Shown here piece by piece: positions 1 to 64,000 of a stretch of 64,000 bases of DNA; position 1 is the stretch's first letter, and every line of letters begins with the position of its first letter. The DNA is from Azotosporobacter soli (GTDB lineage: Bacteria; Bacillota; Negativicutes; SG130), in NCBI RefSeq assembly GCF_030542965.1, contig NZ_JAUAOA010000022.1, positions 1 through 64,000 of the forward strand, in the 5' to 3' direction. Made by a program: the position numbers and the translations under genes. The notes beneath the pieces were generated by a model that did not search any database, had not been told where the DNA came from, and worked only from the letters and a program-made list of their open reading frames with translations.

Positions 1-250
<250 letters not shown>

Positions 251-358
251 ATGAAGAAGCTTCATCAGCTCTTTATAACAAAAACATATTGTTTGTTGAG
301 TCATCATCACCAAAGCGATGACATCTCCGCACATCTGGCTTTTCATTCTTTTCCACAT

Positions 359-378
359 TGTTCAGTTTTCAAGGAGCA
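359..378 (-). promoter_or_regulatory. rRNA leader boxA-like antitermination element
   Basis: The minus strand reads TGCTCCTTGAAAACTGAACA, close to the boxA-type sequence found in Firmicutes rRNA leaders. It lies between the promoter at 403-432 and the 16S start. Role in NusB/NusE-dependent antitermination is known for this element family and inferred here. Confidence 0.7.
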
Positions 379-402
379 CCGTCACCGTTCGGCGACTTTT
401 AT

Positions 403-432
403 ATATTAACATAACCTTTTGTTTTTCGTCAA
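403..432 (-). promoter_or_regulatory. rRNA operon promoter
   Basis: The minus strand has -35 TTGACG (427-432), an 18-base A-rich spacer and -10 TAATAT (403-408), with an A/T-rich upstream stretch that could be an UP element. It points into the 16S leader. Confidence 0.8.
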
Positions 433-448
433 TACTTTTTTTCTTTTT

Positions 449-601
449 TTAGCAGTAAATCGAAACATATTTTTCGCTTAATTGGTCAAGCGTCGCTCTC
501 ATTTCAAGCATGCTTTCTTCCGGTAAAGCTTGCGCCAGGTTATCACAATGTACGACCGACGATAATTTACGAATGCTCGCTAACAGTTCTAATTTTTCCA
601 C
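449..601 (-). CDS. Small Spo0E-like protein (50 aa)
   Basis: A 50-codon reading frame starts at GTG (599-601), eight bases after a GAGG-type ribosome binding site, and ends at TAA (449-451). The predicted product begins VEKLELLASIRKL and ends with LDQLSEKYVSIYC. The pattern of a leading helix, a variable linker and a second helix carrying xxLDxLxxxY resembles the Spo0E family of short aspartyl-phosphate phosphatases, which dephosphorylate Spo0A~P in sporulating Firmicutes. The hallmark SQELD core is only partly kept (RATLD), so the function is tentative. It lies just upstream of the rRNA promoter in the same direction. Presence of a coding frame is likely; the family call is weak. Confidence 0.45.
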   Translation of the reverse strand: MEKLELLASIRKLSSVVHCDNLAQALPEESMLEMRATLDQLSEKYVSIYC

Positions 602-705
602 GACTTATTACCTCACTTATTTTTCAAATTCACACGCCGCCTATATTATCATCCTTTTTTTTCCTTGTAAAGGCGGTATTGAAAACACAGAAAAATAAGT
701 TTATT

Positions 706-1089
706 TTACACTGGCAACGTGTTCTTCTTAAACCAGGTCACCAAATGATCGACTTTGCTCCGCCCAGCCGCAACGTCTTTTACCATATCAATGATCTTAT
801 CCTGGGCGGCAATTACATGATACCCGTTAATTCGCAAGGAAAATAAAGCTGCCAGAACGGCAATTCGTTTGTTGCCGTCTTGAAAAGGTTTATTGTTTAT
901 CATCGCATATAGCAAAACAGCTACTTTTGTAAAAACATCCGGATATAAGTCTTCGCCTTCAAATGCGACCATCGGCTTGTTTAAAATTTCCTCTAAGGCA
1001 TTTTCATCTTGAAGCCCTGCTGTGCCGCCTGTACGACGAATCATTTCCGTATACAGATAGATGATTTCCTCCATATGAAGGTAACGCAT
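706..1089 (-). CDS. Doc-type (death-on-curing) toxin, Fic fold
   Basis: This 127-residue protein matches the Doc branch of the Fic family in length and pattern. Doc toxins phosphorylate elongation factor EF-Tu and stop translation. The signature loop is present as KPFQDGNKR (residues 67-75), but the catalytic His that opens the canonical H-x-F-x-D-x-N-K motif is Lys67; Asp71, Asn73 and Arg75 are kept. The gene begins with an ATG that directly abuts the TAA stop of the upstream AbrB-like gene, so the two are probably translationally coupled as a toxin-antitoxin pair. With the His missing, the protein may be inactive, altered in chemistry, or a member of a Lys-bearing subgroup; the sequence cannot decide. 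Confidence 0.85.
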   Translation of the reverse strand: MRYLHMEEIIYLYTEMIRRTGGTAGLQDENALEEILNKPMVAFEGEDLYPDVFTKVAVLLYAMINNKPFQDGNKRIAVLAALFSLRINGYHVIAAQDKIIDMVKDVAAGRSKVDHLVTWFKKNTLPV

Positions 1090-1329
1090 TTACCGCAACC
1101 CCCTCAGCGTATATTCATAGTCGACCAGCAACTTGTCCACCATCCGAACAAAATCTACGGAGAACTGTTTTTTCTTAACGACGACCGGCTTTAAAACCAA
1201 TTCTTGTTGTTCACGATTCACTTCCATAGTCACGTGCGATCCTTCTGTCAGTTCCAATGCCTTCATCATGGTTAGCGGCAACGAGATCACGCAACTATTG
1301 CCGGCTTTGAAAATCTTCCGTACCTCCAT
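1090..1329 (-). CDS. AbrB/MazE-family antitoxin
   Basis: A 79-residue protein with an N-terminal swapped-hairpin AbrB domain (MEVRKIFKAGNSCVISLP, then a LxxGSHVxMEV strand pair) and a C-terminal tail with DFVRMVDKLLVDYEYTL that would neutralise the partner toxin. The start at 1329 is chosen because GGAGGG lies nine bases upstream and the AbrB domain begins there; an upstream in-frame ATG at 1380 would add 17 residues unlike the family. The gene ends immediately before the Doc start codon. AbrB-fold antitoxins usually bind their own operator and repress the pair, which is expected here but not visible as a clear palindrome. Confidence 0.85.
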   Translation of the reverse strand: MEVRKIFKAGNSCVISLPLTMMKALELTEGSHVTMEVNREQQELVLKPVVVKKKQFSVDFVRMVDKLLVDYEYTLRGLR

Positions 1330-1401
1330 AGCCTTGTCCCTCCATTTTATCGATTGACATGCAAACGTCATTACTGTCATCTACGTATATATACGCGATG
1401 T

Positions 1402-2364
1402 TCAAACGGTTTCCTGCAAAAATTTTCGCACAGCGGCACCATGCAGGTAATCGCATTTCCGCCCCTGCCATGTATTTCGTTCTGTCATCTGTGCAACAAT
1501 CGTATCGCGAATCTTCCACCAACCAGTCTGCCAATTGCTGAATAGAGTATTGCTTTCCGGCGCACGTCCAATCAGCCTTTGTACGGTGATATCCGGATGC
1601 AGGTGTTCTAAAAACAGAATCACCCTTTCCATATACTCTTCTTTGCTGATCAAATCAATCTGCCCTTCTTGATACCACTTCGCCAATAACGTTCCTTTGA
1701 CTACATATAGCGCATGGAGTTTGACTTCCGTTACGCCGAGCGCCGATAAGATTCGAGCGCCTTCTTTAACGTCAAGCTCATCATCCCATGGCAGGTTTAA
1801 TATTAAATGTGCGCAAATGGAAAAACCATATCGTTTGATCCGTTGTACAGCCTCAATAAATTCCGCCAAACCATGGCCCCGATTAATTTTTTTCAACGTA
1901 TGATAATTTACCGTTTGCAACCCCAACTCAATGCTGATCTCAATCTCTTTCTCCTGCGCTACTTCCGCCAGCATCGCCAGATACGTCTCATGGATGCAGT
2001 CCGGCCTGGTGGCAAGTGCGACGCCGACTATATCCGGCTGGCACGCTTCTACTATATGAGCACGTAAATCTTCAGGCGGCAAGTAAGTGTTGCTAAAGTT
2101 TTGAAAATACGCGATAAACTTTTCCGCCTTATACTTCGGCTTGATATGCGCCATATTGGTTGCGATCTGCTCCGCAACCGTGATCGATGCAGGTAAGTTT
2201 TCATAGCCGGCGCCAATTTCGCCGCAAAATACACAGCCGTCTGAGCCGCAAGTTCCATCGCGATTGGGACATGTAACCGGTAAACTGACCGGCAGTTTAT
2301 ATACCTTGACGCCAAAACGACGGCGCAGGTAATCCGAATAGGCATTATAACGTTCTGTCAGCAT
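1402..2364 (-). CDS. Radical SAM protein, YhcC/TIGR01212 family
   Basis: The product (320 aa) belongs to the YhcC-like radical-SAM group. It has an unusual cysteine spacing, C32, C39, C44 and C47, with CVFC forming the end of the SAM-cluster motif; this is typical of the TIGR01212 family. The substrate of these proteins is not established. I start it at the ATG at 2364, where family homology begins (MLTERYNAYSDYLRRRFG); a longer frame to 2508 would overlap the preceding gene and has no family match. It follows the B12-binding radical-SAM gene by about 20 bases, so the two form an operon from the promoter at 4167-4195. Confidence 0.85.
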   Translation of the reverse strand: MLTERYNAYSDYLRRRFGVKVYKLPVSLPVTCPNRDGTCGSDGCVFCGEIGAGYENLPASITVAEQIATNMAHIKPKYKAEKFIAYFQNFSNTYLPPEDLRAHIVEACQPDIVGVALATRPDCIHETYLAMLAEVAQEKEIEISIELGLQTVNYHTLKKINRGHGLAEFIEAVQRIKRYGFSICAHLILNLPWDDELDVKEGARILSALGVTEVKLHALYVVKGTLLAKWYQEGQIDLISKEEYMERVILFLEHLHPDITVQRLIGRAPESNTLFSNWQTGWWKIRDTIVAQMTERNTWQGRKCDYLHGAAVRKFLQETV

Positions 2365-2383
2365 CAGCGTAAACCCGCTTTCT

Positions 2384-4135
2384 TCATCGAACTGACTCCT
2401 GCTCCATCTCAGACACGGCATGCAATTGAACACGTTTACCGCTGTAGTCAATGAGAATCGTTTGGCTGAGCCTGTTAATTGTTCCACTTGCAAGATATTG
2501 CAAGACATCGAACGACATCTGTTCCATTTGATACCTTTTTTTCAATTCCCGCCAGGAAAGAAACGTATAGTTCGGAAGATATTGGCGCACTCTCTCCTCA
2601 TCACGCCAAAAAGCGGTTTTTTCCTCATCCCACTGTTCGCCGTCCCAGCTTAAGCCGCTAATCCGCAAACCGCCCTTAGGCACGAGCAGCATATCCAGTT
2701 TGAGAAGCTCTTCAAACAGCTCCATCGCCATGGCATATTCTTCTCGCGCGAATCGCAGTAAAATCTCCGCCAAACCCTTGGAACTGTGCGCAATCATCTG
2801 AAAGCCTTGCCCTGCCCAATACTCCGCCAATCTTTCATAAAAGACAAATGCGCCACCCTGTGTCTGACGAACCAGATAGTCAACCGAATGTGCAAACAGT
2901 CCGCTATTGTAAAAGCGTTCGACGACATCTTCCACTTCTTTTAACTTTAAAAGTTCCGCATAGTGTAGCCATCGATTGCCCATCACTTCATACGGCGGAA
3001 TATCGAGAAAAACATATTCATGTTTTTCCGCTTCGCGACGGATCCCTGATCCCGGCAGCAATTTCAAAAAGCCAAGCTGAAGCATATGCGGCTTGAGCGC
3101 ATACACTTCATTAAAGGAATTTGCAAAACTAGCATAGTCTTCATAAGGCAGGCCCGCGATTAAATCGAGATGCAAATGTACATTATCCGCTTTGCGCAGG
3201 CAGTTCACATTGTCCGTTAGACGCTCCCATTGATTTATCCGCTGGATTTGACGCAGCGTTTTTTCATTCGTCGACTGAACACCGATTTCCAACTGAAAGC
3301 GACCGGAAGGCAATGCAGTCAACAGTTCCAAATCTGTTTGCTGTAAAATATCGGCCGACACTTCAAAATGAAATAACGTTTCCGCCTCCGCTTGCGCCAG
3401 ATAACGCCAAATGCTCTGATAATGTTCCGGTTTTGCATTGAACGTCCGATCCACTAATTTCACCTGACGGACTTGCCTACGCAAAAAAACATCCAGTTCA
3501 GCTTTCACCTTATCAAAACTACGAAAACGCACGCCTTGCGTAGCACTGGAAAGACAATATTGGCAAGAATAAGGGCAACCGCGCGAAGTTTCATAATAGA
3601 GAATCTTTCCTGTTAGTTGTTCTAAATCCGTTTCTTCATAAGGAAAAGGCAAGCTGTCCAGTTCATTCACAACCTGCGCCTCACCAGCCACAATCCCTTC
3701 TGGGCTACGCCAGGCAATCCCCTTAATTCTCGCTATGCCTTCATCATCATTTCGTAGCGCTTTTAGTAACGCAGGCAACGTTTCTTCGCCTTCGCCTAAA
3801 ATTACATAATCCACCCAAGGCGCATTTTGCAATAAGGAAGCGGCGTTATAGGTCGCCTCCGGTCCTCCAATGATGATTTTGCATTTCGGTAAAATCGCCT
3901 TGATCGCTTGCGAAAGCTGGAGGATCTCCTGGCGGTTCCAGATATAACAGGCCAACGCCAACACGTCCGGATTCTGCCGGAACAAGTCGCCGACCAAATC
4001 ACTCAGGTGCTGATTGATGCTGTATTCTTTTATTTCACTTAATATCCCCTGCGCCTTCAAAGAACTTTTTAAGCTGTATAAAGCCAACGCCGAGTGGACA
4101 TATTTGGCATTTAATGTCGTTAGGACAATCTTCAT
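2384..4135 (-). CDS. B12-binding radical SAM protein with C-terminal DUF4080
   Basis: A 583-residue protein with an N-terminal cobalamin-binding-like domain (residues about 1-130, including GGPEATYNA and ILGEGEETLP segments), a radical-SAM core with CPYSCQYC (C187, C191, C194), and a C-terminal DUF4080-like region of about 150 residues. B12-dependent radical-SAM enzymes of this type commonly methylate or rearrange unactivated carbons; no substrate is known for this subfamily. The N-terminal region lacks a clear DxHxxG motif, so cobalamin binding may be base-off or weak. The ATG at 4135 is preceded by GAGGTG. It is first in a two-gene unit with the YhcC-like gene. Confidence 0.85.
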   Translation of the reverse strand: MKIVLTTLNAKYVHSALALYSLKSSLKAQGILSEIKEYSINQHLSDLVGDLFRQNPDVLALACYIWNRQEILQLSQAIKAILPKCKIIIGGPEATYNAASLLQNAPWVDYVILGEGEETLPALLKALRNDDEGIARIKGIAWRSPEGIVAGEAQVVNELDSLPFPYEETDLEQLTGKILYYETSRGCPYSCQYCLSSATQGVRFRSFDKVKAELDVFLRRQVRQVKLVDRTFNAKPEHYQSIWRYLAQAEAETLFHFEVSADILQQTDLELLTALPSGRFQLEIGVQSTNEKTLRQIQRINQWERLTDNVNCLRKADNVHLHLDLIAGLPYEDYASFANSFNEVYALKPHMLQLGFLKLLPGSGIRREAEKHEYVFLDIPPYEVMGNRWLHYAELLKLKEVEDVVERFYNSGLFAHSVDYLVRQTQGGAFVFYERLAEYWAGQGFQMIAHSSKGLAEILLRFAREEYAMAMELFEELLKLDMLLVPKGGLRISGLSWDGEQWDEEKTAFWRDEERVRQYLPNYTFLSWRELKKRYQMEQMSFDVLQYLASGTINRLSQTILIDYSGKRVQLHAVSEMEQESVR

Positions 4136-4166
4136 CTAGGCACCTCATTCATTTAAAACTGCAATT

Positions 4167-4195
4167 ATCATAGACCCGTTCCTTAATTCTGTCAA
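4167..4195 (-). promoter_or_regulatory. Sigma-A promoter for the radical-SAM pair
   Basis: The minus strand has -35 TTGACA (4190-4195), a 17-base spacer and -10 TATGAT (4167-4172), ending about 30 bases before the start of the B12-binding radical-SAM gene. Confidence 0.8.
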
Positions 4196-4283
4196 CAAAA
4201 ATGCCTGACGCAAAGAGGATTCTCTCCTTTTCAGGCTAATAGATACAAAAGATAGCTTATCTTTTTAAAGGAGTGGTCTTAGC

Positions 4284-6176
4284 ATGATTAAACAGTTAGT
4301 TCCTTGGATGGTAGGTGCAATGATCCTGGCTCCCGTTTACGGCCGGAGCGAAGCCAGCGGAACCAATACGACCTCCCTACCGGATCGCAGTCAAATCCCT
4401 TCCGAAGCCAAATGGCATTTGGATGATATGTACCCTTCGTTGGCAGCGTGGCAGCAAGACGTTGACAATCTTAAACCGCTGCTTGAACAAGCCGCCGCTT
4501 ATCGTGGTACTTTGTCCTCTTCACCGCAACAACTGCTGAACTGCTTGCAGTTGCGTGATGAAATCGGCCAACGCAGCGGCAAGTTATTCGCCTACGCCCG
4601 AATGCAGCGCGATGAGAACACCGCCGACAATAACGCACAAGCGCTCACCGGCAAAATGGAGGGCTTGCTGGCTGAAAGCAGCGCCGCCTTATCGTTCATC
4701 GATCCTGAAATCTTATCGATACCGGATGCCGCTTTGCAATCACTTCGTAATCAGGAAACGCAACTGGCTCGCTATGATTTCTACTTTGATAATTTACTGC
4801 GCCAAAAGCAGCATGTCTTGTCACCGCAGGAAGAAGCATTGCTGGCACGCAGCGCAGAAATCGCACAAGCGCCAGAAACGATTTTTAATATGTTAGCCCA
4901 TGCCGACATGACATTTCCTCCTATAAAAGATGAAAAAGGTCATCTTACTCAGTTAAGTGAAGGACGTTACAGTCTCTTTATTCGTTCACCACAGCGCGAG
5001 GTACGGCAGAAGGCTTTTACCGGGCTGTTCGACACCTATCGCCAATACCGCAATACCTTTGCCGCTACGCTAAACAGTAACGTCAAGAAAAATATCTTTT
5101 ATGCTGACAGCCGCCATTATCCATCGGCGCGTGCCGCTTCCCTCTTCAATGATAATATCCCACTTTCGGTGTATGATAATTTGATTGACACCGTGACAAA
5201 CAACCTGGCCCCTCTGCATCGCTACGTCAACATCAAAGGGCGCGCCTTAGGTGTTGAGCAAATGCATATGTATGATTTATATGCACCGCTTGTCTCCGAT
5301 GTTTCCCTTCATTACTCCTATGCAGAAGGAAGAAAACTCGTCCAGCAAGCCCTCTTTCCACTTGGCGACGCCTATGGAACCGCTTTGTCGCACGGCCTTG
5401 ATTCCGGTTGGGTTGATGTATATGAAACAAAAGGCAAACAGACCGGCGCCTATTCGTGGGGTGTCTATGGCGTACATCCTTATGTCCTGCTAAATTATCA
5501 AGAACGCTATGAAGACGTCTCCACTCTGGCACATGAGATGGGACACGCGCTGCACAGTTACTACAGCAACGACCGACAACCGTTTGCCACCTCTTCTTAC
5601 ACTACGTTTTGCGCTGAAGTCGCTTCAACCACCAATGAGATACTTTTACTCGAGCATATGCTCGCTACCAATAAAGACCCAAAAGTCCGCCTCTATCTGT
5701 TGAACCAATATCTTGAACAAGTCCGCACTACCGTATATCGCCAAACGCTGTTTGCCGAATTTGAAAAAGAAATCCACGAAAAATCGCAGACAGGCGAGAC
5801 GCTCACCGCGGATCTTCTCTCAAGCATCTGGCGTCAGTTGAACATCAAATATTATGGCCAGAACATCGTCGTTGACAAAGAGATCGATATGGAATGGGCC
5901 CGCATCCCTCATTTCTATTACAATTTCTACGTTTACCAATATGTCACCGGTTATTCAGCCGCCACCGCTTTAGCCGAAGGTCTGCGCACACAAGGACCGG
6001 AGGCGCAAAAACGCTATCTCGCTTTTCTCTCCAGCGGCGGTTCAGACTATCCGATCACCTTGCTGCGTAATGCAGGCGTCGATATGAGCGCACCGCAGCC
6101 TATTGAACTTACTTTGAAAAAATTCGCCGAACGACTAGACGAATTTGAAATGTTGCTCGCTGCAGAAAAAAAATAA
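4284..6176 (+). CDS. pepF: Oligoendopeptidase F-type M3 metallopeptidase with signal peptide
   Basis: A 630-residue M3-family peptidase. The zinc-binding HEMGH motif is at about residues 417-421, followed by the downstream Glu helix (ExASTTNE), as in oligoendopeptidase F, which cleaves peptides of roughly 7-17 residues. PepF is normally cytosolic, but this copy begins with a Lys-bearing N terminus and a hydrophobic stretch (LVPWMVGAMILAPVYG) followed by a polar linker, which looks like a Sec signal peptide, so it probably works in the periplasm. AAAGGAG lies ahead of the ATG. It is a single-gene plus-strand unit flanked by minus-strand genes, and its stop codon lies inside the shared terminator at 6175-6220. 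Confidence 0.9.
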   Translation: MIKQLVPWMVGAMILAPVYGRSEASGTNTTSLPDRSQIPSEAKWHLDDMYPSLAAWQQDVDNLKPLLEQAAAYRGTLSSSPQQLLNCLQLRDEIGQRSGKLFAYARMQRDENTADNNAQALTGKMEGLLAESSAALSFIDPEILSIPDAALQSLRNQETQLARYDFYFDNLLRQKQHVLSPQEEALLARSAEIAQAPETIFNMLAHADMTFPPIKDEKGHLTQLSEGRYSLFIRSPQREVRQKAFTGLFDTYRQYRNTFAATLNSNVKKNIFYADSRHYPSARAASLFNDNIPLSVYDNLIDTVTNNLAPLHRYVNIKGRALGVEQMHMYDLYAPLVSDVSLHYSYAEGRKLVQQALFPLGDAYGTALSHGLDSGWVDVYETKGKQTGAYSWGVYGVHPYVLLNYQERYEDVSTLAHEMGHALHSYYSNDRQPFATSSYTTFCAEVASTTNEILLLEHMLATNKDPKVRLYLLNQYLEQVRTTVYRQTLFAEFEKEIHEKSQTGETLTADLLSSIWRQLNIKYYGQNIVVDKEIDMEWARIPHFYYNFYVYQYVTGYSAATALAEGLRTQGPEAQKRYLAFLSSGGSDYPITLLRNAGVDMSAPQPIELTLKKFAERLDEFEMLLAAEKK

Positions 6177-6220
6177 AAAATCGCGTACCACCTTATCTCT
6201 TCGGTGGTACGCGATTTTTT
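6175..6220. terminator. Bidirectional terminator between pepF and thrC
   Basis: An 18-bp perfect stem (6175-6192 with 6203-6220) and 10-base loop, with A and T runs at the outer ends. It overlaps the stop codons of both convergent genes and serves both strands. Confidence 0.93.
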
Positions 6221-7703
6221 ATTGCAAGATGTCTTCAACGCATTGCTGCATTCCTTTCGGAGTACAGATGTCCTTGTGAAGAATCGGCAAATTTTCCAGT
6301 TCCGCCAGTTGAGTTGGAATCGTCCAGCCGGTTTTTGCCGCCAACGTTTTTAGCATCGCAAACTCCGTCTCAGTCGCAGCAACACCTAGCGCCTTTAAAA
6401 CGCTGTCATTGAATTTGAACGGGCTAGCCGTAGATAAAATAATCTGCGGCGTTTCATCGCCCGTTTTTCGATACGCTTCACCGGCCTGCCAAGCCACTGC
6501 CGTATGCGGATCCAAGAGATAATTTCGCTCCTCGTATACTTTGCGAATCGTTTCCTGCGTCAGTTCATCGCTGACCCATTCACTCCAAAAGATATCCTGT
6601 ACCTTTTGCAGCAACTTCGCGCCAATATCATAGCCGCCTTTTTCTTTCAACGACTTCATCCAGCCTTCAACCAGCTCGCAACGCCCATCGGCGATATAAT
6701 ATAACATCCGCTCCAGATTGCTGGAGATTAAAATATCCATCGACGGCGATATTGTTTTATGAAAGGCTCGACTGCGATCATATTTTCCTGTCCTAATAAA
6801 ATCAGTCAGCACATTGTTGGGGTTGGCGGCGCAAATCAGGCGTCCAATAGGTAGCCCCATTTGCTTTGCATAATATCCGGCTAAAATATTGCCGAAATTT
6901 CCGGTAGGCACGACAAAGTTTACTTTTTCGCCCAAAGTAAGTTGCCCAGCTGCAACCAAGTCGATATAAGCACTGAAATAATAAACGATTTGCGGTGCCA
7001 AGCGCCCCCAATTGATTGAGTTTGCCGAAGAGAGTCTTATTTGCTTCGCTTGCAGGCGCTGTTTGACGCCTGCGTCGGAAAAGATCTCCTTAACGCCGCT
7101 TTGCGCATCGTCAAAGTTCCCTTCCACTGCAACCACCGCAACATTGCTCCCGCCTTGGCTCAGCATCTGCATCCGCTGAATCTCGCTCACCCCGTCTTTC
7201 GGGTAGAAAACGACGACCTTCGTTTGCTCTACATCGCGAAAACCTTCAAGTGCCGCCTTGCCTGTATCACCTGAGGTTGCGACTAAAATTGCGATCTGCG
7301 AATTTTCTCCAGTCTTAAGCAGTGCTTTCGTCAGCAATTGCGGCAGCAACTGCAATGCCATATCTTTAAAGGCGCTTGTCGGGCCATGCCAAAGTTCCAA
7401 GATATGATGCTGCCGATCCAACGAACGAATCGGCGCGATAGCAGCCTCGGAAAATTTCTCTTCACTGTAAGCAGCCGCCGTGCAGGCTTTTAGTTCATCT
7501 TCACTATAATCGGTAAGAAAAAGTTTTAGTAAATCCGCAGCCCGTTGTCGGTAATCCATGTTTTTCCAACGTGTTAGCATCGTTAAACTAAACTCCGGCA
7601 GCGCCTCCGGGATAAAGAGTCCTCCATCCTCCGCCAGACCTCTTTTAATCGCTTCCGCCGAAGATACTCGTTCTTTGCTGCCTCTAGTACTGATATAATT
7701 CAT
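6219..7703 (-). CDS. thrC: Threonine synthase
   Basis: A 494-residue PLP enzyme of the long threonine synthase class, which converts O-phosphohomoserine to threonine and phosphate. The N terminus (YISTRGS) and the PLP-lysine motif HGPTSAFKDMA (Lys113) are diagnostic, as are the SGDTGKAALEGF and PTGNFGNILAGYYAKQMG segments. AAAGGAG precedes the ATG. It lies 25 bases after the B3/4-domain gene and could share its transcript. No threonine-responsive leader is visible. Other threonine pathway genes are not in the window. Confidence 0.95.
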   Translation of the reverse strand: MNYISTRGSKERVSSAEAIKRGLAEDGGLFIPEALPEFSLTMLTRWKNMDYRQRAADLLKLFLTDYSEDELKACTAAAYSEEKFSEAAIAPIRSLDRQHHILELWHGPTSAFKDMALQLLPQLLTKALLKTGENSQIAILVATSGDTGKAALEGFRDVEQTKVVVFYPKDGVSEIQRMQMLSQGGSNVAVVAVEGNFDDAQSGVKEIFSDAGVKQRLQAKQIRLSSANSINWGRLAPQIVYYFSAYIDLVAAGQLTLGEKVNFVVPTGNFGNILAGYYAKQMGLPIGRLICAANPNNVLTDFIRTGKYDRSRAFHKTISPSMDILISSNLERMLYYIADGRCELVEGWMKSLKEKGGYDIGAKLLQKVQDIFWSEWVSDELTQETIRKVYEERNYLLDPHTAVAWQAGEAYRKTGDETPQIILSTASPFKFNDSVLKALGVAATETEFAMLKTLAAKTGWTIPTQLAELENLPILHKDICTPKGMQQCVEDILQ

Positions 7704-7727
7704 GCTGCCGCTCCTTTTATTATACTC

Positions 7728-8417
7728 TCACTTATCGTCACACGCCGTCACAATGCCATGTTTTATTAAACGTCCCCCATTGTGAAAGCGGATTTTTTCC
7801 GCCGTATACGATAATATTTCACTCAATTCACGCGTCGTTATTTCTTCATCCGCATACACGATCGACAATACGTTTTTCGTCAGCAGTGTGACCGCTGTAC
7901 GTTTTGCATCCGATGTCGGATTGCCAAAAACTCCATTTTCATCGCTTAAAAACGGCTTTCCCTCCGTCTTCGCCGTTTTACCACCAATATTGCTATATTC
8001 GCCTTCTGTCGCAACCTGATAGCGAATGGAACCATGTAATTTATCTGCATCATACAAACCAAACGGCAAGAGAAATTTAATCGAACAATAATTCGACGCA
8101 TCGACTGCACTGTTAATCTGATATAACTCCTTTTTTTGCAGGATTCGCCTAACTAAAGCTTCTGCTGACGGACGATAGCGGGACGGATCCCATGACATTT
8201 TCTTGTACATGCTCCGCACAGCCGCAATGCGCGTAACCTGGCTCAAGCCATCCAGCGTGTATTGCTCTGAAATCGCCTGTCGCAAGAGAGAAAACTCACT
8301 CTGCAGCGCAGCAGACTCGCTCTGAATATGTAAGTCATTTAGTAGCAGATAACCAAGTCGGCAAGCGGGCACCCTTTCCTTAATGCTTTTTTCGATGCAA
8401 AATTCATTTAACGACAT
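7728..8417 (-). CDS. Free-standing B3/4 tRNA-editing-domain protein
   Basis: A 229-residue protein resembling the B3/4 domain of the phenylalanyl-tRNA synthetase beta chain, which hydrolyses mischarged tRNA. Segments such as PSRYRPSAEALVRRIL and the DASNYCSIKFLLPFGLYD block, followed by the GGKTAKTEGKPFLSDENGVFGNPTSD region, fit stand-alone B3/4 proteins. The start at 8417 gives a ten-base overlap with the end of the YbaK-type gene; an earlier in-frame ATG at 8480 would lie deep inside that gene. The overlap implies coupled translation of two proteins that may both clear wrongly charged tRNA. The precise substrate is unknown. Confidence 0.8.
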   Translation of the reverse strand: MSLNEFCIEKSIKERVPACRLGYLLLNDLHIQSESAALQSEFSLLRQAISEQYTLDGLSQVTRIAAVRSMYKKMSWDPSRYRPSAEALVRRILQKKELYQINSAVDASNYCSIKFLLPFGLYDADKLHGSIRYQVATEGEYSNIGGKTAKTEGKPFLSDENGVFGNPTSDAKRTAVTLLTKNVLSIVYADEEITTRELSEILSYTAEKIRFHNGGRLIKHGIVTACDDK

Positions 8418-8878
8418 ATGCCATACACCCGGGCCTGCACAGATTTCGTTAGATCGCTTGGATGGATTAAAATTTGACAACCGCGGATTCCGGCACTAAC
8501 CGCAATGAAAGGCCATTCATCAAGACTCTCATCCACATATACCGGATATGCTTTTTTCGCCCCTAAGGGCGAAACGCCGCCTCGAATATAGCCAGTTAAT
8601 TTTTGTACATCTTTTAAAGGAACCATGTCCACCTTCTTATTTCCGCTATAAGAGGCCAGCGCTTTAAGATCGAGTTCCCGTCCCCCAGGAATGACCGCCA
8701 TAAGGACACCGCTTTTATCGCCTTCGACGACGAGCGTCTTAAACACCTGTTCCAGAGGCAGGCCTACTTTAGCAGCCACATTTTCCGCGCCTAAATCCTC
8801 TTCATCGACCGGATATTCCTTTAATTCGTACAAAATATTCATGCTATCCAATATACGCGCTGCATTTGTTTTTTTCAT
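8408..8878 (-). CDS. ybaK: Cys-tRNA(Pro) deacylase, YbaK/EbsC family
   Basis: A 156-residue YbaK-family protein, which in characterised members hydrolyses Cys-tRNA(Pro) formed in error by prolyl-tRNA synthetase. It shows the family's KTLVVEGD segment, the AVIPGGRELDLKAL strand-helix region with the conserved lysines that follow, and the GYIRGGVSPLG and SAGIRGCQILIHPSDL motifs. Length and ends match the family. It overlaps the start of the B3/4-domain gene. A GC-rich hairpin (8921-8938) separates it from the regulator gene upstream, and GAGGA lies ahead of its ATG. Confidence 0.93.
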   Translation of the reverse strand: MKKTNAARILDSMNILYELKEYPVDEEDLGAENVAAKVGLPLEQVFKTLVVEGDKSGVLMAVIPGGRELDLKALASYSGNKKVDMVPLKDVQKLTGYIRGGVSPLGAKKAYPVYVDESLDEWPFIAVSAGIRGCQILIHPSDLTKSVQARVYGICR

Positions 8879-8920
8879 AAAAATGCGTCCTCCTCAAGTA
8901 GCCATGCTTTGTAATGAAAA

Positions 8921-8938
8921 TGCGCGGTCGCCCGCGCA
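8921..8938 (-). terminator. Hairpin after the TM1266-like regulator gene
   Basis: A TGCGCGG/CCCGCGCA stem with a three-base loop, followed on the minus strand by TTTTCATT. It would end or attenuate transcription from the regulator gene before ybaK. Confidence 0.55.
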
Positions 8939-8943
8939 CCTTT

Positions 8944-9210
8944 TCAAAAATCAAGCATCATTTGTTTTACTTTGACGTTCGGGATTCCCTGAAGGTCTTT
9001 TTCCAGTTGAGTGATCTCTGCCGCAGAGCCGACCAACTGCAACATGATCATTCCAGTGTTGGAGCACACGCCGCCATCCGGTTGTACGTCATGCAACCCT
9101 AAACGCACTTTGATATTGCAGCCGTAACGCGTCAGGACATCCTGTACGCGCGTCGCTGATTCGGTACGACGTTCTTGCGCGATCGCCATGATACTCGAAC
9201 AATTCTCCAT
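8944..9210 (-). CDS. TM1266-like small regulator (iron-only hydrogenase system regulator family)
   Basis: An 88-residue protein that fits the TM1266 family, named for its usual location beside [FeFe]-hydrogenase maturation genes. After a short Met-rich start come a VAIAQERRTES-like first strand, the VQDVLTRYGCNIKVRLGLHD segment and a closing LQGIPNVKVKQMML strand, giving an ACT/ferredoxin-like alpha-beta fold without a DNA-binding helix. GGAGGG seven bases ahead supports the ATG at 9210. No [FeFe]-hydrogenase gene is near it in this window; its neighbours are tRNA-editing genes. Its molecular role is unproven even in the family. Confidence 0.75.
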   Translation of the reverse strand: MENCSSIMAIAQERRTESATRVQDVLTRYGCNIKVRLGLHDVQPDGGVCSNTGMIMLQLVGSAAEITQLEKDLQGIPNVKVKQMMLDF

Positions 9211-9512
9211 AATAATCCCTCCAGCAAAATTTCTTCACTACTGGATAAATACTACCAGTACTGTTAAATTCCTGCTTTCCTCTGCAAATATCAGGCTGCA
9301 TTTCTTTTCTCTCCGCCAATCAATCCTTCAGCATTTTTCAATCGCTCACAAGAGACATTCGTTCTCTCTCATTGCATTATAATATCATAAAAATATTTAA
9401 ACTGTCTACTTCAACGAATAAAAGTTTCATTTATTACCATCAGCAGGATATTGAATGCTCAAGGCGAACTTTTAAGATTTATTATTCTTTTTATAAGCAG
9501 AGGTGACTTCTT
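9211..9512. other. Divergent intergenic region, regulator gene / nadE
   Basis: About 300 bases between two genes transcribed away from each other. It is A/T-rich near 9370-9500 and must carry promoters for both sides. A TATAAT-like block lies on the minus strand near 9376-9382, but no -35 hexamer sits at normal distance. I see no gene, tandem repeat or structured RNA. Confidence 0.5.
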
Positions 9513-11405
9513 TTGACAATTCGCATCGCTTTGGCGCAACTCGAAGTAATTCCCGGCCAGCCATTCCACAATACAAACGTCATGTTGTCTATGGTCGAAA
9601 CAGCCCGTTCCGCTAATGCCCAAATCATTGTTTTCCCTGAAATGTCAATCCCCGGTTACCTGCTCGGCGATACCTGGGAACAACCTGCTTTTTTACGTGA
9701 ATGCGAAGCCATGGGTAAACGCCTGGCAGCCGCCTCCAACGATATCTGCATTGTTTTCGGCAATGTCGCAATTGATTGGCAAAAGCATAATGACGACGGT
9801 CGGCCGCGCAAATATAACGCCTGCTTCATCGCACATCAGGGAACTTTTATCGGCGCCGATAACTTTCCCTATCCATATCGCATCAAAACGCTGCAACCGG
9901 ATTATCGCGAATTTGAAGATTCGAGACACTTTTACAGTTTACGCAAGCTTGCCTTGGAGCAAAATAAGACCGTCGCCGAACTGAGTCAGCCGGTCTACGT
10001 GTCTCTGGGAGACCGCCGCCTCTCGCTCGGTTGTCTGCTCTGTGAAGACGCCTGGACCGACGATTATGCCTTCCACCCATTAGAAGCGTTAGCGACAAAC
10101 GGACCGATCGACTTATTTTTAAATTTATCGAGCTCTCCCTATACGCAAAATAAAAATCAAAAACGCAACCGCGTTTTTTCCGCTCACGCCCGCCGTTTCA
10201 ATGCTCCGCTCCTTTACGTCAATAGCACCGGCATTCAAAACAACGGCAAAACCGTATATACCTTTGACGGCTGCAGCACCGCTTATCAGGTGGATGGCGA
10301 AATTGCCGCATACGTCCCCGCCTTCAGCTGCGACATCGCTTATTTTCCGTTCGGTATTCCGACGAAACCTTGCCAACTGCCAAAAGAGACTCCGACTGCC
10401 GAAATCTATCAGGCGCTGCGTTACGGAGTGGAGCGCTTCACAACCAGCCTTGGCATTAAACGCGTCGTTGTCGGCTTATCCGGGGGCATCGATTCCGCGC
10501 TTAGCGCCGCCTTTTATCAGCTCGTTCTTGGTCCTGACAACGTACTGCTTATAAACATGCCAAGCCGTTTCAATTCGGTAACGACTAAAAACTTATCGGC
10601 CGAGTTAGCCAATAATCTTGCCTGTCCTTATATGATCGTGCCAATCGAAGATTCGGTGGCGCACACCATAGATCAGCTTTCGCAAACGCCGATTCGCCAA
10701 GTCGGACGAAGCGAGGCGCAACATCTTTCGCTCTCCTCCTTCATGCAAGAAAACATACAGGCGCGCGACCGCAGCGCCCGAATACTATCCGCCGCGGCAG
10801 CAGCTTTTGGTGGAGCGTTTAGCTGCAACGCCAATAAAAGCGAAACAACAGTCGGCTATTCTACCTTGTATGGCGATCAATCCGGTTTTCTTGCTCTGTT
10901 GGCCGATTTGTGGAAACACCAGGTTTACGCTCTGGCCAATTATCTAAATGACGTTGTCTGGCAGCGCAAGATCATCCCGCAAGGCATCTTGGATTTGATT
11001 CCCAGTGCGGAGTTATCGATGGCCCAGGCTGTGGATGAAGGAAAAGGGGATCCTCTTTGTTATCCTTACCACGATTATCTCTTTCGCGCTTTCGTCGAAC
11101 GCTGGCAACGGGCTACACCGGAAGACATTCTGCTTTGGTACCAAAACGGCTCGCTTGAAAAAGAACTGGGTTGCCAGCCCGGTATCGTCGCTAGTCTGTT
11201 CGCAACACCGCAAGATTTCATCGCCGATCTTGAACGTTGGTGGAAGCAATACTGCGGCATGGGCGTTGCCAAACGCATCCAGGCGCCGCCCGTCATGGCC
11301 GTCAGCCGCCGCGCTTTCGGCTTCGATCACCGCGAAGCGCAAAATGGAGTCTACTTCACACAAGAATATCACCGCTTAAAAAACAGTATTCTTGCTCTTT
11401 CCTAG
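9513..11405 (+). CDS. nadE: Glutamine-dependent NAD+ synthetase
   Basis: A 630-residue two-domain enzyme that makes NAD+ from deamido-NAD+, ATP and glutamine. Residues about 1-270 form a nitrilase-like glutaminase with the expected Glu in FPEMSIPGYL, a Lys in the RKYNA region and the catalytic Cys in LLCEDAW. Residues about 290-630 form the synthetase with the ATP P-loop LSGGIDSAL near residue 320. The start is TTG at 9513, set by AGAGGTGA at normal spacing and by the family's MTIRIALAQL-type N terminus. It is a single plus-strand gene with its own terminator. Confidence 0.95.
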   Translation: MTIRIALAQLEVIPGQPFHNTNVMLSMVETARSANAQIIVFPEMSIPGYLLGDTWEQPAFLRECEAMGKRLAAASNDICIVFGNVAIDWQKHNDDGRPRKYNACFIAHQGTFIGADNFPYPYRIKTLQPDYREFEDSRHFYSLRKLALEQNKTVAELSQPVYVSLGDRRLSLGCLLCEDAWTDDYAFHPLEALATNGPIDLFLNLSSSPYTQNKNQKRNRVFSAHARRFNAPLLYVNSTGIQNNGKTVYTFDGCSTAYQVDGEIAAYVPAFSCDIAYFPFGIPTKPCQLPKETPTAEIYQALRYGVERFTTSLGIKRVVVGLSGGIDSALSAAFYQLVLGPDNVLLINMPSRFNSVTTKNLSAELANNLACPYMIVPIEDSVAHTIDQLSQTPIRQVGRSEAQHLSLSSFMQENIQARDRSARILSAAAAAFGGAFSCNANKSETTVGYSTLYGDQSGFLALLADLWKHQVYALANYLNDVVWQRKIIPQGILDLIPSAELSMAQAVDEGKGDPLCYPYHDYLFRAFVERWQRATPEDILLWYQNGSLEKELGCQPGIVASLFATPQDFIADLERWWKQYCGMGVAKRIQAPPVMAVSRRAFGFDHREAQNGVYFTQEYHRLKNSILALS

Positions 11406-11410
11406 TAAAG

Positions 11411-11450
11411 AAAAGGGAATCGCTCATTTATCGAGCGATTCCCTTTTTTT
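11411..11450. terminator. Bidirectional terminator after nadE
   Basis: A 15-bp perfect stem (11411-11425 with 11433-11447) with a seven-base loop and a T run, between the convergent nadE and zinc-ribbon genes. Confidence 0.9.
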
Positions 11451-11737
11451 CAGCGGCGACGCCATTGCCAAAGCAACGCTGCCGCGCCCAGCATAAGCGC
11501 TAACGGCAAGGCGACAAGCAAGGCAGCCACAGCAACCGTTGCAATTACAAGCACACCGGCCCAACCTGACGGACGCCAGACAAAATGAACGCCGCTCGGT
11601 CTTGATCGCTGCGTTCTTTCTCTGGCGTTTTCCGTTGTATCGAGAGTAATTCCATGAAAAGCCTGATGCTCTTCTTGCGTCAGCGTACGAACACACTGGC
11701 ATTCCGAAAGTAAATTACCGCATTGTTCACAACGCAT
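11450..11737 (-). CDS. Small zinc-ribbon membrane protein of unknown function
   Basis: A 95-residue protein with an N-terminal CxxC-x(6)-CxC cluster (MRCEQCGNLLSECQC) that probably binds zinc, a charged middle, and a C-terminal hydrophobic region of about 35 residues that could form one long or two short membrane helices, ending in Arg residues. I do not recognise a named family. TAAGGAGG precedes the ATG. It follows the 510-residue unknown gene by 11 bases and ends in the nadE terminator, so the two are probably one transcript. Confidence 0.75.
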   Translation of the reverse strand: MRCEQCGNLLSECQCVRTLTQEEHQAFHGITLDTTENARERTQRSRPSGVHFVWRPSGWAGVLVIATVAVAALLVALPLALMLGAAALLWQWRRR

Positions 11738-11748
11738 AAAATGCCTCC

Positions 11749-13281
11749 TTAGAGAAACAATGATAAGATGAAGCCTTCTTCGCCCAAATAGCGTGGATCA
11801 AAAGCCTTCAATTTCAAACGCTGCGCCAGACGCATTCGATTTCTATACACGCGCGCAACATTCGCTGCAAAATCATCCGCCAGTTCACTGACGACAAAAT
11901 GCGATAAGCCGTTGATTTGCGCATAAGTACAAATCACAGCCGCCGCCCAGGCTTCCGGTTCCTTGATTTCCCTATCGTAATAATGGTTGAAATCCCGCCA
12001 TAAATTTTGCAAAAGCATAATGTCATGGCGCGAAAACCCATATTCCGGCCCGCGCTCATCAAGCAAGCTTACGACCACCGGCTCCGGCTCACGTTCACAC
12101 TTCGCCGCGGTCGGCAATTCATCGGCCGGACGAGTATGGATCGCGCAGCTGACTGTTACACGCGCCATTCCGGTAAGCGCTGTAATCGCATGCCGTATGA
12201 CAAGGGAATGCCTGCGCAAAAAAGCTGCTAAATCATTGCCTGCCTGTTGCTTGGAAAAGATGTCCGCCAGCTTGATCACTTCTTCTTTGATCCGACGCCG
12301 TAACGATTCACTGACTTCCAAATTTGTTACATAATTAATCATTAACATGCCGCGTGCAAAGACATGACCGAAAAACAACTGCCGTTTCAATTGATGCAAG
12401 GGAAATTCCGGCATGGGCAATTCAAATTTTTCTTCCGTAAACAAATTCACGCACTGCACCATTTCACCGTCTAGGGAACGGTCCACATAAAAGACCGTGA
12501 ACTTCGAGCTGAGTAAATCTTGCAAAATATGTGCTTCATCTTCGCTAATCCGCTCGCGATATTCTTTTTGAAAACGCTGCAGTGGCGTCATGTCATCGCT
12601 TAGCAAATGATAATCAAAAATGAAATAATCCCAAAAGCCTAGCCAAAATTCCTCTTCCTGTTCTTCCGGCATCGTATCGAACGGCCCCGTATAAAGATAC
12701 AATGCCCGATCAAAATCATCGGCAAAGGATTCTTTTTGAAAAAATCCGCCAATTTTAAGCATTAATACTTCAAGCGCTTCACCGACCAAGCGACCTACAT
12801 CATCCGCTGATAAAAGGCGCTCTTCCAAGCCGTTTGTCGGAAAAGTCAATTCTTCCAAGATATCGCTGATCTGTAAAAAACGTAATTTATTGCCGCCGGC
12901 AATTTTTTCCGCTGCCTCTTCCAGTGCTTCAGGATATACAAGCCACTCTCTCAATTCGGCATAGCGAAAAAAATCTTTCAGGACGGAAAAAAATTTACGT
13001 ACAGCCTTAATGTCCGATTTAATTCCTTTCGCCTGATTCGTAAGCCACCGTACCGCCATACTGAAATCTTGGCTCGTCATCTCATCTACTTCCGTCAAAT
13101 CGGCATGCAGCAAATACAAGATCAACCACTGTAACTGCTTCCATGTTTGCTGTAACGCCGCATCATTGTCGCCCTGCCATGCCCGATGACGCAAGAAACC
13201 CTCTACCCATTCCTGAGGCAAAAATATTTCGGCTTCTTCTTCATCATAAAAACGCTCTACGAGCGAATATACATTTTCCAT
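11749..13281 (-). CDS. Conserved-looking protein of unknown function (510 aa)
   Basis: An acidic 510-residue protein with no signal peptide or membrane helix. Residues about 40-115 (WLILYLLHADLTEVDEM ... RKFFSVLKDFFRYAELREWL) look like the helical SAM-like N-terminal domain of tyrosine recombinases, but no recombinase catalytic R-H-R-Y set follows. The middle (about 200-290) is rich in Trp, Phe and Glu. The C-terminal 90 residues (WAAAVICTYAQINGLSHFVVSELADDF ... RVYRNRMRL) look like a helix-turn-helix-bearing helical domain. AAGGAG precedes the ATG. It is divergent from the secreted-protein unit at 13419. I do not assign a function; the domain resemblances are by eye and weak. Confidence 0.75.
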   Translation of the reverse strand: MENVYSLVERFYDEEEAEIFLPQEWVEGFLRHRAWQGDNDAALQQTWKQLQWLILYLLHADLTEVDEMTSQDFSMAVRWLTNQAKGIKSDIKAVRKFFSVLKDFFRYAELREWLVYPEALEEAAEKIAGGNKLRFLQISDILEELTFPTNGLEERLLSADDVGRLVGEALEVLMLKIGGFFQKESFADDFDRALYLYTGPFDTMPEEQEEEFWLGFWDYFIFDYHLLSDDMTPLQRFQKEYRERISEDEAHILQDLLSSKFTVFYVDRSLDGEMVQCVNLFTEEKFELPMPEFPLHQLKRQLFFGHVFARGMLMINYVTNLEVSESLRRRIKEEVIKLADIFSKQQAGNDLAAFLRRHSLVIRHAITALTGMARVTVSCAIHTRPADELPTAAKCEREPEPVVVSLLDERGPEYGFSRHDIMLLQNLWRDFNHYYDREIKEPEAWAAAVICTYAQINGLSHFVVSELADDFAANVARVYRNRMRLAQRLKLKAFDPRYLGEEGFILSLFL

Positions 13282-13330
13282 AGCCTGTCCCCGCTCCTTT
13301 GTCCCCTTGCCACCTATTATACCATAATTG

Positions 13331-13339
13331 TGCTATAAT
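13331..13339 (+). promoter_or_regulatory. Extended -10 promoter for the 13419 unit
   Basis: TGCTATAAT is a perfect TGn extended -10. The only TTG-type -35 (13307-13312) is 21 bases away, too far, so the promoter probably relies on the extended -10. Confidence 0.65.
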
Positions 13340-13418
13340 ATTGCATATGGAAACAAGCGTCATCCCTTTTAAAGGACAGACACGTTCGTTTCTCAAACTA
13401 CTTCTTGAGGTGATTATT

Positions 13419-13928
13419 TTGTTTAAAAAGACCATCCTTATCGTACTTTGCCTATTTTTTAGCATGACATCCGGCGCGCTGGCCGCCTCCAGTGAAAATG
13501 CTCTTATGTCGGTAGCGCTCTACGTCGATAGCGGCGGACACTATGTCCCCGGCAGCGAATTATTGACAAAAGGTTTGAATGAAGTCATCCGCTATAAGTT
13601 AAATCTCCTGTTTCTCGGCAGCGAAGTCCTCTCCGGCAATGAGGTTTTACGCGGCTTAAACCGTGCCGGCATCACAAGCGGCCAGGATGCGACGACGGAA
13701 GCTTTAACCACTTACGGCTCTACCGCACATGTCAATAATGTCGTTCTATTGACCGTGCGTCCGCTTAGCATGGAGTTGGATGTCAAAGCATTCAATACTT
13801 CCGAGAATATGTTTATCGTCAATAAAACCGTCTCCCCGCCGGATGCGACCTCACTCTCCACCTTGGACACATTTTCAGACATGATCGGCCAGCAACTCGC
13901 GGAATTGTCCGGCCTATTAAAATCATAA
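13419..13928 (+). CDS. Small secreted protein of unknown function
   Basis: The frame gives 169 residues from a TTG start at 13419, preceded by GAGGTGA at eight bases. The product opens with a classic signal peptide (two Lys, a long hydrophobic core LIVLCLFFSM, then ALAA as cleavage site). The mature part (about 147 residues) has repeated alternations of NxVxxL and GSTAHVNNVVLLTVRP and resembles small periplasmic proteins that sense or bind, but I do not recognise a family. Upstream in-frame codons to 13299 would place the signal sequence internally, so they are rejected. A 26-codon gene follows after 16 bases and probably shares the transcript. Confidence 0.75.
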   Translation: MFKKTILIVLCLFFSMTSGALAASSENALMSVALYVDSGGHYVPGSELLTKGLNEVIRYKLNLLFLGSEVLSGNEVLRGLNRAGITSGQDATTEALTTYGSTAHVNNVVLLTVRPLSMELDVKAFNTSENMFIVNKTVSPPDATSLSTLDTFSDMIGQQLAELSGLLKS

Positions 13929-13944
13929 CAAAGGAGCCGCGCAC

Positions 13945-14025
13945 ATGTACGTAGGCGATATCGGAATTCTCGCAGCCATCTTCTTGATTATAGCTTATCT
14001 CTTTTGGGATCGTTTTACCGATTAA
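13945..14025 (+). CDS. 26-residue single-helix membrane peptide
   Basis: A very short frame, ATG at 13945 to TAA at 14025, with AAAGGAG nine bases ahead. The peptide starts MYVGDIG, continues with a hydrophobic helix of about 15 residues (ILAAIFLIIAYLF) and ends WDRFTD, the pattern of small single-pass membrane proteins that modulate larger ones. It sits between the secreted-protein gene and a strong terminator, so it is the last gene of that unit. No partner or function is known. The good ribosome site, clean stop and membrane pattern make coding likely. Confidence 0.6.
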   Translation: MYVGDIGILAAIFLIIAYLFWDRFTD

Positions 14026-14027
14026 CT

Positions 14028-14068
14028 AAAAAACAGCGGCAAAGCCTCACGCTTTGCCGCTGTTTTTT
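14028..14068. terminator. Bidirectional terminator between the small membrane peptide gene and znuB-like gene
   Basis: A perfect 18-bp stem (14028-14045 with 14051-14068), with A and T runs forming its base and a CTCAC loop. It serves the convergent plus unit and the minus znuB-like gene. Confidence 0.92.
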
Positions 14069-14874
14069 AGTTTGCTGCGCCCGATTCGACCCCAAAGCGA
14101 TGCAGCAATATACAACGCGACGCCCGTCATAACAATCGTGCCGCCCGGTGCGATGTTAAACTGAAACGCAGCCGTCAGACCGATAAATACGGAAGCCAAT
14201 GAAATCAATACGGAGGCCGCGATTGTTCGCCTGAAGCCGAGACCCAACGCATGCGCGGCTGCAACCGGTACAATCATCAATGCACTTACCAATAAGATTC
14301 CCACGACCATCATCCCACTTACAACGACAACAGCGGTAAGTACGCTGAAAACCAAATTGATCTTGTCAATCGGAACGCCGGCGACTTTTGCCACATCTTC
14401 GTCAAGCGACATTAAAAGCAGAGACTGAGTATATCTGTACATCAGCAGCATCACCACACATGTACAAGCGCTGATTAACGCCAAATCCGTATTCGTTACC
14501 GTCAGTATGCTGCCAAACAAAAAGTTCAACAACCCTGCACTGGGCATGCGCGTCATCGTACTGAAAATAATAGCCAGCGCAATGCCCGCATAAAAAAAGA
14601 CGGCTAAGCCCATATCTGCCAAATTCCGATGGCGCCGTCTGAGCCACTCAATCCCCAGCGCCCCCGCCAAGGTAAGCAGAAAAGCGCCAAAAGCCGGGTA
14701 CCAGCCTACCATATATCCGCCGGTCACTCCGGCAAACGCAATGTGACCAAGCCCATCGCCAATCATCGATTGACGCCGAAGCACGACAAAATTGCCAATC
14801 AAAGGGCAGGCCAGCGCAATTAATATGCCGGCAACCAACGCCCGCTGCAAAAAATCATATTGAAAAAACTCCAT
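14047..14874 (-). CDS. znuB: Metal ABC transporter permease, ZnuB-like
   Basis: A 275-residue ABC-3 family permease with about eight membrane helices, including the GDGLGHIAFAGV loop after helix 2 and the long VSALMIVPVAAAHAL segment that are family hallmarks. Such permeases import Zn2+ or Mn2+. The gene follows the ATPase gene by nine bases, and the pair follows a Fur-family regulator, which favours zinc and a Zur-type circuit. GAGGTGG lies ahead of the ATG. No solute-binding protein gene is in this cluster. Confidence 0.92.
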   Translation of the reverse strand: MEFFQYDFLQRALVAGILIALACPLIGNFVVLRRQSMIGDGLGHIAFAGVTGGYMVGWYPAFGAFLLTLAGALGIEWLRRRHRNLADMGLAVFFYAGIALAIIFSTMTRMPSAGLLNFLFGSILTVTNTDLALISACTCVVMLLMYRYTQSLLLMSLDEDVAKVAGVPIDKINLVFSVLTAVVVVSGMMVVGILLVSALMIVPVAAAHALGLGFRRTIAASVLISLASVFIGLTAAFQFNIAPGGTIVMTGVALYIAASLWGRIGRSKLKNSGKA

Positions 14875-14883
14875 GCGACCACC

Positions 14884-15600
14884 TCATCTCCCAGTATAAT
14901 ACCAGGAATGTTTTGTCTGAATATGGCTGAAATCAAAATTCTCGCTCTTGCCGTAAAAACAAAGGCCACGATTAATGCAGGCGACTTTTTTTGCATACTG
15001 TAAGGCTTTCTCCATATCATGTGAAATCATCACCACTGTAATACCCAAGTTTTGATTTAAATCCTTCAACAATTCATAAATACGCCCGCTTGCCTCGTAA
15101 TCGATTCCGCTGGTCGGCTCATCGAGCAGGAGAATCTGCGGATTTGCCGCGAGCGCCATCGCCACCATTACGCGCTGTTGCTGCCCGCCTGACAATTCAC
15201 CGATTCGGCGCGTCCGCAACGCCGTAGCACCAACCAATTCAAGCATATGACTGACAATATGGCGTTTTCCTTGGCGCGTATGATGACCTTTCACTGTGCC
15301 CAGCTCGACAATTTCTTCAACCGTCGCCGGAAATCCAGGCGTATGCGCACTGTATTGCTGCGGCACATAAGCAATCTGTCCCTGCCGTTGCGCCGCGCGC
15401 ATTTCCTCACCACTAATAACGATACGGCCAGCCTGCGGTTCCAGCAGACCGGCCATAATCTTTAACAAAGTGCTCTTGCCTGCACCATTCGGCCCGACGA
15501 CCACAACAAAATCGCCCGCCTCAATCGTCAGGCTAATATCTGAAAGAACGACTTGTTCATCATACGAAAAATCCACTGTTTCTAAGCATATATGCCCCAT
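14884..15600 (-). CDS. znuC: Metal ABC transporter ATPase, ZnuC-like
   Basis: A 238-residue ABC ATPase with Walker A GPNGAGKST, the LSGGQQQRV signature, Walker B ILLLDEPTSGID and the switch His (ISHDM). It energises the adjacent ABC-3 permease. The ATG is preceded by AAGGAG. Length and neighbours match ZnuC-type subunits rather than a general exporter. Confidence 0.92.
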   Translation of the reverse strand: MGHICLETVDFSYDEQVVLSDISLTIEAGDFVVVVGPNGAGKSTLLKIMAGLLEPQAGRIVISGEEMRAAQRQGQIAYVPQQYSAHTPGFPATVEEIVELGTVKGHHTRQGKRHIVSHMLELVGATALRTRRIGELSGGQQQRVMVAMALAANPQILLLDEPTSGIDYEASGRIYELLKDLNQNLGITVVMISHDMEKALQYAKKVACINRGLCFYGKSENFDFSHIQTKHSWYYTGR

Positions 15601-15612
15601 ATCCTGTCTCCT

Positions 15613-16035
15613 TTACTGCCGGCATGTCCGGCAGATCCCCATCAGTTCTAATTGATGGCGAACCAAATCATAGCCTCGCTCCTGTACTAAATTCACTAGC
15701 ACATCATCAATCGGGCAATAATCGATGCATTCTGTCTTTCCACAACGCAGACAAACCAGATGATGATGATGATCTCGCCCGGCTACTTCATAGCGGTTTC
15801 CCTCTTTGCCAACGCCGCCGATCGACGCTAAAAAGCCCAATTCTTCCAGCAGCTTGATATTTCGGTAAATGGTGTCCAGGCCCAGTTCTGGTTGTATCGC
15901 CTTCACCCTTTCCCAAACATCGTATGCCGTAAAACGGCTGCCCGCAACTGCTAAGACAGCCTCAATAATCGTTTGGCGCTGCTCTGTGATCCGACAACCC
16001 CGTCTCTTAAGTTCGCCTAGTATTTCTTGCAACAT
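15613..16035 (-). CDS. Fur-family metal regulator, probably Zur
   Basis: A 140-residue Fur-superfamily repressor: an N-terminal winged helix (RITEQRQTIIEAVL ... LGLDTIYRNIKLLEELGFL) and a C-terminal metal-binding dimer domain with HHHHLVCLRCGK and a closing CRTC, the two CxxC pairs that hold structural zinc. Position directly upstream of znuC/znuB suggests zinc sensing (Zur), but Fur or PerR function cannot be excluded from the sequence. GGAG is eight bases ahead of the ATG. It lies 14 bases after the ABC exporter gene, so all four may be one operon. Confidence 0.88.
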   Translation of the reverse strand: MLQEILGELKRRGCRITEQRQTIIEAVLAVAGSRFTAYDVWERVKAIQPELGLDTIYRNIKLLEELGFLASIGGVGKEGNRYEVAGRDHHHHLVCLRCGKTECIDYCPIDDVLVNLVQERGYDLVRHQLELMGICRTCRQ

Positions 16036-16049
16036 CAGGAAAACTCCTT

Positions 16050-17765
16050 TTATCCGGGCGCACCTTCGTGAACGGCTTTCGCATATTGCACGCTATGCAG
16101 CATCAGTTCTGCATGCGTACCCTGTTCGAGAATACGTCCATGTTCCATGTACAGCACCCGGTCACTAGCCTGCAACGTATTCAAGCGATGCGTAATCATA
16201 AAGGTAATGCGCGCCCCACTGACCTGGCGCAATGTCTCAAGCACCTGTTTTTCCGCCTGCGGGTCAAGCGCCGCTGTCGGTTCATCGAGCACCAAGATCG
16301 CAGGATTCAATAAGACTGCGCGGGCAATCGCAATGCGTTGGCGCTGTCCGCCCGAAAGATTGCCGCCCAAATCGCCGACCACATACTGATACTCCCCTGG
16401 CAGTCTGGCAATAAATTCATCTGCATTCGCCATGCGGGCTGCCGCCCGCACTTCCTCTTCTGTAGCCTGCGGGGATCCGTAGCGGATATTATCCAGGATC
16501 GTCGTATTGAACAAAATCGGTTCCTGCTGGATAAATCCGATCTGCCGCCGCCAATTTGCGACTCTGAACTGTCGAATATCGACGCCATTATATAAAATCG
16601 CGCCGTGCACCGGATCGTAAAAACGCAGCAACAGGTTGGCAAAAGAAGATTTACCCGCGCCGCTCGGCCCGACAATCGCAATCATTTCACCCGGTTTGGC
16701 CAATAGACTGATGTTGCTCAGAGTCGGCACTTCCGGCTGGTAAGCAAACGAAACGCTTTCGAATGAAACCGACTGCGGCGTGACATTCAAGAGCTCCTGC
16801 GGACCATCGCTAACACCGTTTTCATTCCCTTCCCCGAGTCGTTCCAAGCGTTGCCATGCCACTTCACCCAGCTTGAGGCGCGACATCGCCATGCTGATTT
16901 TTTTCAACGGTACCGGAATATTGATAATATAGATCAAAAAGGCAAACATGCCTCCCATGCTCAAATGGCCACTGATAACCTGATAGCCGCCATACCAGAT
17001 GATTACCGTTAAGCCGATGGCCGCTAAGAATTCAACCAGCGAGAGCAACAATGCATTCAACCGCTGTACGCGCATCAGATCGCCCTGCGCTTTTTGTACA
17101 TCACGATTGAATTTTTCACACTCATACTCCTGCCGGACATAACTTTGAATCACCGGTATTGTCGACAAGGCTTCGTGCAGACTGCCCGTAAGACGGCTAA
17201 GAGCATCTTCGACCATCGTTCCGAGCGTCGCGATCCGTTTATTGAATCCCTTGATTGCTAAGACAATGAACGGCAGAACCGCAAATGTGACCAACGCCAA
17301 TTGCCAGTCGAAATAAATCATGATGCCCAATATGAGCAGCAAGTTAAGACTTTCCACCAGTAAATCCGGCAACGCAAGCATCACTGCCTGCTGAACCAAC
17401 AACAAGTCATTTGTGAATAAGGATATAATTTCACCTGCCGGTACATTGACAAAAAAAGCATAATCTTTGGCCTGCAATTTTTTGAATAATTCCAGTCGCT
17501 GCGTTGTCACCATCTGGTTGCCTGCTTTAGCAATCAGATAGCCGTGAAGAAAAGAAAACAAGCCCCTAATTACATAGAGACCGACAATAACCCCTATGAT
17601 GCCATGCAATAAAGATAAACTGTTCTTCATTAAGGCGTCGTCAATCAAGCGTCGAATAACCAGCGGCGCCGATAAACCAGCTAAACTCGCTATTACAAAA
17701 CCAGCCAATGCGGTCATGATTAGCGAGCAGTAAGGACGTATGAAAAGATTCCAATAGAATAACAT
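16050..17765 (-). CDS. ABC exporter, MsbA/BmrA-type half transporter
   Basis: A 571-residue fusion of a six-helix type-1 exporter membrane domain (about 1-310) and an ATPase domain (about 330-571) with Walker A GPSGAGKSS, signature LSGGQRQRI, Walker B AILVLDEPTAALD and H-loop ITHRL. It would work as a homodimer exporting a lipid or drug. In a diderm it could be the lipid A flippase MsbA, but the sequence does not prove this and multidrug export is equally possible. The start at 17765 is chosen because GGAGG is six bases ahead; the in-frame ATG at 17786 lacks one. It is the first gene of the zur-znuCB unit. Confidence 0.88.
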   Translation of the reverse strand: MLFYWNLFIRPYCSLIMTALAGFVIASLAGLSAPLVIRRLIDDALMKNSLSLLHGIIGVIVGLYVIRGLFSFLHGYLIAKAGNQMVTTQRLELFKKLQAKDYAFFVNVPAGEIISLFTNDLLLVQQAVMLALPDLLVESLNLLLILGIMIYFDWQLALVTFAVLPFIVLAIKGFNKRIATLGTMVEDALSRLTGSLHEALSTIPVIQSYVRQEYECEKFNRDVQKAQGDLMRVQRLNALLLSLVEFLAAIGLTVIIWYGGYQVISGHLSMGGMFAFLIYIINIPVPLKKISMAMSRLKLGEVAWQRLERLGEGNENGVSDGPQELLNVTPQSVSFESVSFAYQPEVPTLSNISLLAKPGEMIAIVGPSGAGKSSFANLLLRFYDPVHGAILYNGVDIRQFRVANWRRQIGFIQQEPILFNTTILDNIRYGSPQATEEEVRAAARMANADEFIARLPGEYQYVVGDLGGNLSGGQRQRIAIARAVLLNPAILVLDEPTAALDPQAEKQVLETLRQVSGARITFMITHRLNTLQASDRVLYMEHGRILEQGTHAELMLHSVQYAKAVHEGAPG

Positions 17766-17919
17766 GCGAAGCCTCCAACGGAGCATTCTAAAATACTGAT
17801 GCTGATTGTATTAATTATTGGTCTAACACGTAAAACCCTCTTTTTTTCAAAAGAAAAGTTGGCTTGCATCCGTAGCCGCGTTACTTTAGAAGTATCCGGC
17901 TTCATTTTTAAAATAAAGA

Positions 17920-17941
17920 TGGAGGCCAACGACGGCCTCCA
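17920..17941 (-). terminator. Hairpin after the NlpC/P60 gene
   Basis: A perfect TGGAGGCC/GGCCTCCA stem with a six-base loop, followed on the minus strand by ATCTTTATTTT. The T tract is interrupted, so efficiency is uncertain. Confidence 0.6.
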
Positions 17942-17953
17942 CACACAAAAACA

Positions 17954-18625
17954 CTACAACACCTTACGAGCACCAATGTAACGTGGCCCCCAGTAACCGC
18001 TATCCAAACTGGATACCATAACTCCGTTGCTAGTACTGGCATGAATAAATTGTCCGCTTCCTACATAAATGCCGACATGCGATGCACCTGGCGCATACGT
18101 CTGGAAAAACACCAAGTCGCCAGGTTGCAGACGGCTGTACGAAACTGACTGCCCCACTTCAAACTGTTCGTCGGCTGCCCGCGGCAGATAAACGCCAGCC
18201 TGAGCATAAACATAACGAACATAGCCGGAACAATCAAATCCACCAGGGCCGGTTCCACCAAATGCATAAGGCACACCTTGATAGCGCATGGCAGTTTGCA
18301 CGATTCTTCTGACCGCAGATGTGGATCCGTCGCTACGACTGGCAGGAATATCCCGCCCCATCAGCATCCGATAGGTTTGTTCCCCTAAAATGCCGTCGAC
18401 TTCCAATCCTTTGTCGCGTTGGAACGCTCTTACCGCATTCGCTGTCGAACTGCCGAAATCACCATCTGCAGCTCCGGCATCATAGCCAAGCGCCCCCAAC
18501 TGATTCTGAATCGCTGCCACGTCTTGACCTTGGTCTCCTTGCCGATAAGATTCTGCGCCGCAAACACTAAACATCGCTGCGGTCAACAGACATCCCAGCA
18601 AGATTGCACGGGAAAAGATACGCAA
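17954..18625 (-). CDS. Secreted NlpC/P60 cell-wall hydrolase with peptidoglycan-binding domain
   Basis: A 223-residue exported protein. A signal peptide (IFSRAILLGCLLTAAMFSVCGA) leads to a peptidoglycan_binding_1 domain (QNQLGALGYDAGAADGDFG ... VRAFQRDKGLEVDG) and a C-terminal NlpC/P60 domain with catalytic Cys in GGFDCSGYV and His in ASHVGIYVG. Such enzymes cut D-gamma-glutamyl-diamino acid bonds in peptidoglycan. The start is TTG at 18625, set by GAGGAG at seven bases; an ATG further up at 18688 lies inside the riboswitch and adds residues unlike a signal peptide. Expression is probably set by the c-di-AMP riboswitch just upstream. Confidence 0.9.
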   Translation of the reverse strand: MRIFSRAILLGCLLTAAMFSVCGAESYRQGDQGQDVAAIQNQLGALGYDAGAADGDFGSSTANAVRAFQRDKGLEVDGILGEQTYRMLMGRDIPASRSDGSTSAVRRIVQTAMRYQGVPYAFGGTGPGGFDCSGYVRYVYAQAGVYLPRAADEQFEVGQSVSYSRLQPGDLVFFQTYAPGASHVGIYVGSGQFIHASTSNGVMVSSLDSGYWGPRYIGARKVL

Positions 18626-18632
18626 ATTACTA

Positions 18633-18785
18633 CTCCTCTCATGAGCCTGCGAGGTTAGCTGACGGGTTAGGGTCGAGAAGCACCCCACTTTGCCAACATA
18701 AATGCTGACAATAACGTTTCACCCCAAAGTTTGGTTCCCCCGCTCCTGGGCTAGGATTAGGCTTTTTTAGTTACCCGAATGGCTT
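18633..18785 (-). promoter_or_regulatory. c-di-AMP (ydaO/yuaA) riboswitch
   Basis: The minus strand carries the conserved blocks of the ydaO aptamer in order: CCCAGGAGCGGGGGAACC, then AAACTTTGGGGTGAA, a variable arm, GACCCTAACCCGTCAGCTAACC and a closing GCAGGC. It precedes the NlpC/P60 gene, the usual target class for this riboswitch, which turns off wall-hydrolase or osmolyte genes when c-di-AMP is high. The 3' side runs into the ribosome binding site of the hydrolase and no intrinsic terminator is visible between, suggesting control of translation initiation. Outer limits are approximate. Confidence 0.9.
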
Positions 18786-18813
18786 TACACTTATAGTTAT
18801 TCGACGTCTAGGA

Positions 18814-19785
18814 CTATTTTCCTGCCCAATGGTCGTTTTTTGTTATCAATTTGTTATCTTTTGTTTGTAAATCCGCTCGAACAAGATAAAGTGGTCGCTG
18901 CTTTACCTCTTCAAAGATACGACCAACATACTCGCCGATGATGCCAAGACCTAAAAGCTGCAAACCGCCAAGCAGCGCAATGCTGGCCGTTGTCGTAGCC
19001 CAGCCTGGCACGGCTTCTTGCGTGAACAGCTTTATATAGATAACATGCATCGTCACGATAAAACTGATCGCGGCGAAGACCAATCCGACATAAAAAGCAA
19101 AGCGCAACGGCAGCGTAGAATAACCGGTAATGCCGTCCAGTGCAAAATTAATCATTTTCTTCAGCGAAAATTTGGAGGTTCCTGCATGGCGGCGCGGCGC
19201 GACAAATTCGACAGTCGTTTGACGATATCCGATAGCGCCAATCAGGCCGCGAATAAAGCGTGCCTTTTCACGAAACAAGCGAAAGCTCATTACAGCCTTG
19301 CGATCAAGCAGACGAAAGTCAGAACCGCCTTCACGGATGTGAACCTTAGACAACGAATTGATCAGTTTGTAAAACAATTCCGATGTTTTCGTCTTAAACC
19401 AAGAAACACCTTCCGTTTTTGCCCTGATCGTTTGGACGATTTCATAACCGTTTTCCCAATGTTCGAGCAGCCGAGGTATTAGCTCCGGCGGATGCTGCAT
19501 GTCCCCGTCCATTGTGACGACCGCATCGCCGTCCGCGTGGTCGAGTCCGCAAGTCAGCGCCAACTGATGTCCATAATTACGCGCCATAATAATGGCGCGT
19601 ACGCGACAGTCTTCTTCTGCCAAACGTGCGAGTATAGCCGGCGTCGCATCCGTCGACCCATCGTCAACAAAAATAACTTCAAACACATACGACAATGGAG
19701 TCATATGTTTACACACTTCTTGATAAAAAAATTCGATGTTCTCTTCTTCATTGAACACCGGCACAACGATAGACAACCGTTTCAT
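18814..19785 (-). CDS. Family 2 glycosyltransferase with C-terminal membrane helices (DPM1/GtrB-like)
   Basis: A 323-residue protein with a GT-A domain (about 1-230): PVFNEEENIEFFYQEV at the N terminus, the DDGSTDATP nucleotide-binding motif and the MDGDMQHPPELIP metal/catalytic region. Two C-terminal membrane segments follow (about 232-300). This layout fits transferases that load a sugar onto undecaprenyl phosphate, such as GtrB or ArnC-type enzymes; the sugar is not predictable. AGGGAG precedes the ATG. No O-antigen or lipid A gene cluster adjoins it, so the acceptor pathway is unclear. Confidence 0.9.
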   Translation of the reverse strand: MKRLSIVVPVFNEEENIEFFYQEVCKHMTPLSYVFEVIFVDDGSTDATPAILARLAEEDCRVRAIIMARNYGHQLALTCGLDHADGDAVVTMDGDMQHPPELIPRLLEHWENGYEIVQTIRAKTEGVSWFKTKTSELFYKLINSLSKVHIREGGSDFRLLDRKAVMSFRLFREKARFIRGLIGAIGYRQTTVEFVAPRRHAGTSKFSLKKMINFALDGITGYSTLPLRFAFYVGLVFAAISFIVTMHVIYIKLFTQEAVPGWATTTASIALLGGLQLLGLGIIGEYVGRIFEEVKQRPLYLVRADLQTKDNKLITKNDHWAGK

Positions 19786-19826
19786 TGATTCAACTCCCTG
19801 TCTCCGACGGGTATTGCACCCTCCTG

Positions 19827-20189
19827 TTATTGTTTTACATCCTGGCGCAACACCGTTGCTCCGTGTAAATAAATATGCTTGATTTCCTTTTGACTGCGCT
19901 CCGTATTCAGCAACGCCAACACCCTAACGCACTGTTTAACGCCATCCGGCTGTTCAATTTCCTGCGTTCCAAAAAGCGGCACCTCATTCCAGCCGAGTCG
20001 ACGCGCTGCTACCGCAGGAAATGCCGCATTCAGATCCGGCGTCGAGCTGAAAATAAGTGCGCCAATGTCCTCCGTCTCTATTGCATTGGCTTTTATGAGA
20101 GCCGTTAGCAATTCTTCCACACGAGAAATAATCTCTTCGGCGCAATTATTCTCTACCGTCGTCGCTCCTCTGACTCCCCGTATCATCAT
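19827..20189 (-). CDS. aroH: Chorismate mutase, AroH class
   Basis: A 120-residue monofunctional chorismate mutase closely resembling the B. subtilis AroH type: MMIRGVRGATTVENN at the N terminus, FSSTPDLNAAFPAVAARR in the middle and CVRVLALLNTE with a catalytic Arg near residue 90. The enzyme turns chorismate into prephenate for Phe and Tyr synthesis. The double ATG makes the start ambiguous by one residue. It precedes the glycosyltransferase gene by about 40 bases in the same direction. Confidence 0.95.
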   Translation of the reverse strand: MMIRGVRGATTVENNCAEEIISRVEELLTALIKANAIETEDIGALIFSSTPDLNAAFPAVAARRLGWNEVPLFGTQEIEQPDGVKQCVRVLALLNTERSQKEIKHIYLHGATVLRQDVKQ

Positions 20190-20276
20190 GCATCAGCTCC
20201 ATTCACTACTTCTAAAACATACTTTTCATTATAGCAGACTTTCTCAAGCGACAAAAGTCTTCACCGGAAAAAAGAC

Positions 20277-20296
20277 GAGGCGGGAAATCCCGCCTC
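20277..20296 (-). terminator. Terminator after the HD-GYP gene
   Basis: A GC-rich GAGGCGGG/CCCGCCTC stem with a four-base loop, followed on the minus strand by GTCTTTTTT. It overlaps the 3' end of the HD-GYP gene. Confidence 0.85.
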
Positions 20297-21188
20297 AATA
20301 AACTAATTCTGCAACGGAAAATTGCGCCTTCAAACCAAGTTGCAATAGATCTCCGTCTTCCATTTCTAATATGGGTTGGTTCTCTTTGCCATATTCATAT
20401 AAGCGGATGATGCCTTTTTTTCCATCATGCAGCTTGACCTGCTGGCCGACCAAACCTTCCGCCAAGCGCTTAAACATCAAATCCATCAACGCCTCATCAA
20501 GCGTGGTCTCCATTTCTTCTTTCATCAGCTGGAATGCTTCAAACGGCGATATTCCCCTACGGTAGTATCGATTGCTTACCAGTGCGTCATATACGTCGGC
20601 AATCCCTATGATCCTCGCCCAGAGCGAAACGGTATCGCCTTTATTCCCCAACGGATATCCGCTGCCGTCCAAACGTTCATGATGCTGGCTGACCGCTTCG
20701 AGCACGCGTTCATTAACTGCTCCAGTTTCCCTCAGCATCTCCCAACTTCGACTGACATGATCATGAGCATCCGTTTGTTCCGCTCCGTTCAGACGCGATG
20801 GTTTGCTGATAATCGAAAACGGCACGCGCGCCTTTCCGATATCGTGGATCAAACCAGCAAACACCAGTTCCTGGATCGCGTCCGTTTCATATTCCAGCCA
20901 CATCCCTGCCAATCCGGCAAGCACAGCCACATCAATCCCATGTCGATATAAATAGTATTGCGAACGTCCCGGTTCATGCAACCAGCCGACCAGACCCGGT
21001 ATCGGCAGGATCTGTTCATAAATATGCTGCGCCGCCTTCCTAAGTTCCGGCAAGTCAACCTGTCCATTATAACGGGCACGCAAAAAAATACTCTTATTTT
21101 CATTTTCCAACATGGCCATTTCTTTTTTAAACTTGACCCACGCCGCACCAAAAATCCCTTTGACCGGTAACGCTTCCTGCTGCATCAT
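20295..21188 (-). CDS. HD-GYP domain protein (putative c-di-GMP phosphodiesterase)
   Basis: A 297-residue protein with a complete HD-GYP domain: GLIHDIGKARVP (HD pair), the HDHV His further on, HHERLDGSGYP (GYP motif with metal ligands), and ARIIGIADVYDAL. HD-GYP proteins cut c-di-GMP to pGpG or GMP. No receiver or other known sensor is fused; the first 90 residues have no clear domain. A C-terminal extension of about 60 residues (LHDGKKGIIRLYEYGKEN) resembles the small barrel found after many HD-GYP domains. The start may be the first or second ATG. Confidence 0.88.
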   Translation of the reverse strand: MMQQEALPVKGIFGAAWVKFKKEMAMLENENKSIFLRARYNGQVDLPELRKAAQHIYEQILPIPGLVGWLHEPGRSQYYLYRHGIDVAVLAGLAGMWLEYETDAIQELVFAGLIHDIGKARVPFSIISKPSRLNGAEQTDAHDHVSRSWEMLRETGAVNERVLEAVSQHHERLDGSGYPLGNKGDTVSLWARIIGIADVYDALVSNRYYRRGISPFEAFQLMKEEMETTLDEALMDLMFKRLAEGLVGQQVKLHDGKKGIIRLYEYGKENQPILEMEDGDLLQLGLKAQFSVAELVY

Positions 21189-21333
21189 ACGCGTACCCCT
21201 TTCTCATTCGCCGCTTTCCATTATCCATAACCTGATTATAGCAAAATCCGTCTACCGAATCATTTATCCTCACAAAGCAAAAGATATTCGGGTTCCTTCG
21301 CCTACTCTGCCCTATAAAGATAATAACAACGTT

Positions 21334-21379
21334 ATAAATAAAAAAACGCCGACCATTCGGTCACCGTTTTTTTATTTAT
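21334..21379 (-). terminator. Terminator after the hydrogenase operon
   Basis: An inverted repeat whose ends pair AAATAAAAAAACG with CGTTTTTTTATTT around a GGTC/GACC core with two mismatches. It lies shortly downstream of the maturation-protease stop codon. Confidence 0.75.
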
Positions 21380-21389
21380 GCACTCCTTT

Positions 21390-21848
21390 TCACCACTCGC
21401 CTAAAAGCGCCAGAACACGATTCAGCACCGGTTCAAGCATACTTTGTACAAGAGGACTGAGTTCTAGGCCAACTTCCAGCGATTGCGGCTGCACGCCAAG
21501 CACGATGACATCTTCGATCGGCCGCCCCAACAAACCCAGCGCCGCCAAAACTTCTTGCATCCCTAGCTGGTGAACCGATAATTTCGTTTGAAAATATTCC
21601 TGTATTTTAGCGCCGCGCAATTCATAAAGCGTTCCGGGCTCACGGTCACCTTCAATTGCGTCAATAAGCAGCAAACGTTTCACGCCGTCAAGATACTGCA
21701 GCAACCCAAACCCGAGCGTACCGCCGTCGACCACTTGGATATGCGCCGCAACCTTACCACTCCTTTGCAGTTCTTCTACGACCCTAACGCCAAAGCCTTC
21801 ATCGGACAGCAAAATATTGCCGACGCCCAAAACCATGTTTTCGGTCAT
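21390..21848 (-). CDS. hyaD: Hydrogenase maturation endopeptidase (HyaD/HupD family)
   Basis: A 152-residue protease of the HyaD/HybD family, which removes the C-terminal tail of the [NiFe] large subunit after nickel insertion. It opens with the family's VLGVGNILLSDEGFGVRVVEEL, including the Glu and Asp that bind the metal of the substrate, and carries LIDAIEGDREPGTLYEL with the second Asp. The start at 21848 has GGGGG eight bases ahead and overlaps the cytochrome b stop region, while an ATG at 21890 lies within the cytochrome gene. It is last in the hydrogenase unit and its substrate is encoded two genes upstream. Confidence 0.93.
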   Translation of the reverse strand: MTENMVLGVGNILLSDEGFGVRVVEELQRSGKVAAHIQVVDGGTLGFGLLQYLDGVKRLLLIDAIEGDREPGTLYELRGAKIQEYFQTKLSVHQLGMQEVLAALGLLGRPIEDVIVLGVQPQSLEVGLELSPLVQSMLEPVLNRVLALLGEW

Positions 21849-21849
21849 A

Positions 21850-22554
21850 TCATTCCCCCAAATCCCGATGATCGACAGGTTCTTCCTCATAAAACTTCCT
21901 GCCGGATATCATGCCTGATGTTTCGCCGCCTTTTTCCATAACATCAGCCCGAAAGACCATATACACATGTACAATCACAAACAGCATGATCATCCACGCA
22001 ACATAATGATGAATTACATGCACCATATATTCGTCCACCAGCCAATGATTGACGGGATTAATCATTTGCGCTCCTGCCCCATTCGGGCGGATCATCGCAT
22101 ACATAGCAAATCCGGTAACGCCTTCAAGCAAAATCATGCCATAGACCGAAGCATACCCCGTTCGAGCCAGTGAATTGCGCAAATAAGGTTTATGTTTCGT
22201 TCGCAAAAACATATAGTGCAACTGGGTATCAATCAAGCCATCCCAATAGCCTCTCGTCCAAAACTTAGGGAATAATCGGTCACCTTTATGCGTGATAAAA
22301 CCGTACAAACGCAAAATCAAGGACGCCATCAAAATATACCCGGCAAGAAAATGAACATAACGGATATTTTCCATCGACAACAAATTATTGACCGCATACG
22401 TTGGTTCAACACCTGACGAACCAATAAAAAAGGGGTTGCCAATGTACAGTCCGGTAAAAAACAACAAGAAGATGCAAATCACCAAATTCCAATGAAATAA
22501 ACGGGTCGCCGGACTAAAAACATAGTAACCGTGCATAATCGGTTTTGTTTTCAT
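21850..22554 (-). CDS. hyaC: [NiFe]-hydrogenase b-type cytochrome subunit
   Basis: A 234-residue integral membrane protein with four main helices and the HyaC/HupC pattern. Heme-ligand His residues appear in RLFHWNLV, YVHFLAGYIL and the VHVIHHYVAWMIMLFVIVHVYM segment. It accepts electrons from the periplasmic hydrogenase dimer and passes them to the quinone pool. The start at 22554 is preferred because GGAGGG sits six bases ahead of this ATG; the next ATG up (22560) touches the ribosome site. It follows the large subunit gene with almost no gap. Confidence 0.93.
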   Translation of the reverse strand: MKTKPIMHGYYVFSPATRLFHWNLVICIFLLFFTGLYIGNPFFIGSSGVEPTYAVNNLLSMENIRYVHFLAGYILMASLILRLYGFITHKGDRLFPKFWTRGYWDGLIDTQLHYMFLRTKHKPYLRNSLARTGYASVYGMILLEGVTGFAMYAMIRPNGAGAQMINPVNHWLVDEYMVHVIHHYVAWMIMLFVIVHVYMVFRADVMEKGGETSGMISGRKFYEEEPVDHRDLGE

Positions 22555-22565
22555 CGCCATCCCTC

Positions 22566-24461
22566 CTAATTTCGCAGGTAGGGGTCTGTATGCACCACCG
22601 TTATCGGTTTGCCGGTTACATCATAAAGATGCGTGGCGCAAGCCAGGCAAGGATCGAAGGAATGAATTGCTTTGAGAATTTCCAACGGTTTCTCGGCAAT
22701 TTTAACCTTTGTTTCTAACATTGTCTGTTCATATGCTCCGCGTCCAGCTTGTCCATCTCTCGGACACGCATTCCATGTTGACGGAACAATCGCTTGATAA
22801 TTGTCCACTTTTCCGTTTCGGATCACTACCCAATGGCTGAGCGCGCCACGCGGCGCTTCATGCAAGCCTACGCCGCGAGCCTTGGCTGGCCAAGTTGCCG
22901 GTTCCCATTTTTCCATATTGGCGACTGCAGTATCGCCCGCATCAATGTTTTTTACCAACTTATCAAAATAGTATTGACTAATATGAGCCATTAGCTGCCC
23001 TTCCAATGCTCTAATCACCGTTCTACCTAGCGTCGATACCATCCAAACCTGCGCTGCAAGTTTAAAATGTTTTGAAACCGCCTCAATTTGTTCAACCATC
23101 ATTTTTTCGACCCACGTTGGTTCGATTACGCCTTTTTTAACTTTCGTATAGACGATAATATACCTGGCCAACGGACCGACTTCCGCAGTCTGCCCCCGCC
23201 ACTTCGGCGTTTTAATCCAAGAATATTTTCCGTCCTCGTTTAGCTGCTGCCAGTGCGTTCGGTCGCCCTCTTTCGGTGCCGTATACTGCGGTGTCGTTTC
23301 CCCCTGCCAGGGATGCTTTTCCTTTTGCGCATTCGCATACGAATACCAAGAGTGTTCAACGCCTTCCGTCAACACCTCTTGATCAGACAAATCCTCTGGG
23401 CTTAGCTCATGGTAGACCGCTTTGTCAACCCCGCCGGCAAAGCCTTCCACCACGCCGTTGCTGCGCAGCAGCAAGTTTTTATGAAAATCTCCGTTTGTCG
23501 TTCCTGTATAACGATCTTCCGGATAATCACCAAAGCCCAATACGCGTTTTCCAGCCAAACCGCCGCCGTCAAGCAACCCTTTTTGTGCATAAATGGCGCC
23601 AATGGCCAAGACGTCTGGAACATAAAACAATTCGGCCGCCGCCACTCCGACACCGAGAGAGTTTTCAACAACTGCCAAACGCGCGCTGTTAATCGGCGCG
23701 TTCATGTCCTGCATTGAAATCGAACAGGGCATGCCGCCAACCACATAATGCGGATGCGGATTCTTTCCGCCAAACACAACGTGCGACGTGACAAGCTCGC
23801 GCTGTTTGTCCAGCATATTTAAATAGTGCGCAACCGCCATTAAATGAACCTCCGGCGGCAAAATATCATAATCAGGATGATCCCACCACTGCGCCGCAAA
23901 AATGCCTAATTGACCACTGTCTACAATTTGCCGAACCTTATCTTGGATCGCTTTGAAATATACAGCAGAGCCTTTCGGAAACTCCTTCGGATACGCGTCC
24001 AAATCATAACTGCGCGGGCCCTTCAAATCGAGATGATACGTCTCCAGCACTGTATTTTGCAACGCAGCCGTCGCCGCAGGATCTGCTTTAAGAGCCGCCA
24101 GCGGACTCACCCAGTCCAATGCGTGCAAATGATAAAAATGAATAATGTGATCCTGCAGGCATTGCGTCGCGGCCATGATATTGCGTATATAGTTGGCGTT
24201 TTTAGGTATCTCGATGCCCAGTGCATCTTCAACAGCCCGCAAGCAACCGAGAGCATGAACCGTCGTACAAACGCCGCAAATACGCTGCGTATAAAGCCAT
24301 GCATCACGAGGATCGCGATCCTTGACAATCAATTCGATGCCGCGCCAGGCAGTGCCGCTCGATAGAGCTTCCGTAACCTTGCCAGTGGCTTCATCCACCA
24401 CAACTTCAACTCGCAAATGACCTTCTATTCGATTGACGGGGTCTACGACAATACGTTTCAT
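22566..24461 (-). CDS. hyaB: [NiFe]-hydrogenase large subunit, uptake type
   Basis: The 631-residue catalytic subunit. The two nickel-binding motifs are present: RICGVCTTVH (C62, C65, H69) and DPCLACATH near the C terminus. A 20-residue tail after that His (beginning LYDVTGKP) is the expected target of the HyaD-type protease encoded downstream. Sequence and length fit membrane-bound group 1 uptake hydrogenases. The start is set by GGGGGG six bases ahead of the ATG at 24461. It lies 15 bases after the small subunit gene. Confidence 0.96.
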   Translation of the reverse strand: MKRIVVDPVNRIEGHLRVEVVVDEATGKVTEALSSGTAWRGIELIVKDRDPRDAWLYTQRICGVCTTVHALGCLRAVEDALGIEIPKNANYIRNIMAATQCLQDHIIHFYHLHALDWVSPLAALKADPAATAALQNTVLETYHLDLKGPRSYDLDAYPKEFPKGSAVYFKAIQDKVRQIVDSGQLGIFAAQWWDHPDYDILPPEVHLMAVAHYLNMLDKQRELVTSHVVFGGKNPHPHYVVGGMPCSISMQDMNAPINSARLAVVENSLGVGVAAAELFYVPDVLAIGAIYAQKGLLDGGGLAGKRVLGFGDYPEDRYTGTTNGDFHKNLLLRSNGVVEGFAGGVDKAVYHELSPEDLSDQEVLTEGVEHSWYSYANAQKEKHPWQGETTPQYTAPKEGDRTHWQQLNEDGKYSWIKTPKWRGQTAEVGPLARYIIVYTKVKKGVIEPTWVEKMMVEQIEAVSKHFKLAAQVWMVSTLGRTVIRALEGQLMAHISQYYFDKLVKNIDAGDTAVANMEKWEPATWPAKARGVGLHEAPRGALSHWVVIRNGKVDNYQAIVPSTWNACPRDGQAGRGAYEQTMLETKVKIAEKPLEILKAIHSFDPCLACATHLYDVTGKPITVVHTDPYLRN

Positions 24462-24475
24462 GCTCATCCCCCCTA

Positions 24476-25579
24476 CTATTTCTCATCCTCTTTTGCTTTT
24501 TCTTCTTCCTCTGCGGCATGCTTTTTACTTTGAATGAGCGAAGCCGCACCATGTGCTGCAACGCCAAGCGTCAGAACACCCGCCGTTATCAAGCCGACCT
24601 TATCGGCATTCGCCACGGTCTGCGGCACCGGAATTCCCGGCAATCGCTCGTAAAACGGATCCTGATCCCAAAAATTATTCGCACCACAGGCAACGCAAGG
24701 CGCCCCTGATTGGACAGGATACGAAAGTCCATTCCACCAGCGCATGTTACCGCATGAGTTATACGCCTCAGGCGCTCTGCAGCCCATTTTGTATAAGCAC
24801 CAGCCCGCTTTACTGCCGGCGTCATCAAACTTTTCCACGAACATGCCCGAATCGAAAAAAGGCCGACGATAACAAGTGTCATGGATTCGATTCCCATAAA
24901 ACTGTTTCGGTCGACCTACGCTATCTAGCGGCGGCAGCTTGCCAAACAACGTATAGTGCATAATGACCCCTGTCAAAACCTCAGGGATTGGCGGACAGCC
25001 GGGAATCTTGACGATTGTCTTCCCATGAATTACATCGCTAACCGAGACCGATTTTGTTGGATTCGGTTTAGCCGCTTGAATTCCACCCCAGGCAGCGCAA
25101 GAACCGACTTCGAGTATAACCGCTGCGCCAGCCGCCGCCTGACGCAGGTTTTCCACAAACGGTTTGCCGCCAACCATGCAGTAAATTCCATCTGCCTCCA
25201 GTGGCACCGCACCTTCCACGGCTAAAATGTAACGTCCCTTATAGGCCTGCATCACTTGCTGCAAATGCTCCTCCAAGGGTTCACCTGCCGCCGCGGCCAG
25301 CACATCCATATATTCGAGTGAAATCATATTCAACAACACATCCGATGCCAAAGGCGTCTGCGAACGCAGTAACGTTTCATCGCAACCGGTACATTCGTGA
25401 CCATGCAGCCAAATGACCGGGACGAGCAACTTGCGTTCCGCCGCCGCCACAACATCTTGCAACATTTCCGGAGCTAATCCTAAAATTGCCGTCAACGTAG
25501 CACAGGTTTTCAAAAAAGTTCGTCGACTCAGGTTGCGTTTTTCAAAAAGTTCCCGCAAGGTAGTTCCCAGTTGATCCAC
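24476..25579 (-). CDS. hyaA: [NiFe]-hydrogenase small subunit with Tat signal
   Basis: The 367-residue Fe-S subunit. The N terminus has a twin-arginine signal, SRRTFLK (residues 18-24) plus a hydrophobic region, so the folded dimer is exported by Tat. Cluster ligands include HECTGCDET for the proximal cluster and, downstream, HDTCYRR, WCLYKMGCRAP and the CVAC pair near the C terminus. The proximal site is CTGC, not the CTCC of oxygen-tolerant enzymes, so standard oxygen sensitivity is expected. A C-terminal membrane anchor of about 20 residues ends in a charged tail. It starts at GTG with GGGGG upstream. Confidence 0.96.
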   Translation of the reverse strand: MDQLGTTLRELFEKRNLSRRTFLKTCATLTAILGLAPEMLQDVVAAAERKLLVPVIWLHGHECTGCDETLLRSQTPLASDVLLNMISLEYMDVLAAAAGEPLEEHLQQVMQAYKGRYILAVEGAVPLEADGIYCMVGGKPFVENLRQAAAGAAVILEVGSCAAWGGIQAAKPNPTKSVSVSDVIHGKTIVKIPGCPPIPEVLTGVIMHYTLFGKLPPLDSVGRPKQFYGNRIHDTCYRRPFFDSGMFVEKFDDAGSKAGWCLYKMGCRAPEAYNSCGNMRWWNGLSYPVQSGAPCVACGANNFWDQDPFYERLPGIPVPQTVANADKVGLITAGVLTLGVAAHGAASLIQSKKHAAEEEEKAKEDEK

Positions 25580-25605
25580 ACTGTTACCCCCTTATCGCTT
25601 AGCTT

Positions 25606-26598
25606 TTATTTATTGCGTTGTCCCCGATCACACCAAGGCTCTTCGGCCATATAGTCGCCATCCGCATAGTAGTAAGCTCGGGCCCGGCAGCCGCCGCAAA
25701 TATTGTCATAGCCGCACGTGCCGCAGCCCCCTTTCAGCTTTTCATGCCGCAAGCGCTGGAACACGTCGCTGTCACGCCAAATCACGTCAAAATCGGTCTC
25801 TCTTACATTGCCCACCGTCATCGGCATATACGGACAAGGATGAATATCGCCATTCGGCAATACGACGCAATAGCCGGTTCCCGCCAGACAACCGCGCGTG
25901 AAGCGCATCGGCATGTTTCTTTCCTTGGCAATGCGCATGAATTGCGGCGCACAGGTCGGCTTTAATTCAATCGACACCTCCAACTGTTTGTCTAAGATTC
26001 GATTTAACAACGCCTCATATTGCTCCGTCTTCAACGTCGTCTCTTCAATATCCTTCCCGCGTCCGGTCGGAACGAGGAAAAATACATGATGCGCCATCGC
26101 GCCGAGCTCTACTGCCAGATCGGTAATATCGGTAATTTCCGGTTCATTCCAATTCATTACCGTCGTATGGATTTGAAAACGCAAACCGGCCTCTTTGCAA
26201 GCCGCAATCCCTGCCATCGTCTTCTCCCATACGCCTTCCGCCTGACGGAACCAGTTATGCTTTTCCTTATCGCAGCTGTCGACGCTGATGCCTGCAGCGC
26301 CAAGTCCGGCTTCCTTCAAGCGCCTGGCCACATCCGGCGTAATTAAAACGCCGTTGGTGCCGAGTACCGGACGCAAACCAACCTTGGTCGCATGCGTGAT
26401 CAATTCATAAATATCCTCACGCATTAATGGCTCTCCACCACTTAAGATAACAATCTTAAAACCCGCCTTGGCCATTTCGTCGAGCAGCTTCTTTCCTTCT
26501 TCTGTTGTCAGCTCGTCTTCGCGCCGTGTTCCGGCATCCCGATAACAATGCACACAACTCATATTGCAAGCTTGGGTAGTATTCCAAGAAATAATCAT
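25606..26598 (-). CDS. Radical SAM/SPASM protein, NirJ2/AhbD-like
   Basis: A 330-residue enzyme with the radical-SAM motif CNMSCVHC near the N terminus, ILSGGEPLMREDI, and a C-terminal SPASM-type region rich in cysteine (CVVLPNGDIHPCPY, then CGTCGYDNICGGCRA and a final C). It most resembles NirJ2/AhbD proteins, which act in heme d1 or alternative heme b synthesis from siroheme. Its place directly ahead of the hydrogenase genes, which include a b-type cytochrome, suggests heme supply or cofactor modification for that complex; this is inference. The start at 26598 follows GGAGGAG; the ATG at 26619 lies inside that ribosome site. Confidence 0.82.
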   Translation of the reverse strand: MIISWNTTQACNMSCVHCYRDAGTRREDELTTEEGKKLLDEMAKAGFKIVILSGGEPLMREDIYELITHATKVGLRPVLGTNGVLITPDVARRLKEAGLGAAGISVDSCDKEKHNWFRQAEGVWEKTMAGIAACKEAGLRFQIHTTVMNWNEPEITDITDLAVELGAMAHHVFFLVPTGRGKDIEETTLKTEQYEALLNRILDKQLEVSIELKPTCAPQFMRIAKERNMPMRFTRGCLAGTGYCVVLPNGDIHPCPYMPMTVGNVRETDFDVIWRDSDVFQRLRHEKLKGGCGTCGYDNICGGCRARAYYYADGDYMAEEPWCDRGQRNK

Positions 26599-26624
26599 AA
26601 CTAAAAAACTCCTCCTCATTTAGC

Positions 26625-26663
26625 AAAAAAGACTGCTTTCCCGACACAGCAGAAAGCAGTCTT
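26625..26663 (-). terminator. Intercistronic terminator between tatA and the NirJ2-like gene
   Basis: A 12-bp perfect stem (AAGACTGCTTTC with GAAAGCAGTCTT) followed by TTTTTTGC on the minus strand. It would reduce read-through from tatA into the hydrogenase genes. Confidence 0.85.
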
Positions 26664-26687
26664 CGATTACGACTCATTTCGCAGTTA

Positions 26688-26849
26688 TTACGACTTATGT
26701 TCCTTCGAATCAGTTCCCGATGCGGCTTCTTTAAAATCACGCATACTTTTACCGATCGCCTTGCCAATCTCCGGTAATTTAGCCGGGCCAAAGACGACCA
26801 ATGCAATGACAAGAATGATAATCAGTTCAGACATGCTAAAATTGAACAT
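26688..26849 (-). CDS. tatA: Sec-independent translocase subunit TatA
   Basis: A 53-residue TatA/E-family protein: a short N terminus (MFNFSMSE), one membrane helix (LIIILVIALVVF), the GPAKLPEIG hinge and an amphipathic helix (KAIGKSMRDFKEA), then a short polar tail. TatA forms the pore-forming part of the twin-arginine pathway. GGAGG precedes the ATG at 26849. It sits just ahead of the hydrogenase operon, whose small subunit carries a Tat signal, so a dedicated role is plausible. No tatC gene is in the window. Confidence 0.93.
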   Translation of the reverse strand: MFNFSMSELIIILVIALVVFGPAKLPEIGKAIGKSMRDFKEAASGTDSKEHKS

Positions 26850-26875
26850 TCGCCAGCCTCCTTTTCAATAGTTAC

Positions 26876-26904
26876 ATTATCGCAGAATCCGTTCATTTAG
26901 ACAA
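26876..26904 (-). promoter_or_regulatory. Promoter for tatA
   Basis: The minus strand has -35 TTGTCT (26899-26904), a 17-base spacer and -10 GATAAT (26876-26881), ending about 27 bases before the tatA start. Confidence 0.75.
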
Positions 26905-26932
26905 TAGAAGACTGGTTTACGTTCAGCCGCCT

Positions 26933-27253
26933 TTAGACTGATTCGAGCGCGGCTTGCAAATCCTGACGGGGGCGAAAGCCAACCAGACGGTTCACTTCAG
27001 CGCCTTGCTTAAAAACGAGCAGCGTAGGAATTCCCATTACATTATAGTCGCCTGCCAGTTTTTGATTATCATCCACATTGACTTTGACGATGAGCGCTTT
27101 TCCTGCCATCTCTTCATCCAGGGCCTCTAACTCCGGCGCTACCATTTTGCACGGACCGCACCAAGGCGCCCAAAAATCTACCAAAACAGGCTGCGCAGCC
27201 TGCAATACAACTTCCTGAAATTCTTCTTTGCTTTTAATCGAAACGATTGCCAT
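26933..27253 (-). CDS. trxA: Thioredoxin
   Basis: A 106-residue thioredoxin with the full active site WAPWCGPCK (Cys32 and Cys35), the cis-Pro MGIPTLLVF segment and a standard length. It reduces protein disulfides using thioredoxin reductase. AAAGGAGG precedes the ATG. It has its own promoter at 27292-27320 and lies ahead of tatA in the same direction, so some transcripts may continue into the hydrogenase region. Confidence 0.97.
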   Translation of the reverse strand: MAIVSIKSKEEFQEVVLQAAQPVLVDFWAPWCGPCKMVAPELEALDEEMAGKALIVKVNVDDNQKLAGDYNVMGIPTLLVFKQGAEVNRLVGFRPRQDLQAALESV

Positions 27254-27291
27254 AGTAGTAGCCTCCTTTACCTCTCATTATCTGTATCACC

Positions 27292-27320
27292 ATTGTAAGA
27301 AATAAAGCTTCATAAGTCAA
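27292..27320 (-). promoter_or_regulatory. Promoter for trxA
   Basis: The minus strand has -35 TTGACT (27315-27320), a 17-base spacer and -10 TACAAT (27292-27297). Confidence 0.82.
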
Positions 27321-27391
27321 TCAGCATTCTCCTCTATATAGAAATAATTTTTTAATGATAGAAGTTATCCATTTCTATTTAACCCAGACAG

Positions 27392-27448
27392 CATGCCATG
27401 TAAAAAGCCCAGGAGATCTAAAATCTCCTGGGCTTTTTACATGGCATG
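27392..27448 (-). terminator. Long perfect inverted repeat at the 3' end of rnpB
   Basis: A perfect 26-bp stem (27392-27417 with 27423-27448) with a five-base loop. The core AAAAAGCCCAGGAGAT with ATCTCCTGGGCTTTTT is a normal terminator; it is extended at its base by an ACATGGCATG/CATGCCATGT repeat. It begins directly after the mature RNase P RNA end. Confidence 0.88.
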
Positions 27449-27808
27449 GGAGCAATCAATAAGCCGAGTTTTGTTCCATCCGTAGACGGCGGCAATCATC
27501 TATCTGGTCTGCCGGTTGCCCGGCATCTCTAGCGACGCACCCGGAAGGTCAGCGAGCAGCTTCACACCTTCCCTATTTGGTCTTGCTCCGAGTGGGGTTT
27601 ACCAAGCCGGCCAGTCACCTGACCGCTGGTGCGCTCTTACCGCACCGTTCCATCCTTACCGCTCTAGCGAGCGGCGGTTTACTTTTCTATGGCACTATCC
27701 CTAGGGTCGCCCCCGCTGGACGTTATCCAGCACCCTGCTCTTTGGAGCTCGGACTTTCCTCGAACGGGTCTGGCCCGTCCGCGATTGCCTTTCGTACTCC
27801 CATACGCA
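27449..27808 (-). ncRNA. rnpB: RNase P RNA (class A)
   Basis: The minus strand holds the conserved blocks of bacterial RNase P RNA: GAGGAAAGTCCGAGCTCC near the 5' end, the GGGTGCTGGATAACGTCCAG region, GGCGACCCTAGGGATAGTGCC, the GGTAAACCCC segment and the 3' block GGCAGACCAGATAGATGATTG. Ends pair as P1 (GGGAG ... GCAATC with GATTGC ... CTCCC). The RNA cuts 5' leaders from pre-tRNAs. It has its own promoter (27816-27844). The whole interval is non-coding, and the reading frames found in it are chance. Confidence 0.97.
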
Positions 27809-27815
27809 CCTATAC

Positions 27816-27844
27816 ATTATGGACGAAAAATACGCTGCCGTCAA
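27816..27844 (-). promoter_or_regulatory. Promoter for rnpB
   Basis: The minus strand has -35 TTGACG (27839-27844), a 17-base spacer and -10 CATAAT (27816-27821), directly after the Nif3 gene's stop codon. Confidence 0.82.
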
Positions 27845-27847
27845 ACA

Positions 27848-28966
27848 TTAAATCCAGTCAAACACATCTTTCTGTTTCCCTGCCGTGACCTCGAGCCGCC
27901 ACTTCGCCTGCCGCGCAAAGTCTGTTAAATAATCGGAAAGACTCGCAACCACCGGCCACTCCGTAACAAAATGTCCCGCATCAACGACCAGGATGCCCGC
28001 CGCTTCAGCACTTTGCGCTTCATGATATTTTACGTCACCGGTGATAAAGGCATCCGCGCCGGCAAATGCGGCCTTACCGATCAGTGAAGCTCCGCTGCCG
28101 CCGCAAACCGCAACTTTACGAATCATTTTTCCGTTCTGTCCGCCCGCAAAACGCAATCTGTTAACCTGCAGCGCCGTCTTTACTGAAGAAAGAAATTGCT
28201 CCATCTCCATCGCTTCGGGCAGAGAGCCGATCCGTCCCAGCGCATAGGCCTGTCCTTCATTTTCAAGCGAATACAAGTCATATGCGACTTCCTCATACGG
28301 ATGCACAGCCAGCATCGCCCGAACAACACGTCGGCTTATCGACTCCGGCATGATCGTCTCGAGTCTGATTTCTTCAACTTCTTCCATCTTCCCAGGTCTT
28401 CCTATATACGGCTTTGCACCTTCATGAGCTAAGAAAGAGCCTACGCCCGCTGCACGAAACGTACAGCAGCTATAATTGCCGATATGTCCGGCGCCCGCTT
28501 TCGTCATCGCCTCCGCCACTTTTTCCTCATGCGTCTTCGGCACGAATACAACGATCTTAAGCAACTTTTCTCGCCCCGTCACCGACAGACCTTTCACTTC
28601 TTTCAATCCGAGCCGCTGCGCCAATACATCGTTAACCCCGCCTGCCGCTATATCCAAGTTCGTATGGGCGACATATACCGCGATTTCTTCTTTCAACAAG
28701 CATGTCAACAATCTTCCTTGCGGCAAGTCGGTACGGATTTGCGCAACCGGTTTGAAGATAAGCGGATGATGACAAACAATTAAATTTGCGCCTTTCTCTT
28801 TTGCCTCTTCCAAAACCGCTTCCGTCAGGTCAAGCGTCACTAAAATGCCATTGATATCTTGCGCCGGACTGCCGATTTGCAATCCGACCTGATCCCAATC
28901 CTCCGCCAACCGCCGCGGCGCCAATCGTTCAAGAGCCTCGATGATAACCTGACATTTTACAGACAT
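27848..28966 (-). CDS. Nif3-like dinuclear metal-centre protein (YqfO type)
   Basis: A 372-residue protein of the Nif3/YqfO family, forming a hexameric toroid with two metal ions per subunit. Conserved blocks include DNWDxVGLQIG-like EDWDQVGLQIG, VTLDLT, CHHPLIF, AHTNLD and the C-terminal ITGDVKYHEAQ and DAGHFVTE. The middle insert (about 130-230) fits the longer Gram-positive form with a PII-like domain. The function is debated (GTP cyclohydrolase-like or scaffold). The start at 28966 is set by AAGGAG and by a ten-base overlap with trmK; a longer frame up to 29125 lies in trmK. Confidence 0.92.
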   Translation of the reverse strand: MSVKCQVIIEALERLAPRRLAEDWDQVGLQIGSPAQDINGILVTLDLTEAVLEEAKEKGANLIVCHHPLIFKPVAQIRTDLPQGRLLTCLLKEEIAVYVAHTNLDIAAGGVNDVLAQRLGLKEVKGLSVTGREKLLKIVVFVPKTHEEKVAEAMTKAGAGHIGNYSCCTFRAAGVGSFLAHEGAKPYIGRPGKMEEVEEIRLETIMPESISRRVVRAMLAVHPYEEVAYDLYSLENEGQAYALGRIGSLPEAMEMEQFLSSVKTALQVNRLRFAGGQNGKMIRKVAVCGGSGASLIGKAAFAGADAFITGDVKYHEAQSAEAAGILVVDAGHFVTEWPVVASLSDYLTDFARQAKWRLEVTAGKQKDVFDWI

Positions 28967-29646
28967 GTCAACTTCTCCTTCAGCGCCTGCAATCGCTTGC
29001 TGCAAATCGCATACTTTTCTTCTCTCACCGCTTTGTCGCTTTCTTCCATCTGGCGCGTCACCGCTGTTAACTGCCTTATCATCTGTTCCAATTGTCGACG
29101 CAACAATGGATGGCGCTGTTGCCAAAGCAAGGGGCCTACTTCATAAAGAACATCCTCTATCGGCGACCATATTCCCGGCTGCGCAACAATAATTTCATAA
29201 ATCCGTCCGTTATCTTCCACTAAATGTTCCTCCAGAAGATGCCAGCCCGCTTTCGCCAACCAACGTCGCACGGCCTCTCCTGCAACCATAGGTTGCAGGA
29301 TCAGACGCTTCATCTGACCCACTATTTCCGGCGCCGCACTTAAAATTTCAACGATCGTAGCGCCGCCCATTCCCGCGATAACAGCCGTATCGACCTCGCC
29401 CGGCGTCAGCACGTCTAATCCATTTCCCAGCCGCACTGAGATCTCTTTCGTATAGCCGGCCGCTTCAACTGCCGCCAAGGCAGCCTGATACGGCCCCTTG
29501 ACCACATCTCCTGCCACCGCCTTTGTGATTCGGCCCGCCAAAACTAATGCAATCGGCAGATAGGCATGGTCGGTTCCGATATCCGCGACAACAGCGCCCT
29601 GCGGCACACAAGAAGCCAGTGTCGCCAACCGATCTCCTAACTTCAT
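28957..29646 (-). CDS. trmK: tRNA (adenine(22)-N1)-methyltransferase
   Basis: A 229-residue SAM-dependent methyltransferase matching TrmK (YqfN), which makes m1A at position 22 of tRNAs with A22, such as tRNA-Ser and -Tyr. The N terminus is LGDRLATLASCVPQGAVVADIG, with the SAM-binding DIGTDHAYLPI and the VIAGMGGATIVEIL block. The C-terminal coiled-coil domain of about 60 residues is also typical. The stop overlaps the Nif3 start, as seen in the same pair in other Firmicutes. Confidence 0.95.
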   Translation of the reverse strand: MKLGDRLATLASCVPQGAVVADIGTDHAYLPIALVLAGRITKAVAGDVVKGPYQAALAAVEAAGYTKEISVRLGNGLDVLTPGEVDTAVIAGMGGATIVEILSAAPEIVGQMKRLILQPMVAGEAVRRWLAKAGWHLLEEHLVEDNGRIYEIIVAQPGIWSPIEDVLYEVGPLLWQQRHPLLRRQLEQMIRQLTAVTRQMEESDKAVREEKYAICSKRLQALKEKLTCL

Positions 29647-29691
29647 TGAAATCCCTCCTTACCTTTTTATTTTCATTGAAAGTAAATGAAA

Positions 29692-29717
29692 GGATGCAAA
29701 GCCTATGCTTTGCATCC
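29692..29717 (-). terminator. Terminator after the tRNA pair
   Basis: An 11-bp perfect stem GGATGCAAAGC/GCTTTGCATCC with a four-base loop and TTTCATTT on the minus strand. It separates the tRNA transcript from trmK. Confidence 0.82.
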
Positions 29718-29730
29718 ATGCTTATTCGTA

Positions 29731-29805
29731 TGGTGACCCGTAGGGGACTCGAACCCCTGTTCCAGCCGTGAAAGGGCCGTGTCTTAACCGCTTGACCAAC
29801 GGGCC
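29731..29805 (-). tRNA. tRNA-Glu (anticodon TTC)
   Basis: A cloverleaf fits on the minus strand, with acceptor GGCCCGT/ACGGGTC, D arm, anticodon loop CTTTCAC (anticodon TTC), a GGGTTCGAGTCCC T arm and an encoded CCA end. Confidence 0.96.
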
Positions 29806-29815
29806 ATGTAAAGTG

Positions 29816-29890
29816 TGGTGGGCCCACCTGGGATCGAACCAGGGACCAGCCGGTTATGAGCCGGCTGCTCTACCGCTGAGCTATAGGCCC
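29816..29890 (-). tRNA. tRNA with CAT anticodon (Met or Ile2)
   Basis: A cloverleaf fits on the minus strand, with acceptor GGGCCTA/TGGGCCC, D arm AGCTCAGCGGTAGAGC, anticodon loop CTCATAA (anticodon CAT), T arm TGGTTCGATCCCA and an encoded CCA. It is not an initiator, since the acceptor is fully paired. Elongator Met and lysidine-modified Ile2 cannot be told apart here with confidence. Confidence 0.93.
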
Positions 29891-29912
29891 AAAGACTAAC
29901 TCAACAGTATAT

Positions 29913-29941
29913 ATTGTAATCGAGACTTGTTGTTATGTCAA
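29913..29941 (-). promoter_or_regulatory. Promoter for the two tRNAs
   Basis: The minus strand has a consensus -35 TTGACA (29936-29941), a 17-base spacer and -10 TACAAT (29913-29918), just after the rpoD stop codon. Confidence 0.88.
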
Positions 29942-29945
29942 TATT

Positions 29946-31064
29946 CTATTCTAAAAAGTCTTTCAGTTTCTTGCTTCGGCTAGGGTGACGCAGCTTACGC
30001 AGCGCTTTTGCTTCAATCTGGCGTATCCGTTCACGGGTTACACCAAAGAACTGCCCTACTTCCTCAAGCGTACGTGCACGTCCGTCATCCAAGCCAAAAC
30101 GCAGGCGAAGGACTTTCTTCTCGCGTTCTGTAAGCGTTTCAAGAACTTCTTCCAGCTGTTCTTTAAGCAGTCTAAAGGAGGCAGCTTCAGCCGGCGCCGG
30201 TGCATCCTGGTCTTCGATAAAATCCCCTAAATGGGAATCTTCTTCTTCACCGATTGGCGTTTCCAGTGATACGGGTTCTTGAGCAATCTTCATGATTTCC
30301 CTTACCCGTTCTACGCTGATATCCATTTCCTTGGCAATCTCTTCCGGCTGCGGCTCCCGCCCGAGTTCCTGCAAAAGTTGTCTCGATACCCGGATCAGTT
30401 TATTGATGGTCTCTACCATATGCACCGGAATACGGATTGTACGAGCCTGATCCGCAATCGCCCGCGTAATCGCCTGGCGGATCCACCATGTCGCATAGGT
30501 ACTGAATTTATAGCCTTTGCTATAGTCAAACTTTTCTACCGCTTTAATCAAGCCCAGATTACCCTCTTGAATCAAGTCCAAAAACAGCATGCCACGCCCA
30601 ACATAGCGTTTGGCAATGCTGACGACCAAGCGAAGATTTGCTTCCGCTAAGCGGCGTTTCGCCTCTTCATCGCCTTGCTCCATCAGTTGTGCGAGACGGA
30701 TTTCCTCTTCCGCCGAGAGCAGCGGCACGCGACCGATTTCCTTCAAATACATCCGCACCGGATCATCGATGCTGATGCCTTCCGGAATACTCAGATCGAC
30801 ATCATTATCCTCGCTAGCGGCTTCTTCACTATCCACCCTTGCTACGATCGGGCCTTGCCCCTCCGGAATTTCATCTAAGATTTCAACGCCTTTTTCTGAA
30901 AACATTTCATACATATCGTCAATCTCTTCTGGCGACAAGTCTTCGCTCTGGAGAGTATCCATGATCTCGCCGTAGGTCAGTACATTGCCATGCTTCTTAC
31001 TTTTATTCAGCAGTTGCTCGACATGCTGTTCAACTGCTGGCGAATGTTGTTTCTTTTCTGCCAT
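29946..31064 (-). CDS. rpoD: Primary sigma factor RpoD/SigA
   Basis: A 372-residue housekeeping sigma-70. Region 1.1 ([24 protein letters not shown]) leads to region 1.2 ([17 protein letters not shown]), region 2 ([37 protein letters not shown] with [10 protein letters not shown]), region 3 and a region 4 helix-turn-helix ([19 protein letters not shown]). The length fits the short Firmicutes form. The start at 31064 is chosen because GGGGAGG lies just ahead; an earlier ATG at 31094 overlaps that site's upstream region. It follows dnaG by about 40 bases, the classic dnaG-rpoD order. Confidence 0.97.
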
Positions 31065-31108
31065 CTTACTCCCCTCCCCCAATCCTCGTATCAACGAGGA
31101 CTAACGGT

Positions 31109-32905
31109 TTATCCTTGACGCAATTTGTTAATCTCATCTTGTATTCGTTGCATTTCTGCTAATTCCTGCAGATAAGTGCGATCTCCTATCCGTTCTAATT
31201 CTTCCGCTTGCTGTTTATGCCTTTCAAATCGGGCCTGCAAGCTATTATTTCTAATTGTTTTTACGCAATCATCGACTAAGCGAACCACGTCTTCCGGCGC
31301 AATATCGAGATGCATGATGTAGGAAAGTTCTTGCTGCAAACTTTCCTCGCGTCCAGCCGTCAGAACGACCTGCCAATCGCTTTCCACCTCTGGGCCTCCT
31401 GCCAAAACCATGGCCGCAATTTCACGCCGTCTCTCATCTAAAAAGTCCTCTGCGCCCACTTGTGCACTGACGTAGGGAATCAACGAATGGTCTTCCCACA
31501 TCAAGCGTAATAAGTATCGCTCCGCCTGTTCCATTGCCAGATGCGCCTGTTTGTTCCAATTTCGCCCCGTAATCTGCGTATTGGAACGAAGGCTGCGATG
31601 CTTTCCCATTACCTTACGCAATTCGCTGCGCACCGCACTTTCATCAATTTGTAAACGCTGCGCCAGACGAATCACATAGTCGTTAATTTCGACCGCATTA
31701 TCGCTGGCGGCCAACACCTGTACCGCACGATTCACAATCGCAACTTTACCATCCAGCGTTGCCGCATCACCCGCTTCAAACGCTTTCGTGACCTGATATT
31801 CCAAGGAACTCGGCGCCTCTTCCATTAGTTTCCGAAACGCCTCGCCGCCTTTTCGGCGCAAAAACCCATCCGGATCTTTGCCTTCCGGTACAGACAGCAC
31901 TTTCACTTTGGCGCCCATACCACGCAAAATTTCAAGCGCCCGCTGCGTCGCCGACTGCCCTGCCGCATCACTGTCGTATGCAATCACGATTTCACTCGCT
32001 TCCCGCAGCAATAATTTGGCCTGCTCCGGTGAAAACGCCGTCCCCAATGACGCGACTGCATTCTCGACGCCAGCTTGATGCGCAGCAATGACATCCATAT
32101 AGCCTTCCATTACAATGGCTTGCCCCATTTGACGAATCGTCTTCTGCGCCACCGAAAAGCCAAACAGGAGTTGACGTTTGTTAAAAACAAGGCTTTCTGC
32201 AGAATTCAAATACTTTGGCTGCCCCTCATCGAGTACCCGTCCGCCAAATCCCACGACGCGTCCCCGAGCATCGCTGATCGGAATCATGATGCGGCCGCGG
32301 AATCGGTCATAGACGCCTTCACCCTTTTCTCTTTGCAGCGCCAGTCCAGCTCTCACCATCACGTCATCAGCCAAGCCTCGTTGTTTAAGCGCCAAGGACA
32401 ACTTATCCCAGGCCGGCGGTGAAAAACCGATTTGAAAGCGCTGGATAATTTCCTCACTAATACCACGTTGTTCCAAATACTGTAAGGGTTCTTTACCGTA
32501 TGCGCTCTTCAGCAGACAGGCTTGGAAAAATTCCTTAGCTAATTCGTTCGCCCTATATAACTTCGCTAATTCCTTTTCTCTGGCCATCTCTTGCGCCGTC
32601 TTTTCTTTTTCCGGCACCGGAATATTTAGTTTCTGAGCTAACAACCGCGCCGCTTCAAAAAAAGACAGGTTCTCAATTTTCATCAGAAAATTAATGACAT
32701 TCCCTCCGGCTTGGCAACCAAAACAGTAGAAAAAGCCTTTGTCCGCCGCAACCGAAAACGAGGGGGTCTTTTCATGGTGGAACGGACAGCATCCCCAATA
32801 GTTTTTGCCTTTTCGTTTCAGCGGTACATATTCTGCGATTACACCAACAATGTCGCCTTCTGCTCGCAACCGGGCAATCCATTCCTCAAAAGCCATGTCC
32901 TTCAT
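31109..32905 (-). CDS. dnaG: DNA primase
   Basis: A 598-residue primase. It has the N-terminal zinc-binding domain (CCPFHHEKTPSF ... FYCFGCQAGGNVINFLMK), the catalytic core with EGYMDVIAAHQAG (Toprim Glu) and AYDSDAAGQ (Toprim Asp), and a C-terminal helicase-binding domain. Primase makes the RNA primers for replication. Several starts are close together (GTG 32914, ATG 32905, ATG 32896); 32905 is preferred from the GGTG site spacing. It heads the dnaG-rpoD unit. Confidence 0.96.
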   Translation of the reverse strand: MKDMAFEEWIARLRAEGDIVGVIAEYVPLKRKGKNYWGCCPFHHEKTPSFSVAADKGFFYCFGCQAGGNVINFLMKIENLSFFEAARLLAQKLNIPVPEKEKTAQEMAREKELAKLYRANELAKEFFQACLLKSAYGKEPLQYLEQRGISEEIIQRFQIGFSPPAWDKLSLALKQRGLADDVMVRAGLALQREKGEGVYDRFRGRIMIPISDARGRVVGFGGRVLDEGQPKYLNSAESLVFNKRQLLFGFSVAQKTIRQMGQAIVMEGYMDVIAAHQAGVENAVASLGTAFSPEQAKLLLREASEIVIAYDSDAAGQSATQRALEILRGMGAKVKVLSVPEGKDPDGFLRRKGGEAFRKLMEEAPSSLEYQVTKAFEAGDAATLDGKVAIVNRAVQVLAASDNAVEINDYVIRLAQRLQIDESAVRSELRKVMGKHRSLRSNTQITGRNWNKQAHLAMEQAERYLLRLMWEDHSLIPYVSAQVGAEDFLDERRREIAAMVLAGGPEVESDWQVVLTAGREESLQQELSYIMHLDIAPEDVVRLVDDCVKTIRNNSLQARFERHKQQAEELERIGDRTYLQELAEMQRIQDEINKLRQG

Positions 32906-33066
32906 CTTTATCACCTACAACCCGTTGCCTTAGCACTTTAACAGAATTTCAGCAAAAATCAGTTAAAATTCACCACTCTGTGTAAATTGCAATACATAGT
33001 ATTCCCCATTAAATCAGATTTTCCTCTTTCCCTATTGACAAATTTATTATTCTGATTATTAAGAAC

Positions 33067-34068
33067 CTAATAACTCATCCATTTCGTGGGAACAAAAAGT
33101 TTTTCAAACAACTGCACCGCATAGCCATCGGTAAGGCCGGCAATATAATCGACGATCGTTGTCTCCAGTCCCCATCTATCTTCACGCTCTAAATATTCAC
33201 GCGGTAATTTATCCGGCTGCGCAAAAAAATAATCATATAATTTATGGATCACATACTGCGCTTTTTTTCGATCTACTTCTAATTCAGACGCACGATAGAT
33301 CCTCTGAAACATAAATTCGCGAAACAGCCCCATCGCCGCCGTCACTTGTTCAGACATCCGTATTTCGGTGCGACCTTGCGACTGTTGTATCATATCTGCC
33401 ACCATGATCATGATCATGCTGGATGGTTTTATGCCCAGTACGGTGCTTACTTCCTTCGGCAGGTCCTCGATTTTCAAAAGTCCGGCGCGAATGCCGTCGT
33501 CATAGTCATGACAAAGATAGGCGATGCGGTCGCCAATCCGCACGATATTCCCTTCCAACGTGAATGGTTTATTCTCGCCGGTATGATTTAAAATGCCATC
33601 CTTCACTTCGAGCGTCAGATTCAGCCCTCGCCCTGAACGCTCCAAGAATTCCACGACGCGCAAGCTTTGTTCATTATGACGATAACGTCCCAAGATATCC
33701 TGTAACGCATATTCGCCCGCATGGCCAAAAGGCGTGTGCCCGACATCATGCGCCAACGAAATAGCTTCCGTCAAATCTTCATTCAGCTGCAATCCTCGTG
33801 CAATCGTCCGGCAAATTTGCGCCACCTCGAGACTGTGCGTCATACGCGTCCGATAATGATCCCCCGGCGATATATAGACCTGTGTCTTATGTTTTAGACG
33901 CCGAAAAGCTTTCGAGTGAATGATCCTGTCGCGATCGCGTTGAAAAGTCGTACGAAATTCGCACGCGGTTTCCGTTTCGGCTCTTACGGCATCCTTACTC
34001 CGCGTCGCCGTCGGCGCCAGCAACTGCTCTTCCTGTTCTTCAATGCGTTCGCGTATTGTCTTGTCCAT
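33067..34068 (-). CDS. dgt: dGTPase-like deoxynucleotide triphosphohydrolase
   Basis: A 333-residue HD-domain enzyme of the dGTPase type, splitting dNTPs to nucleoside and triphosphate. Motifs include FRRLKHKTQVYISPGDHYRTRMTHSLEVAQI, the HD pair in SLAHDVGHTPFGHAGE and a later DYDDGI Asp. The length suits the shorter type-2 form. The start at 34068 fits the family N terminus (MDKTIRERIEEQEEQLL); an ATG 12 bases earlier is also possible. It is divergent from the LptA-like gene and upstream of dnaG, a position common in Firmicutes. Confidence 0.92.
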   Translation of the reverse strand: MDKTIRERIEEQEEQLLAPTATRSKDAVRAETETACEFRTTFQRDRDRIIHSKAFRRLKHKTQVYISPGDHYRTRMTHSLEVAQICRTIARGLQLNEDLTEAISLAHDVGHTPFGHAGEYALQDILGRYRHNEQSLRVVEFLERSGRGLNLTLEVKDGILNHTGENKPFTLEGNIVRIGDRIAYLCHDYDDGIRAGLLKIEDLPKEVSTVLGIKPSSMIMIMVADMIQQSQGRTEIRMSEQVTAAMGLFREFMFQRIYRASELEVDRKKAQYVIHKLYDYFFAQPDKLPREYLEREDRWGLETTIVDYIAGLTDGYAVQLFEKLFVPTKWMSY

Positions 34069-34111
34069 CTGTCGCCACATCCTCCCGCCCTATGAAAACA
34101 AACATTTTTCT

Positions 34112-34120
34112 GCTATAATG
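34112..34120 (+). promoter_or_regulatory. Extended -10 promoter for the LptA-like gene
   Basis: TGCTATAAT, a perfect TGn extended -10, about 25 bases ahead of the start. No good -35 is visible at 17 bases. Confidence 0.6.
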
Positions 34121-34144
34121 ATAGCCAGAAAGAAGGTGAACCCT

Positions 34145-34624
34145 ATGAAATCTCGCATATCAATCAGTTTGCTCGTACTGCTTCTTTTGTTCTGTTCCAG
34201 CGCATTTGCCGCTAAGCCCGTCATTAAAGCCGATCAACAATATCTTGATATCAATACCGGGCTATACGTCCTAAACGGTCATGTCTATATCGAAGGCGCC
34301 AACCGCGTCATCACCGCCGGGCAGGCAAAGATAAATATGTCCAGCATGGAAGTCTGGGCCTCTGAAGGCGTCAGCCTCCGCCAAGATGATATTTACTTCA
34401 CCGGCGATACTGTTTATATTTACGGTACGCAAAACAGAGCCGACATAACCGGCAACGTCACCTTGTCTCGCAGCGGGTTGAAAATCCAAGCGCTCCAAAC
34501 AGAATACAATTGGGATACCAAGGTCGCTACCTTTACCGGGCAAGTCCAGGTGGCGCAAGACGGCGTTCCGCCCTACACGGTTGAGAGTCTGAATTATAAC
34601 GTGGTCACAAACACCATACTGTAA
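34145..34624 (+). CDS. Exported OstA/LptA-like protein
   Basis: A 159-residue protein with a signal peptide (SISLLVLLLLFCSSAFAA) and an OstA/LptA-like beta-rich domain: DQQYLDINTGLYVLNGHVYIEG, ITAGQAKINMSSMEVWASEGV, DDIYFTGDTVYIYGTQNRADITGNVTL. LptA carries lipopolysaccharide across the periplasm in diderm bacteria. Length and repeats of short strands fit, but substrate is not proven and it could bind another lipid. GAAGGTGA precedes the ATG. It stands alone on the plus strand with its own promoter and terminator. Its presence supports an outer membrane. Confidence 0.82.
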   Translation: MKSRISISLLVLLLLFCSSAFAAKPVIKADQQYLDINTGLYVLNGHVYIEGANRVITAGQAKINMSSMEVWASEGVSLRQDDIYFTGDTVYIYGTQNRADITGNVTLSRSGLKIQALQTEYNWDTKVATFTGQVQVAQDGVPPYTVESLNYNVVTNTIL

Positions 34625-34631
34625 ATTTCAG

Positions 34632-34678
34632 CACGCAAAGCACCCCCGTCCGAATGGTCAGGGGTGTTTTTTCGCGTG
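34632..34678. terminator. Terminator after the LptA-like gene
   Basis: A stem of AAAGCACCCC with GGGGTGTTTTTT, extended at its base by CACGC/GCGTG, lies between convergent genes. A T run follows on the plus strand, and an A-rich left arm can serve the minus strand. Confidence 0.82.
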
Positions 34679-34687
34679 TCTAAGCGT

Positions 34688-35521
34688 TCAGGCTTCAACG
34701 CTACGAATCGCACAGCCGTTCTCCCTTACCAATTGGAGAATCTTGCCCGCGGTCTCTTCAATCGCCTTATTCGACACATCCAGCACGGGGCACTGCAAAC
34801 GCTCCATGATCTTTTTCGCATAAGCCAATTCCGCTTCGATACGCAAATCATCGGCATAAGCGGACTGTGCATCGAGTCCCATCGAACGAAGTCTTTCCAT
34901 ACGGATATTATTCAGCTTCTTCGGGTCAATGATTAGGCCGACAATACGGCAAGTCGGGATTTCAAATAATTGCTCCGGCGGTTCTACCTCCGGAACAAGC
35001 GGTACATTGGCCACCTTAATCATCTTGTGAGCCAGAAACATGCTCAGCGGCGTCTTCGATGTGCGTGAAACGCCGACCAAGACAATTTCCGCTTTTTTCA
35101 AACCCATCGGATTTTTTCCATCATCATATTTCACAGCAAACTCAATCGCTTCAACCCGCTTGAAATAATCATCGTCCAAACGATGAATCAAACCAGGTCT
35201 CAATTTCGGCGACATTCCTGACATTTTCTGACCGGCTTCCAGCATTGGCCCCATGATATCAACAGTAGGAACTCCGATTGCAATCGCCTGATCTTTCAGC
35301 GCCGCCCGAAGCTCCGGATTGACCAACGTATGGCAAATGAGGCTACGCTGGCTGGCGGCTTCGCGCATCGTGCGTTCCAACTGTTGCACCGTCTTAATAT
35401 TAGGCACTCGCATAATTTCAAAGGTACCTTCTTCAAATTGGCTGGCCATTGCACGCGCGATCATTTCGGCCGTTTCACCGACGGAATCCGATAATGCATA
35501 AATCACCGTCACAGGACTCAT
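34688..35521 (-). CDS. Pyruvate,phosphate dikinase regulatory protein (bifunctional kinase/phosphorylase)
   Basis: A 277-residue DUF299 protein (YqfL type), which inactivates pyruvate phosphate dikinase by ADP-dependent phosphorylation and reverses it by Pi-dependent dephosphorylation. The family hallmarks are VIYALSDSVGETAEMIARA at the N terminus and the P-loop-like LVGVSRTSKTPLSMFLA near residue 150. It lies between glyS and the LptA-like gene in a position conserved in Firmicutes. The dikinase itself is not in the window. A terminator separates it from glyS, so it needs its own promoter. Confidence 0.93.
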   Translation of the reverse strand: MSPVTVIYALSDSVGETAEMIARAMASQFEEGTFEIMRVPNIKTVQQLERTMREAASQRSLICHTLVNPELRAALKDQAIAIGVPTVDIMGPMLEAGQKMSGMSPKLRPGLIHRLDDDYFKRVEAIEFAVKYDDGKNPMGLKKAEIVLVGVSRTSKTPLSMFLAHKMIKVANVPLVPEVEPPEQLFEIPTCRIVGLIIDPKKLNNIRMERLRSMGLDAQSAYADDLRIEAELAYAKKIMERLQCPVLDVSNKAIEETAGKILQLVRENGCAIRSVEA

Positions 35522-35592
35522 TATCTATCACCTGCCTTTCTTTACATATACGCCCCACATCTGGAAAATCCTTCTCTTTACGCAAAGCCAAG

Positions 35593-35633
35593 AAAAAACT
35601 CTGCGCCGAACGATATCCGGCGCAGAGTTTTTT
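35593..35633 (-). terminator. Terminator after glyS
   Basis: A perfect 16-bp stem AAAAAACTCTGCGCCG with CGGCGCAGAGTTTTTT and a nine-base loop, directly downstream of the glyS stop. Confidence 0.93.
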
Positions 35634-35643
35634 CTTTTTTCTC

Positions 35644-37704
35644 TTATGCAGTGACAATCTTGCTAAGATCGACAACTGGCGTCGCCATCGAAACAATAGC
35701 ATGCAACAACGACAACCGATTTTCCTTCACCGCAATATCGTCCGCCATTACCATTACAGCATCAAAGAAAGCATCAATCGGCTCTGCCAATTCGCCCAGC
35801 GTCGAAAGCAATTCAGCAAACTTCTTCGCTTCAAGCAACACCGCAGCCTTGTCTTGCACAGCCGAAACCCGCTCGAACAAAACAACCTCCGCCGGATCGC
35901 TGAGCAATTCTTTCTTCACGCGACTCGTACCGCCATGCTTCAGCAAATTAGCCGCCCGTGTGAACGACTGCGCCATGGCCAGCCAATCCTTTCCGTCAAC
36001 AGCCTCCGCAACCGCTTGCGCACGCAGCCACGCATCATAGACATCATCGCAGCCCACGGCCATAACGGCATCCACAATATCATAACGAATGCCCGCTTCG
36101 GAGAGAACATTCTTCAAGCGTAAACGGAAAAAATCCGCCAGCTCGTTCATCAGTTTTTCCTTTTTGTCCGGCGCGACATGCAAGAGTTCCGCACTGGCCT
36201 GACAGAGTTTCAACAGCGATACATGGTAACGCCCAGCCAAGAGAATATTGACAATGCCGAGAGCCTGCCGTCGTAACGCATACGGATCCTGTGAGCCTGT
36301 AGGAATCAGTCCGCGACTAAATGTCGCCACAATATTGTCCATTTTGTCAGCAATGCTGACCGCTTGTCCTGCGGGAGTAGCCGGCAGCTCATCACCGGCA
36401 AAACGCGGCAGGTAATGTTCAAAAATCGTTTCTGCGACCGCGTCCGATTCACCGTTTAATTTGGCATATTCACGCCCCATGATGCCTTGCAGTTCAGTAA
36501 ATTCACACACCATACCGGTAACAAGATCTGCCTTCGCCAACAAGGCACCGCGCGCAATATCTTTCGCTTCCGTCTTGGCGATGCCAACCGCATCGGCTAC
36601 CGCCAACGACAATTTCCCTAGGCGTTCCACCTTGTCATGCATCGTTCCCAGACCATCCTGGAATACAATCGTCTTTAATTTTTCGACCCGCTGAGCCAGC
36701 GAAACTTTCTTGTCTTCTTCAAAAAAGAACTTTGCATCGGCAAGGCGTGCGCGCAAAACGCGTTCATTGCCATGACGTACGATGTCGATATGTTCGCTGC
36801 CGCCATTGCGCACGGTGATGAACATCGGCAACAAACTGCCGTCCACCTTTTTCACCGGGAAATAACGTTGATGCTCACGCATCGGCGTCATGACCGCTTC
36901 CGGAGGCAATGCAAGATATTCCTCTTCAAAGCGGCCGCATAGCGGCGTCGGATATTCGACCAGATAGACGACTTCTTCCAGCAGCTCTTCATCAATGCTG
37001 GCGACGCCGCCCTGAGCTACCGCCAATTCCTGAACCTGTTGGCGGATCAGATTGCGCCGTTCATCCTGGTCCACTAATACATGTTGCTCACGCATTGTCT
37101 GTAAATATTGATCAATGGAAGCAACGGCGAACTCACCGCTGCTAAGAAAGCGATGCCCCCTCGTTTTATTGCCGGAAAGAACGCCGGTAATTTCCACCGG
37201 GACAACCTTTCCATCCAGCAATGCCAACATCCAGCGAACCGGACGGACAAATTTGACATCCCAGTTGCCCCAGCGCATATTTTTAGGAAAAGCGAGTCCA
37301 GACAGTAAGTCTGTCAAGAATTGCGCCATGACCGTTTCCGTAGCCTGCCCTTTTTCTTCGACAATCGCATATACATAGCCGTCACGCTGCACCAGTTCTT
37401 CCACGCTAACGCCTTGCCCTCGCGCAAAACCAGCACAGGCTTTCGACGGATTACCAGCCTCATCATAGGCGATTTTCAAAGACGGCCCCTTACTCTCTTT
37501 GACCACATCCGCCTGACGTTCCGCGATCCCTCTTACGGTCAAGACCATGCGTCTCGGCGTACCAAGCGCTTTCAATTCGCCATGTGCAATCCGAAGCTCC
37601 GCCAGTTTCGTACGCGCCAGATTATCTAACTGTTTCAGCACGCCTGGCATAAAACGCGCCGGAATTTCTTCCGTCCCTATTTCAAACAGCAATTCTTGCG
37701 CCAT
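35644..37704 (-). CDS. glyS: Glycyl-tRNA synthetase beta subunit
   Basis: The 686-residue beta chain of the alpha2beta2 glycyl-tRNA synthetase. The N terminus (ELLFEIGTEEIPARFMPG) and the PTPLCGRFEEEYLALPPEAVMTPMREHQRYFPV block are diagnostic. The C-terminal part has the HD-like region (FAGDELPATPAGQAVSIADKMD) and an anticodon-binding domain. It follows glyQ closely and shares its T-box leader. Confidence 0.97.
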   Translation of the reverse strand: MAQELLFEIGTEEIPARFMPGVLKQLDNLARTKLAELRIAHGELKALGTPRRMVLTVRGIAERQADVVKESKGPSLKIAYDEAGNPSKACAGFARGQGVSVEELVQRDGYVYAIVEEKGQATETVMAQFLTDLLSGLAFPKNMRWGNWDVKFVRPVRWMLALLDGKVVPVEITGVLSGNKTRGHRFLSSGEFAVASIDQYLQTMREQHVLVDQDERRNLIRQQVQELAVAQGGVASIDEELLEEVVYLVEYPTPLCGRFEEEYLALPPEAVMTPMREHQRYFPVKKVDGSLLPMFITVRNGGSEHIDIVRHGNERVLRARLADAKFFFEEDKKVSLAQRVEKLKTIVFQDGLGTMHDKVERLGKLSLAVADAVGIAKTEAKDIARGALLAKADLVTGMVCEFTELQGIMGREYAKLNGESDAVAETIFEHYLPRFAGDELPATPAGQAVSIADKMDNIVATFSRGLIPTGSQDPYALRRQALGIVNILLAGRYHVSLLKLCQASAELLHVAPDKKEKLMNELADFFRLRLKNVLSEAGIRYDIVDAVMAVGCDDVYDAWLRAQAVAEAVDGKDWLAMAQSFTRAANLLKHGGTSRVKKELLSDPAEVVLFERVSAVQDKAAVLLEAKKFAELLSTLGELAEPIDAFFDAVMVMADDIAVKENRLSLLHAIVSMATPVVDLSKIVTA

Positions 37705-37708
37705 AATA

Positions 37709-38584
37709 TTAGTTACCCCCTTTCAACATCGGATAGCCTAGTTTTTCACGCTGTTCCAGATACCCCTGCGCGCAAAGTCGTGCCATATTGCGCACCCGGC
37801 CGATAAAGCCGGTCCGTTCGCTGACGCTGATCGCGCCGCGCGCATCCAGCATGTTGAAGGTATGTGAACACTTCAAAACATAATCGTATGCTGGTAAAAC
37901 AAACCCTTTATCCAAAACTCGGATCGCTTCTTTTTCGTACATATCAAAGAGTTGAAATAAGAGTGCCGTATCGGCAATTTCAAAATTATATGTGGAATGT
38001 TCCACTTCGTTGCGGTGAAAAACGTCGCCATAGCTGACGCCGTTAACCCATTCCAGGTCGTAGACGTTTTCCTTGCCTTGGATATACATGGCTAACCGTT
38101 CCAGACCATACGTAATTTCGACGGCAACCGGCTTAACATCGATACTGCCTACTTGCTGAAAATAAGTGAATTGAGTAATTTCCATGCCGTCGAGCCACAC
38201 TTCCCAACCCAAGCCCCACGCGCCAAGCGTCGGAGATTCCCAGTTATCCTCAACGAAGCGGATATCATGCTTTGCCGGATCAACGCCGAGCCTCGCCAAA
38301 CTTTCCAGATACAGTTCCTGGATATTGTCCGGCGATGGCTTCATGATGACTTGGTATTGATGATGTTGAAACAAACGATTCGGATTATCGCCGTAGCGTC
38401 CGTCTGCCGGACGACGAGACGGTTCCACATAGGCCACGTTCCAAGGTTCCGGTCCTAAGGCTCGCAAAAAGGTGGCCGGATTCATCGTACCCGCGCCTTT
38501 TTCCACATCATAAGGCTGCATCAGGATGCAATTTTGTTCCGCCCAAAACGTTTGGAGCGTCAATATCATTTCTTGAAAAGTCAT
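37709..38584 (-). CDS. glyQ: Glycyl-tRNA synthetase alpha subunit
   Basis: The 291-residue catalytic alpha chain: [18 protein letters not shown] at the N terminus, [47 protein letters not shown] and the [25 protein letters not shown] segment. AGGAGG precedes the ATG at 38584. It is controlled by the upstream T-box element and is co-transcribed with glyS, which starts five bases past its stop. Confidence 0.97.
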
Positions 38585-38645
38585 GGTCGCGCCTCCTTGT
38601 ATTCCTGTTTTTCCAAGCAATGCAGTGCGTCAAATGTCAGGTAAA

Positions 38646-38905
38646 CAAAAAAGCCTCCCGTCCACTGTAACACATCTTGCATGTTACAGGGACGAGAGGC
38701 TTGAGACTCCCGCGGTTCCACCCTGATTGACCGCAAACAGCGGCCCGCCTTCATGATTATAGCGGTTTTTACTAGCTGGCCTGCCTACACATTCCAGTTT
38801 TCCTCCCGCGGCTCCGAAATGCCTTCATCGTCTTTGCCGGACTCACACCCTCCCCGGCTCGCTTGCTATGACGACTACTGTTTTTCATCATTGCCTTCGA
38901 TAACT
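38646..38905 (-). promoter_or_regulatory. T-box riboswitch (glycine), glyQS leader
   Basis: The minus strand carries the T-box sequence AGGGTGGAACCGCGGG at 38709-38724, followed by a strong terminator (38646-38702). A Stem I region precedes it, with GAGGGTGTGAGTCCGGC and an internal loop where a GGC triplet (38821-38823 on the plus strand as gcc) can be the glycine specifier. Uncharged tRNA-Gly would pair with the T-box and open the terminator. The specifier assignment is inferred. Confidence 0.95.
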
Positions 38906-38912
38906 ACTGTCA

Positions 38913-38941
38913 AATATACCAAAGACAAGCGTAATTGTCAA
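38913..38941 (-). promoter_or_regulatory. Promoter for the T-box leader and glyQS
   Basis: The minus strand has -35 TTGACA (38936-38941), a 17-base spacer and -10 TATATT (38913-38918). It overlaps the end of the DUF4342 gene. Confidence 0.88.
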
Positions 38942-39354
38942 TTGGTCTTATCCTCGTCATCAACGGTTGTTTCTTCGCGACTGCCATCCGTGCGCACGAC
39001 TTCAATCGAACATTTTTTGAAAACAGCTGCCAACATGCCAAGAGCCGCGATTTGCGGCAGTACAACTGCGCCGATCGCGCCGATTGTCACCGGAATTTCA
39101 ACCAGCACCTTGCCTTCGCTCTTAACGCAAATGCGATTGACATTCCCCTGGCGCACAAGATCCTTTACTTTGTCGACGACTTCGCCGCTACGCAAAGAGA
39201 ATTCTTCGGTCCACCCCTTTGGTTTATGCGTTTCCAGGTGGATTAGCGCTTCAATCACACTGCCCTGACAAGCTTCTAGTGCAGCCTTTGCTTCTCGATA
39301 GGATACCCCGGTACGCTCTTTTACGGCATCAATTTTTTCCAAGGTGATTTCCAT
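38938..39354 (-). CDS. DUF4342-family protein with UBA-like domain
   Basis: A 138-residue protein: residues about 1-45 form a UBA/TS-N-like helical domain (LEKIDAVKERTGVSYREAKAALEACQGSVIEALIHLE), and residues about 50-130 match DUF4342, with VKDLVRQGNVNRICVKSEG and a hydrophobic GAIGAVVLPQIAALGMLAAVF that could insert in or lie on the membrane. No function is established. The start at 39354 fits the UBA-like domain; the ATG at 39369 is five residues earlier. It lies after recO in the same direction. Confidence 0.85.
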   Translation of the reverse strand: MEITLEKIDAVKERTGVSYREAKAALEACQGSVIEALIHLETHKPKGWTEEFSLRSGEVVDKVKDLVRQGNVNRICVKSEGKVLVEIPVTIGAIGAVVLPQIAALGMLAAVFKKCSIEVVRTDGSREETTVDDEDKTN

Positions 39355-39381
39355 ACAAACGCCTCCCATGCTTTTGATTTT

Positions 39382-40116
39382 TCATCTGCCCACCTGCCGG
39401 ATAAATTCGGTGGATTTCAGAGGTTTATCTAAACAGTGGATCAAATAGTCCAACACCAGTCTTTCTGCTTGCACCAGCGTACTGCCGGTGATCTTAAATT
39501 CCGGCGGCGACATCCAATCCAATCTGCTCAGGACTTGAAGAAAAAGAATGGTTTCCGCATTGATCATTACCATGTTGTTCTCATTGCCGCACGTTTGGCA
39601 GCAACAGCCTCCGCTGCGACTGTCAAAGCGCGCAATCTCACTGTCCTTACCACAGAAAACACAGTAGTCAAGTCGGGGACTCAGCCCCATCTCACCCAAT
39701 ACCTGCCATGCCCAGGCCAGCGCAACCAGACGCGGATTTTTACGGCCGAGAAGCGTAAGCGCCGCCAGAAGCTTGTCAAACAATTCACTTTCCGGCTGGC
39801 GTTCCGGACAAAGTTCATTCAGCACTTCCAACATGAACATTCCATACGCCATCCGAGAAAGGTCTTCTTTTATATTACGAAAACTATTTTTGATTTCACA
39901 TTGTTTTACCTGTTCAAACACTTTGCCCGGCAACAAGGATACTTCAACATGCGAAAAAAGTTGCATGCCCCCCGCTAACTGGCTACGCGGGCGCTTAGCG
40001 CCATACGCGAGCGCGCTGATCTTACCCATATCACGGGAAAAAAGCATCACTAAGCGGTCACTTTCTCCCCAGTCTTTGACCGATACTACAACGGCTTCCG
40101 CCTGATATCGTCCCAT
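39382..40116 (-). CDS. recO: DNA repair protein RecO
   Basis: A 244-residue RecO. It has an N-terminal OB fold (AEAVVVSVKDWGESDRLVMLFSRDMGKISALAYGAKRPRS) and a helical region with a zinc site (CVFCGKDSE ... CCCQTCG). RecO loads RecA in recombinational repair. The start at 40116 is where homology begins and lies two bases after the TGA of the CNNM/CBS gene; a longer frame to 40215 runs inside that gene. Era and recO are neighbours in many Firmicutes. Confidence 0.95.
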   Translation of the reverse strand: MGRYQAEAVVVSVKDWGESDRLVMLFSRDMGKISALAYGAKRPRSQLAGGMQLFSHVEVSLLPGKVFEQVKQCEIKNSFRNIKEDLSRMAYGMFMLEVLNELCPERQPESELFDKLLAALTLLGRKNPRLVALAWAWQVLGEMGLSPRLDYCVFCGKDSEIARFDSRSGGCCCQTCGNENNMVMINAETILFLQVLSRLDWMSPPEFKITGSTLVQAERLVLDYLIHCLDKPLKSTEFIRQVGR

Positions 40117-40117
40117 T

Positions 40118-41428
40118 TCATTCTTCTTTCTCGACAGTCGGCTCAATCCGTTCCGCTTTAACGCGAATGATTCGAAAGCCGCTCGATTCCAACACGGTAA
40201 ACTGATATTCGCCAATCATCACTGCATCGTTAATTTCCGGCTTGCGTCCAATCAGCGCAAATAAGTAACCGCCAATCGTATCCTCTTCATGTTCTTCCAA
40301 ACGAATCGCCAAAACATCGGTAACCTCATCTAGCAAGACGCGGCCATCGAATTGATAAACGCCGTCTTGCATGCGTTGGATTTCCGGCGCCACCACTTCA
40401 TCATGCTCGTCTTGAATGTCGCCGACGATTTCTTCCAAAACGTCTTCAAGAGCCACCAACCCGGCCGTTCCGCCATATTCGTCAGCAACCACCGCCAGAT
40501 GGATGCGGCGTCGGCGCATCAGCTGCAGCAGCTTGGCCACCGACATACTTTCCGGTACAACAAGAATTTCACGCATCACCAAACGCAAGTCCACATCTTG
40601 CGTCTTGCACAGATCAAAATCCATTAAATCGCGAATATGGATCATCCCTACAATATTGTCCTTATCGCCTTGGCATAGCGGATAACGGGTATGATTCGTC
40701 TCCCTGACCACTTTCATGTTTTCCTCATAGGAATCTTCAAGATACAAACAAATCATATCTTGACGCGGCACCATGATTTCACGTGCCAGGCGATCGGCAA
40801 AATCAAAGACATTATCGATCAATTCACTTTCCATCTGATTTAAAACGCCGCCGCGCTGGCTGGCGCTTAGAATCATGCGCAATTCCTCTTCCGAATGTGC
40901 TAATTCCGCCTCATTGGCGGGTTTAATTCCAAGGATAGACAAGATAGCACGCGCGGTTCGATTAAAGAGAAGAATCACAGGATAACCAATTTTATGAAAA
41001 ACATAAAGCGGCCAACTGCAAAACAACGCCAATTTTTCGGCACGTTGTATCGCCATTGACTTCGGCACCAATTCGCCAATTACGATATGTAAAAAAGTAA
41101 TAATCGTAAAGCCGACCGCAATACTCAAGGGGCCCAGAAGCCACGCAGCGTCCGGCATTATCTGAAGCAAAACGGGTTCCAGTAAGGAAGCAATCGCCGG
41201 TTCGCCCAGCCAGCCAAGCGCCAATGATGCCAGGGTAATGCCCAATTGCGTCGCACCGAGATACGTGTCAAAGGAGCTTAATATTTTCAAAGTAAGCTGC
41301 GCCTGGCTGTCTTCTTGCTGTGCAAGTTCTTCCAAGCGAGTCTTCCGCACCTTGACCATGGAAAACTCCGCAATAACAAAAAATCCATTCAGCAAAACTA
41401 AGAGCAGCGCTACCGCCACTTTAATCAA
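40118..41428 (-). CDS. CNNM/HlyC-CorC family membrane protein with CBS domains
   Basis: A 436-residue protein with an N-terminal DUF21/CNNM membrane domain (four helices, about 1-190), a pair of CBS domains (about 205-340, with MVPRQDMICL and VALEDVLEEIVGDIQDEHDE), and a C-terminal CorC_HlyC domain. Family members are linked to Mg2+ or Co2+ extrusion. The annotation haemolysin is historical and not supported as function. It abuts recO. Confidence 0.92.
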   Translation of the reverse strand: MIKVAVALLLVLLNGFFVIAEFSMVKVRKTRLEELAQQEDSQAQLTLKILSSFDTYLGATQLGITLASLALGWLGEPAIASLLEPVLLQIMPDAAWLLGPLSIAVGFTIITFLHIVIGELVPKSMAIQRAEKLALFCSWPLYVFHKIGYPVILLFNRTARAILSILGIKPANEAELAHSEEELRMILSASQRGGVLNQMESELIDNVFDFADRLAREIMVPRQDMICLYLEDSYEENMKVVRETNHTRYPLCQGDKDNIVGMIHIRDLMDFDLCKTQDVDLRLVMREILVVPESMSVAKLLQLMRRRRIHLAVVADEYGGTAGLVALEDVLEEIVGDIQDEHDEVVAPEIQRMQDGVYQFDGRVLLDEVTDVLAIRLEEHEEDTIGGYLFALIGRKPEINDAVMIGEYQFTVLESSGFRIIRVKAERIEPTVEKEE

Positions 41429-41481
41429 GCTATATAAGGGCGAGTCGATATTTCATCTCTCCTTTTATTGGTCTTCACCGC

Positions 41482-42081
41482 CTAGGATGCATTGCTTGCT
41501 GCTTCACTAGCCTTCGGCATGACCGCTCCGGCCGTCAACAAGTATTGCAGAACGCTTTCCTTCGTCACATCCAGTTTGGTGACGCTTCGGCTAGGCACTA
41601 AAATATTGAACCCCGAAGCCAGATTCAAACTCATCGGAATAAAAACACAGACATAGGGCTCCGGCAAAGCCGTCGCAATCGGCTGTGACGGTTCCGCCAC
41701 AACAAAACCAATGGCTCGGCTCTCTGAGTGCGGATAAGGCACCAAGACCGCCTGACGGAACATATCTTCCGATTTAAACACGGCGCTTGAAAGTTGCTTG
41801 ACGCTGCCGTAGATAAACTTGATACCGGGAATCGAACTCAAAACTCGTTCGCCTAAAGCCAGTATCCGGCGCGTCAGCCAATAACTCGACGACCAGCCCA
41901 CCAAAATGATCAAGGCAAAGACCACCACCAGGCTAAGACCGGGAAACTGTATTGGCAGATATTGGCCCAGCAATTTTTCTGCGAAAACAAACAACTGTGC
42001 CACGACCGCATACGTAATCGCCAGCGGAACAATCACCATCAAGCCATTCAAAAAACGCTTGGACATCCAGTTCATAGTCAC
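41482..42081 (-). CDS. DUF502 membrane protein
   Basis: A 199-residue DUF502 protein with two N-terminal membrane helices (GLMVIVPLAITYAVVAQLFVF and LSLVVVFALIILVGW) and a soluble C-terminal domain (GIKFIYGSVKQLSSAV ... PMSLNLASGFNILVPSRSV). The family has no established bacterial function. It lies between era and the CNNM gene in the same direction. Confidence 0.9.
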   Translation of the reverse strand: MTMNWMSKRFLNGLMVIVPLAITYAVVAQLFVFAEKLLGQYLPIQFPGLSLVVVFALIILVGWSSSYWLTRRILALGERVLSSIPGIKFIYGSVKQLSSAVFKSEDMFRQAVLVPYPHSESRAIGFVVAEPSQPIATALPEPYVCVFIPMSLNLASGFNILVPSRSVTKLDVTKESVLQYLLTAGAVMPKASEAASNAS

Positions 42082-42136
42082 ATTCCTCTTTATTCCAAAT
42101 CATATCATCGGTGACTGCCAGCGTCAACCAAATGAC

Positions 42137-43030
42137 TCAATCATAGCCAAAGGACCGCAGACTGCCTTCCTTGTTGCGCCAGTCTTTTTTTACCTTGACC
42201 CAAAGGTCCAAGAAGATTTTCGACCCCAGTAAATGTTCAATATCGAGCCGGGCCATCTTGCCAATCTCTTTCAGCAATGCGCCGCGTGCGCCGATGACAA
42301 TGCCTTTTTGCGAATCCCGCTCCACATAAATGACGGCCCTGACATAGACGTCTTCATTAGGGCGCTGTTTAATCTCCTCGATGTCAACAGCAATGGCATG
42401 CGGTATTTCCTCACGCGTTGCATGCAGCACTTTTTCGCGAATCAGTTCAGCGATAACGAGTCGTTCCGGTTGATCAGTCACCATATCTTCCGGGAAATAA
42501 TGCGGCCCTTCCGGTAGAAGCGCTTTTATTTCTTTTACCAAGCACTCCAAATTATCTTTTTTCAATGCAGAAATCGGGATAACTGAACTGAACTCACGTT
42601 TCGCCGCATACTCTTTGATAATCGGGAAAAGGTCTTCTCTGCTCATTTTATCGACCTTATTCACCACCAAAAAGACCGGGGTCTTGACCTGCGCCAGTCG
42701 TTCGAGAATATATTCTTCGCCTGCTCCGAAGCCCTCGCTCGCATCAACGACAAACAAGATCAGGTCGACTTCACGCAGCGTGTTTTCTGCCGCTTTCACC
42801 ATGTATTCGCCTAAACGGTGTTTCGGTTTATGAATGCCCGGCGTATCAAGGAATAGGATCTGCGCATCTTCCTGCGTTAATACGCACATAATTCGGTTGC
42901 GCGTCGTCTGCGGTTTGTCCGACATAATGACAACCTTTTGCCCGATCAGACTATTGATCAACGTCGATTTCCCAACATTAGGACGCCCGATTACGGCAAC
43001 AAAGCCGGATTTAAAATCTTCATTATTCAT
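42137..43030 (-). CDS. era: GTPase Era
   Basis: A 297-residue Era GTPase with G1 GRPNVGKS (15-22), DTPG in G3, NKVD in G4, and a C-terminal KH domain with GARGALLKEIGKMAR. Era binds the 3' end of 16S rRNA and aids 30S assembly. AGAAGGAG precedes the ATG. It follows cdd by two bases and forms the conserved ybeY-cdd-era run. Confidence 0.97.
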   Translation of the reverse strand: MNNEDFKSGFVAVIGRPNVGKSTLINSLIGQKVVIMSDKPQTTRNRIMCVLTQEDAQILFLDTPGIHKPKHRLGEYMVKAAENTLREVDLILFVVDASEGFGAGEEYILERLAQVKTPVFLVVNKVDKMSREDLFPIIKEYAAKREFSSVIPISALKKDNLECLVKEIKALLPEGPHYFPEDMVTDQPERLVIAELIREKVLHATREEIPHAIAVDIEEIKQRPNEDVYVRAVIYVERDSQKGIVIGARGALLKEIGKMARLDIEHLLGSKIFLDLWVKVKKDWRNKEGSLRSFGYD

Positions 43031-43032
43031 AT

Positions 43033-43909
<877 letters not shown>

Positions 43910-43919
43910 TGCAGCCTCC

Positions 43920-44885
43920 TTATTTTTCCCGCGCCGCTTCATCTGCAGCGTATGCTTTGATGATCCGGCTGACAAGTTCATGGCGAACGACGTCGGTTTC
44001 CGCTAAATGCGTGACCTGAATCCCCGCTACGCCAGCCAATAATCTACTCGCATGCTGTAAGCCCGACATTCCCGCTTGCGGCAGATCAACTTGCGTCACA
44101 TCGCCCGTTATCACCATCTTTGAACCAAAGCCAAGACGCGTTAAAAACATTTTCATTTGCGGGATTGTTGTGTTTTGCGCTTCATCCAAGATAATGAAAG
44201 AATCTTCCAAAGTCCTCCCTCGCATATACGCGAGCGGCGCTACTTCAATCACATCTTTCGTCATATACTTGGCAAACGTATCGCTTCCTAGGATATCCTG
44301 AAGCGCATCATATAACGGACGCAAATAGGGATCGACTTTGTCCTGCAAGTCACCCGGCAAAAAGCCCAACTTCTCGCCCGCTTCTACGGCCGGACGCGTT
44401 AAAATAATTCGCTCCACTTCTTTGTTGCGCAGCGCCTCTACCGCCATTGCGACGGCCAGATACGTTTTGCCCGTTCCGGCAGGACCAATGCCCAAAGTGA
44501 TTGCGTTTTGCCGAATTGCCGCAAGGTACTCCCTCTGCCCCAGCGTTTTCGGTTTGATCTGCCGTCCGCGCCCGGTAACCAACACGACATCGGAAAACAA
44601 TTGATGCAATTGTTTTCCCTGTCCCGCTTTGAGCATGCGTAAGCCGTACGTCACATCATGCGTCGTAATCGGATTTCCTGCACGATATAAGAAAAGCAGT
44701 TCCTGGAATAACTCTCGCACGGCTTCCACAGCTTCCGCCTCTCCGGCGATGCTTAACTCGGTACCGCGAATCGCAATCCGAACCGGATAACATGCATCAA
44801 TAAGCGTTAAATATTCATCATGGCGTCCCAAAATCGCCAATGCTTCTAAGTTAGATTCTACTTCGATTAATTGCTCCTCTTGCAA
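43920..44885 (-). CDS. phoH: PhoH-like ATPase
   Basis: A 321-residue PhoH/PhoL-type P-loop ATPase with Walker A GPAGTGKT, RPAVEAGEKLGFLPGDLQDKVDPYLRPLYDAL and FIILDEAQNTTIPQMKMFLTRLG. It is commonly linked with YbeY and RNA metabolism. The start appears to be TTG at 44885; no ATG lies nearby, and a GGGG-rich site precedes it. The N-terminal 100 residues contain the small KH-like domain seen in PhoL. Confidence 0.93.
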   Translation of the reverse strand: MQEEQLIEVESNLEALAILGRHDEYLTLIDACYPVRIAIRGTELSIAGEAEAVEAVRELFQELLFLYRAGNPITTHDVTYGLRMLKAGQGKQLHQLFSDVVLVTGRGRQIKPKTLGQREYLAAIRQNAITLGIGPAGTGKTYLAVAMAVEALRNKEVERIILTRPAVEAGEKLGFLPGDLQDKVDPYLRPLYDALQDILGSDTFAKYMTKDVIEVAPLAYMRGRTLEDSFIILDEAQNTTIPQMKMFLTRLGFGSKMVITGDVTQVDLPQAGMSGLQHASRLLAGVAGIQVTHLAETDVVRHELVSRIIKAYAADEAAREK

Positions 44886-45031
44886 ACCCCAGCCCCCTTA
44901 TGCACAGCGATAATCTTATATCATTTCGACGCCAGCAATCGGATTCCTTTTCTGACGCGGCAAACGCTAAAGGCAATCATTTTATCGTTTTTTGTCTTGA
45001 CTTGTCGAATTTTGCATGTTATCTTGAATGC

Positions 45032-45195
45032 AGAGGTTTAAGTGAAGCGTTTCTTTGTGTCAGACAAACTCTCTTTCCCAACACTCTTCCCATTACCCCT
45101 ACACATTATATTCTTTCCCTTAAAACTCCCAGTCTTCACTTTCACCTATACCCCACGAAAACAGATAGGCTTCCCCAGCCTGTCTGTTTTCTATT
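45032..45195 (+). ncRNA. Candidate small RNA
   Basis: A stretch bounded by a plausible promoter (44997-45025) and a hairpin (45157-45191: GAAAACAGATAGGCT with AGCCTGTCTGTTTTC, one G-U pair on the plus strand) followed by TATTTTA. It has no good coding frame with a ribosome site. The terminator T run is weak, so this is a candidate only. Confidence 0.3.
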
Positions 45196-45270
45196 TTACA
45201 GAACTTTGCCCGTTTCGCTAAACGCAAGAATGAATAACACTCGCTGAAAACTTCAAACTGGACACGGCAT

Positions 45271-45304
45271 AAAAAAATCCGGTACTACAAGAGTACCGGA
45301 TTTT
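45271..45304 (-). terminator. Terminator after yqeY
   Basis: A perfect stem AAAATCCGGTACT with AGTACCGGATTTT, five-base loop, T run on the minus strand. Confidence 0.92.
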
Positions 45305-45308
45305 CATC

Positions 45309-45761
45309 TTACTGGTTCAGTTGTTCTTTCACCAGAGTATTAACCAGTTTTCCGTCAGCACAGCCTTTCACTTTCGGCATCAACGCAGCCATTACCTTGC
45401 CCATGTCCTTAGGACCTACGGCTTGGGTAGCGGCGACCGCTTCCTGCACCAAGCTTCTAACTTCGGCTTCCGTCAACTGTTTCGGCAAGTATGCCATTAA
45501 TACATCGAGTTCCCGTTCAAGGCTGTCCACCAGATCCGGCCGATTAGCCTTTTTGAATTCCTCAAGCGAATCTCGGCGCATCTTGACTTCTCTCGCCAAA
45601 ACGTCCAATACGCCCGATTCATCCAACTCTGTCTTACGGTCAATCTCAAGATTTTTGATACTGGCGCGCACCATGCGAATAACCGACAGCCGGAGTTTTC
45701 CGGCTTCTTTTTCCTTCATGGCTTGCTTCATATCTTCCGCCAGCCGCTCTTTCAGCAACAT
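45309..45761 (-). CDS. yqeY: GatB/YqeY domain-containing protein
   Basis: A 150-residue YqeY protein: MLLKERLAEDMKQAMK, the RLSVIRMVRASIKNLEIDR helix and a C-terminal GatB/YqeY domain (VGPKDMGKVMAALMPKVKGCADGKLVNTLVKEQL). It resembles the tRNA-binding tail of GatB; no independent role is proven. GGAGGGG precedes the ATG. It follows rpsU, the standard Firmicutes order. Confidence 0.95.
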   Translation of the reverse strand: MLLKERLAEDMKQAMKEKEAGKLRLSVIRMVRASIKNLEIDRKTELDESGVLDVLAREVKMRRDSLEEFKKANRPDLVDSLERELDVLMAYLPKQLTEAEVRSLVQEAVAATQAVGPKDMGKVMAALMPKVKGCADGKLVNTLVKEQLNQ

Positions 45762-45797
45762 AGAAACCCCTCCACTGCCGGCAATGTTTGCCTGATG

Positions 45798-45974
45798 TTA
45801 GTTGAATCTGCGTTTGCGTGCAGCCTCGGATTTCTTTTTGCGCTTGACGCTAGGTTTTTCGTAGTGCTCGCGTTTTCTTATTTCAGCCAGGGTTCCCGCC
45901 TTCTGGCATGTGCGCTTGAATCTGCGGAGTGCACTGTCAATAGTTTCATTTTTGCCAACCCGTACTTCCGACAT
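45798..45974 (-). CDS. rpsU: 30S ribosomal protein S21
   Basis: A 58-residue S21 running from ATG at 45974 to TAA at 45798. It begins [20 protein letters not shown], has the middle [14 protein letters not shown] and ends AARKRRFN, the usual basic protein of the 30S platform. GGAGGG lies at normal spacing. It forms a unit with yqeY downstream. Confidence 0.98.
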
Positions 45975-46070
45975 CTAATATCCCTCCCTCCACTCACCGT
46001 TATAGGGAAGTGTATCCTCGTTGAACATACACCCAATGATTATACATTATGTACGTCTCATTGTCAATGC

Positions 46071-46418
46071 CTAGCCTGGAGGCCAAGTCATCTTTCGTCC
46101 GCCCATCAAATGCCAATGAAGATGACCAACAGTCTGTCCGCCGTCCTCACCGGTATTTGTCACCAGACGAAACCCGGCTTCCGTTAACCCCAATAAATTC
46201 GCCACCTGCGGAACCGCCGCCATCACTGCATTCACAGCCGGTTGATCCTCTGCCGCCATTTTGCGCAAGCTTGGAATGTGCCGCTTGGGAATCAGCAGTA
46301 CATGTTCCGGCGCCACGGGATTGAGGTCACGAAAAACAAGCATCTGCTCATCTTCATAGACAATCTGAGCCGGAATTTGTTTCGCAGCGATTTTGCAAAA
46401 TATGCACTCCTGGGACAC
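46071..46418 (-). CDS. HIT-family nucleotide hydrolase, HinT-like
   Basis: A 115-residue histidine triad protein with the FCKIAAKQIPAQIVYEDE start and the active-site HLHWHLMGG near residue 100. HinT-type proteins hydrolyse AMP-lysine-type phosphoramidates. It starts at GTG with GGGAGGTG upstream. It follows mtaB by about 140 bases and precedes rpsU. Confidence 0.95.
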   Translation of the reverse strand: MSQECIFCKIAAKQIPAQIVYEDEQMLVFRDLNPVAPEHVLLIPKRHIPSLRKMAAEDQPAVNAVMAAVPQVANLLGLTEAGFRLVTNTGEDGGQTVGHLHWHLMGGRKMTWPPG

Positions 46419-46562
46419 GTTACAGCACCTCCCTTCTTACCGGCAGCCAAATCCCATCCGGCTGCCAGACATAGAATCACCGTTACGAGGCTTCACGCTC
46501 AGCAATGGTTGTACAAAAGATTATTCGGCTTATTTTTTCGATATCCTGCCGCACAAAAAAAT

Positions 46563-47858
46563 TTAAGCCAAATTCCCCCATAAGCCATCCTTGTACGTTT
46601 TTTCAAGCTGCACCAGACAGCGTCTTTTCAAGACATCCGCTTCTGCCGGAAAATAAACGCGCAGATAGTTGCTGGTCAGCCCTTCGGCGATTCCATCCTT
46701 CTGCGATTCCACCAGCACTTCCAGCTGCTGGCCGATGAATGCATTTTGATATTCTTTCGCCATCCGCTCGGCAAGCTGCTGCACGCTTTGCACCCGTGCA
46801 CGCTTAACCTCTTCCTCAATCTGTCCGCCAAGAGTGGCCGCTGGCGTACCGTTCCGACGCGAATAGGGAAAAACATGCATCTTAGCAAAGCCCATCGAAG
46901 AGACAAAAGACAACGCCTGTTCAAAACTGGCTTCGCTTTCGCCCGGAAAACCGACGATCAAATCCGTGGAGATCGCAATCCCTGGTACCTGGCTGCGTAT
47001 ACAGTCGATCAACCTTCGATATTCCGCGGTCGTATAATGGCGATTCATCGCTTTTAAAATCCCGTCTTCCCCCGCCTGCAGAGGTAGATGCAAGTGCGCA
47101 CAAAGCCGGCTGTCGTTACACATTAGCTCAATCAATTTCGGAGAAACTTCTACCGACTCCAAAGAACTGAGTCGCAAACGCTGCAGACCTGGTTCCTCTA
47201 GCGCAGCTTCCAACGCGTCCGTCAGTGAAAGGTCGTCCGCTAAATCGCGGCCATAGGCCCCCAGATGGATACCCGTAAACACCACTTCCTGAAAACCGGC
47301 TTCCACCAACTTGGCGACTTCACGCCGTACGCTGTCAAGCGGTCTCGATCGGAGTGGTCCTCTTGCATAGGGAATGATGCAATAAGAGCAAAAGTTCGTG
47401 CAACCTTCCTGGATCTTTAAAAAAGCGCGCGTCCGTCCAGGCGCCGAAAAGAGTGGAATGTCTTCAAACAAATCCGACTGCATGATGTCGCCGACTGCGG
47501 TAATTTTGCCATGTTCACGCGCCGCTTCTTCAACCAGTTCGACAATTCGTTGCCGTTCCTGCGTTCCAATGACAACACTGACCCCTTCGATTGCCGCAAC
47601 CTGATCCGGCGACATCTGTGAATAGCAGCCTACCGCCGCAACAACAGCCGTCGGATTTCGTCGAATAGCGCGGCGAATCAATTGGCGTGATTTTTTTTCT
47701 CCCAAATGTGTGACCGAGCAGGTGTTTATCACATAGACATCCGCATCCGCATCAAAATCGACAAGTTCATAACCGCGCTGGCGAAAAAGTCCCGCCATGC
47801 TATCGGTCTCAAATTGATTCACTTTGCAACCTAATGTTGTAAATGCAACGCGTGGCAC
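46563..47858 (-). CDS. mtaB: tRNA t6A37 methylthiotransferase MtaB
   Basis: A 431-residue methylthiotransferase with the N-terminal UPF0004 domain (TLGCKVNQFETDSM), the radical-SAM motif CTNFCSYCIIPYARGPLRSR and a C-terminal TRAM domain. It converts t6A37 to ms2t6A37 in tRNA. A GTG start has GGGGGG ahead. It lies two bases after rsmE, so translation is coupled; the order prmA-rsmE-mtaB matches B. subtilis. Confidence 0.96.
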   Translation of the reverse strand: MPRVAFTTLGCKVNQFETDSMAGLFRQRGYELVDFDADADVYVINTCSVTHLGEKKSRQLIRRAIRRNPTAVVAAVGCYSQMSPDQVAAIEGVSVVIGTQERQRIVELVEEAAREHGKITAVGDIMQSDLFEDIPLFSAPGRTRAFLKIQEGCTNFCSYCIIPYARGPLRSRPLDSVRREVAKLVEAGFQEVVFTGIHLGAYGRDLADDLSLTDALEAALEEPGLQRLRLSSLESVEVSPKLIELMCNDSRLCAHLHLPLQAGEDGILKAMNRHYTTAEYRRLIDCIRSQVPGIAISTDLIVGFPGESEASFEQALSFVSSMGFAKMHVFPYSRRNGTPAATLGGQIEEEVKRARVQSVQQLAERMAKEYQNAFIGQQLEVLVESQKDGIAEGLTSNYLRVYFPAEADVLKRRCLVQLEKTYKDGLWGNLA

Positions 47859-47860
47859 AT

Positions 47861-48595
47861 TCAGCCCCCCAGATCTCCATGTTCATACATAAGCACTGCT
47901 AAAGCAGCCGACGCGGCCGTTTCCGTCCGCAAAATACGCGGTCCCATCGTCGCGGACGAGACGCCGTATTCCCGGCATAAATCCGCCTCTCGCGGCGTAA
48001 AACCGCCCTCCGGACCGATCAGCAACAAATACTCCTTAGCGGCGCAGCTGCGCAACATGTCTTTCAATCCTTGTTTGTTCTCCGCTTCGTACAGCATAAT
48101 TGCCGCCGTATCCGGCGGCAATTCCGTCAATAATTCCCGTAAAGCGATAATGTCCCTCACTTCAGGAATTGCGCTGCGTCGACACTGTTTTGCAGCCTCA
48201 ACGGCAATATTTTGCCAACGCGCGACCCTGTCCTGTTGCTTTTTTCCTTCATAGCGCACGACGCAGCGGTCGAGCGCCAGAGGAACGATTTCGCTCACTC
48301 CAAGTTCGACCGCTTTCTGTACGATATAATCCATTTTATCGCCTTTAGCCAGTCCCTGAGCCAGAATCACCCTTACCGGCGGTTCTTTTTCTTCAACCAA
48401 CCACTGCTTAAAATCAAGTTCAATCTGCTGCGACGTAAGCGCAGTAATAATCATGCGTGCGGCGCGACCGTCATTACCGACCACATCGACTTCAGACTCC
48501 GGCTGGAGTCTGAGCACTTTCGCAATATGACGCGCATCAGAACCATTGATACTCACTCGCGGTTCGACTGGTTGCGCAATAAAAAACCGTCTCAC
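47861..48595 (-). CDS. rsmE: 16S rRNA (uracil(1498)-N3)-methyltransferase
   Basis: A 244-residue SPOUT-family methyltransferase matching RsmE: RRFFIAQPVEPRVSINGSDARHIAKVLRL at the N terminus and the C-terminal knot LLLIGPEGGFTPREADLC ... LGPRILRTETAASAAL-like motif. It methylates U1498 of 16S rRNA. The start is GTG with GGAGG nine bases ahead. It follows prmA by four bases. Confidence 0.96.
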   Translation of the reverse strand: MRRFFIAQPVEPRVSINGSDARHIAKVLRLQPESEVDVVGNDGRAARMIITALTSQQIELDFKQWLVEEKEPPVRVILAQGLAKGDKMDYIVQKAVELGVSEIVPLALDRCVVRYEGKKQQDRVARWQNIAVEAAKQCRRSAIPEVRDIIALRELLTELPPDTAAIMLYEAENKQGLKDMLRSCAAKEYLLLIGPEGGFTPREADLCREYGVSSATMGPRILRTETAASAALAVLMYEHGDLGG

Positions 48596-48599
48596 GTCA

Positions 48600-49535
48600 T
48601 CAAGCCTCCACAGTCATGACCATGGCAACCCAGCCGCCTTCTTCGACGACTTTATCCACCGTCATGCCTTGTGCCAAGACCGCCGCCGTGACATCAGCCA
48701 AGCGCTCTTCGATGATACCGCTGGCAACGAAACGACCGCCGGTTTTTAAACGTTTAGGGATCTCCGGCAACAAACGGATAATAATGTCAGCTACAATATT
48801 TGCAATCACGACATCCGCCTGTCCTTCAATTCCCGTCAGCAGATCGCCTTGTGACACGGTAACAACATCGCCCACCTTGTTGATATCGACATTCTCCTGC
48901 GCCACTCTTGCCGCAACGCCGTCAAAGTCGACCGCCCTGATATGTGAAGCACCGAGCTTTGCAGCAGCTACCGCCAAAATTCCTGAACCCGTTCCAACAT
49001 CAAAGACCGTTTCGCCTTTGTGAATCACTTCTTCGAGCAAACGGCAACACATCGCCGTGGTGTGATGCGTCCCCGTACCAAAAGCCATGCCCGGGTCCAA
49101 TTCAATGATGATCTCTCCCTCTTGTGCTTGGTATTCTTCCCAGGAGGGCTTAATAACAATGATTTCACCGACTTTTACCGGATGAAAGTAGTCTTTCCAG
49201 GATGACTCCCAGTCTTCCTCCAAGACTTCCTTCCATTTGATCTGACCGCGGCCGCGTTCGATACCATGGTGAACGAGGCCCATAAAGGAGTCTTCAAAAC
49301 GACGCAACTTATCTTCCAGTTCTTCATCGACCGGCAAATAGGCCAATACCGTTACGACTTCCGTTTCCAGTTCCTCGGGAATATCACAATAATCCCAGGT
49401 GCCGGATTGCCGGTACGAATTGATCAAATCCGGATCTTCGATAACCACACCGCTGGCTCCCAAATCATGAAACAAGTCCGCTACCGCTTCCGTGGCTTCA
49501 TGAGTCGTTTGCACGCTAATTTCTGCCCATTTCAT
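48600..49535 (-). CDS. prmA: Ribosomal protein L11 methyltransferase
   Basis: A 311-residue PrmA with the N-terminal substrate domain (KWAEISVQTTHEATEAVADLFHDLGASGVVIED) and the SAM-binding domain (DPGMAFGTGTHHTT, VFDVGTGSGILAVAAAKLGA, NIVADIIIRLLPE). It trimethylates L11. The ATG at 49535 is preferred because GGGG is eight bases ahead; the ATG at 49541 is too close to it. It lies 13 bases after dnaJ. Confidence 0.95.
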   Translation of the reverse strand: MKWAEISVQTTHEATEAVADLFHDLGASGVVIEDPDLINSYRQSGTWDYCDIPEELETEVVTVLAYLPVDEELEDKLRRFEDSFMGLVHHGIERGRGQIKWKEVLEEDWESSWKDYFHPVKVGEIIVIKPSWEEYQAQEGEIIIELDPGMAFGTGTHHTTAMCCRLLEEVIHKGETVFDVGTGSGILAVAAAKLGASHIRAVDFDGVAARVAQENVDINKVGDVVTVSQGDLLTGIEGQADVVIANIVADIIIRLLPEIPKRLKTGGRFVASGIIEERLADVTAAVLAQGMTVDKVVEEGGWVAMVMTVEA

Positions 49536-49548
49536 TTTCATCGCCCCT

Positions 49549-50682
49549 TTATACCCCGAACGCATCCTTCACTTTTTTGAAAAAGTTTTTCTGCTCCGGG
49601 TTGACGTTTTCACCGCTGATCTGAGCAAACTCTTTCAGCAACTCTTTTTGTCGCTCCGTAAGCTTTTGCGGCGTCAGTACCTTAACTCTGACATGTTGGT
49701 CACCGCGCCCATTGCCGCGCAGGAAAGGAATCCCCTTGCCCTTCAAACGAAAGACGGTTCCCGACTGCGTCGCTTCCGGCACTTTTAGGCTAACATTTCC
49801 ATCAAGGGTCGGCACCTGGATTTCATCACCAAGCGTCGCCTGCACAAAACTGATCGGCACTTCACAAATGACTTCATTGCCCTCACGCGAAAACAACGCA
49901 TGCTTCTTGACATATAAATATACATATAAATCGCCGGGCGGACCGCCGCGCATCCCCGCCTCCCCTTCACGCGAGATGCGTAAACGAGAGCCATTGTCAA
50001 CACCAGCAGGAACTTTAACCTTGATTTTGCGTTTTACCTTGACCTTGCCGCGGCCGCTGCAATCCTTACACGGCGTATGTACAATGCGTCCTTCGCCATG
50101 GCACCGGTCGCAAACCCGCGCATTGACCATTCGGCCAAACGGAGTATTCTGCACGACCTGCACCTGTCCTGTTCCTTTACATTGCGGACAAGTTTCCGGC
50201 TGCGTCCCAGCCGCAGCGCCTGTGCCACTACAAGTCTTGCAATCCTCCGTCCGAGGAATTTGCACTTCTGTTTCAACGCCAAAGGCAGCCTGCTCAAAAG
50301 TGATTTCCATATCGAAGCGCAAATCAGAGCCCTGTTCTGGTCCTGGTTGACGTCGACCGCCAAAACCACCGCCGCCGCCAAAAAACATGTCGAAAATATC
50401 GTTAAATCCACCGCCAAAATCGCCGCTGAATCCGCCCTGACCGCCGCTGGAGCCGTCAAAGGCAGCATGGCCAAACTGGTCGTATTGCGCGCGCCGATCC
50501 GCATTGGATAGCACTTCATACGCTTCATTGATTTCTTTAAATTTTTCTTCTGCTTCTTTTGGGTTTTCGCGGTTCATATCCGGATGATATTTACGCGCCT
50601 GCTTGCGGAACGCCTTTTTTATTTCATCTTCCGAGGCGGACTTACTCACACCAAGCAATTCATAATAATCACGTTTACTCAC
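49549..50682 (-). CDS. dnaJ: Chaperone DnaJ
   Basis: A 377-residue type I DnaJ: J domain (about 1-70, HPD motif in YHPDMN), Gly/Phe-rich linker (about 75-115, FGGGGGFGG), four CxxCxGxG zinc repeats (about 145-215) and substrate domains. It stimulates DnaK ATPase and delivers substrates. The start is GTG. A 12-bp hairpin lies upstream, between it and dnaK. Confidence 0.97.
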
Positions 50683-50784
50683 GTCTGCACCATCCTACAG
50701 AAATAGTCTTCATGCCTAAGCTTGTCTAATAATAAGATAATATCATATTTTTAGCAAGTCGCCAGACATAAATCATAAAATAAG

Positions 50785-50814
50785 GTTTGGCAGGGAGTAT
50801 CGTCCCTGCCAAAC
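50785..50814 (-). terminator. Intercistronic hairpin between dnaK and dnaJ
   Basis: A perfect 12-bp stem (GTTTGGCAGGGA with TCCCTGCCAAAC) and six-base loop, followed on the minus strand by CTTATTTTATGATTT. It may partly terminate or stabilise the dnaK message, as seen in other dnaK operons. Confidence 0.65.
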
Positions 50815-50829
50815 GCTGCGCACTATCGC

Positions 50830-52683
50830 TTATTTCTTGTCCTCGTCCACTACTTTGTACTCGGCATCAACCACTTTTTCATCTTTCTTGGTGCCCGATT
50901 CCTGGCCGTGCGCATGCGCTTCCGCACCATGCTCAGCCTGTCCTTCGGCACCTTGCTGGTTGTATACCGCGCTGGTCATTTCGTACAAAGGCTGCGTCAG
51001 CGCTTCGGTGTCCGCCTTAATTTTTTCATTGTCCGTGCCTTTTAAGCTTTCTTTCAAGGTTTCAATTCCTGCTTTCACCTTTTCAAGCAAAGCAGCATCT
51101 GCTTTATCGCCCATGTCTTTCACGGTTTTTTCGGCCTGGTAGACCAGCGAATCTGCATTATTTCGTACTTCTACCTCTTCTTTGCGCTTCTTGTCTTCCG
51201 CCGCATGTGCTTCGGCATCCTTGACCATGCGCTCAATGTCGTCCTTGTTCATGCCGCCGGAAGACGTGATCGTAATTTTCTGTTCCTTACCGGTGCCCAG
51301 ATCCTTAGCCGAAACGTGAACGATGCCGTTGGCGTCAATGTCAAAGCTGACTTCGATCTTAGGAATACCGCGCGGTGCAGGAGGAATGTCGTTCAACTGG
51401 AACCGTCCCAACGTCTTATTGTACGATGCCATTTCACGTTCGCCTTGCAGCACGTGAATGTCCACCGAAGTTTGATTGTCCGCAGCCGTCGAAAAAACCT
51501 GGCTCTTAGAGGTCGGAATCGTCGTGTTGCGTTCAATGATCTTCGTGCACACGCCGCCCAGGGTTTCAATGCCCAGCGACAGAGGCGTTACGTCAAGCAA
51601 CAAAACATCCTTGACTTCACCGACTAATACGCCGGCTTGAATCGCCGCACCAACCGCCACGCATTCGTCCGGATTCACGCCGCGATGCGGCTCTTTGCCC
51701 ATCGCTTTTTTGATTGCTTCCTGTACTGCCGGAATTCGGGTCGAACCGCCAACCAGGATTACTTTATCAATATCTTTCGGGCTCAGTCCCGCATCACTCA
51801 TCGCTTGGCGAGTCGGCCCCATCGTACCTTCGACCAAATCGGCCGTCAGTTCGTCGAATTTAGCCCGGCTCAACGTGACGTCCAAATGCTTTGGTCCCGT
51901 TTGGTCTGCCGTTACGAACGGCAGGTTGATGTTGGTCGTCAAAACTCCCGATAACTCGATCTTCGCTTTTTCAGCCGCTTCGCGCAGACGCTGCATCGCC
52001 ATACGATCGCCGGACAGATCGATACCGTTTTCTTTTTTAAATTCGGCTACCAGCCAATTCATAATGCGTTCGTCGAAATCATCACCGCCCAGTCGATTGT
52101 TGCCGCTGGTCGCTTTTACTTCGAATACGCCGTCGCCAAGTTCCAAAATGGAAACGTCGAACGTGCCGCCGCCCAAGTCAAATACCAAAATCGTGTGATC
52201 TTCGCCCTTATCCATGCCATAGGCGAGCGAAGCCGCGGTCGGTTCATTGATGATGCGCAAGACTTCAAGTCCGGCAATGACGCCGGCATCTTTCGTAGCT
52301 TGACGCTGACTGTCATTGAAATAAGCCGGAACCGTAATGACCGCTTGCGTTACCGACTCGCCCAGATATGCTTCGGCGTCGGTCTTCAGTTTTTGCAGAA
52401 TCATCGCCGAAATTTCCGGCGCGCTATACCCCTTGCCTTCAATTGTTACTTTATAGTCGGTTCCCATATGACGTTTGATTGAGCTGACAGTACCATCGGT
52501 GTTGGAAACCGCTTGTCGTTTAGCCAGCTGGCCAACTAGGCGTTCGCCGGTTTTCGAAAAACCGACAACGGACGGAGTGATGCGGCTGCCTTCCGCATTA
52601 GCAATAACAATCGGTTCGCCGCCTTCCATCACCGCTACGCAGGAGTTTGTCGTTCCCAAATCTATACCAATTACTTTACCCAT
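50830..52683 (-). CDS. dnaK: Chaperone DnaK (Hsp70)
   Basis: A 617-residue Hsp70: [21 protein letters not shown] at the N terminus, [16 protein letters not shown], the phosphate loop [12 protein letters not shown], the interdomain linker [14 protein letters not shown] and a C-terminal EEKV-like tail ([15 protein letters not shown]). It is the central ATP-dependent folding chaperone. The ATG at 52683 is preferred because AGGAGG is seven bases ahead; the ATG six bases earlier is too close. It lies between grpE and dnaJ. Confidence 0.98.
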
Positions 52684-52752
52684 GTTCATTCCTCCTCAAA
52701 ATTAAGCCTATTTATTGTGAACAGTTTTTGCAGACTGTCAACCGCCTTATTC

Positions 52753-53310
52753 TTATCCTACCACTTTTACCATGCTCGGACGGATCACTTTGCCGGCTAC
52801 GGCATAACCTTTCTGAAACTCTTCCAGAATGATCCCCGCTTCCTGACTGTCATCGGCAACTTGCATAACAGCTTCATGTTTTTGCGGATCAAACGCGGTT
52901 CCCACGGCTTCTACTGGCGTCAGCCCTGCCTTCTCAAGCGTCTGCGCCAATTGACGGTAGATCATCTCGATTCCCGTCAACAGGTTGGCCGCATCTTGAT
53001 TGCCTGCCGCCGCCATCGCTCTTTCAAAATTATCAACGACCGGCAAGAGATCCAAGATCAGATTTTGCGTCACAAAAGCTGACATTTCCTCTTTTTCTTG
53101 TCTTGTCCGGCGACGGAAATTTTCAAAATCCGCTTGCAGGCGTTTATAGTGATTCACCTGCTCATCAAGCAAACGCTGTTTTTCAGCGACCTCCAACGTC
53201 AGTTCTTCAACGCCCGGAACGGTTTTTGTTTCAACCGTCGCCTGTTCTTCATCCACTAAATCGACTGTTTCTTCCATCGCTTTCGCTTCTTCCATTTTCT
53301 TTTTCGTCAA
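52753..53310 (-). CDS. grpE: Nucleotide exchange factor GrpE
   Basis: A 185-residue GrpE with a long N-terminal coiled coil (LTLEVAEKQRLLDEQVNHYKRLQADFENFRRRTRQEKEE), a helical bundle and a C-terminal beta wing (NPVEAVGTAFDPQKHEAVMQV-like segment through GYAVAGKVIRPSMVKV). It drives ADP release from DnaK. The start is TTG at 53310: GAGGTG lies at correct spacing, while the GTG at 53319 is part of that site. Confidence 0.95.
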   Translation of the reverse strand: MTKKKMEEAKAMEETVDLVDEEQATVETKTVPGVEELTLEVAEKQRLLDEQVNHYKRLQADFENFRRRTRQEKEEMSAFVTQNLILDLLPVVDNFERAMAAAGNQDAANLLTGIEMIYRQLAQTLEKAGLTPVEAVGTAFDPQKHEAVMQVADDSQEAGIILEEFQKGYAVAGKVIRPSMVKVVG

Positions 53311-53362
53311 CTGTTTCACCTCGTTTTATGGGTCCTTCACCCTTATCTACTCACTGTCTCAA

Positions 53363-54946
53363 TCAAAAATCCGGTATGACGGCCTCAGTATTCGGGGCCG
53401 TATTCGCTCCGGAATTCTCATCTCGCTTCTTGATGATCGTATCGATGCGCAAGATCGCGATCGCCACCTCACCGGCCGCCTTAATCGCATGCAATTTAAC
53501 CAGCGCCGGATCAACGACGCCGTTTTCCAGCATATCGACGACCAGCCCGCTGTCGCAATCGATGCCTAGAGAATCCGTCTGCTGTTCAAGCTGCGCTAGC
53601 ACAACTTCTTCGACTTTTTCCAGCGGATTATAGCCTGCATTTTCAACAATCTGTTCCAGCGGACAGCGCAACGCACTGGCCACACAATCGACACCGTAAG
53701 TAGACATGCCTTTCAGTCCGTCACGACTAGCCGCCACTTCACGGCTGATGGCAATTTCAAGCGAACCGCCACCAGGCACATAACCGCCTTTTATCGCCGC
53801 CTGAACGCTTGATGCCGCATCTTTAGCGATCCGTTCCCGTTCTCCGACGACCTCTGCCGTCGATGCGCCGACCAGAATCGTCGCCATCGGTTTTCCCGAA
53901 CCGCCCAGCAAACGGATATGATTGAGCTTTTCATCTTCAAAGATCGCATCGGCCATACCGAGATATCTTGCAATATCGCAGGCGTCTTTCTTCAAGCCAG
54001 TTCGCTTGATCATCCTTGCGCCAACATGCTCCGCCGCGCGGCGTAAATCCTTGTTTGCTACACGCTGCACGACAAGAATGCCGGCATCCGCCAACAATTC
54101 GTCCGCCGAATCATGCACACCGCGATCCACTAAAACCACTTTGACACCCAGTTCGATAATCTTTTGCAGATTGGTTTTGAACTCATCCTGCAGATCCACA
54201 TAGCGTTTAAATCCGGCTTCGGTGCTGAGCGCTTCGCCGCCGATTTCTTCCGGCTCGAGCGCATCGTCAATGACCAGCACCTTCGCCTGCGTCACCCGCT
54301 TCGGCATTTCCTGGTTCATCCGCTCGCGGTCGACAATGACACCCATAAAGACCTCATTCGCAGCGCCTTCCTGCGCAATAATCGTATCCGAGAGTTTAAA
54401 ATGATCTTCCGCCAGCTTATCGCGACCGATCAATTCCGCCGCTTTAACGACAAGCTCCGCAATGTCCTGATATTCGCGCCCGGCAATCATCGCAATATTA
54501 TGCAAAACCGGCTCCGTCAAATCGTGTACCTGACGCGCGCGTTCCTTCACTTGCTCGAGCGCCTTGGCCACGCCGTAGCGAACCCCTTCAATCACTTTTG
54601 CAACCGGCACGCCGCGCAAGACCTGATTGACACCTTCGGAAACCAGACCGCCGGCCATGATCGTCGCCGTGGTCGTTCCGTCACCGACTTCCGCCTGTTG
54701 CGCCTTGGCGATATTAATCAACATCCTGGCTGCCGGATGGTTCACATCCATCTTGTCGAGGATCGTAACGCCGTCGTTGGTAATGACGACTTCGCCAAAC
54801 CGATCCACCAGCATCGTATCCAAGCCTTTAGGGCCGATCGTTCCTTCCACAGCCGCCGTAATCGCGCGGACCGCATTCGCATTCGTCAATAGAGCCGCCA
54901 TACGTTCATCTACGTCGGCGCCCCCCCCTGCCTGTTTCAGGTTCAC
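53363..54946 (-). CDS. Group III (archaeal-type, thermosome-like) chaperonin
   Basis: A 527-residue chaperonin that matches the thermosome/TCP-1 type, not GroEL. Near the N terminus are [32 protein letters not shown] and [21 protein letters not shown]; near the C terminus is [19 protein letters not shown]. The order GPKG-D-M-L-V-D and NDG-T-I-L is the archaeal signature; GroEL has GPKGRNV-type and GVVAGGG-type forms. Such bacterial Group III chaperonins are known from a few Firmicutes and fold proteins in a closed-lid cage without GroES. The gene sits between hrcA and grpE, so it should be induced by heat with dnaK. GTG at 54946 fits AGGAGG spacing; ATG at 54952 is possible. Confidence 0.93.
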
Positions 54947-54962
54947 GGACATCCCTCCTTGC

Positions 54963-56000
54963 TTATGCTTTATAATCCTTTAGCATTTCTTCCAAATGCG
55001 TATGCACATAATCCATGATCGACATAATTTTCCCATAATCCATCCGTGTCGGGCCAAGAACCGCCACCGAGCCGACTACCTGTCCGCCAATACGGTATGT
55101 AGCCTGCACCATACTGCAATCCTGGATGCCGCGGTAACTATTTTCTTCACCAATGGTAACCACTACGCCGCTGTCCGTCTCTTGCTGACGCTGCTGCAAC
55201 AAATCGCAGAGAAGAGGTTCTTCTTCCAGCATGTCAAGCAACATCCGCACCTTCTCGAGGTTACGAAACTCGGGCTGATTCAAAAGTTGCGTCGTCCCAC
55301 CCAGATAGACGCGGTCTTGCTTTTCGCCACGCAGCGCTTGCCGGATAACCTTCATCGCGTCATCGACGACCTTGGCCTCCGCCAGCAGATCCTCCTTAAT
55401 TTCACGTAGGATCGATGATTCAATTTGGTCGAGAGAAAGACCCGATAGCCTTTGGTTCATCATATTGGCCAGGCGTTGCAAGTCTTCGACCCGCATACCT
55501 TGTGGTAAATCGATCACTTTGTTTTCAACCATGCCGGTATCGGTAACAATCAGTAAGATGGCCCTAGTCTCATCAAACGGCATAAACTGTAAATACTTAA
55601 AATTACATTGCCCAAACTGCGGCGCCAGAACTAAGGATATGTTTCGCGTCATGCGCGACAATAAACGCGCGGTTTCCTGAAACACCTCATCCAGTCGTCT
55701 TGCTTTCGCCTGATACCAATTCTTGACCAGCGTGACTTCTTTATCTGATATTTGCGTGGGCGCCAGCAGTGAATCGACATAGAAGCGATAGCCCTTACCG
55801 GAGGGAATCCGGCCCGAAGAGGTGTGTAACTGCTCGAGATAACCCAATAGTTCCAAGTCAGCCATTTCGTTGCGGATCGTAGCCGGGCTGACGCCCAAGT
55901 CATACTTTCGCGCAATGGTCCGTGAGCCGATAGGTTCTGCCGTAGAAATATAATCATCTACAATCGCATGCAAAATGATCTTTTTCCGTTTATCCAGCAT
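54963..56000 (-). CDS. hrcA: Heat-inducible repressor HrcA
   Basis: A 345-residue HrcA with an N-terminal winged helix ([72 protein letters not shown]), a GAF-like middle and a conserved C-terminal dimer region ([34 protein letters not shown]). It binds CIRCE and represses the operon, being tuned by chaperonin levels. It is first in its own operon, 20 bases after a perfect CIRCE. Confidence 0.97.
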
Positions 56001-56019
56001 CGTACAACACCTCCTGTTG

Positions 56020-56046
56020 TTAGCACTCTTCGTTATAGAGTGCTAA
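56020..56046. promoter_or_regulatory. CIRCE operator (HrcA binding site)
   Basis: A perfect TTAGCACTC-N9-GAGTGCTAA inverted repeat, exactly the CIRCE consensus, just ahead of hrcA. The spacer holds the -10 of the operon promoter. Confidence 0.98.
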
Positions 56047-56059
56047 CACCTACTAACAA
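56032..56059 (-). promoter_or_regulatory. Heat-shock operon promoter
   Basis: The minus strand has -35 TTGTTA (56054-56059), a 16-base spacer and -10 TATAAC (56032-56037). The -10 lies inside the CIRCE spacer, so HrcA binding would block RNA polymerase. Confidence 0.75.
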
Positions 56060-56094
56060 AATACCACTCCCGCCCGCCGCTGTCAAGCCGAAAC

Positions 56095-57237
56095 CTATTC
56101 CGGCAAAAATTCTTCAAACACCTGATTGCCGAATTGCATTCCGCGTTCAGTAAGACAGATTCGCCCGCCTGCGTGACGCACCAAGTCCTTTTCGATCAGC
56201 TCTGCGGTCACTTGTCCGTAAATATCGTCGAAGACAACGCTGAAGCGGCGCGTAAATTCGGCGGTTTCCAATCCGTCTGCCGTGCGCAGCGCCAAGAAGA
56301 CAAACTCTGCCATCGCCGTCCAAACATCACTTTCTTCGTATTCGACGCGCGGCGATCCGCCGCGTGAGACGATTTCGATATACTCGTGCACATCCTGCGT
56401 ATTCGCCAAGCGCCGCCCCTCCAAAAACGAGTGTGCGGCCACACCCAATCCCAGATAAGACTGGTATCTCCAGTAACGAAGATTATGCCTGCTCTCGTAG
56501 CCGCGCTTCGCATAATTAGAGATTTCATAACGGCGAAATCCTTTGTTTGGCAGAAACTCATTCACGAATTGATACATCTGCGCTTCCACGTCTTCATCCG
56601 GCAATTCTAATTTCCCCTGTTTTTCCAGATAGAAAAACGGCGTGTTTTCTTCCACTTTCAAGCCGTAGACCGAAACATGCGTCACATCGAGTTCCACTGC
56701 CTGCGCCAAACTTTCTTTCAATGATTCAAACGTCTGGCGAGGCAGTCCGTACATTAAATCGAGACTTACATTGCTAAAGCCCGCCGCTTTTGCCGCATCC
56801 AATGCGGCAATCGCCTCTTTGCTGCGATGGATGCGTCCACAGGCCTCGAGAACATCGTCATCAAAGCTTTGCACGCCGAAACTCAGTCTATTCACGCCAT
56901 AACTGTGCAACAACGTCAATTTTTCCGCATCCGCCGTACCAGGGTTAACTTCCATCGTGACTTCCGCCTCAGGCAACAATGAAAAGGACTTCTTAACCTG
57001 CAACAGCAGACGCTCCAAACATTCGATCGGCAAAGCAGTCGGCGTACCGCCGCCAAAATAAACCGTACTCACTTGAACGCCATCTTTTGCCAGCGCCGCG
57101 CCTTCTTTGGCGATTTCCTGAAGCAATGCATCGGTATAAGACCAAAAGAGATCCGTCATATTGTCATAGGAAGTAAAATCGCAATACAGGCACTTTTGCA
57201 CACAGAACGGCACATGGATATATAGGCCGATTTCCAT
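56095..57237 (-). CDS. hemW: Heme chaperone HemW (radical SAM)
   Basis: A 380-residue radical-SAM protein of the HemW type: GLYIHVPFCVQKCLYCDF with CxxxCxxC (C12, C16, C19), VYFGGGTPT, EVNPGT, NRLSFGVQSFDD and a C-terminal HemN-like domain. Unlike coproporphyrinogen dehydrogenase HemN, HemW binds heme and delivers it to target proteins. It lies between lepA and hrcA, the standard Firmicutes order. AAGGAGG precedes the ATG. Confidence 0.95.
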   Translation of the reverse strand: MEIGLYIHVPFCVQKCLYCDFTSYDNMTDLFWSYTDALLQEIAKEGAALAKDGVQVSTVYFGGGTPTALPIECLERLLLQVKKSFSLLPEAEVTMEVNPGTADAEKLTLLHSYGVNRLSFGVQSFDDDVLEACGRIHRSKEAIAALDAAKAAGFSNVSLDLMYGLPRQTFESLKESLAQAVELDVTHVSVYGLKVEENTPFFYLEKQGKLELPDEDVEAQMYQFVNEFLPNKGFRRYEISNYAKRGYESRHNLRYWRYQSYLGLGVAAHSFLEGRRLANTQDVHEYIEIVSRGGSPRVEYEESDVWTAMAEFVFLALRTADGLETAEFTRRFSVVFDDIYGQVTAELIEKDLVRHAGGRICLTERGMQFGNQVFEEFLPE

Positions 57238-57278
57238 AAACCCGCCTCCTTACTCTACACTCTTTGCTTTGACAAAAC

Positions 57279-57310
57279 AAAGGCAGAAAGCGACCGCGCT
57301 CTCTGCCTTT
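57279..57310 (-). terminator. Terminator after lepA
   Basis: A stem of AAAGGCAGA with TCTGCCTTT extended by an inner AGCG/CGCT pairing, then TTGTTTTGTC on the minus strand. Confidence 0.8.
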
Positions 57311-57313
57311 GCC

Positions 57314-59110
57314 TCAGTCAACCCGTAAAATCGCCATGAACGCTTCCTGAGGCACTTCAACGCTCCCCACTTGCTTCATCCGCTTCTTGCCCTCTTTTTG
57401 CTTCTCGAGTAGCTTACGCTTGCGGCTGATATCGCCGCCGTAACATTTGGCAAGTACGTCCTTGCGCATCGCGCGCACCGTTTCTCTTGCAATGACCTTG
57501 TTGCCGATCGCAGCCTGGATCGGCACTTCAAACATTTGCCGCGGAATAATTTCTTTTAGTTTTTCCGCCAACAGTCGTCCACGGTACTGCGCTTTATCCT
57601 GATGCACGATAATCGACAACGCATCCACCGGTTCGCTATTAAGCAGGATATCCATCTTCACCAACTTTGAAGTCCGATAACCAATCACTTCATAATCAAG
57701 CGATGCATAGCCGCGTGAAGATGATTTCAAGCGGTCAAAATAATCATAAATAATCTCGCTGAGCGGAATGTGGTACGTTAACGTTACGCGGTTCACATCG
57801 AGATATTTCATGTCCTGGAATTCACCGCGTTTTTCTTGCGACAATTCCATGACGACGCCGACGTAATCCTTAGGAACGATGATCGATGCATTAACATACG
57901 GCTCTTCAATATGATCGACGACTTGCGGCGCCGGCAAATGCGACGGATTGTCAAGCGTCAGCTCTTCACCGTTCGTCTTGAAGACGCGATAAATTACGTT
58001 CGGCGCGGTGGTAATGAGATTCATGCCGTATTCGCGCTCGAGGCGTTCTTGGATGACTTCCATGTGCAACAAGCCGAGAAAACCGCAGCGAAAACCAAAA
58101 CCAAGCGCAACCGATGTTTCCGGTTCAAAGACCAGTGATGCATCATTAAGCTTCAGTTTTTCCAGCGCATCGCGCAGCAGATCATATTCACTGTTTTCCA
58201 CCGGGTAGAGACCACAGTAGACCATTGGAGTTATCTTCCGATAGCCAGGCAGCGGCTCAAGCGCCGGATTTTCAAGTTCCGTGATCGTATCGCCGACCCG
58301 TACGTCTTTGACGTTCTTGATGCTGGCTACAACAAATCCGACATGCCCTGGTCCGAGTTCCGGCACGGTCGTCATGTAGGGTTTGAACACGCCGACTTCG
58401 GTAACTTCGACCTTTTTGTCGGTCGCCATCATATGAATCTTCATCCCGGGGCGAATCACACCGTCCATGACGCGCACATAGGCAATGACGCCTTTATACG
58501 CATCAAAATGCGAATCAAAGATCAGCGCGCGCAAAGGCGCCGTCTCGCTGCCGACTGGCGGTGGGACTTTCCTGACGATCGCTTCTAAGACTTCTTCGAT
58601 ACCGATACCTGCTTTTGCACTGGTCAGCACCGCATCCGACGTATCGAGACCGATCACGTCTTCCACTTCCTGCTTCACCCGTTCCGGTTCCGCGCTCGGC
58701 AGATCGATCTTATTAATGACAGGAATAATCTCCAGGTCGTTTTCCAAAGCCAAATATACGTTGGCCAACGTCTGCGCCTCAATGCCCTGCGCCGCATCGA
58801 CGACCAGCAATGCTCCTTCGCAGGCGGCCAGGCTACGCGATACTTCATAGGTAAAATCGACATGCCCCGGAGTATCGATCAGATTTAATAGATAGGTATT
58901 GCCGTCTTTCGCCTTATAATCAAGACGAACGGCCTGCGCTTTAATCGTAATGCCGCGCTCGCGTTCAAGATCCATCTGATCAAGAACCTGATTCTCCATT
59001 TCCCGCGCCGTCAATGCGCCGGTATATTCGAGCAAACGGTCGGCAAGCGTTGATTTGCCATGATCTATATGTGCAATGATTGAAAAGTTTCTAATATATT
59101 CGGTAGTCAT
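57314..59110 (-). CDS. lepA: Elongation factor 4 (LepA)
   Basis: A 598-residue translational GTPase: G1 AHIDHGKST (13-21), [43 protein letters not shown], and the LepA-specific C-terminal domain ([38 protein letters not shown]). LepA acts in translation and ribosome biogenesis under stress. The start at 59110 has AAGGAAGGGAG ahead and matches the family; a frame extending to 59500 runs across the opposite-strand rpsT gene and is not real. Confidence 0.97.
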
Positions 59111-59144
59111 ATAAACTCCCTTCCTTGGCTTAGCGTTGCTCTTG

Positions 59145-59174
59145 ATTATATCACCAGGCGACGCCGGGCCGCAA
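59145..59174 (-). promoter_or_regulatory. Promoter for lepA
   Basis: The minus strand has -10 TATAAT (59145-59150) with an extended TGA, and -35 TTGCGG (59169-59174) at 18 bases. Confidence 0.7.
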
Positions 59175-59212
59175 TAGTTACAAAGCCACGCAACAAAATT
59201 ATCACTATCCTC

Positions 59213-59241
59213 TTGCAATTTTTGTCTGGTCATGCTAAAAT
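59213..59241 (+). promoter_or_regulatory. Promoter for rpsT
   Basis: The plus strand has -35 TTGCAA (59213-59218), a 17-base spacer and -10 TAAAAT (59236-59241). Confidence 0.75.
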
Positions 59242-59276
59242 TCTCTAGGTAAAAGGTCTTTAAGGAGGTGAACGAG

Positions 59277-59543
59277 TTGCCGAATATTAAATCATCAGAA
59301 CGCAGTGTAAAAACCGATGCTGAGCGTCGCGCCAGAAATTTCGCAGTTAGATCGACGATCCGTACGTATTCCCGTAAGGTAGTTGAGGCAGTGGATGCTG
59401 GCAGTGCGGATGAGGCCAAAGTCCTCCTGACTAAAGCCAGCAGTGTTATTGACAAAGCCGTCGCTAAAGGCGTTATCCATAAAAACACCGCCGCTCGCAA
59501 AAAAGCCCGCTTAGCACACCATGTAAATACGGTTGCAAAGTAA
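59277..59543 (+). CDS. rpsT: 30S ribosomal protein S20
   Basis: An 88-residue S20, a basic helical protein with [20 protein letters not shown] at the N terminus and [16 protein letters not shown] near the end. It binds 16S rRNA in early 30S assembly. The start is TTG at 59277, with AAGGAGGTGA five bases ahead; a GTG at 59268 overlaps that site. TTG starts are typical of rpsT because of autoregulation. It is divergent from lepA. Confidence 0.97.
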
Positions 59544-59564
59544 GCTGCATAAGCTTGTATGATG

Positions 59565-59595
59565 AAATCCTGTCCGATTCTGGACAGGATTTTTG
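59565..59595 (+). terminator. Terminator after rpsT
   Basis: An 11-bp stem AAATCCTGTCC with GGACAGGATTT and a TTTTTG tail. Confidence 0.9.
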
Positions 59596-59617
59596 CATTT
59601 CACGTCGTAAAAATCCG

Positions 59618-59655
59618 GAGACAGTCTCATCGTTGGGAGACCGTCTCTTTTTTTC
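59618..59655 (+). terminator. Second hairpin after rpsT
   Basis: A near-perfect stem GAGACAGTCTC with GAGACCGTCTC followed by seven T residues on the plus strand. Each arm is nearly self-complementary, so other folds exist. It may back up the first terminator. Confidence 0.65.
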
Positions 59656-59795
59656 AATATAAACGTAAGCATCACAAGTACTAGAGGGATTTTCAAGACA
59701 AAGGCAGGAAAATAAAGCGAAATTTAACCTCTTCCTTTCTTTGCCTATCATCCCCACTTCGTATTAAAACCGCGCGGTTATCCCCAACGGTTTTC

Positions 59796-60809
59796 TTATT
59801 CTCTACGGCAGAGGCGGATGATGATGCCTTCGAGCACTGCGGCATCCGCGCGGCCGGATTTAAGCGCCCAATCCGCATCGCTTAATTCTTGAAACGCAGC
59901 CCGTAAAGCCTTAGCGGAAAACCCTTTCGACTGCGCTGCCATTTTTTCTGCAATAAATGGTGCCACACCAAGTTTCGGCCCTAGTTCTCGTGCGCCAATC
60001 CCTCTCTTCAAATATTCCTTGGCTTGCCAAAGTTGCCTTACCTGGCGCGCCAGCAAACCAAGAAAACGCAACGGGTGTTCGCCTGCACGAAACTGTTCCT
60101 GCAGCAGTTCGAGCGCTTTAGCCGCTTTGCGCTGATTCATCGCATCCATGATTGCAAAGACCGATGTTTCCGGCAGCGTTCCGAGAACGGCGGTTGCCGC
60201 CTCAAGGTCCGCTTGTTTCTTAGGATATACATATAAGAAGACCTTATCCAATTCATTTTCAAGCAACTCTTGCGACAGTTGAGGCATCTGTCCGAATATC
60301 GAGAGAAACCATTCTTGCGCATCGCTTGTCATCGTGCAAGCGCGCTCGCGCAGCGCCTGCTGCAGCCAAGCGCGCAAGTCTTTCGCCTTAAGCGGTGCGA
60401 ATTCGATGATCCGGCCGTTTTTTTCCACTGCCTTGTACCAGCGCCTACGCTTATCGACGCCATCTGCGCTGGCAATCAGCAAACAGGCATACTCTGGAAT
60501 ATTCGCCAATAATGCAAGAAGAGCTTCCTCGTCCCCCTTTTCTTTACTTTGCCAGCCTTTGCCGCTGCGTAGAACAATTACCTGACGCTGACCGAAGAAC
60601 GGCGCCGTCTCTACGCTGCGCACCAATTCCCCAACCGATACCTCCTGCTCAAAGACCAAGAGATTCATCTGCCGGTCTTCCTGAGGCAACAAAGCTTCCA
60701 CTAATGTCTGCTCCGCTTTTCGCACCCAATATAAATCGTCGCCATGCAACAGATATAATCGCTCCAATGGCTCCTGCATCAATTGTTTCAACGTATCCTT
60801 CGCGCTCAT
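59796..60809 (-). CDS. holA: DNA polymerase III delta subunit
   Basis: A 337-residue HolA-type clamp-loader subunit. The N-terminal AAA-like region has RLYLLHGDDLYWVRKAEQTLVEALL and the VVLRSGKGW-type strand, and the C-terminal helices include FLGLLARQVRQLWQAKEYL. It binds the beta clamp and opens it. The start at 60809 is set by GGAGG and homology; a frame to 61142 runs into comEC territory. It precedes rpsT, as in B. subtilis (yqeN). Confidence 0.93.
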   Translation of the reverse strand: MSAKDTLKQLMQEPLERLYLLHGDDLYWVRKAEQTLVEALLPQEDRQMNLLVFEQEVSVGELVRSVETAPFFGQRQVIVLRSGKGWQSKEKGDEEALLALLANIPEYACLLIASADGVDKRRRWYKAVEKNGRIIEFAPLKAKDLRAWLQQALRERACTMTSDAQEWFLSIFGQMPQLSQELLENELDKVFLYVYPKKQADLEAATAVLGTLPETSVFAIMDAMNQRKAAKALELLQEQFRAGEHPLRFLGLLARQVRQLWQAKEYLKRGIGARELGPKLGVAPFIAEKMAAQSKGFSAKALRAAFQELSDADWALKSGRADAAVLEGIIIRLCRRE

Positions 60810-60870
60810 TCCAGCCTCCCTGTGCGATTCTCCTTTCCTTATTGTACCCGATTCGATGCATAAAGCAAAT

Positions 60871-63192
60871 CTATCCGCCGTTCTGCCGTTTCCACTCCCA
60901 AGGATTGTCCGATAAATCTCGCCACGTTTGCACGGATAATCGGTCACCGTCGGTACTAAATATGATTGCGCCCCTCTCATCGGTACGGTAAACCCTGACC
61001 CCATCTCTTTGCAAACGTCGCAGCGTTTCTGGATGAGGGTGACCATACGAATTTCCTGCGCCAACCGATATCGCCGCACAAGTCGGCTGCACCAGCGCCA
61101 AGAATTCCTCGCTCGTCGCTTTTGCCGCACCGTGATGACCAACTTTAAGCACCGTACTATGCAAACGCTCGCCCTGCGCTTTCACCAAGGCAGCTTCGCT
61201 TCGCCCTTCTAAATCTCCCGTTAAAAGAAAGCTCCGTTTGCCATATTGTATCCGCACCACGGCCGATCCTTCATTTTCATTTCTATTTCCGGTTTCAAAC
61301 TCTCCCGCCGCCAGCACCTCGATATCAACGCCATCCATTTGCAATCGTTGGCCTTTCCGCAAAGAAATCGGCGGGCGATCACTCAAACGAATCGCCTGCA
61401 TCACCGGCGGCGTCGCAGGTCCAGCGGGCACGAGAAGCTGATCCACCTTTATCCCCTCAACTACGGCTGGCGCTCCGCCCGCGTGATCGTCATGTTCATG
61501 ACTCAAAAGCAAGTACTCAAGTTTATAAACACCCTGGTGCGTAAGATAGGGAACCACGACCCTTTTGCCAACGTCTCCCGTGCCACCCTGTCCGGCATCA
61601 ATCAGCACTGCTCTTCCCGACGGCGTTTTTAGCAAGATGGCCTCCCCTTGTCCGACGTCAATGATGTGCAGTTCCAAGACGCCCGCTGACGGCGCATACA
61701 ATATCGCAAGCAGTAAAACAGCCAACAGCATTCCCGCTTGCTTTTTCCATGAACGCCATGCCAAAGGCCACCAAGGCAGACTCAGCAACAAGAAGTAAAC
61801 ACTCCCTGAAACAAGGCCAAATGGCGGCAACGGAAGTGTGGCGCCGGGCATCTGCGCCAATATTTTTGCAGCAGAAAAAGCAAGAGAAAAAACAAAACTA
61901 GCCAAGACAAAGGCCATTTTCCCCGCCAACAAAAAATTTCCGCCAAGCAAAGCTCCCGCAAGGCCTAGCATCATAACAATTTCTAACATAGGCGCAACGA
62001 TGAGATTCGCCGGCAGACTCGCCAATGATAAACTTTTAAAATACCAGGCTAAAAATGGCAGCGAGCCAAGCTGCGCTCCAATCGTCACTGCTAATAATCC
62101 AGCCACGTTTTCAGGCAAGCAGACGCTGCCTATTTTTTGCAAAGGTTTGTTAAAAGCAAGCAAGCCCATCGTTGCAGCAAAACTTAATTGAAAACTGATA
62201 TCCCAAAGCAGCGCTGGTTCATAAAGAAGCAGCCCTCCTGCCGCAAAACAAAGCGCCGCCCAAGCATCTCCATCGCGTCCGCTGCAAAGCGCCCCGAGCG
62301 CAATCCAGCCCATGAGCAGTGATCGCACTACCGGCGAAGAGAAACCGCATACAACGCCATATGCCAAAGAAACAATAAGCGCCGCTGCGGCAGCCGCTCC
62401 GTTCGGCATTATATTTCTCGCCAAACAAAAGACCACACCGATCAGCAATGCCACATGCGTACCCGAAACCGATAAAATATGAATCAGCCCGGTCGTCGAA
62501 AATACGCTTAACCAATCCGAAGGAATTCCGCTAGCACCGCCAAACAACAAGCCTTCCAACGCAGACGCTTCGCTTCCCGGCATCGAATCGGCCAATAGAG
62601 CTCGTATTTTTTGCCGCCAGATATTGGCACGGCTCGACCAGTCTTTTGTTGCATCGAGCATCGATACGCTTTGCCAATCTGCGACCGTACAGCGATAACG
62701 ACTGTCGACACTCCAAGTTTGGCCGGGATTATGATACCGCGTCCCGCCTGCTAACTTGCCTACAAGCGCTATTTTCTGCCCCGTTCCCATTTCCAGTTGT
62801 CCCTCAAGCGGCAAATAACATGACACCGTCTCCTGCGTCAAAACATGGTCTACCGCTTCTACCGCCAGAATCATGCGCAGCCGTTCCTCACTGCGCATCC
62901 CGCCGTTCACTAAGGTGGGGCCGTCCTGCACGCGACCGGATAGAACAACCGTCTTTCCAAGCGCTGCAAACATCGGATCCGGCTTTTCTTCAACCTGTCC
63001 GGCCCGCAATACAGCAAGACAAAGCCAAAATAAAGCCAGACTCACCCCATACCGCTTCGCACTGCTATACCTCGGCCAAAAAAACAAGATAGCGGAGGCA
63101 ACCAGCAATCCCATCCACCAATTTCGCATCGCTTCATGATACCAGATTCCAATGATGATGGAGATAACCCAAACAGCCAGCCAGCGCGTCAT
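60871..63192 (-). CDS. comEC: Competence DNA channel ComEC/Rec2
   Basis: A 773-residue ComEC: an N-terminal OB-like DUF4131 domain and membrane helices (1-180), the competence domain (about 220-480, GLIHILSVSGTHVALLIG) and a C-terminal metallo-beta-lactamase domain (about 505-760, DVGQGEAILLKTPSGRAVLIDAGQGG, LLSHEHDDHAGG, LKVGHHGAAKAT). It moves single-stranded DNA into the cell and may degrade the other strand. It overlaps comEA by four bases (ATGA). Natural competence is possible, although pilus genes are not in the window. Confidence 0.95.
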   Translation of the reverse strand: MTRWLAVWVISIIIGIWYHEAMRNWWMGLLVASAILFFWPRYSSAKRYGVSLALFWLCLAVLRAGQVEEKPDPMFAALGKTVVLSGRVQDGPTLVNGGMRSEERLRMILAVEAVDHVLTQETVSCYLPLEGQLEMGTGQKIALVGKLAGGTRYHNPGQTWSVDSRYRCTVADWQSVSMLDATKDWSSRANIWRQKIRALLADSMPGSEASALEGLLFGGASGIPSDWLSVFSTTGLIHILSVSGTHVALLIGVVFCLARNIMPNGAAAAAALIVSLAYGVVCGFSSPVVRSLLMGWIALGALCSGRDGDAWAALCFAAGGLLLYEPALLWDISFQLSFAATMGLLAFNKPLQKIGSVCLPENVAGLLAVTIGAQLGSLPFLAWYFKSLSLASLPANLIVAPMLEIVMMLGLAGALLGGNFLLAGKMAFVLASFVFSLAFSAAKILAQMPGATLPLPPFGLVSGSVYFLLLSLPWWPLAWRSWKKQAGMLLAVLLLAILYAPSAGVLELHIIDVGQGEAILLKTPSGRAVLIDAGQGGTGDVGKRVVVPYLTHQGVYKLEYLLLSHEHDDHAGGAPAVVEGIKVDQLLVPAGPATPPVMQAIRLSDRPPISLRKGQRLQMDGVDIEVLAAGEFETGNRNENEGSAVVRIQYGKRSFLLTGDLEGRSEAALVKAQGERLHSTVLKVGHHGAAKATSEEFLALVQPTCAAISVGAGNSYGHPHPETLRRLQRDGVRVYRTDERGAIIFSTDGDRLSVQTWRDLSDNPWEWKRQNGG

Positions 63193-63752
63193 AATGAAAT
63201 CTTGTCTTTTATTTTCTCAAATTTAGCTTCGCCAATCCCATTCACTTTTTTCAACTCTTCCACATTACGAAAGCCGCCATGATTATTGCGATATTCAATG
63301 ATTCGATCCGCCATCGCCGCTCCGACGCCGGGTAATTGATCGAGTTCCTGCTTACCGGCTGAATTAATGTTTATTTTGCTGCCTTTCCCCTGTCCGTCAA
63401 GGATAGCACTCGTGCCAGCAGCCTCCGCTGCCACTTTACCCTGCGCAGGCACTAGAATCTGCATGCCGTCTTTCACCGCTTGCGCCAGATTGATTTTTGA
63501 CGCATCCGCTTCCGGGCTCAACCCTCCCGCTGCATTGATCGCGTCAATCATTCTCAAGCCGCCGGAAAGTTTCACCACGCCAGGATGATTCACCGCACCA
63601 CTGACATAAATAACATTCAGTTCGCTTTGCGGCAGAGTATTTTCACCCACCTGCGGTAGCGTCTTACGCGTCCCGTTGTATAGGCTGATGCCTAAAATCA
63701 CACAGCCCACTAAAACCGCTGCTATCCAACGCAACTTCTCGCTCTTTTCCAC
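63189..63752 (-). CDS. comEA: Competence DNA receptor ComEA
   Basis: A 187-residue ComEA with an N-terminal membrane anchor (LRWIAAVLVGCVILGISLYNG), a SLBB domain (IYVSGAVNHPGVVKLSGGLRMIDAINAAGGL) and a C-terminal tandem helix-hairpin-helix (INSAGKQELDQLPGVGAAMADRIIEYRNNHGGFRNVEEL). It binds incoming double-stranded DNA. The start is GTG at 63752, because AGGAGGTGA is at proper distance; an ATG at 63794 lies upstream of that site and is less likely. comEB is absent here. Confidence 0.93.
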   Translation of the reverse strand: MEKSEKLRWIAAVLVGCVILGISLYNGTRKTLPQVGENTLPQSELNVIYVSGAVNHPGVVKLSGGLRMIDAINAAGGLSPEADASKINLAQAVKDGMQILVPAQGKVAAEAAGTSAILDGQGKGSKININSAGKQELDQLPGVGAAMADRIIEYRNNHGGFRNVEELKKVNGIGEAKFEKIKDKISL

Positions 63753-63845
63753 TTCTTCACCTCCTAATATCTGCCTTCGCTCTTTTTCTTCCATTTCCTG
63801 TCTTTCTTACGATTAAAATGATGATTTTGTGCATTTCGTCAAAAC

Positions 63846-63875
63846 AAAAAAACACCCGCGAATGCGAGTGTTTTT
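63846..63875 (-). terminator. Terminator after leuS
   Basis: A stem AAAAAACACCCGC with GCGAGTGTTTTT (one mismatch) and four-base loop, just after the leuS stop. Confidence 0.85.
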
Positions 63876-63881
63876 CAAGAC

Positions 63882-64000
63882 TTATTTCACTACGATATTG
63901 ACAAGTTTTTTCGGAACACAAATGACCTTGAGCACTTGCCGTCCCTCGAGCAAAGCCGTCACTTTATCTTGCGCTAGCGCTTTCTCTTCCATTTCTGCCG
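63882..64000 (-). CDS. leuS: Leucyl-tRNA synthetase, C-terminal end (partial)
   Basis: The last 39 codons of a protein that continues beyond the window. The C terminus reads AQDKVTALLEGRQVLKV, ICVPKKLVNIVVK, the usual end of bacterial LeuRS. TAA is at 63882-63884, and a terminator follows. The upstream part, including the catalytic domain, is not in view. Confidence 0.9.
   Translation of the reverse strand, partial: AEMEEKALAQDKVTALLEGRQVLKVICVPKKLVNIVVK

Follow-up and report, generated by a model that had tools for sequence, protein, structure and literature searches.

Close to the start of the window, by which we mean the whole 64,000-nucleotide stretch of Azotosporobacter soli DNA that was analysed, a gene for an AbrB/MazE-type protein and a gene for a Doc-like protein form a pair on the minus strand, between a radical SAM gene and the 5′ end of a 16S rRNA gene (Table 1). 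The TAA stop of abrB and the ATG start of doc have 0 bases between them, and the doc frame contains ...MINNKPFQDGNKRIA... with the motif NKPFQDGNKR. In profile searches, the window Doc scores 65.8 bits against NCBIfam TIGR01550 (cut-off 38.65) and 48.6 against Pfam Fic (cut-off 24), and its partner scores 31.0 against Pfam MazE_antitoxin (cut-off 24.7); against TIGR02609 'doc_partner', the AbrB protein reaches 37.1 bits, under the curated cut-off of 55.9.

Table 1 Features of the AbrB–Doc locus and related sites
Feature	Position	Strand	Remarks
Pseudo-Doc gene	706..1089	minus	127 aa; Doc fold predicted; Lys67 instead of catalytic His
Degenerate Fic motif KPFQDGNKR (Lys67 to Arg75)	865..891	minus	read from the sequence
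Lys67 codon AAA	889-891	minus	read from the sequence
AbrB/MazE-type partner gene	1090..1329	minus	79 aa; putative DNA-binding; stop abuts Doc start
Radical SAM gene	1402..2508	minus	directly upstream of the pair in 12/12; exists in genomes without the pair too
Conserved 50-aa ORF, GTG start	449..601	minus	between doc and 16S rRNA; exists without the pair too
16S rRNA gene, 5′ end	1..247	minus	follows the pair in the same orientation
Candidate operator upstream of abrB	1367..1394	minus	inferred only; carries GTATATATACGTAGATGACAGTAATGAC
Alcohol dehydrogenase-side palindromic sites	L134, L135, L131, L138 at 1501-1517; G332:C42:39123-39137

The motif His is the general base of the Fic/Doc reaction. 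The motif of active Docs has been given as HxFx(D/N)(A/G)NKR with this catalytic His (PMC4177925), and the His of the Fic/Doc motif is reported to be essential (PMC4454073). The window protein departs from the active motif at Lys67, and both the Lys in place of the motif His and the exactly abutting AbrB–Doc pair, which a sequence-only reading of this DNA had pointed out, are real features of the window sequence.

The window protein is nevertheless predicted to keep the Doc fold. An AF2 model, built from an alignment of 30 rows of which 18 are His-bearing relatives, has a pLDDT of 95.5 and a pTM of 0.88, and its Foldseek matches include 3dd7, 3k33 and 3kh2 (TM 0.84–0.87). The best PDB match (3dd7, TM 0.87) is P1 Doc H66Y with Phd, which likewise lacks the motif His but is a laboratory mutant bound to Phd, whereas the partner here is an AbrB protein.

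Docs with Lys or Arg at the motif His

Among 100 relatives searched, 37 genomes matched at E<=1e-6. The window aside, eight homologues at 54–63% identity were found among these relatives, none of which carries the His (0/8), and the more distant Doc loci translated in the same survey carry it in 21/21 cases. Screening 380 genomes of the class with a profile gave matches in 87 at E<=1e-15; 12 genomes (window included) scored 217–244 bits and the next best 97.7 bits. These 12 are spread over six families (f1, f8, f15, f26, f32 and f33), and every one of their Docs matches TIGR01550 at E<=0.001. In a Doc tree of 34 rows (the 12 and 22 others chosen by hand, with near-duplicates, partial and weak matches omitted), the 12 His-less Docs form one clade (support 99/99) with a stem of 0.62 changes per column.

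Position 67 is Lys (AAR codons) in six clade members and Arg (CGN codons) in the other six, and His in 22/22 other rows; the homologue survey that had been suggested for this substitution thus finds a basic residue throughout the clade. A recent strain-specific mutation, which would leave His in the homologues and Lys in this strain alone, is rejected, as the His is absent in 12/12 clade members and present in 0/11 when the window is set aside. Lys67 occurs at two separate places in the tree, the window and f26, with a fork of support 90/80 between them, so that Lys and Arg have been exchanged at least twice on the Doc tree with the charge kept.

Other positions also set the clade apart. Position 13 is Tyr in 12/12 members and His in 20/22 other rows, and Arg27 is found in 0/12 members and 19/22 other rows. 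Tyr11, Tyr13, Glu15, Lys38, Val41 and Glu44, together with Asp51, Phe53, Thr54, Val58, Val113 and Asp114, do not vary within the clade and are seldom found in the 22 other rows. Within the motif, Asn73 is retained in 12/12 and Lys74 in 11/12 members; Asp71 is retained in five and changed in seven, and Arg75 is retained in six and gone in six. Members from f26 and f8 have neither Asp71 nor Arg75, and the motifs of f26 rank among the most eroded (e.g. SKPFASANKP and SKPFASANRA).

A scan of GTDB genome contigs based on two short peptide patterns confirmed 14 loci, seven of which are members of the 12-member clade; the other seven, at 34–56% identity and some over part of the query, all carry His. 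In 398 sampled genomes of the phylum, of which the window is the sole clade member, a pattern of His, Gln, Lys, Asn, Arg or Ser before PFxDGNKR, which misses motifs departing from PFxDGNKR, matched 58 times, with His in 57 cases and Lys in one, the window (reversed control, one match). Close relatives were not found in viral contigs with a single-sequence query, which reaches close relatives only. A plasmid collection gave 1777 matching records and a phage collection 77, none at >=60% identity; the best 30 of the 1777 plasmid matches have <=40.7% identity and the best 30 of the 77 phage matches <=43.2%.

His-less Docs, with Gln at that position, and inactive toxin–antitoxin regulators have been published before. 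A search of the open literature, with subscription papers and preprints outside its scope, returned no Lys/Arg Doc group in titles or abstract openings. Doc clade D2, described in 2015 from 45 sequences, is likewise retained as a clade with the catalytic His replaced, but the replacement there is Gln (Qx[FY]x[DE][GV]NKR; PMC4454073), and here it is Lys or Arg in 12/12. The composite mazE-doc family TasAB of Bacillus thuringiensis pGI1 resembles the pair in having an AbrB/MazE antitoxin gene directly before the Doc gene, an arrangement found in 12/12 clade members, and a GNS motif in the antitoxin; TasB has the motif H(x)5NKR (PMC1626090), unlike the clade, whose members lack the His in 12/12 cases and share the same chromosomal surroundings in 12/12. 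MtvT/MtvA likewise consists of overlapping genes, for an AbrB/MazE-type antitoxin and for a toxin homologue from which an active-site residue is missing (PMC11826091). However, that toxin is MazF-like and plasmid-borne where the present one is Doc-like, and non-toxicity, complex formation and promoter binding were tested there, while the present pair is known from its sequence. Bartonella effectors, too, are reported to include FIC domains whose motifs are non-canonical and for which activity was not detected (PMC8401265).

Selection and the chromosomal site

The sequence-only reading had argued against simple decay of the toxin, and as far as sequence can tell this holds: the substitution is clade-wide, the pair is coupled and the genes are under constraint in one subgroup, f26. 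Internal stops occur in the Doc frame of 0/12 clade members, and an AbrB gene lies directly upstream of doc in 12/12, abutting it or overlapping by 1–4 bases. In family f26, dN/dS is 0.033–0.120 for doc (10 pairs) and 0.019–0.102 for abrB, and those pairs give 0.068–0.166 for the radical SAM gene next to them; between families, synonymous sites approach saturation (mean pS 0.83), so no ratio is given.

The pair occupies the same place in all members. The AbrB gene starts 48–102 bases beyond where the radical SAM match ends in 12/12, and rRNA sequence is visible downstream in 9/12, the remaining three contigs stopping earlier. A 16S rRNA start is present in six (L001, L006, L007, L010, L046 and L048; the L006 contig stops inside its first bases), and three contigs end in rRNA-leader-like sequence (L003, L008 and L047). 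The last three (L004, L005 and L009) end in promoter-like repeats, from which rRNA is inferred there. In L004, L006 and L048, tandem TTGACA–TATAAT-like promoter repeats lie past the doc stop, before the 16S rRNA or the contig end, and a GTCG element follows several of them.

The 50-aa ORF is present in 9/12 pair-bearing genomes, immediately ahead of the promoter region of the 16S rRNA, with the consensus KLELL...I.KLS...LD.L[ST]E.Y..YC. It was not found between the pair and the rRNA side in L047 and L048, and in L010 a C-terminal remnant alone lies past the doc stop, next to an intact AbrB–Doc pair. Six f26 pairs give this ORF a dN/dS of 0–0.144, and a Pfam search with the window copy returned no match.

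For comparison, 25 class genomes without the pair were taken from the best 30 of 76 radical SAM matches, five loci repeating clade members having been removed. No abrB or doc of the clade kind lies beside the radical SAM gene in these 25; in L115 and L122, where merely 129 and 123 bases follow that gene, absence of the pair rests on the whole-genome search. The 50-aa ORF follows the radical SAM gene in 17/25 and a 16S start in 9/25, and three (L114, L119 and L125) have neither within ~1.5 kb. The pair thus fills one slot in largely conserved surroundings. Its presence requires six changes on the radical SAM tree, at least two of which are forced by well-supported branches; that tree is compatible with one gain followed by losses (e.g. 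in G094 of f26) as well as with transfer to the same site. Elsewhere in the A. soli genome there is one other distant Doc-like match (L002 1501-1827; G000:C1:270033-270359), at 28% identity within a 247-aa open frame.

A candidate operator upstream of abrB

The upstream regions of the window abrB and of the abrB of another clade member (L046) share the 12 bases ACAGTAATGACG, and GACAGTAATGAC has a single occurrence in the window's own genome, at the abrB promoter. In f26, the abrB promoters carry GTATATAC(A/T)GTAATTAC or close forms. An operator pattern derived from them, RTAYATACWGTAATNAC with <=1 mismatch, matches these promoters in 5/5 f26 genomes by construction, and its reversed control gave one match in six genomes. 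At this mismatch level there was no match in the window's own genome and the operator-like pattern had none at the adjacent rRNA promoters; outside f26, the putative operator is recognisable loosely, by eye.

The pattern has further matches in every f26 genome. In 4/5 of these genomes, RTAYATACWGTAATNAC finds an AT-rich palindromic site like that of the abrB promoter downstream of one shared alcohol dehydrogenase gene, and a looser core pattern matches there in 5/5, exactly in four. Within f26, the genome that lacks the pair, G094, also lacks that alcohol dehydrogenase gene. Elsewhere, the looser pattern has exact matches at one site each in G090, G332, G094 and G000, and in total it is no commoner than its control (90 versus 100 matches in seven genomes). 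We do not claim a regulon, and regard the alcohol dehydrogenase site as a lead only.

Proposed function of the AbrB–pseudo-Doc pair

Based on these observations, we propose that the locus carries a domesticated AbrB–Doc pair, held at one chromosomal site, in which a catalytically dead Doc would be kept as the partner and co-repressor of AbrB (probability about 0.6). The standard Doc reaction has very likely been lost, and the toxin–antitoxin pair has probably turned into a regulatory complex. In this mechanism, the pseudo-Doc would keep the Doc fold while being dead for Fic/Doc phosphotransfer, would bind the AbrB protein, and would modulate how AbrB binds the promoter of the pair, much as Doc acts on Phd; it would persist because of this binding and its effect at the promoter. 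The always-basic residue 67 may hold the complex together. The co-repressor role is suggested by analogy with three systems: Doc H66Y, which is non-toxic and whose structure was solved bound to Phd (PMC2686095); Phd-Doc, a strong repressor where Phd alone is a weak one (PMC3920265); and a MazEF-like pair of Pseudomonas, inactive and with a substitution in its active site, that functions as a regulator (PMC11826091).

Several observations weigh against this proposal. The operator is a guess, loosely recognisable outside f26, and the looser pattern is outnumbered by its control; the pair is patchily present (12/380 class genomes) and needs six changes on the radical SAM tree; the dN/dS values come from one family; and the discoverers of the His-to-Gln Doc clade argued that it is possibly not catalytically dead (PMC4454073). 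A wider role, in which AbrB–pseudo-Doc serves as a dedicated transcription switch for targets other than its own promoter, possibly ligand-gated through the old nucleotide pocket, appears unlikely; the target in one genus would perhaps be the palindromic site beside the alcohol dehydrogenase gene.

The sequence-only reading had left two options, that the toxin uses another mechanism or that it became a regulator. The latter is the better of the two, as judged from sequence and analogy, and the former is disfavoured by Arg in 6/12 members, the loss of Arg75 in 6/12 and the change of Asp71 in 7/12. Lys67 as a replacement general base was considered and is likewise disfavoured because half of the clade has Arg. 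Arg is a poor general base, which also counts against an active enzyme with altered chemistry, whose Lys/Arg67 would bind phosphate or serve a different transfer reaction. Such an enzyme could explain why position 67 is always basic despite at least two Lys/Arg exchanges, and Doc clade D2 has been proposed to keep some function (PMC4454073); however, f26 and f8 lack both Asp71 and Arg75, yet purifying selection acts on the f26 genes, and we find this account distinctly doubtful. It is possible, though unlikely, that the protein inhibits growth without catalysis, by stoichiometric binding of a Doc target (EF-Tu or the ribosome) with AbrB as antidote, or that it counters active Doc systems as a dominant-negative or by trapping antitoxin. 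The retained predicted fold, the conserved Asn73 (12/12) and Lys74 (11/12) and the AbrB gene in 12/12 agree with this, as does an inactive VopS mutant that binds its target more tightly as a 'substrate trap' (PMC2686095), but the window's own genome has no close active Doc, its one distant match being at 28% identity.

Two further explanations have little to recommend them. Regulation of the neighbouring rRNA operon or small ORF in cis would fit the shared strand and what follows the pair, a 16S rRNA gene (6/12), an rRNA-leader-like contig end (3/12) or promoter-like repeats (3/12). However, these surroundings exist without the pair (small ORF in 17/25, 16S start in 9/25), and the f26 operator-like pattern has no match at the adjacent rRNA promoters, making this very improbable. 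Ordinary decay of a toxin–antitoxin pair, consistent with the patchy presence and the extra motif erosion in some members, is scarcely credible given the uninterrupted frames (internal stop in 0/12), the low f26 dN/dS (0.033–0.120) and the clade-specific invariant residues.

The clade is a natural experiment on whether a toxin–antitoxin pair can remain worthwhile after losing its poison. That a toxin fold has been kept at one site in six families despite lacking its catalytic residue renders the idea of toxin–antitoxin pairs as regulators directly testable, and it serves as a warning that the annotation 'death-on-curing toxin' need not mean a toxin.
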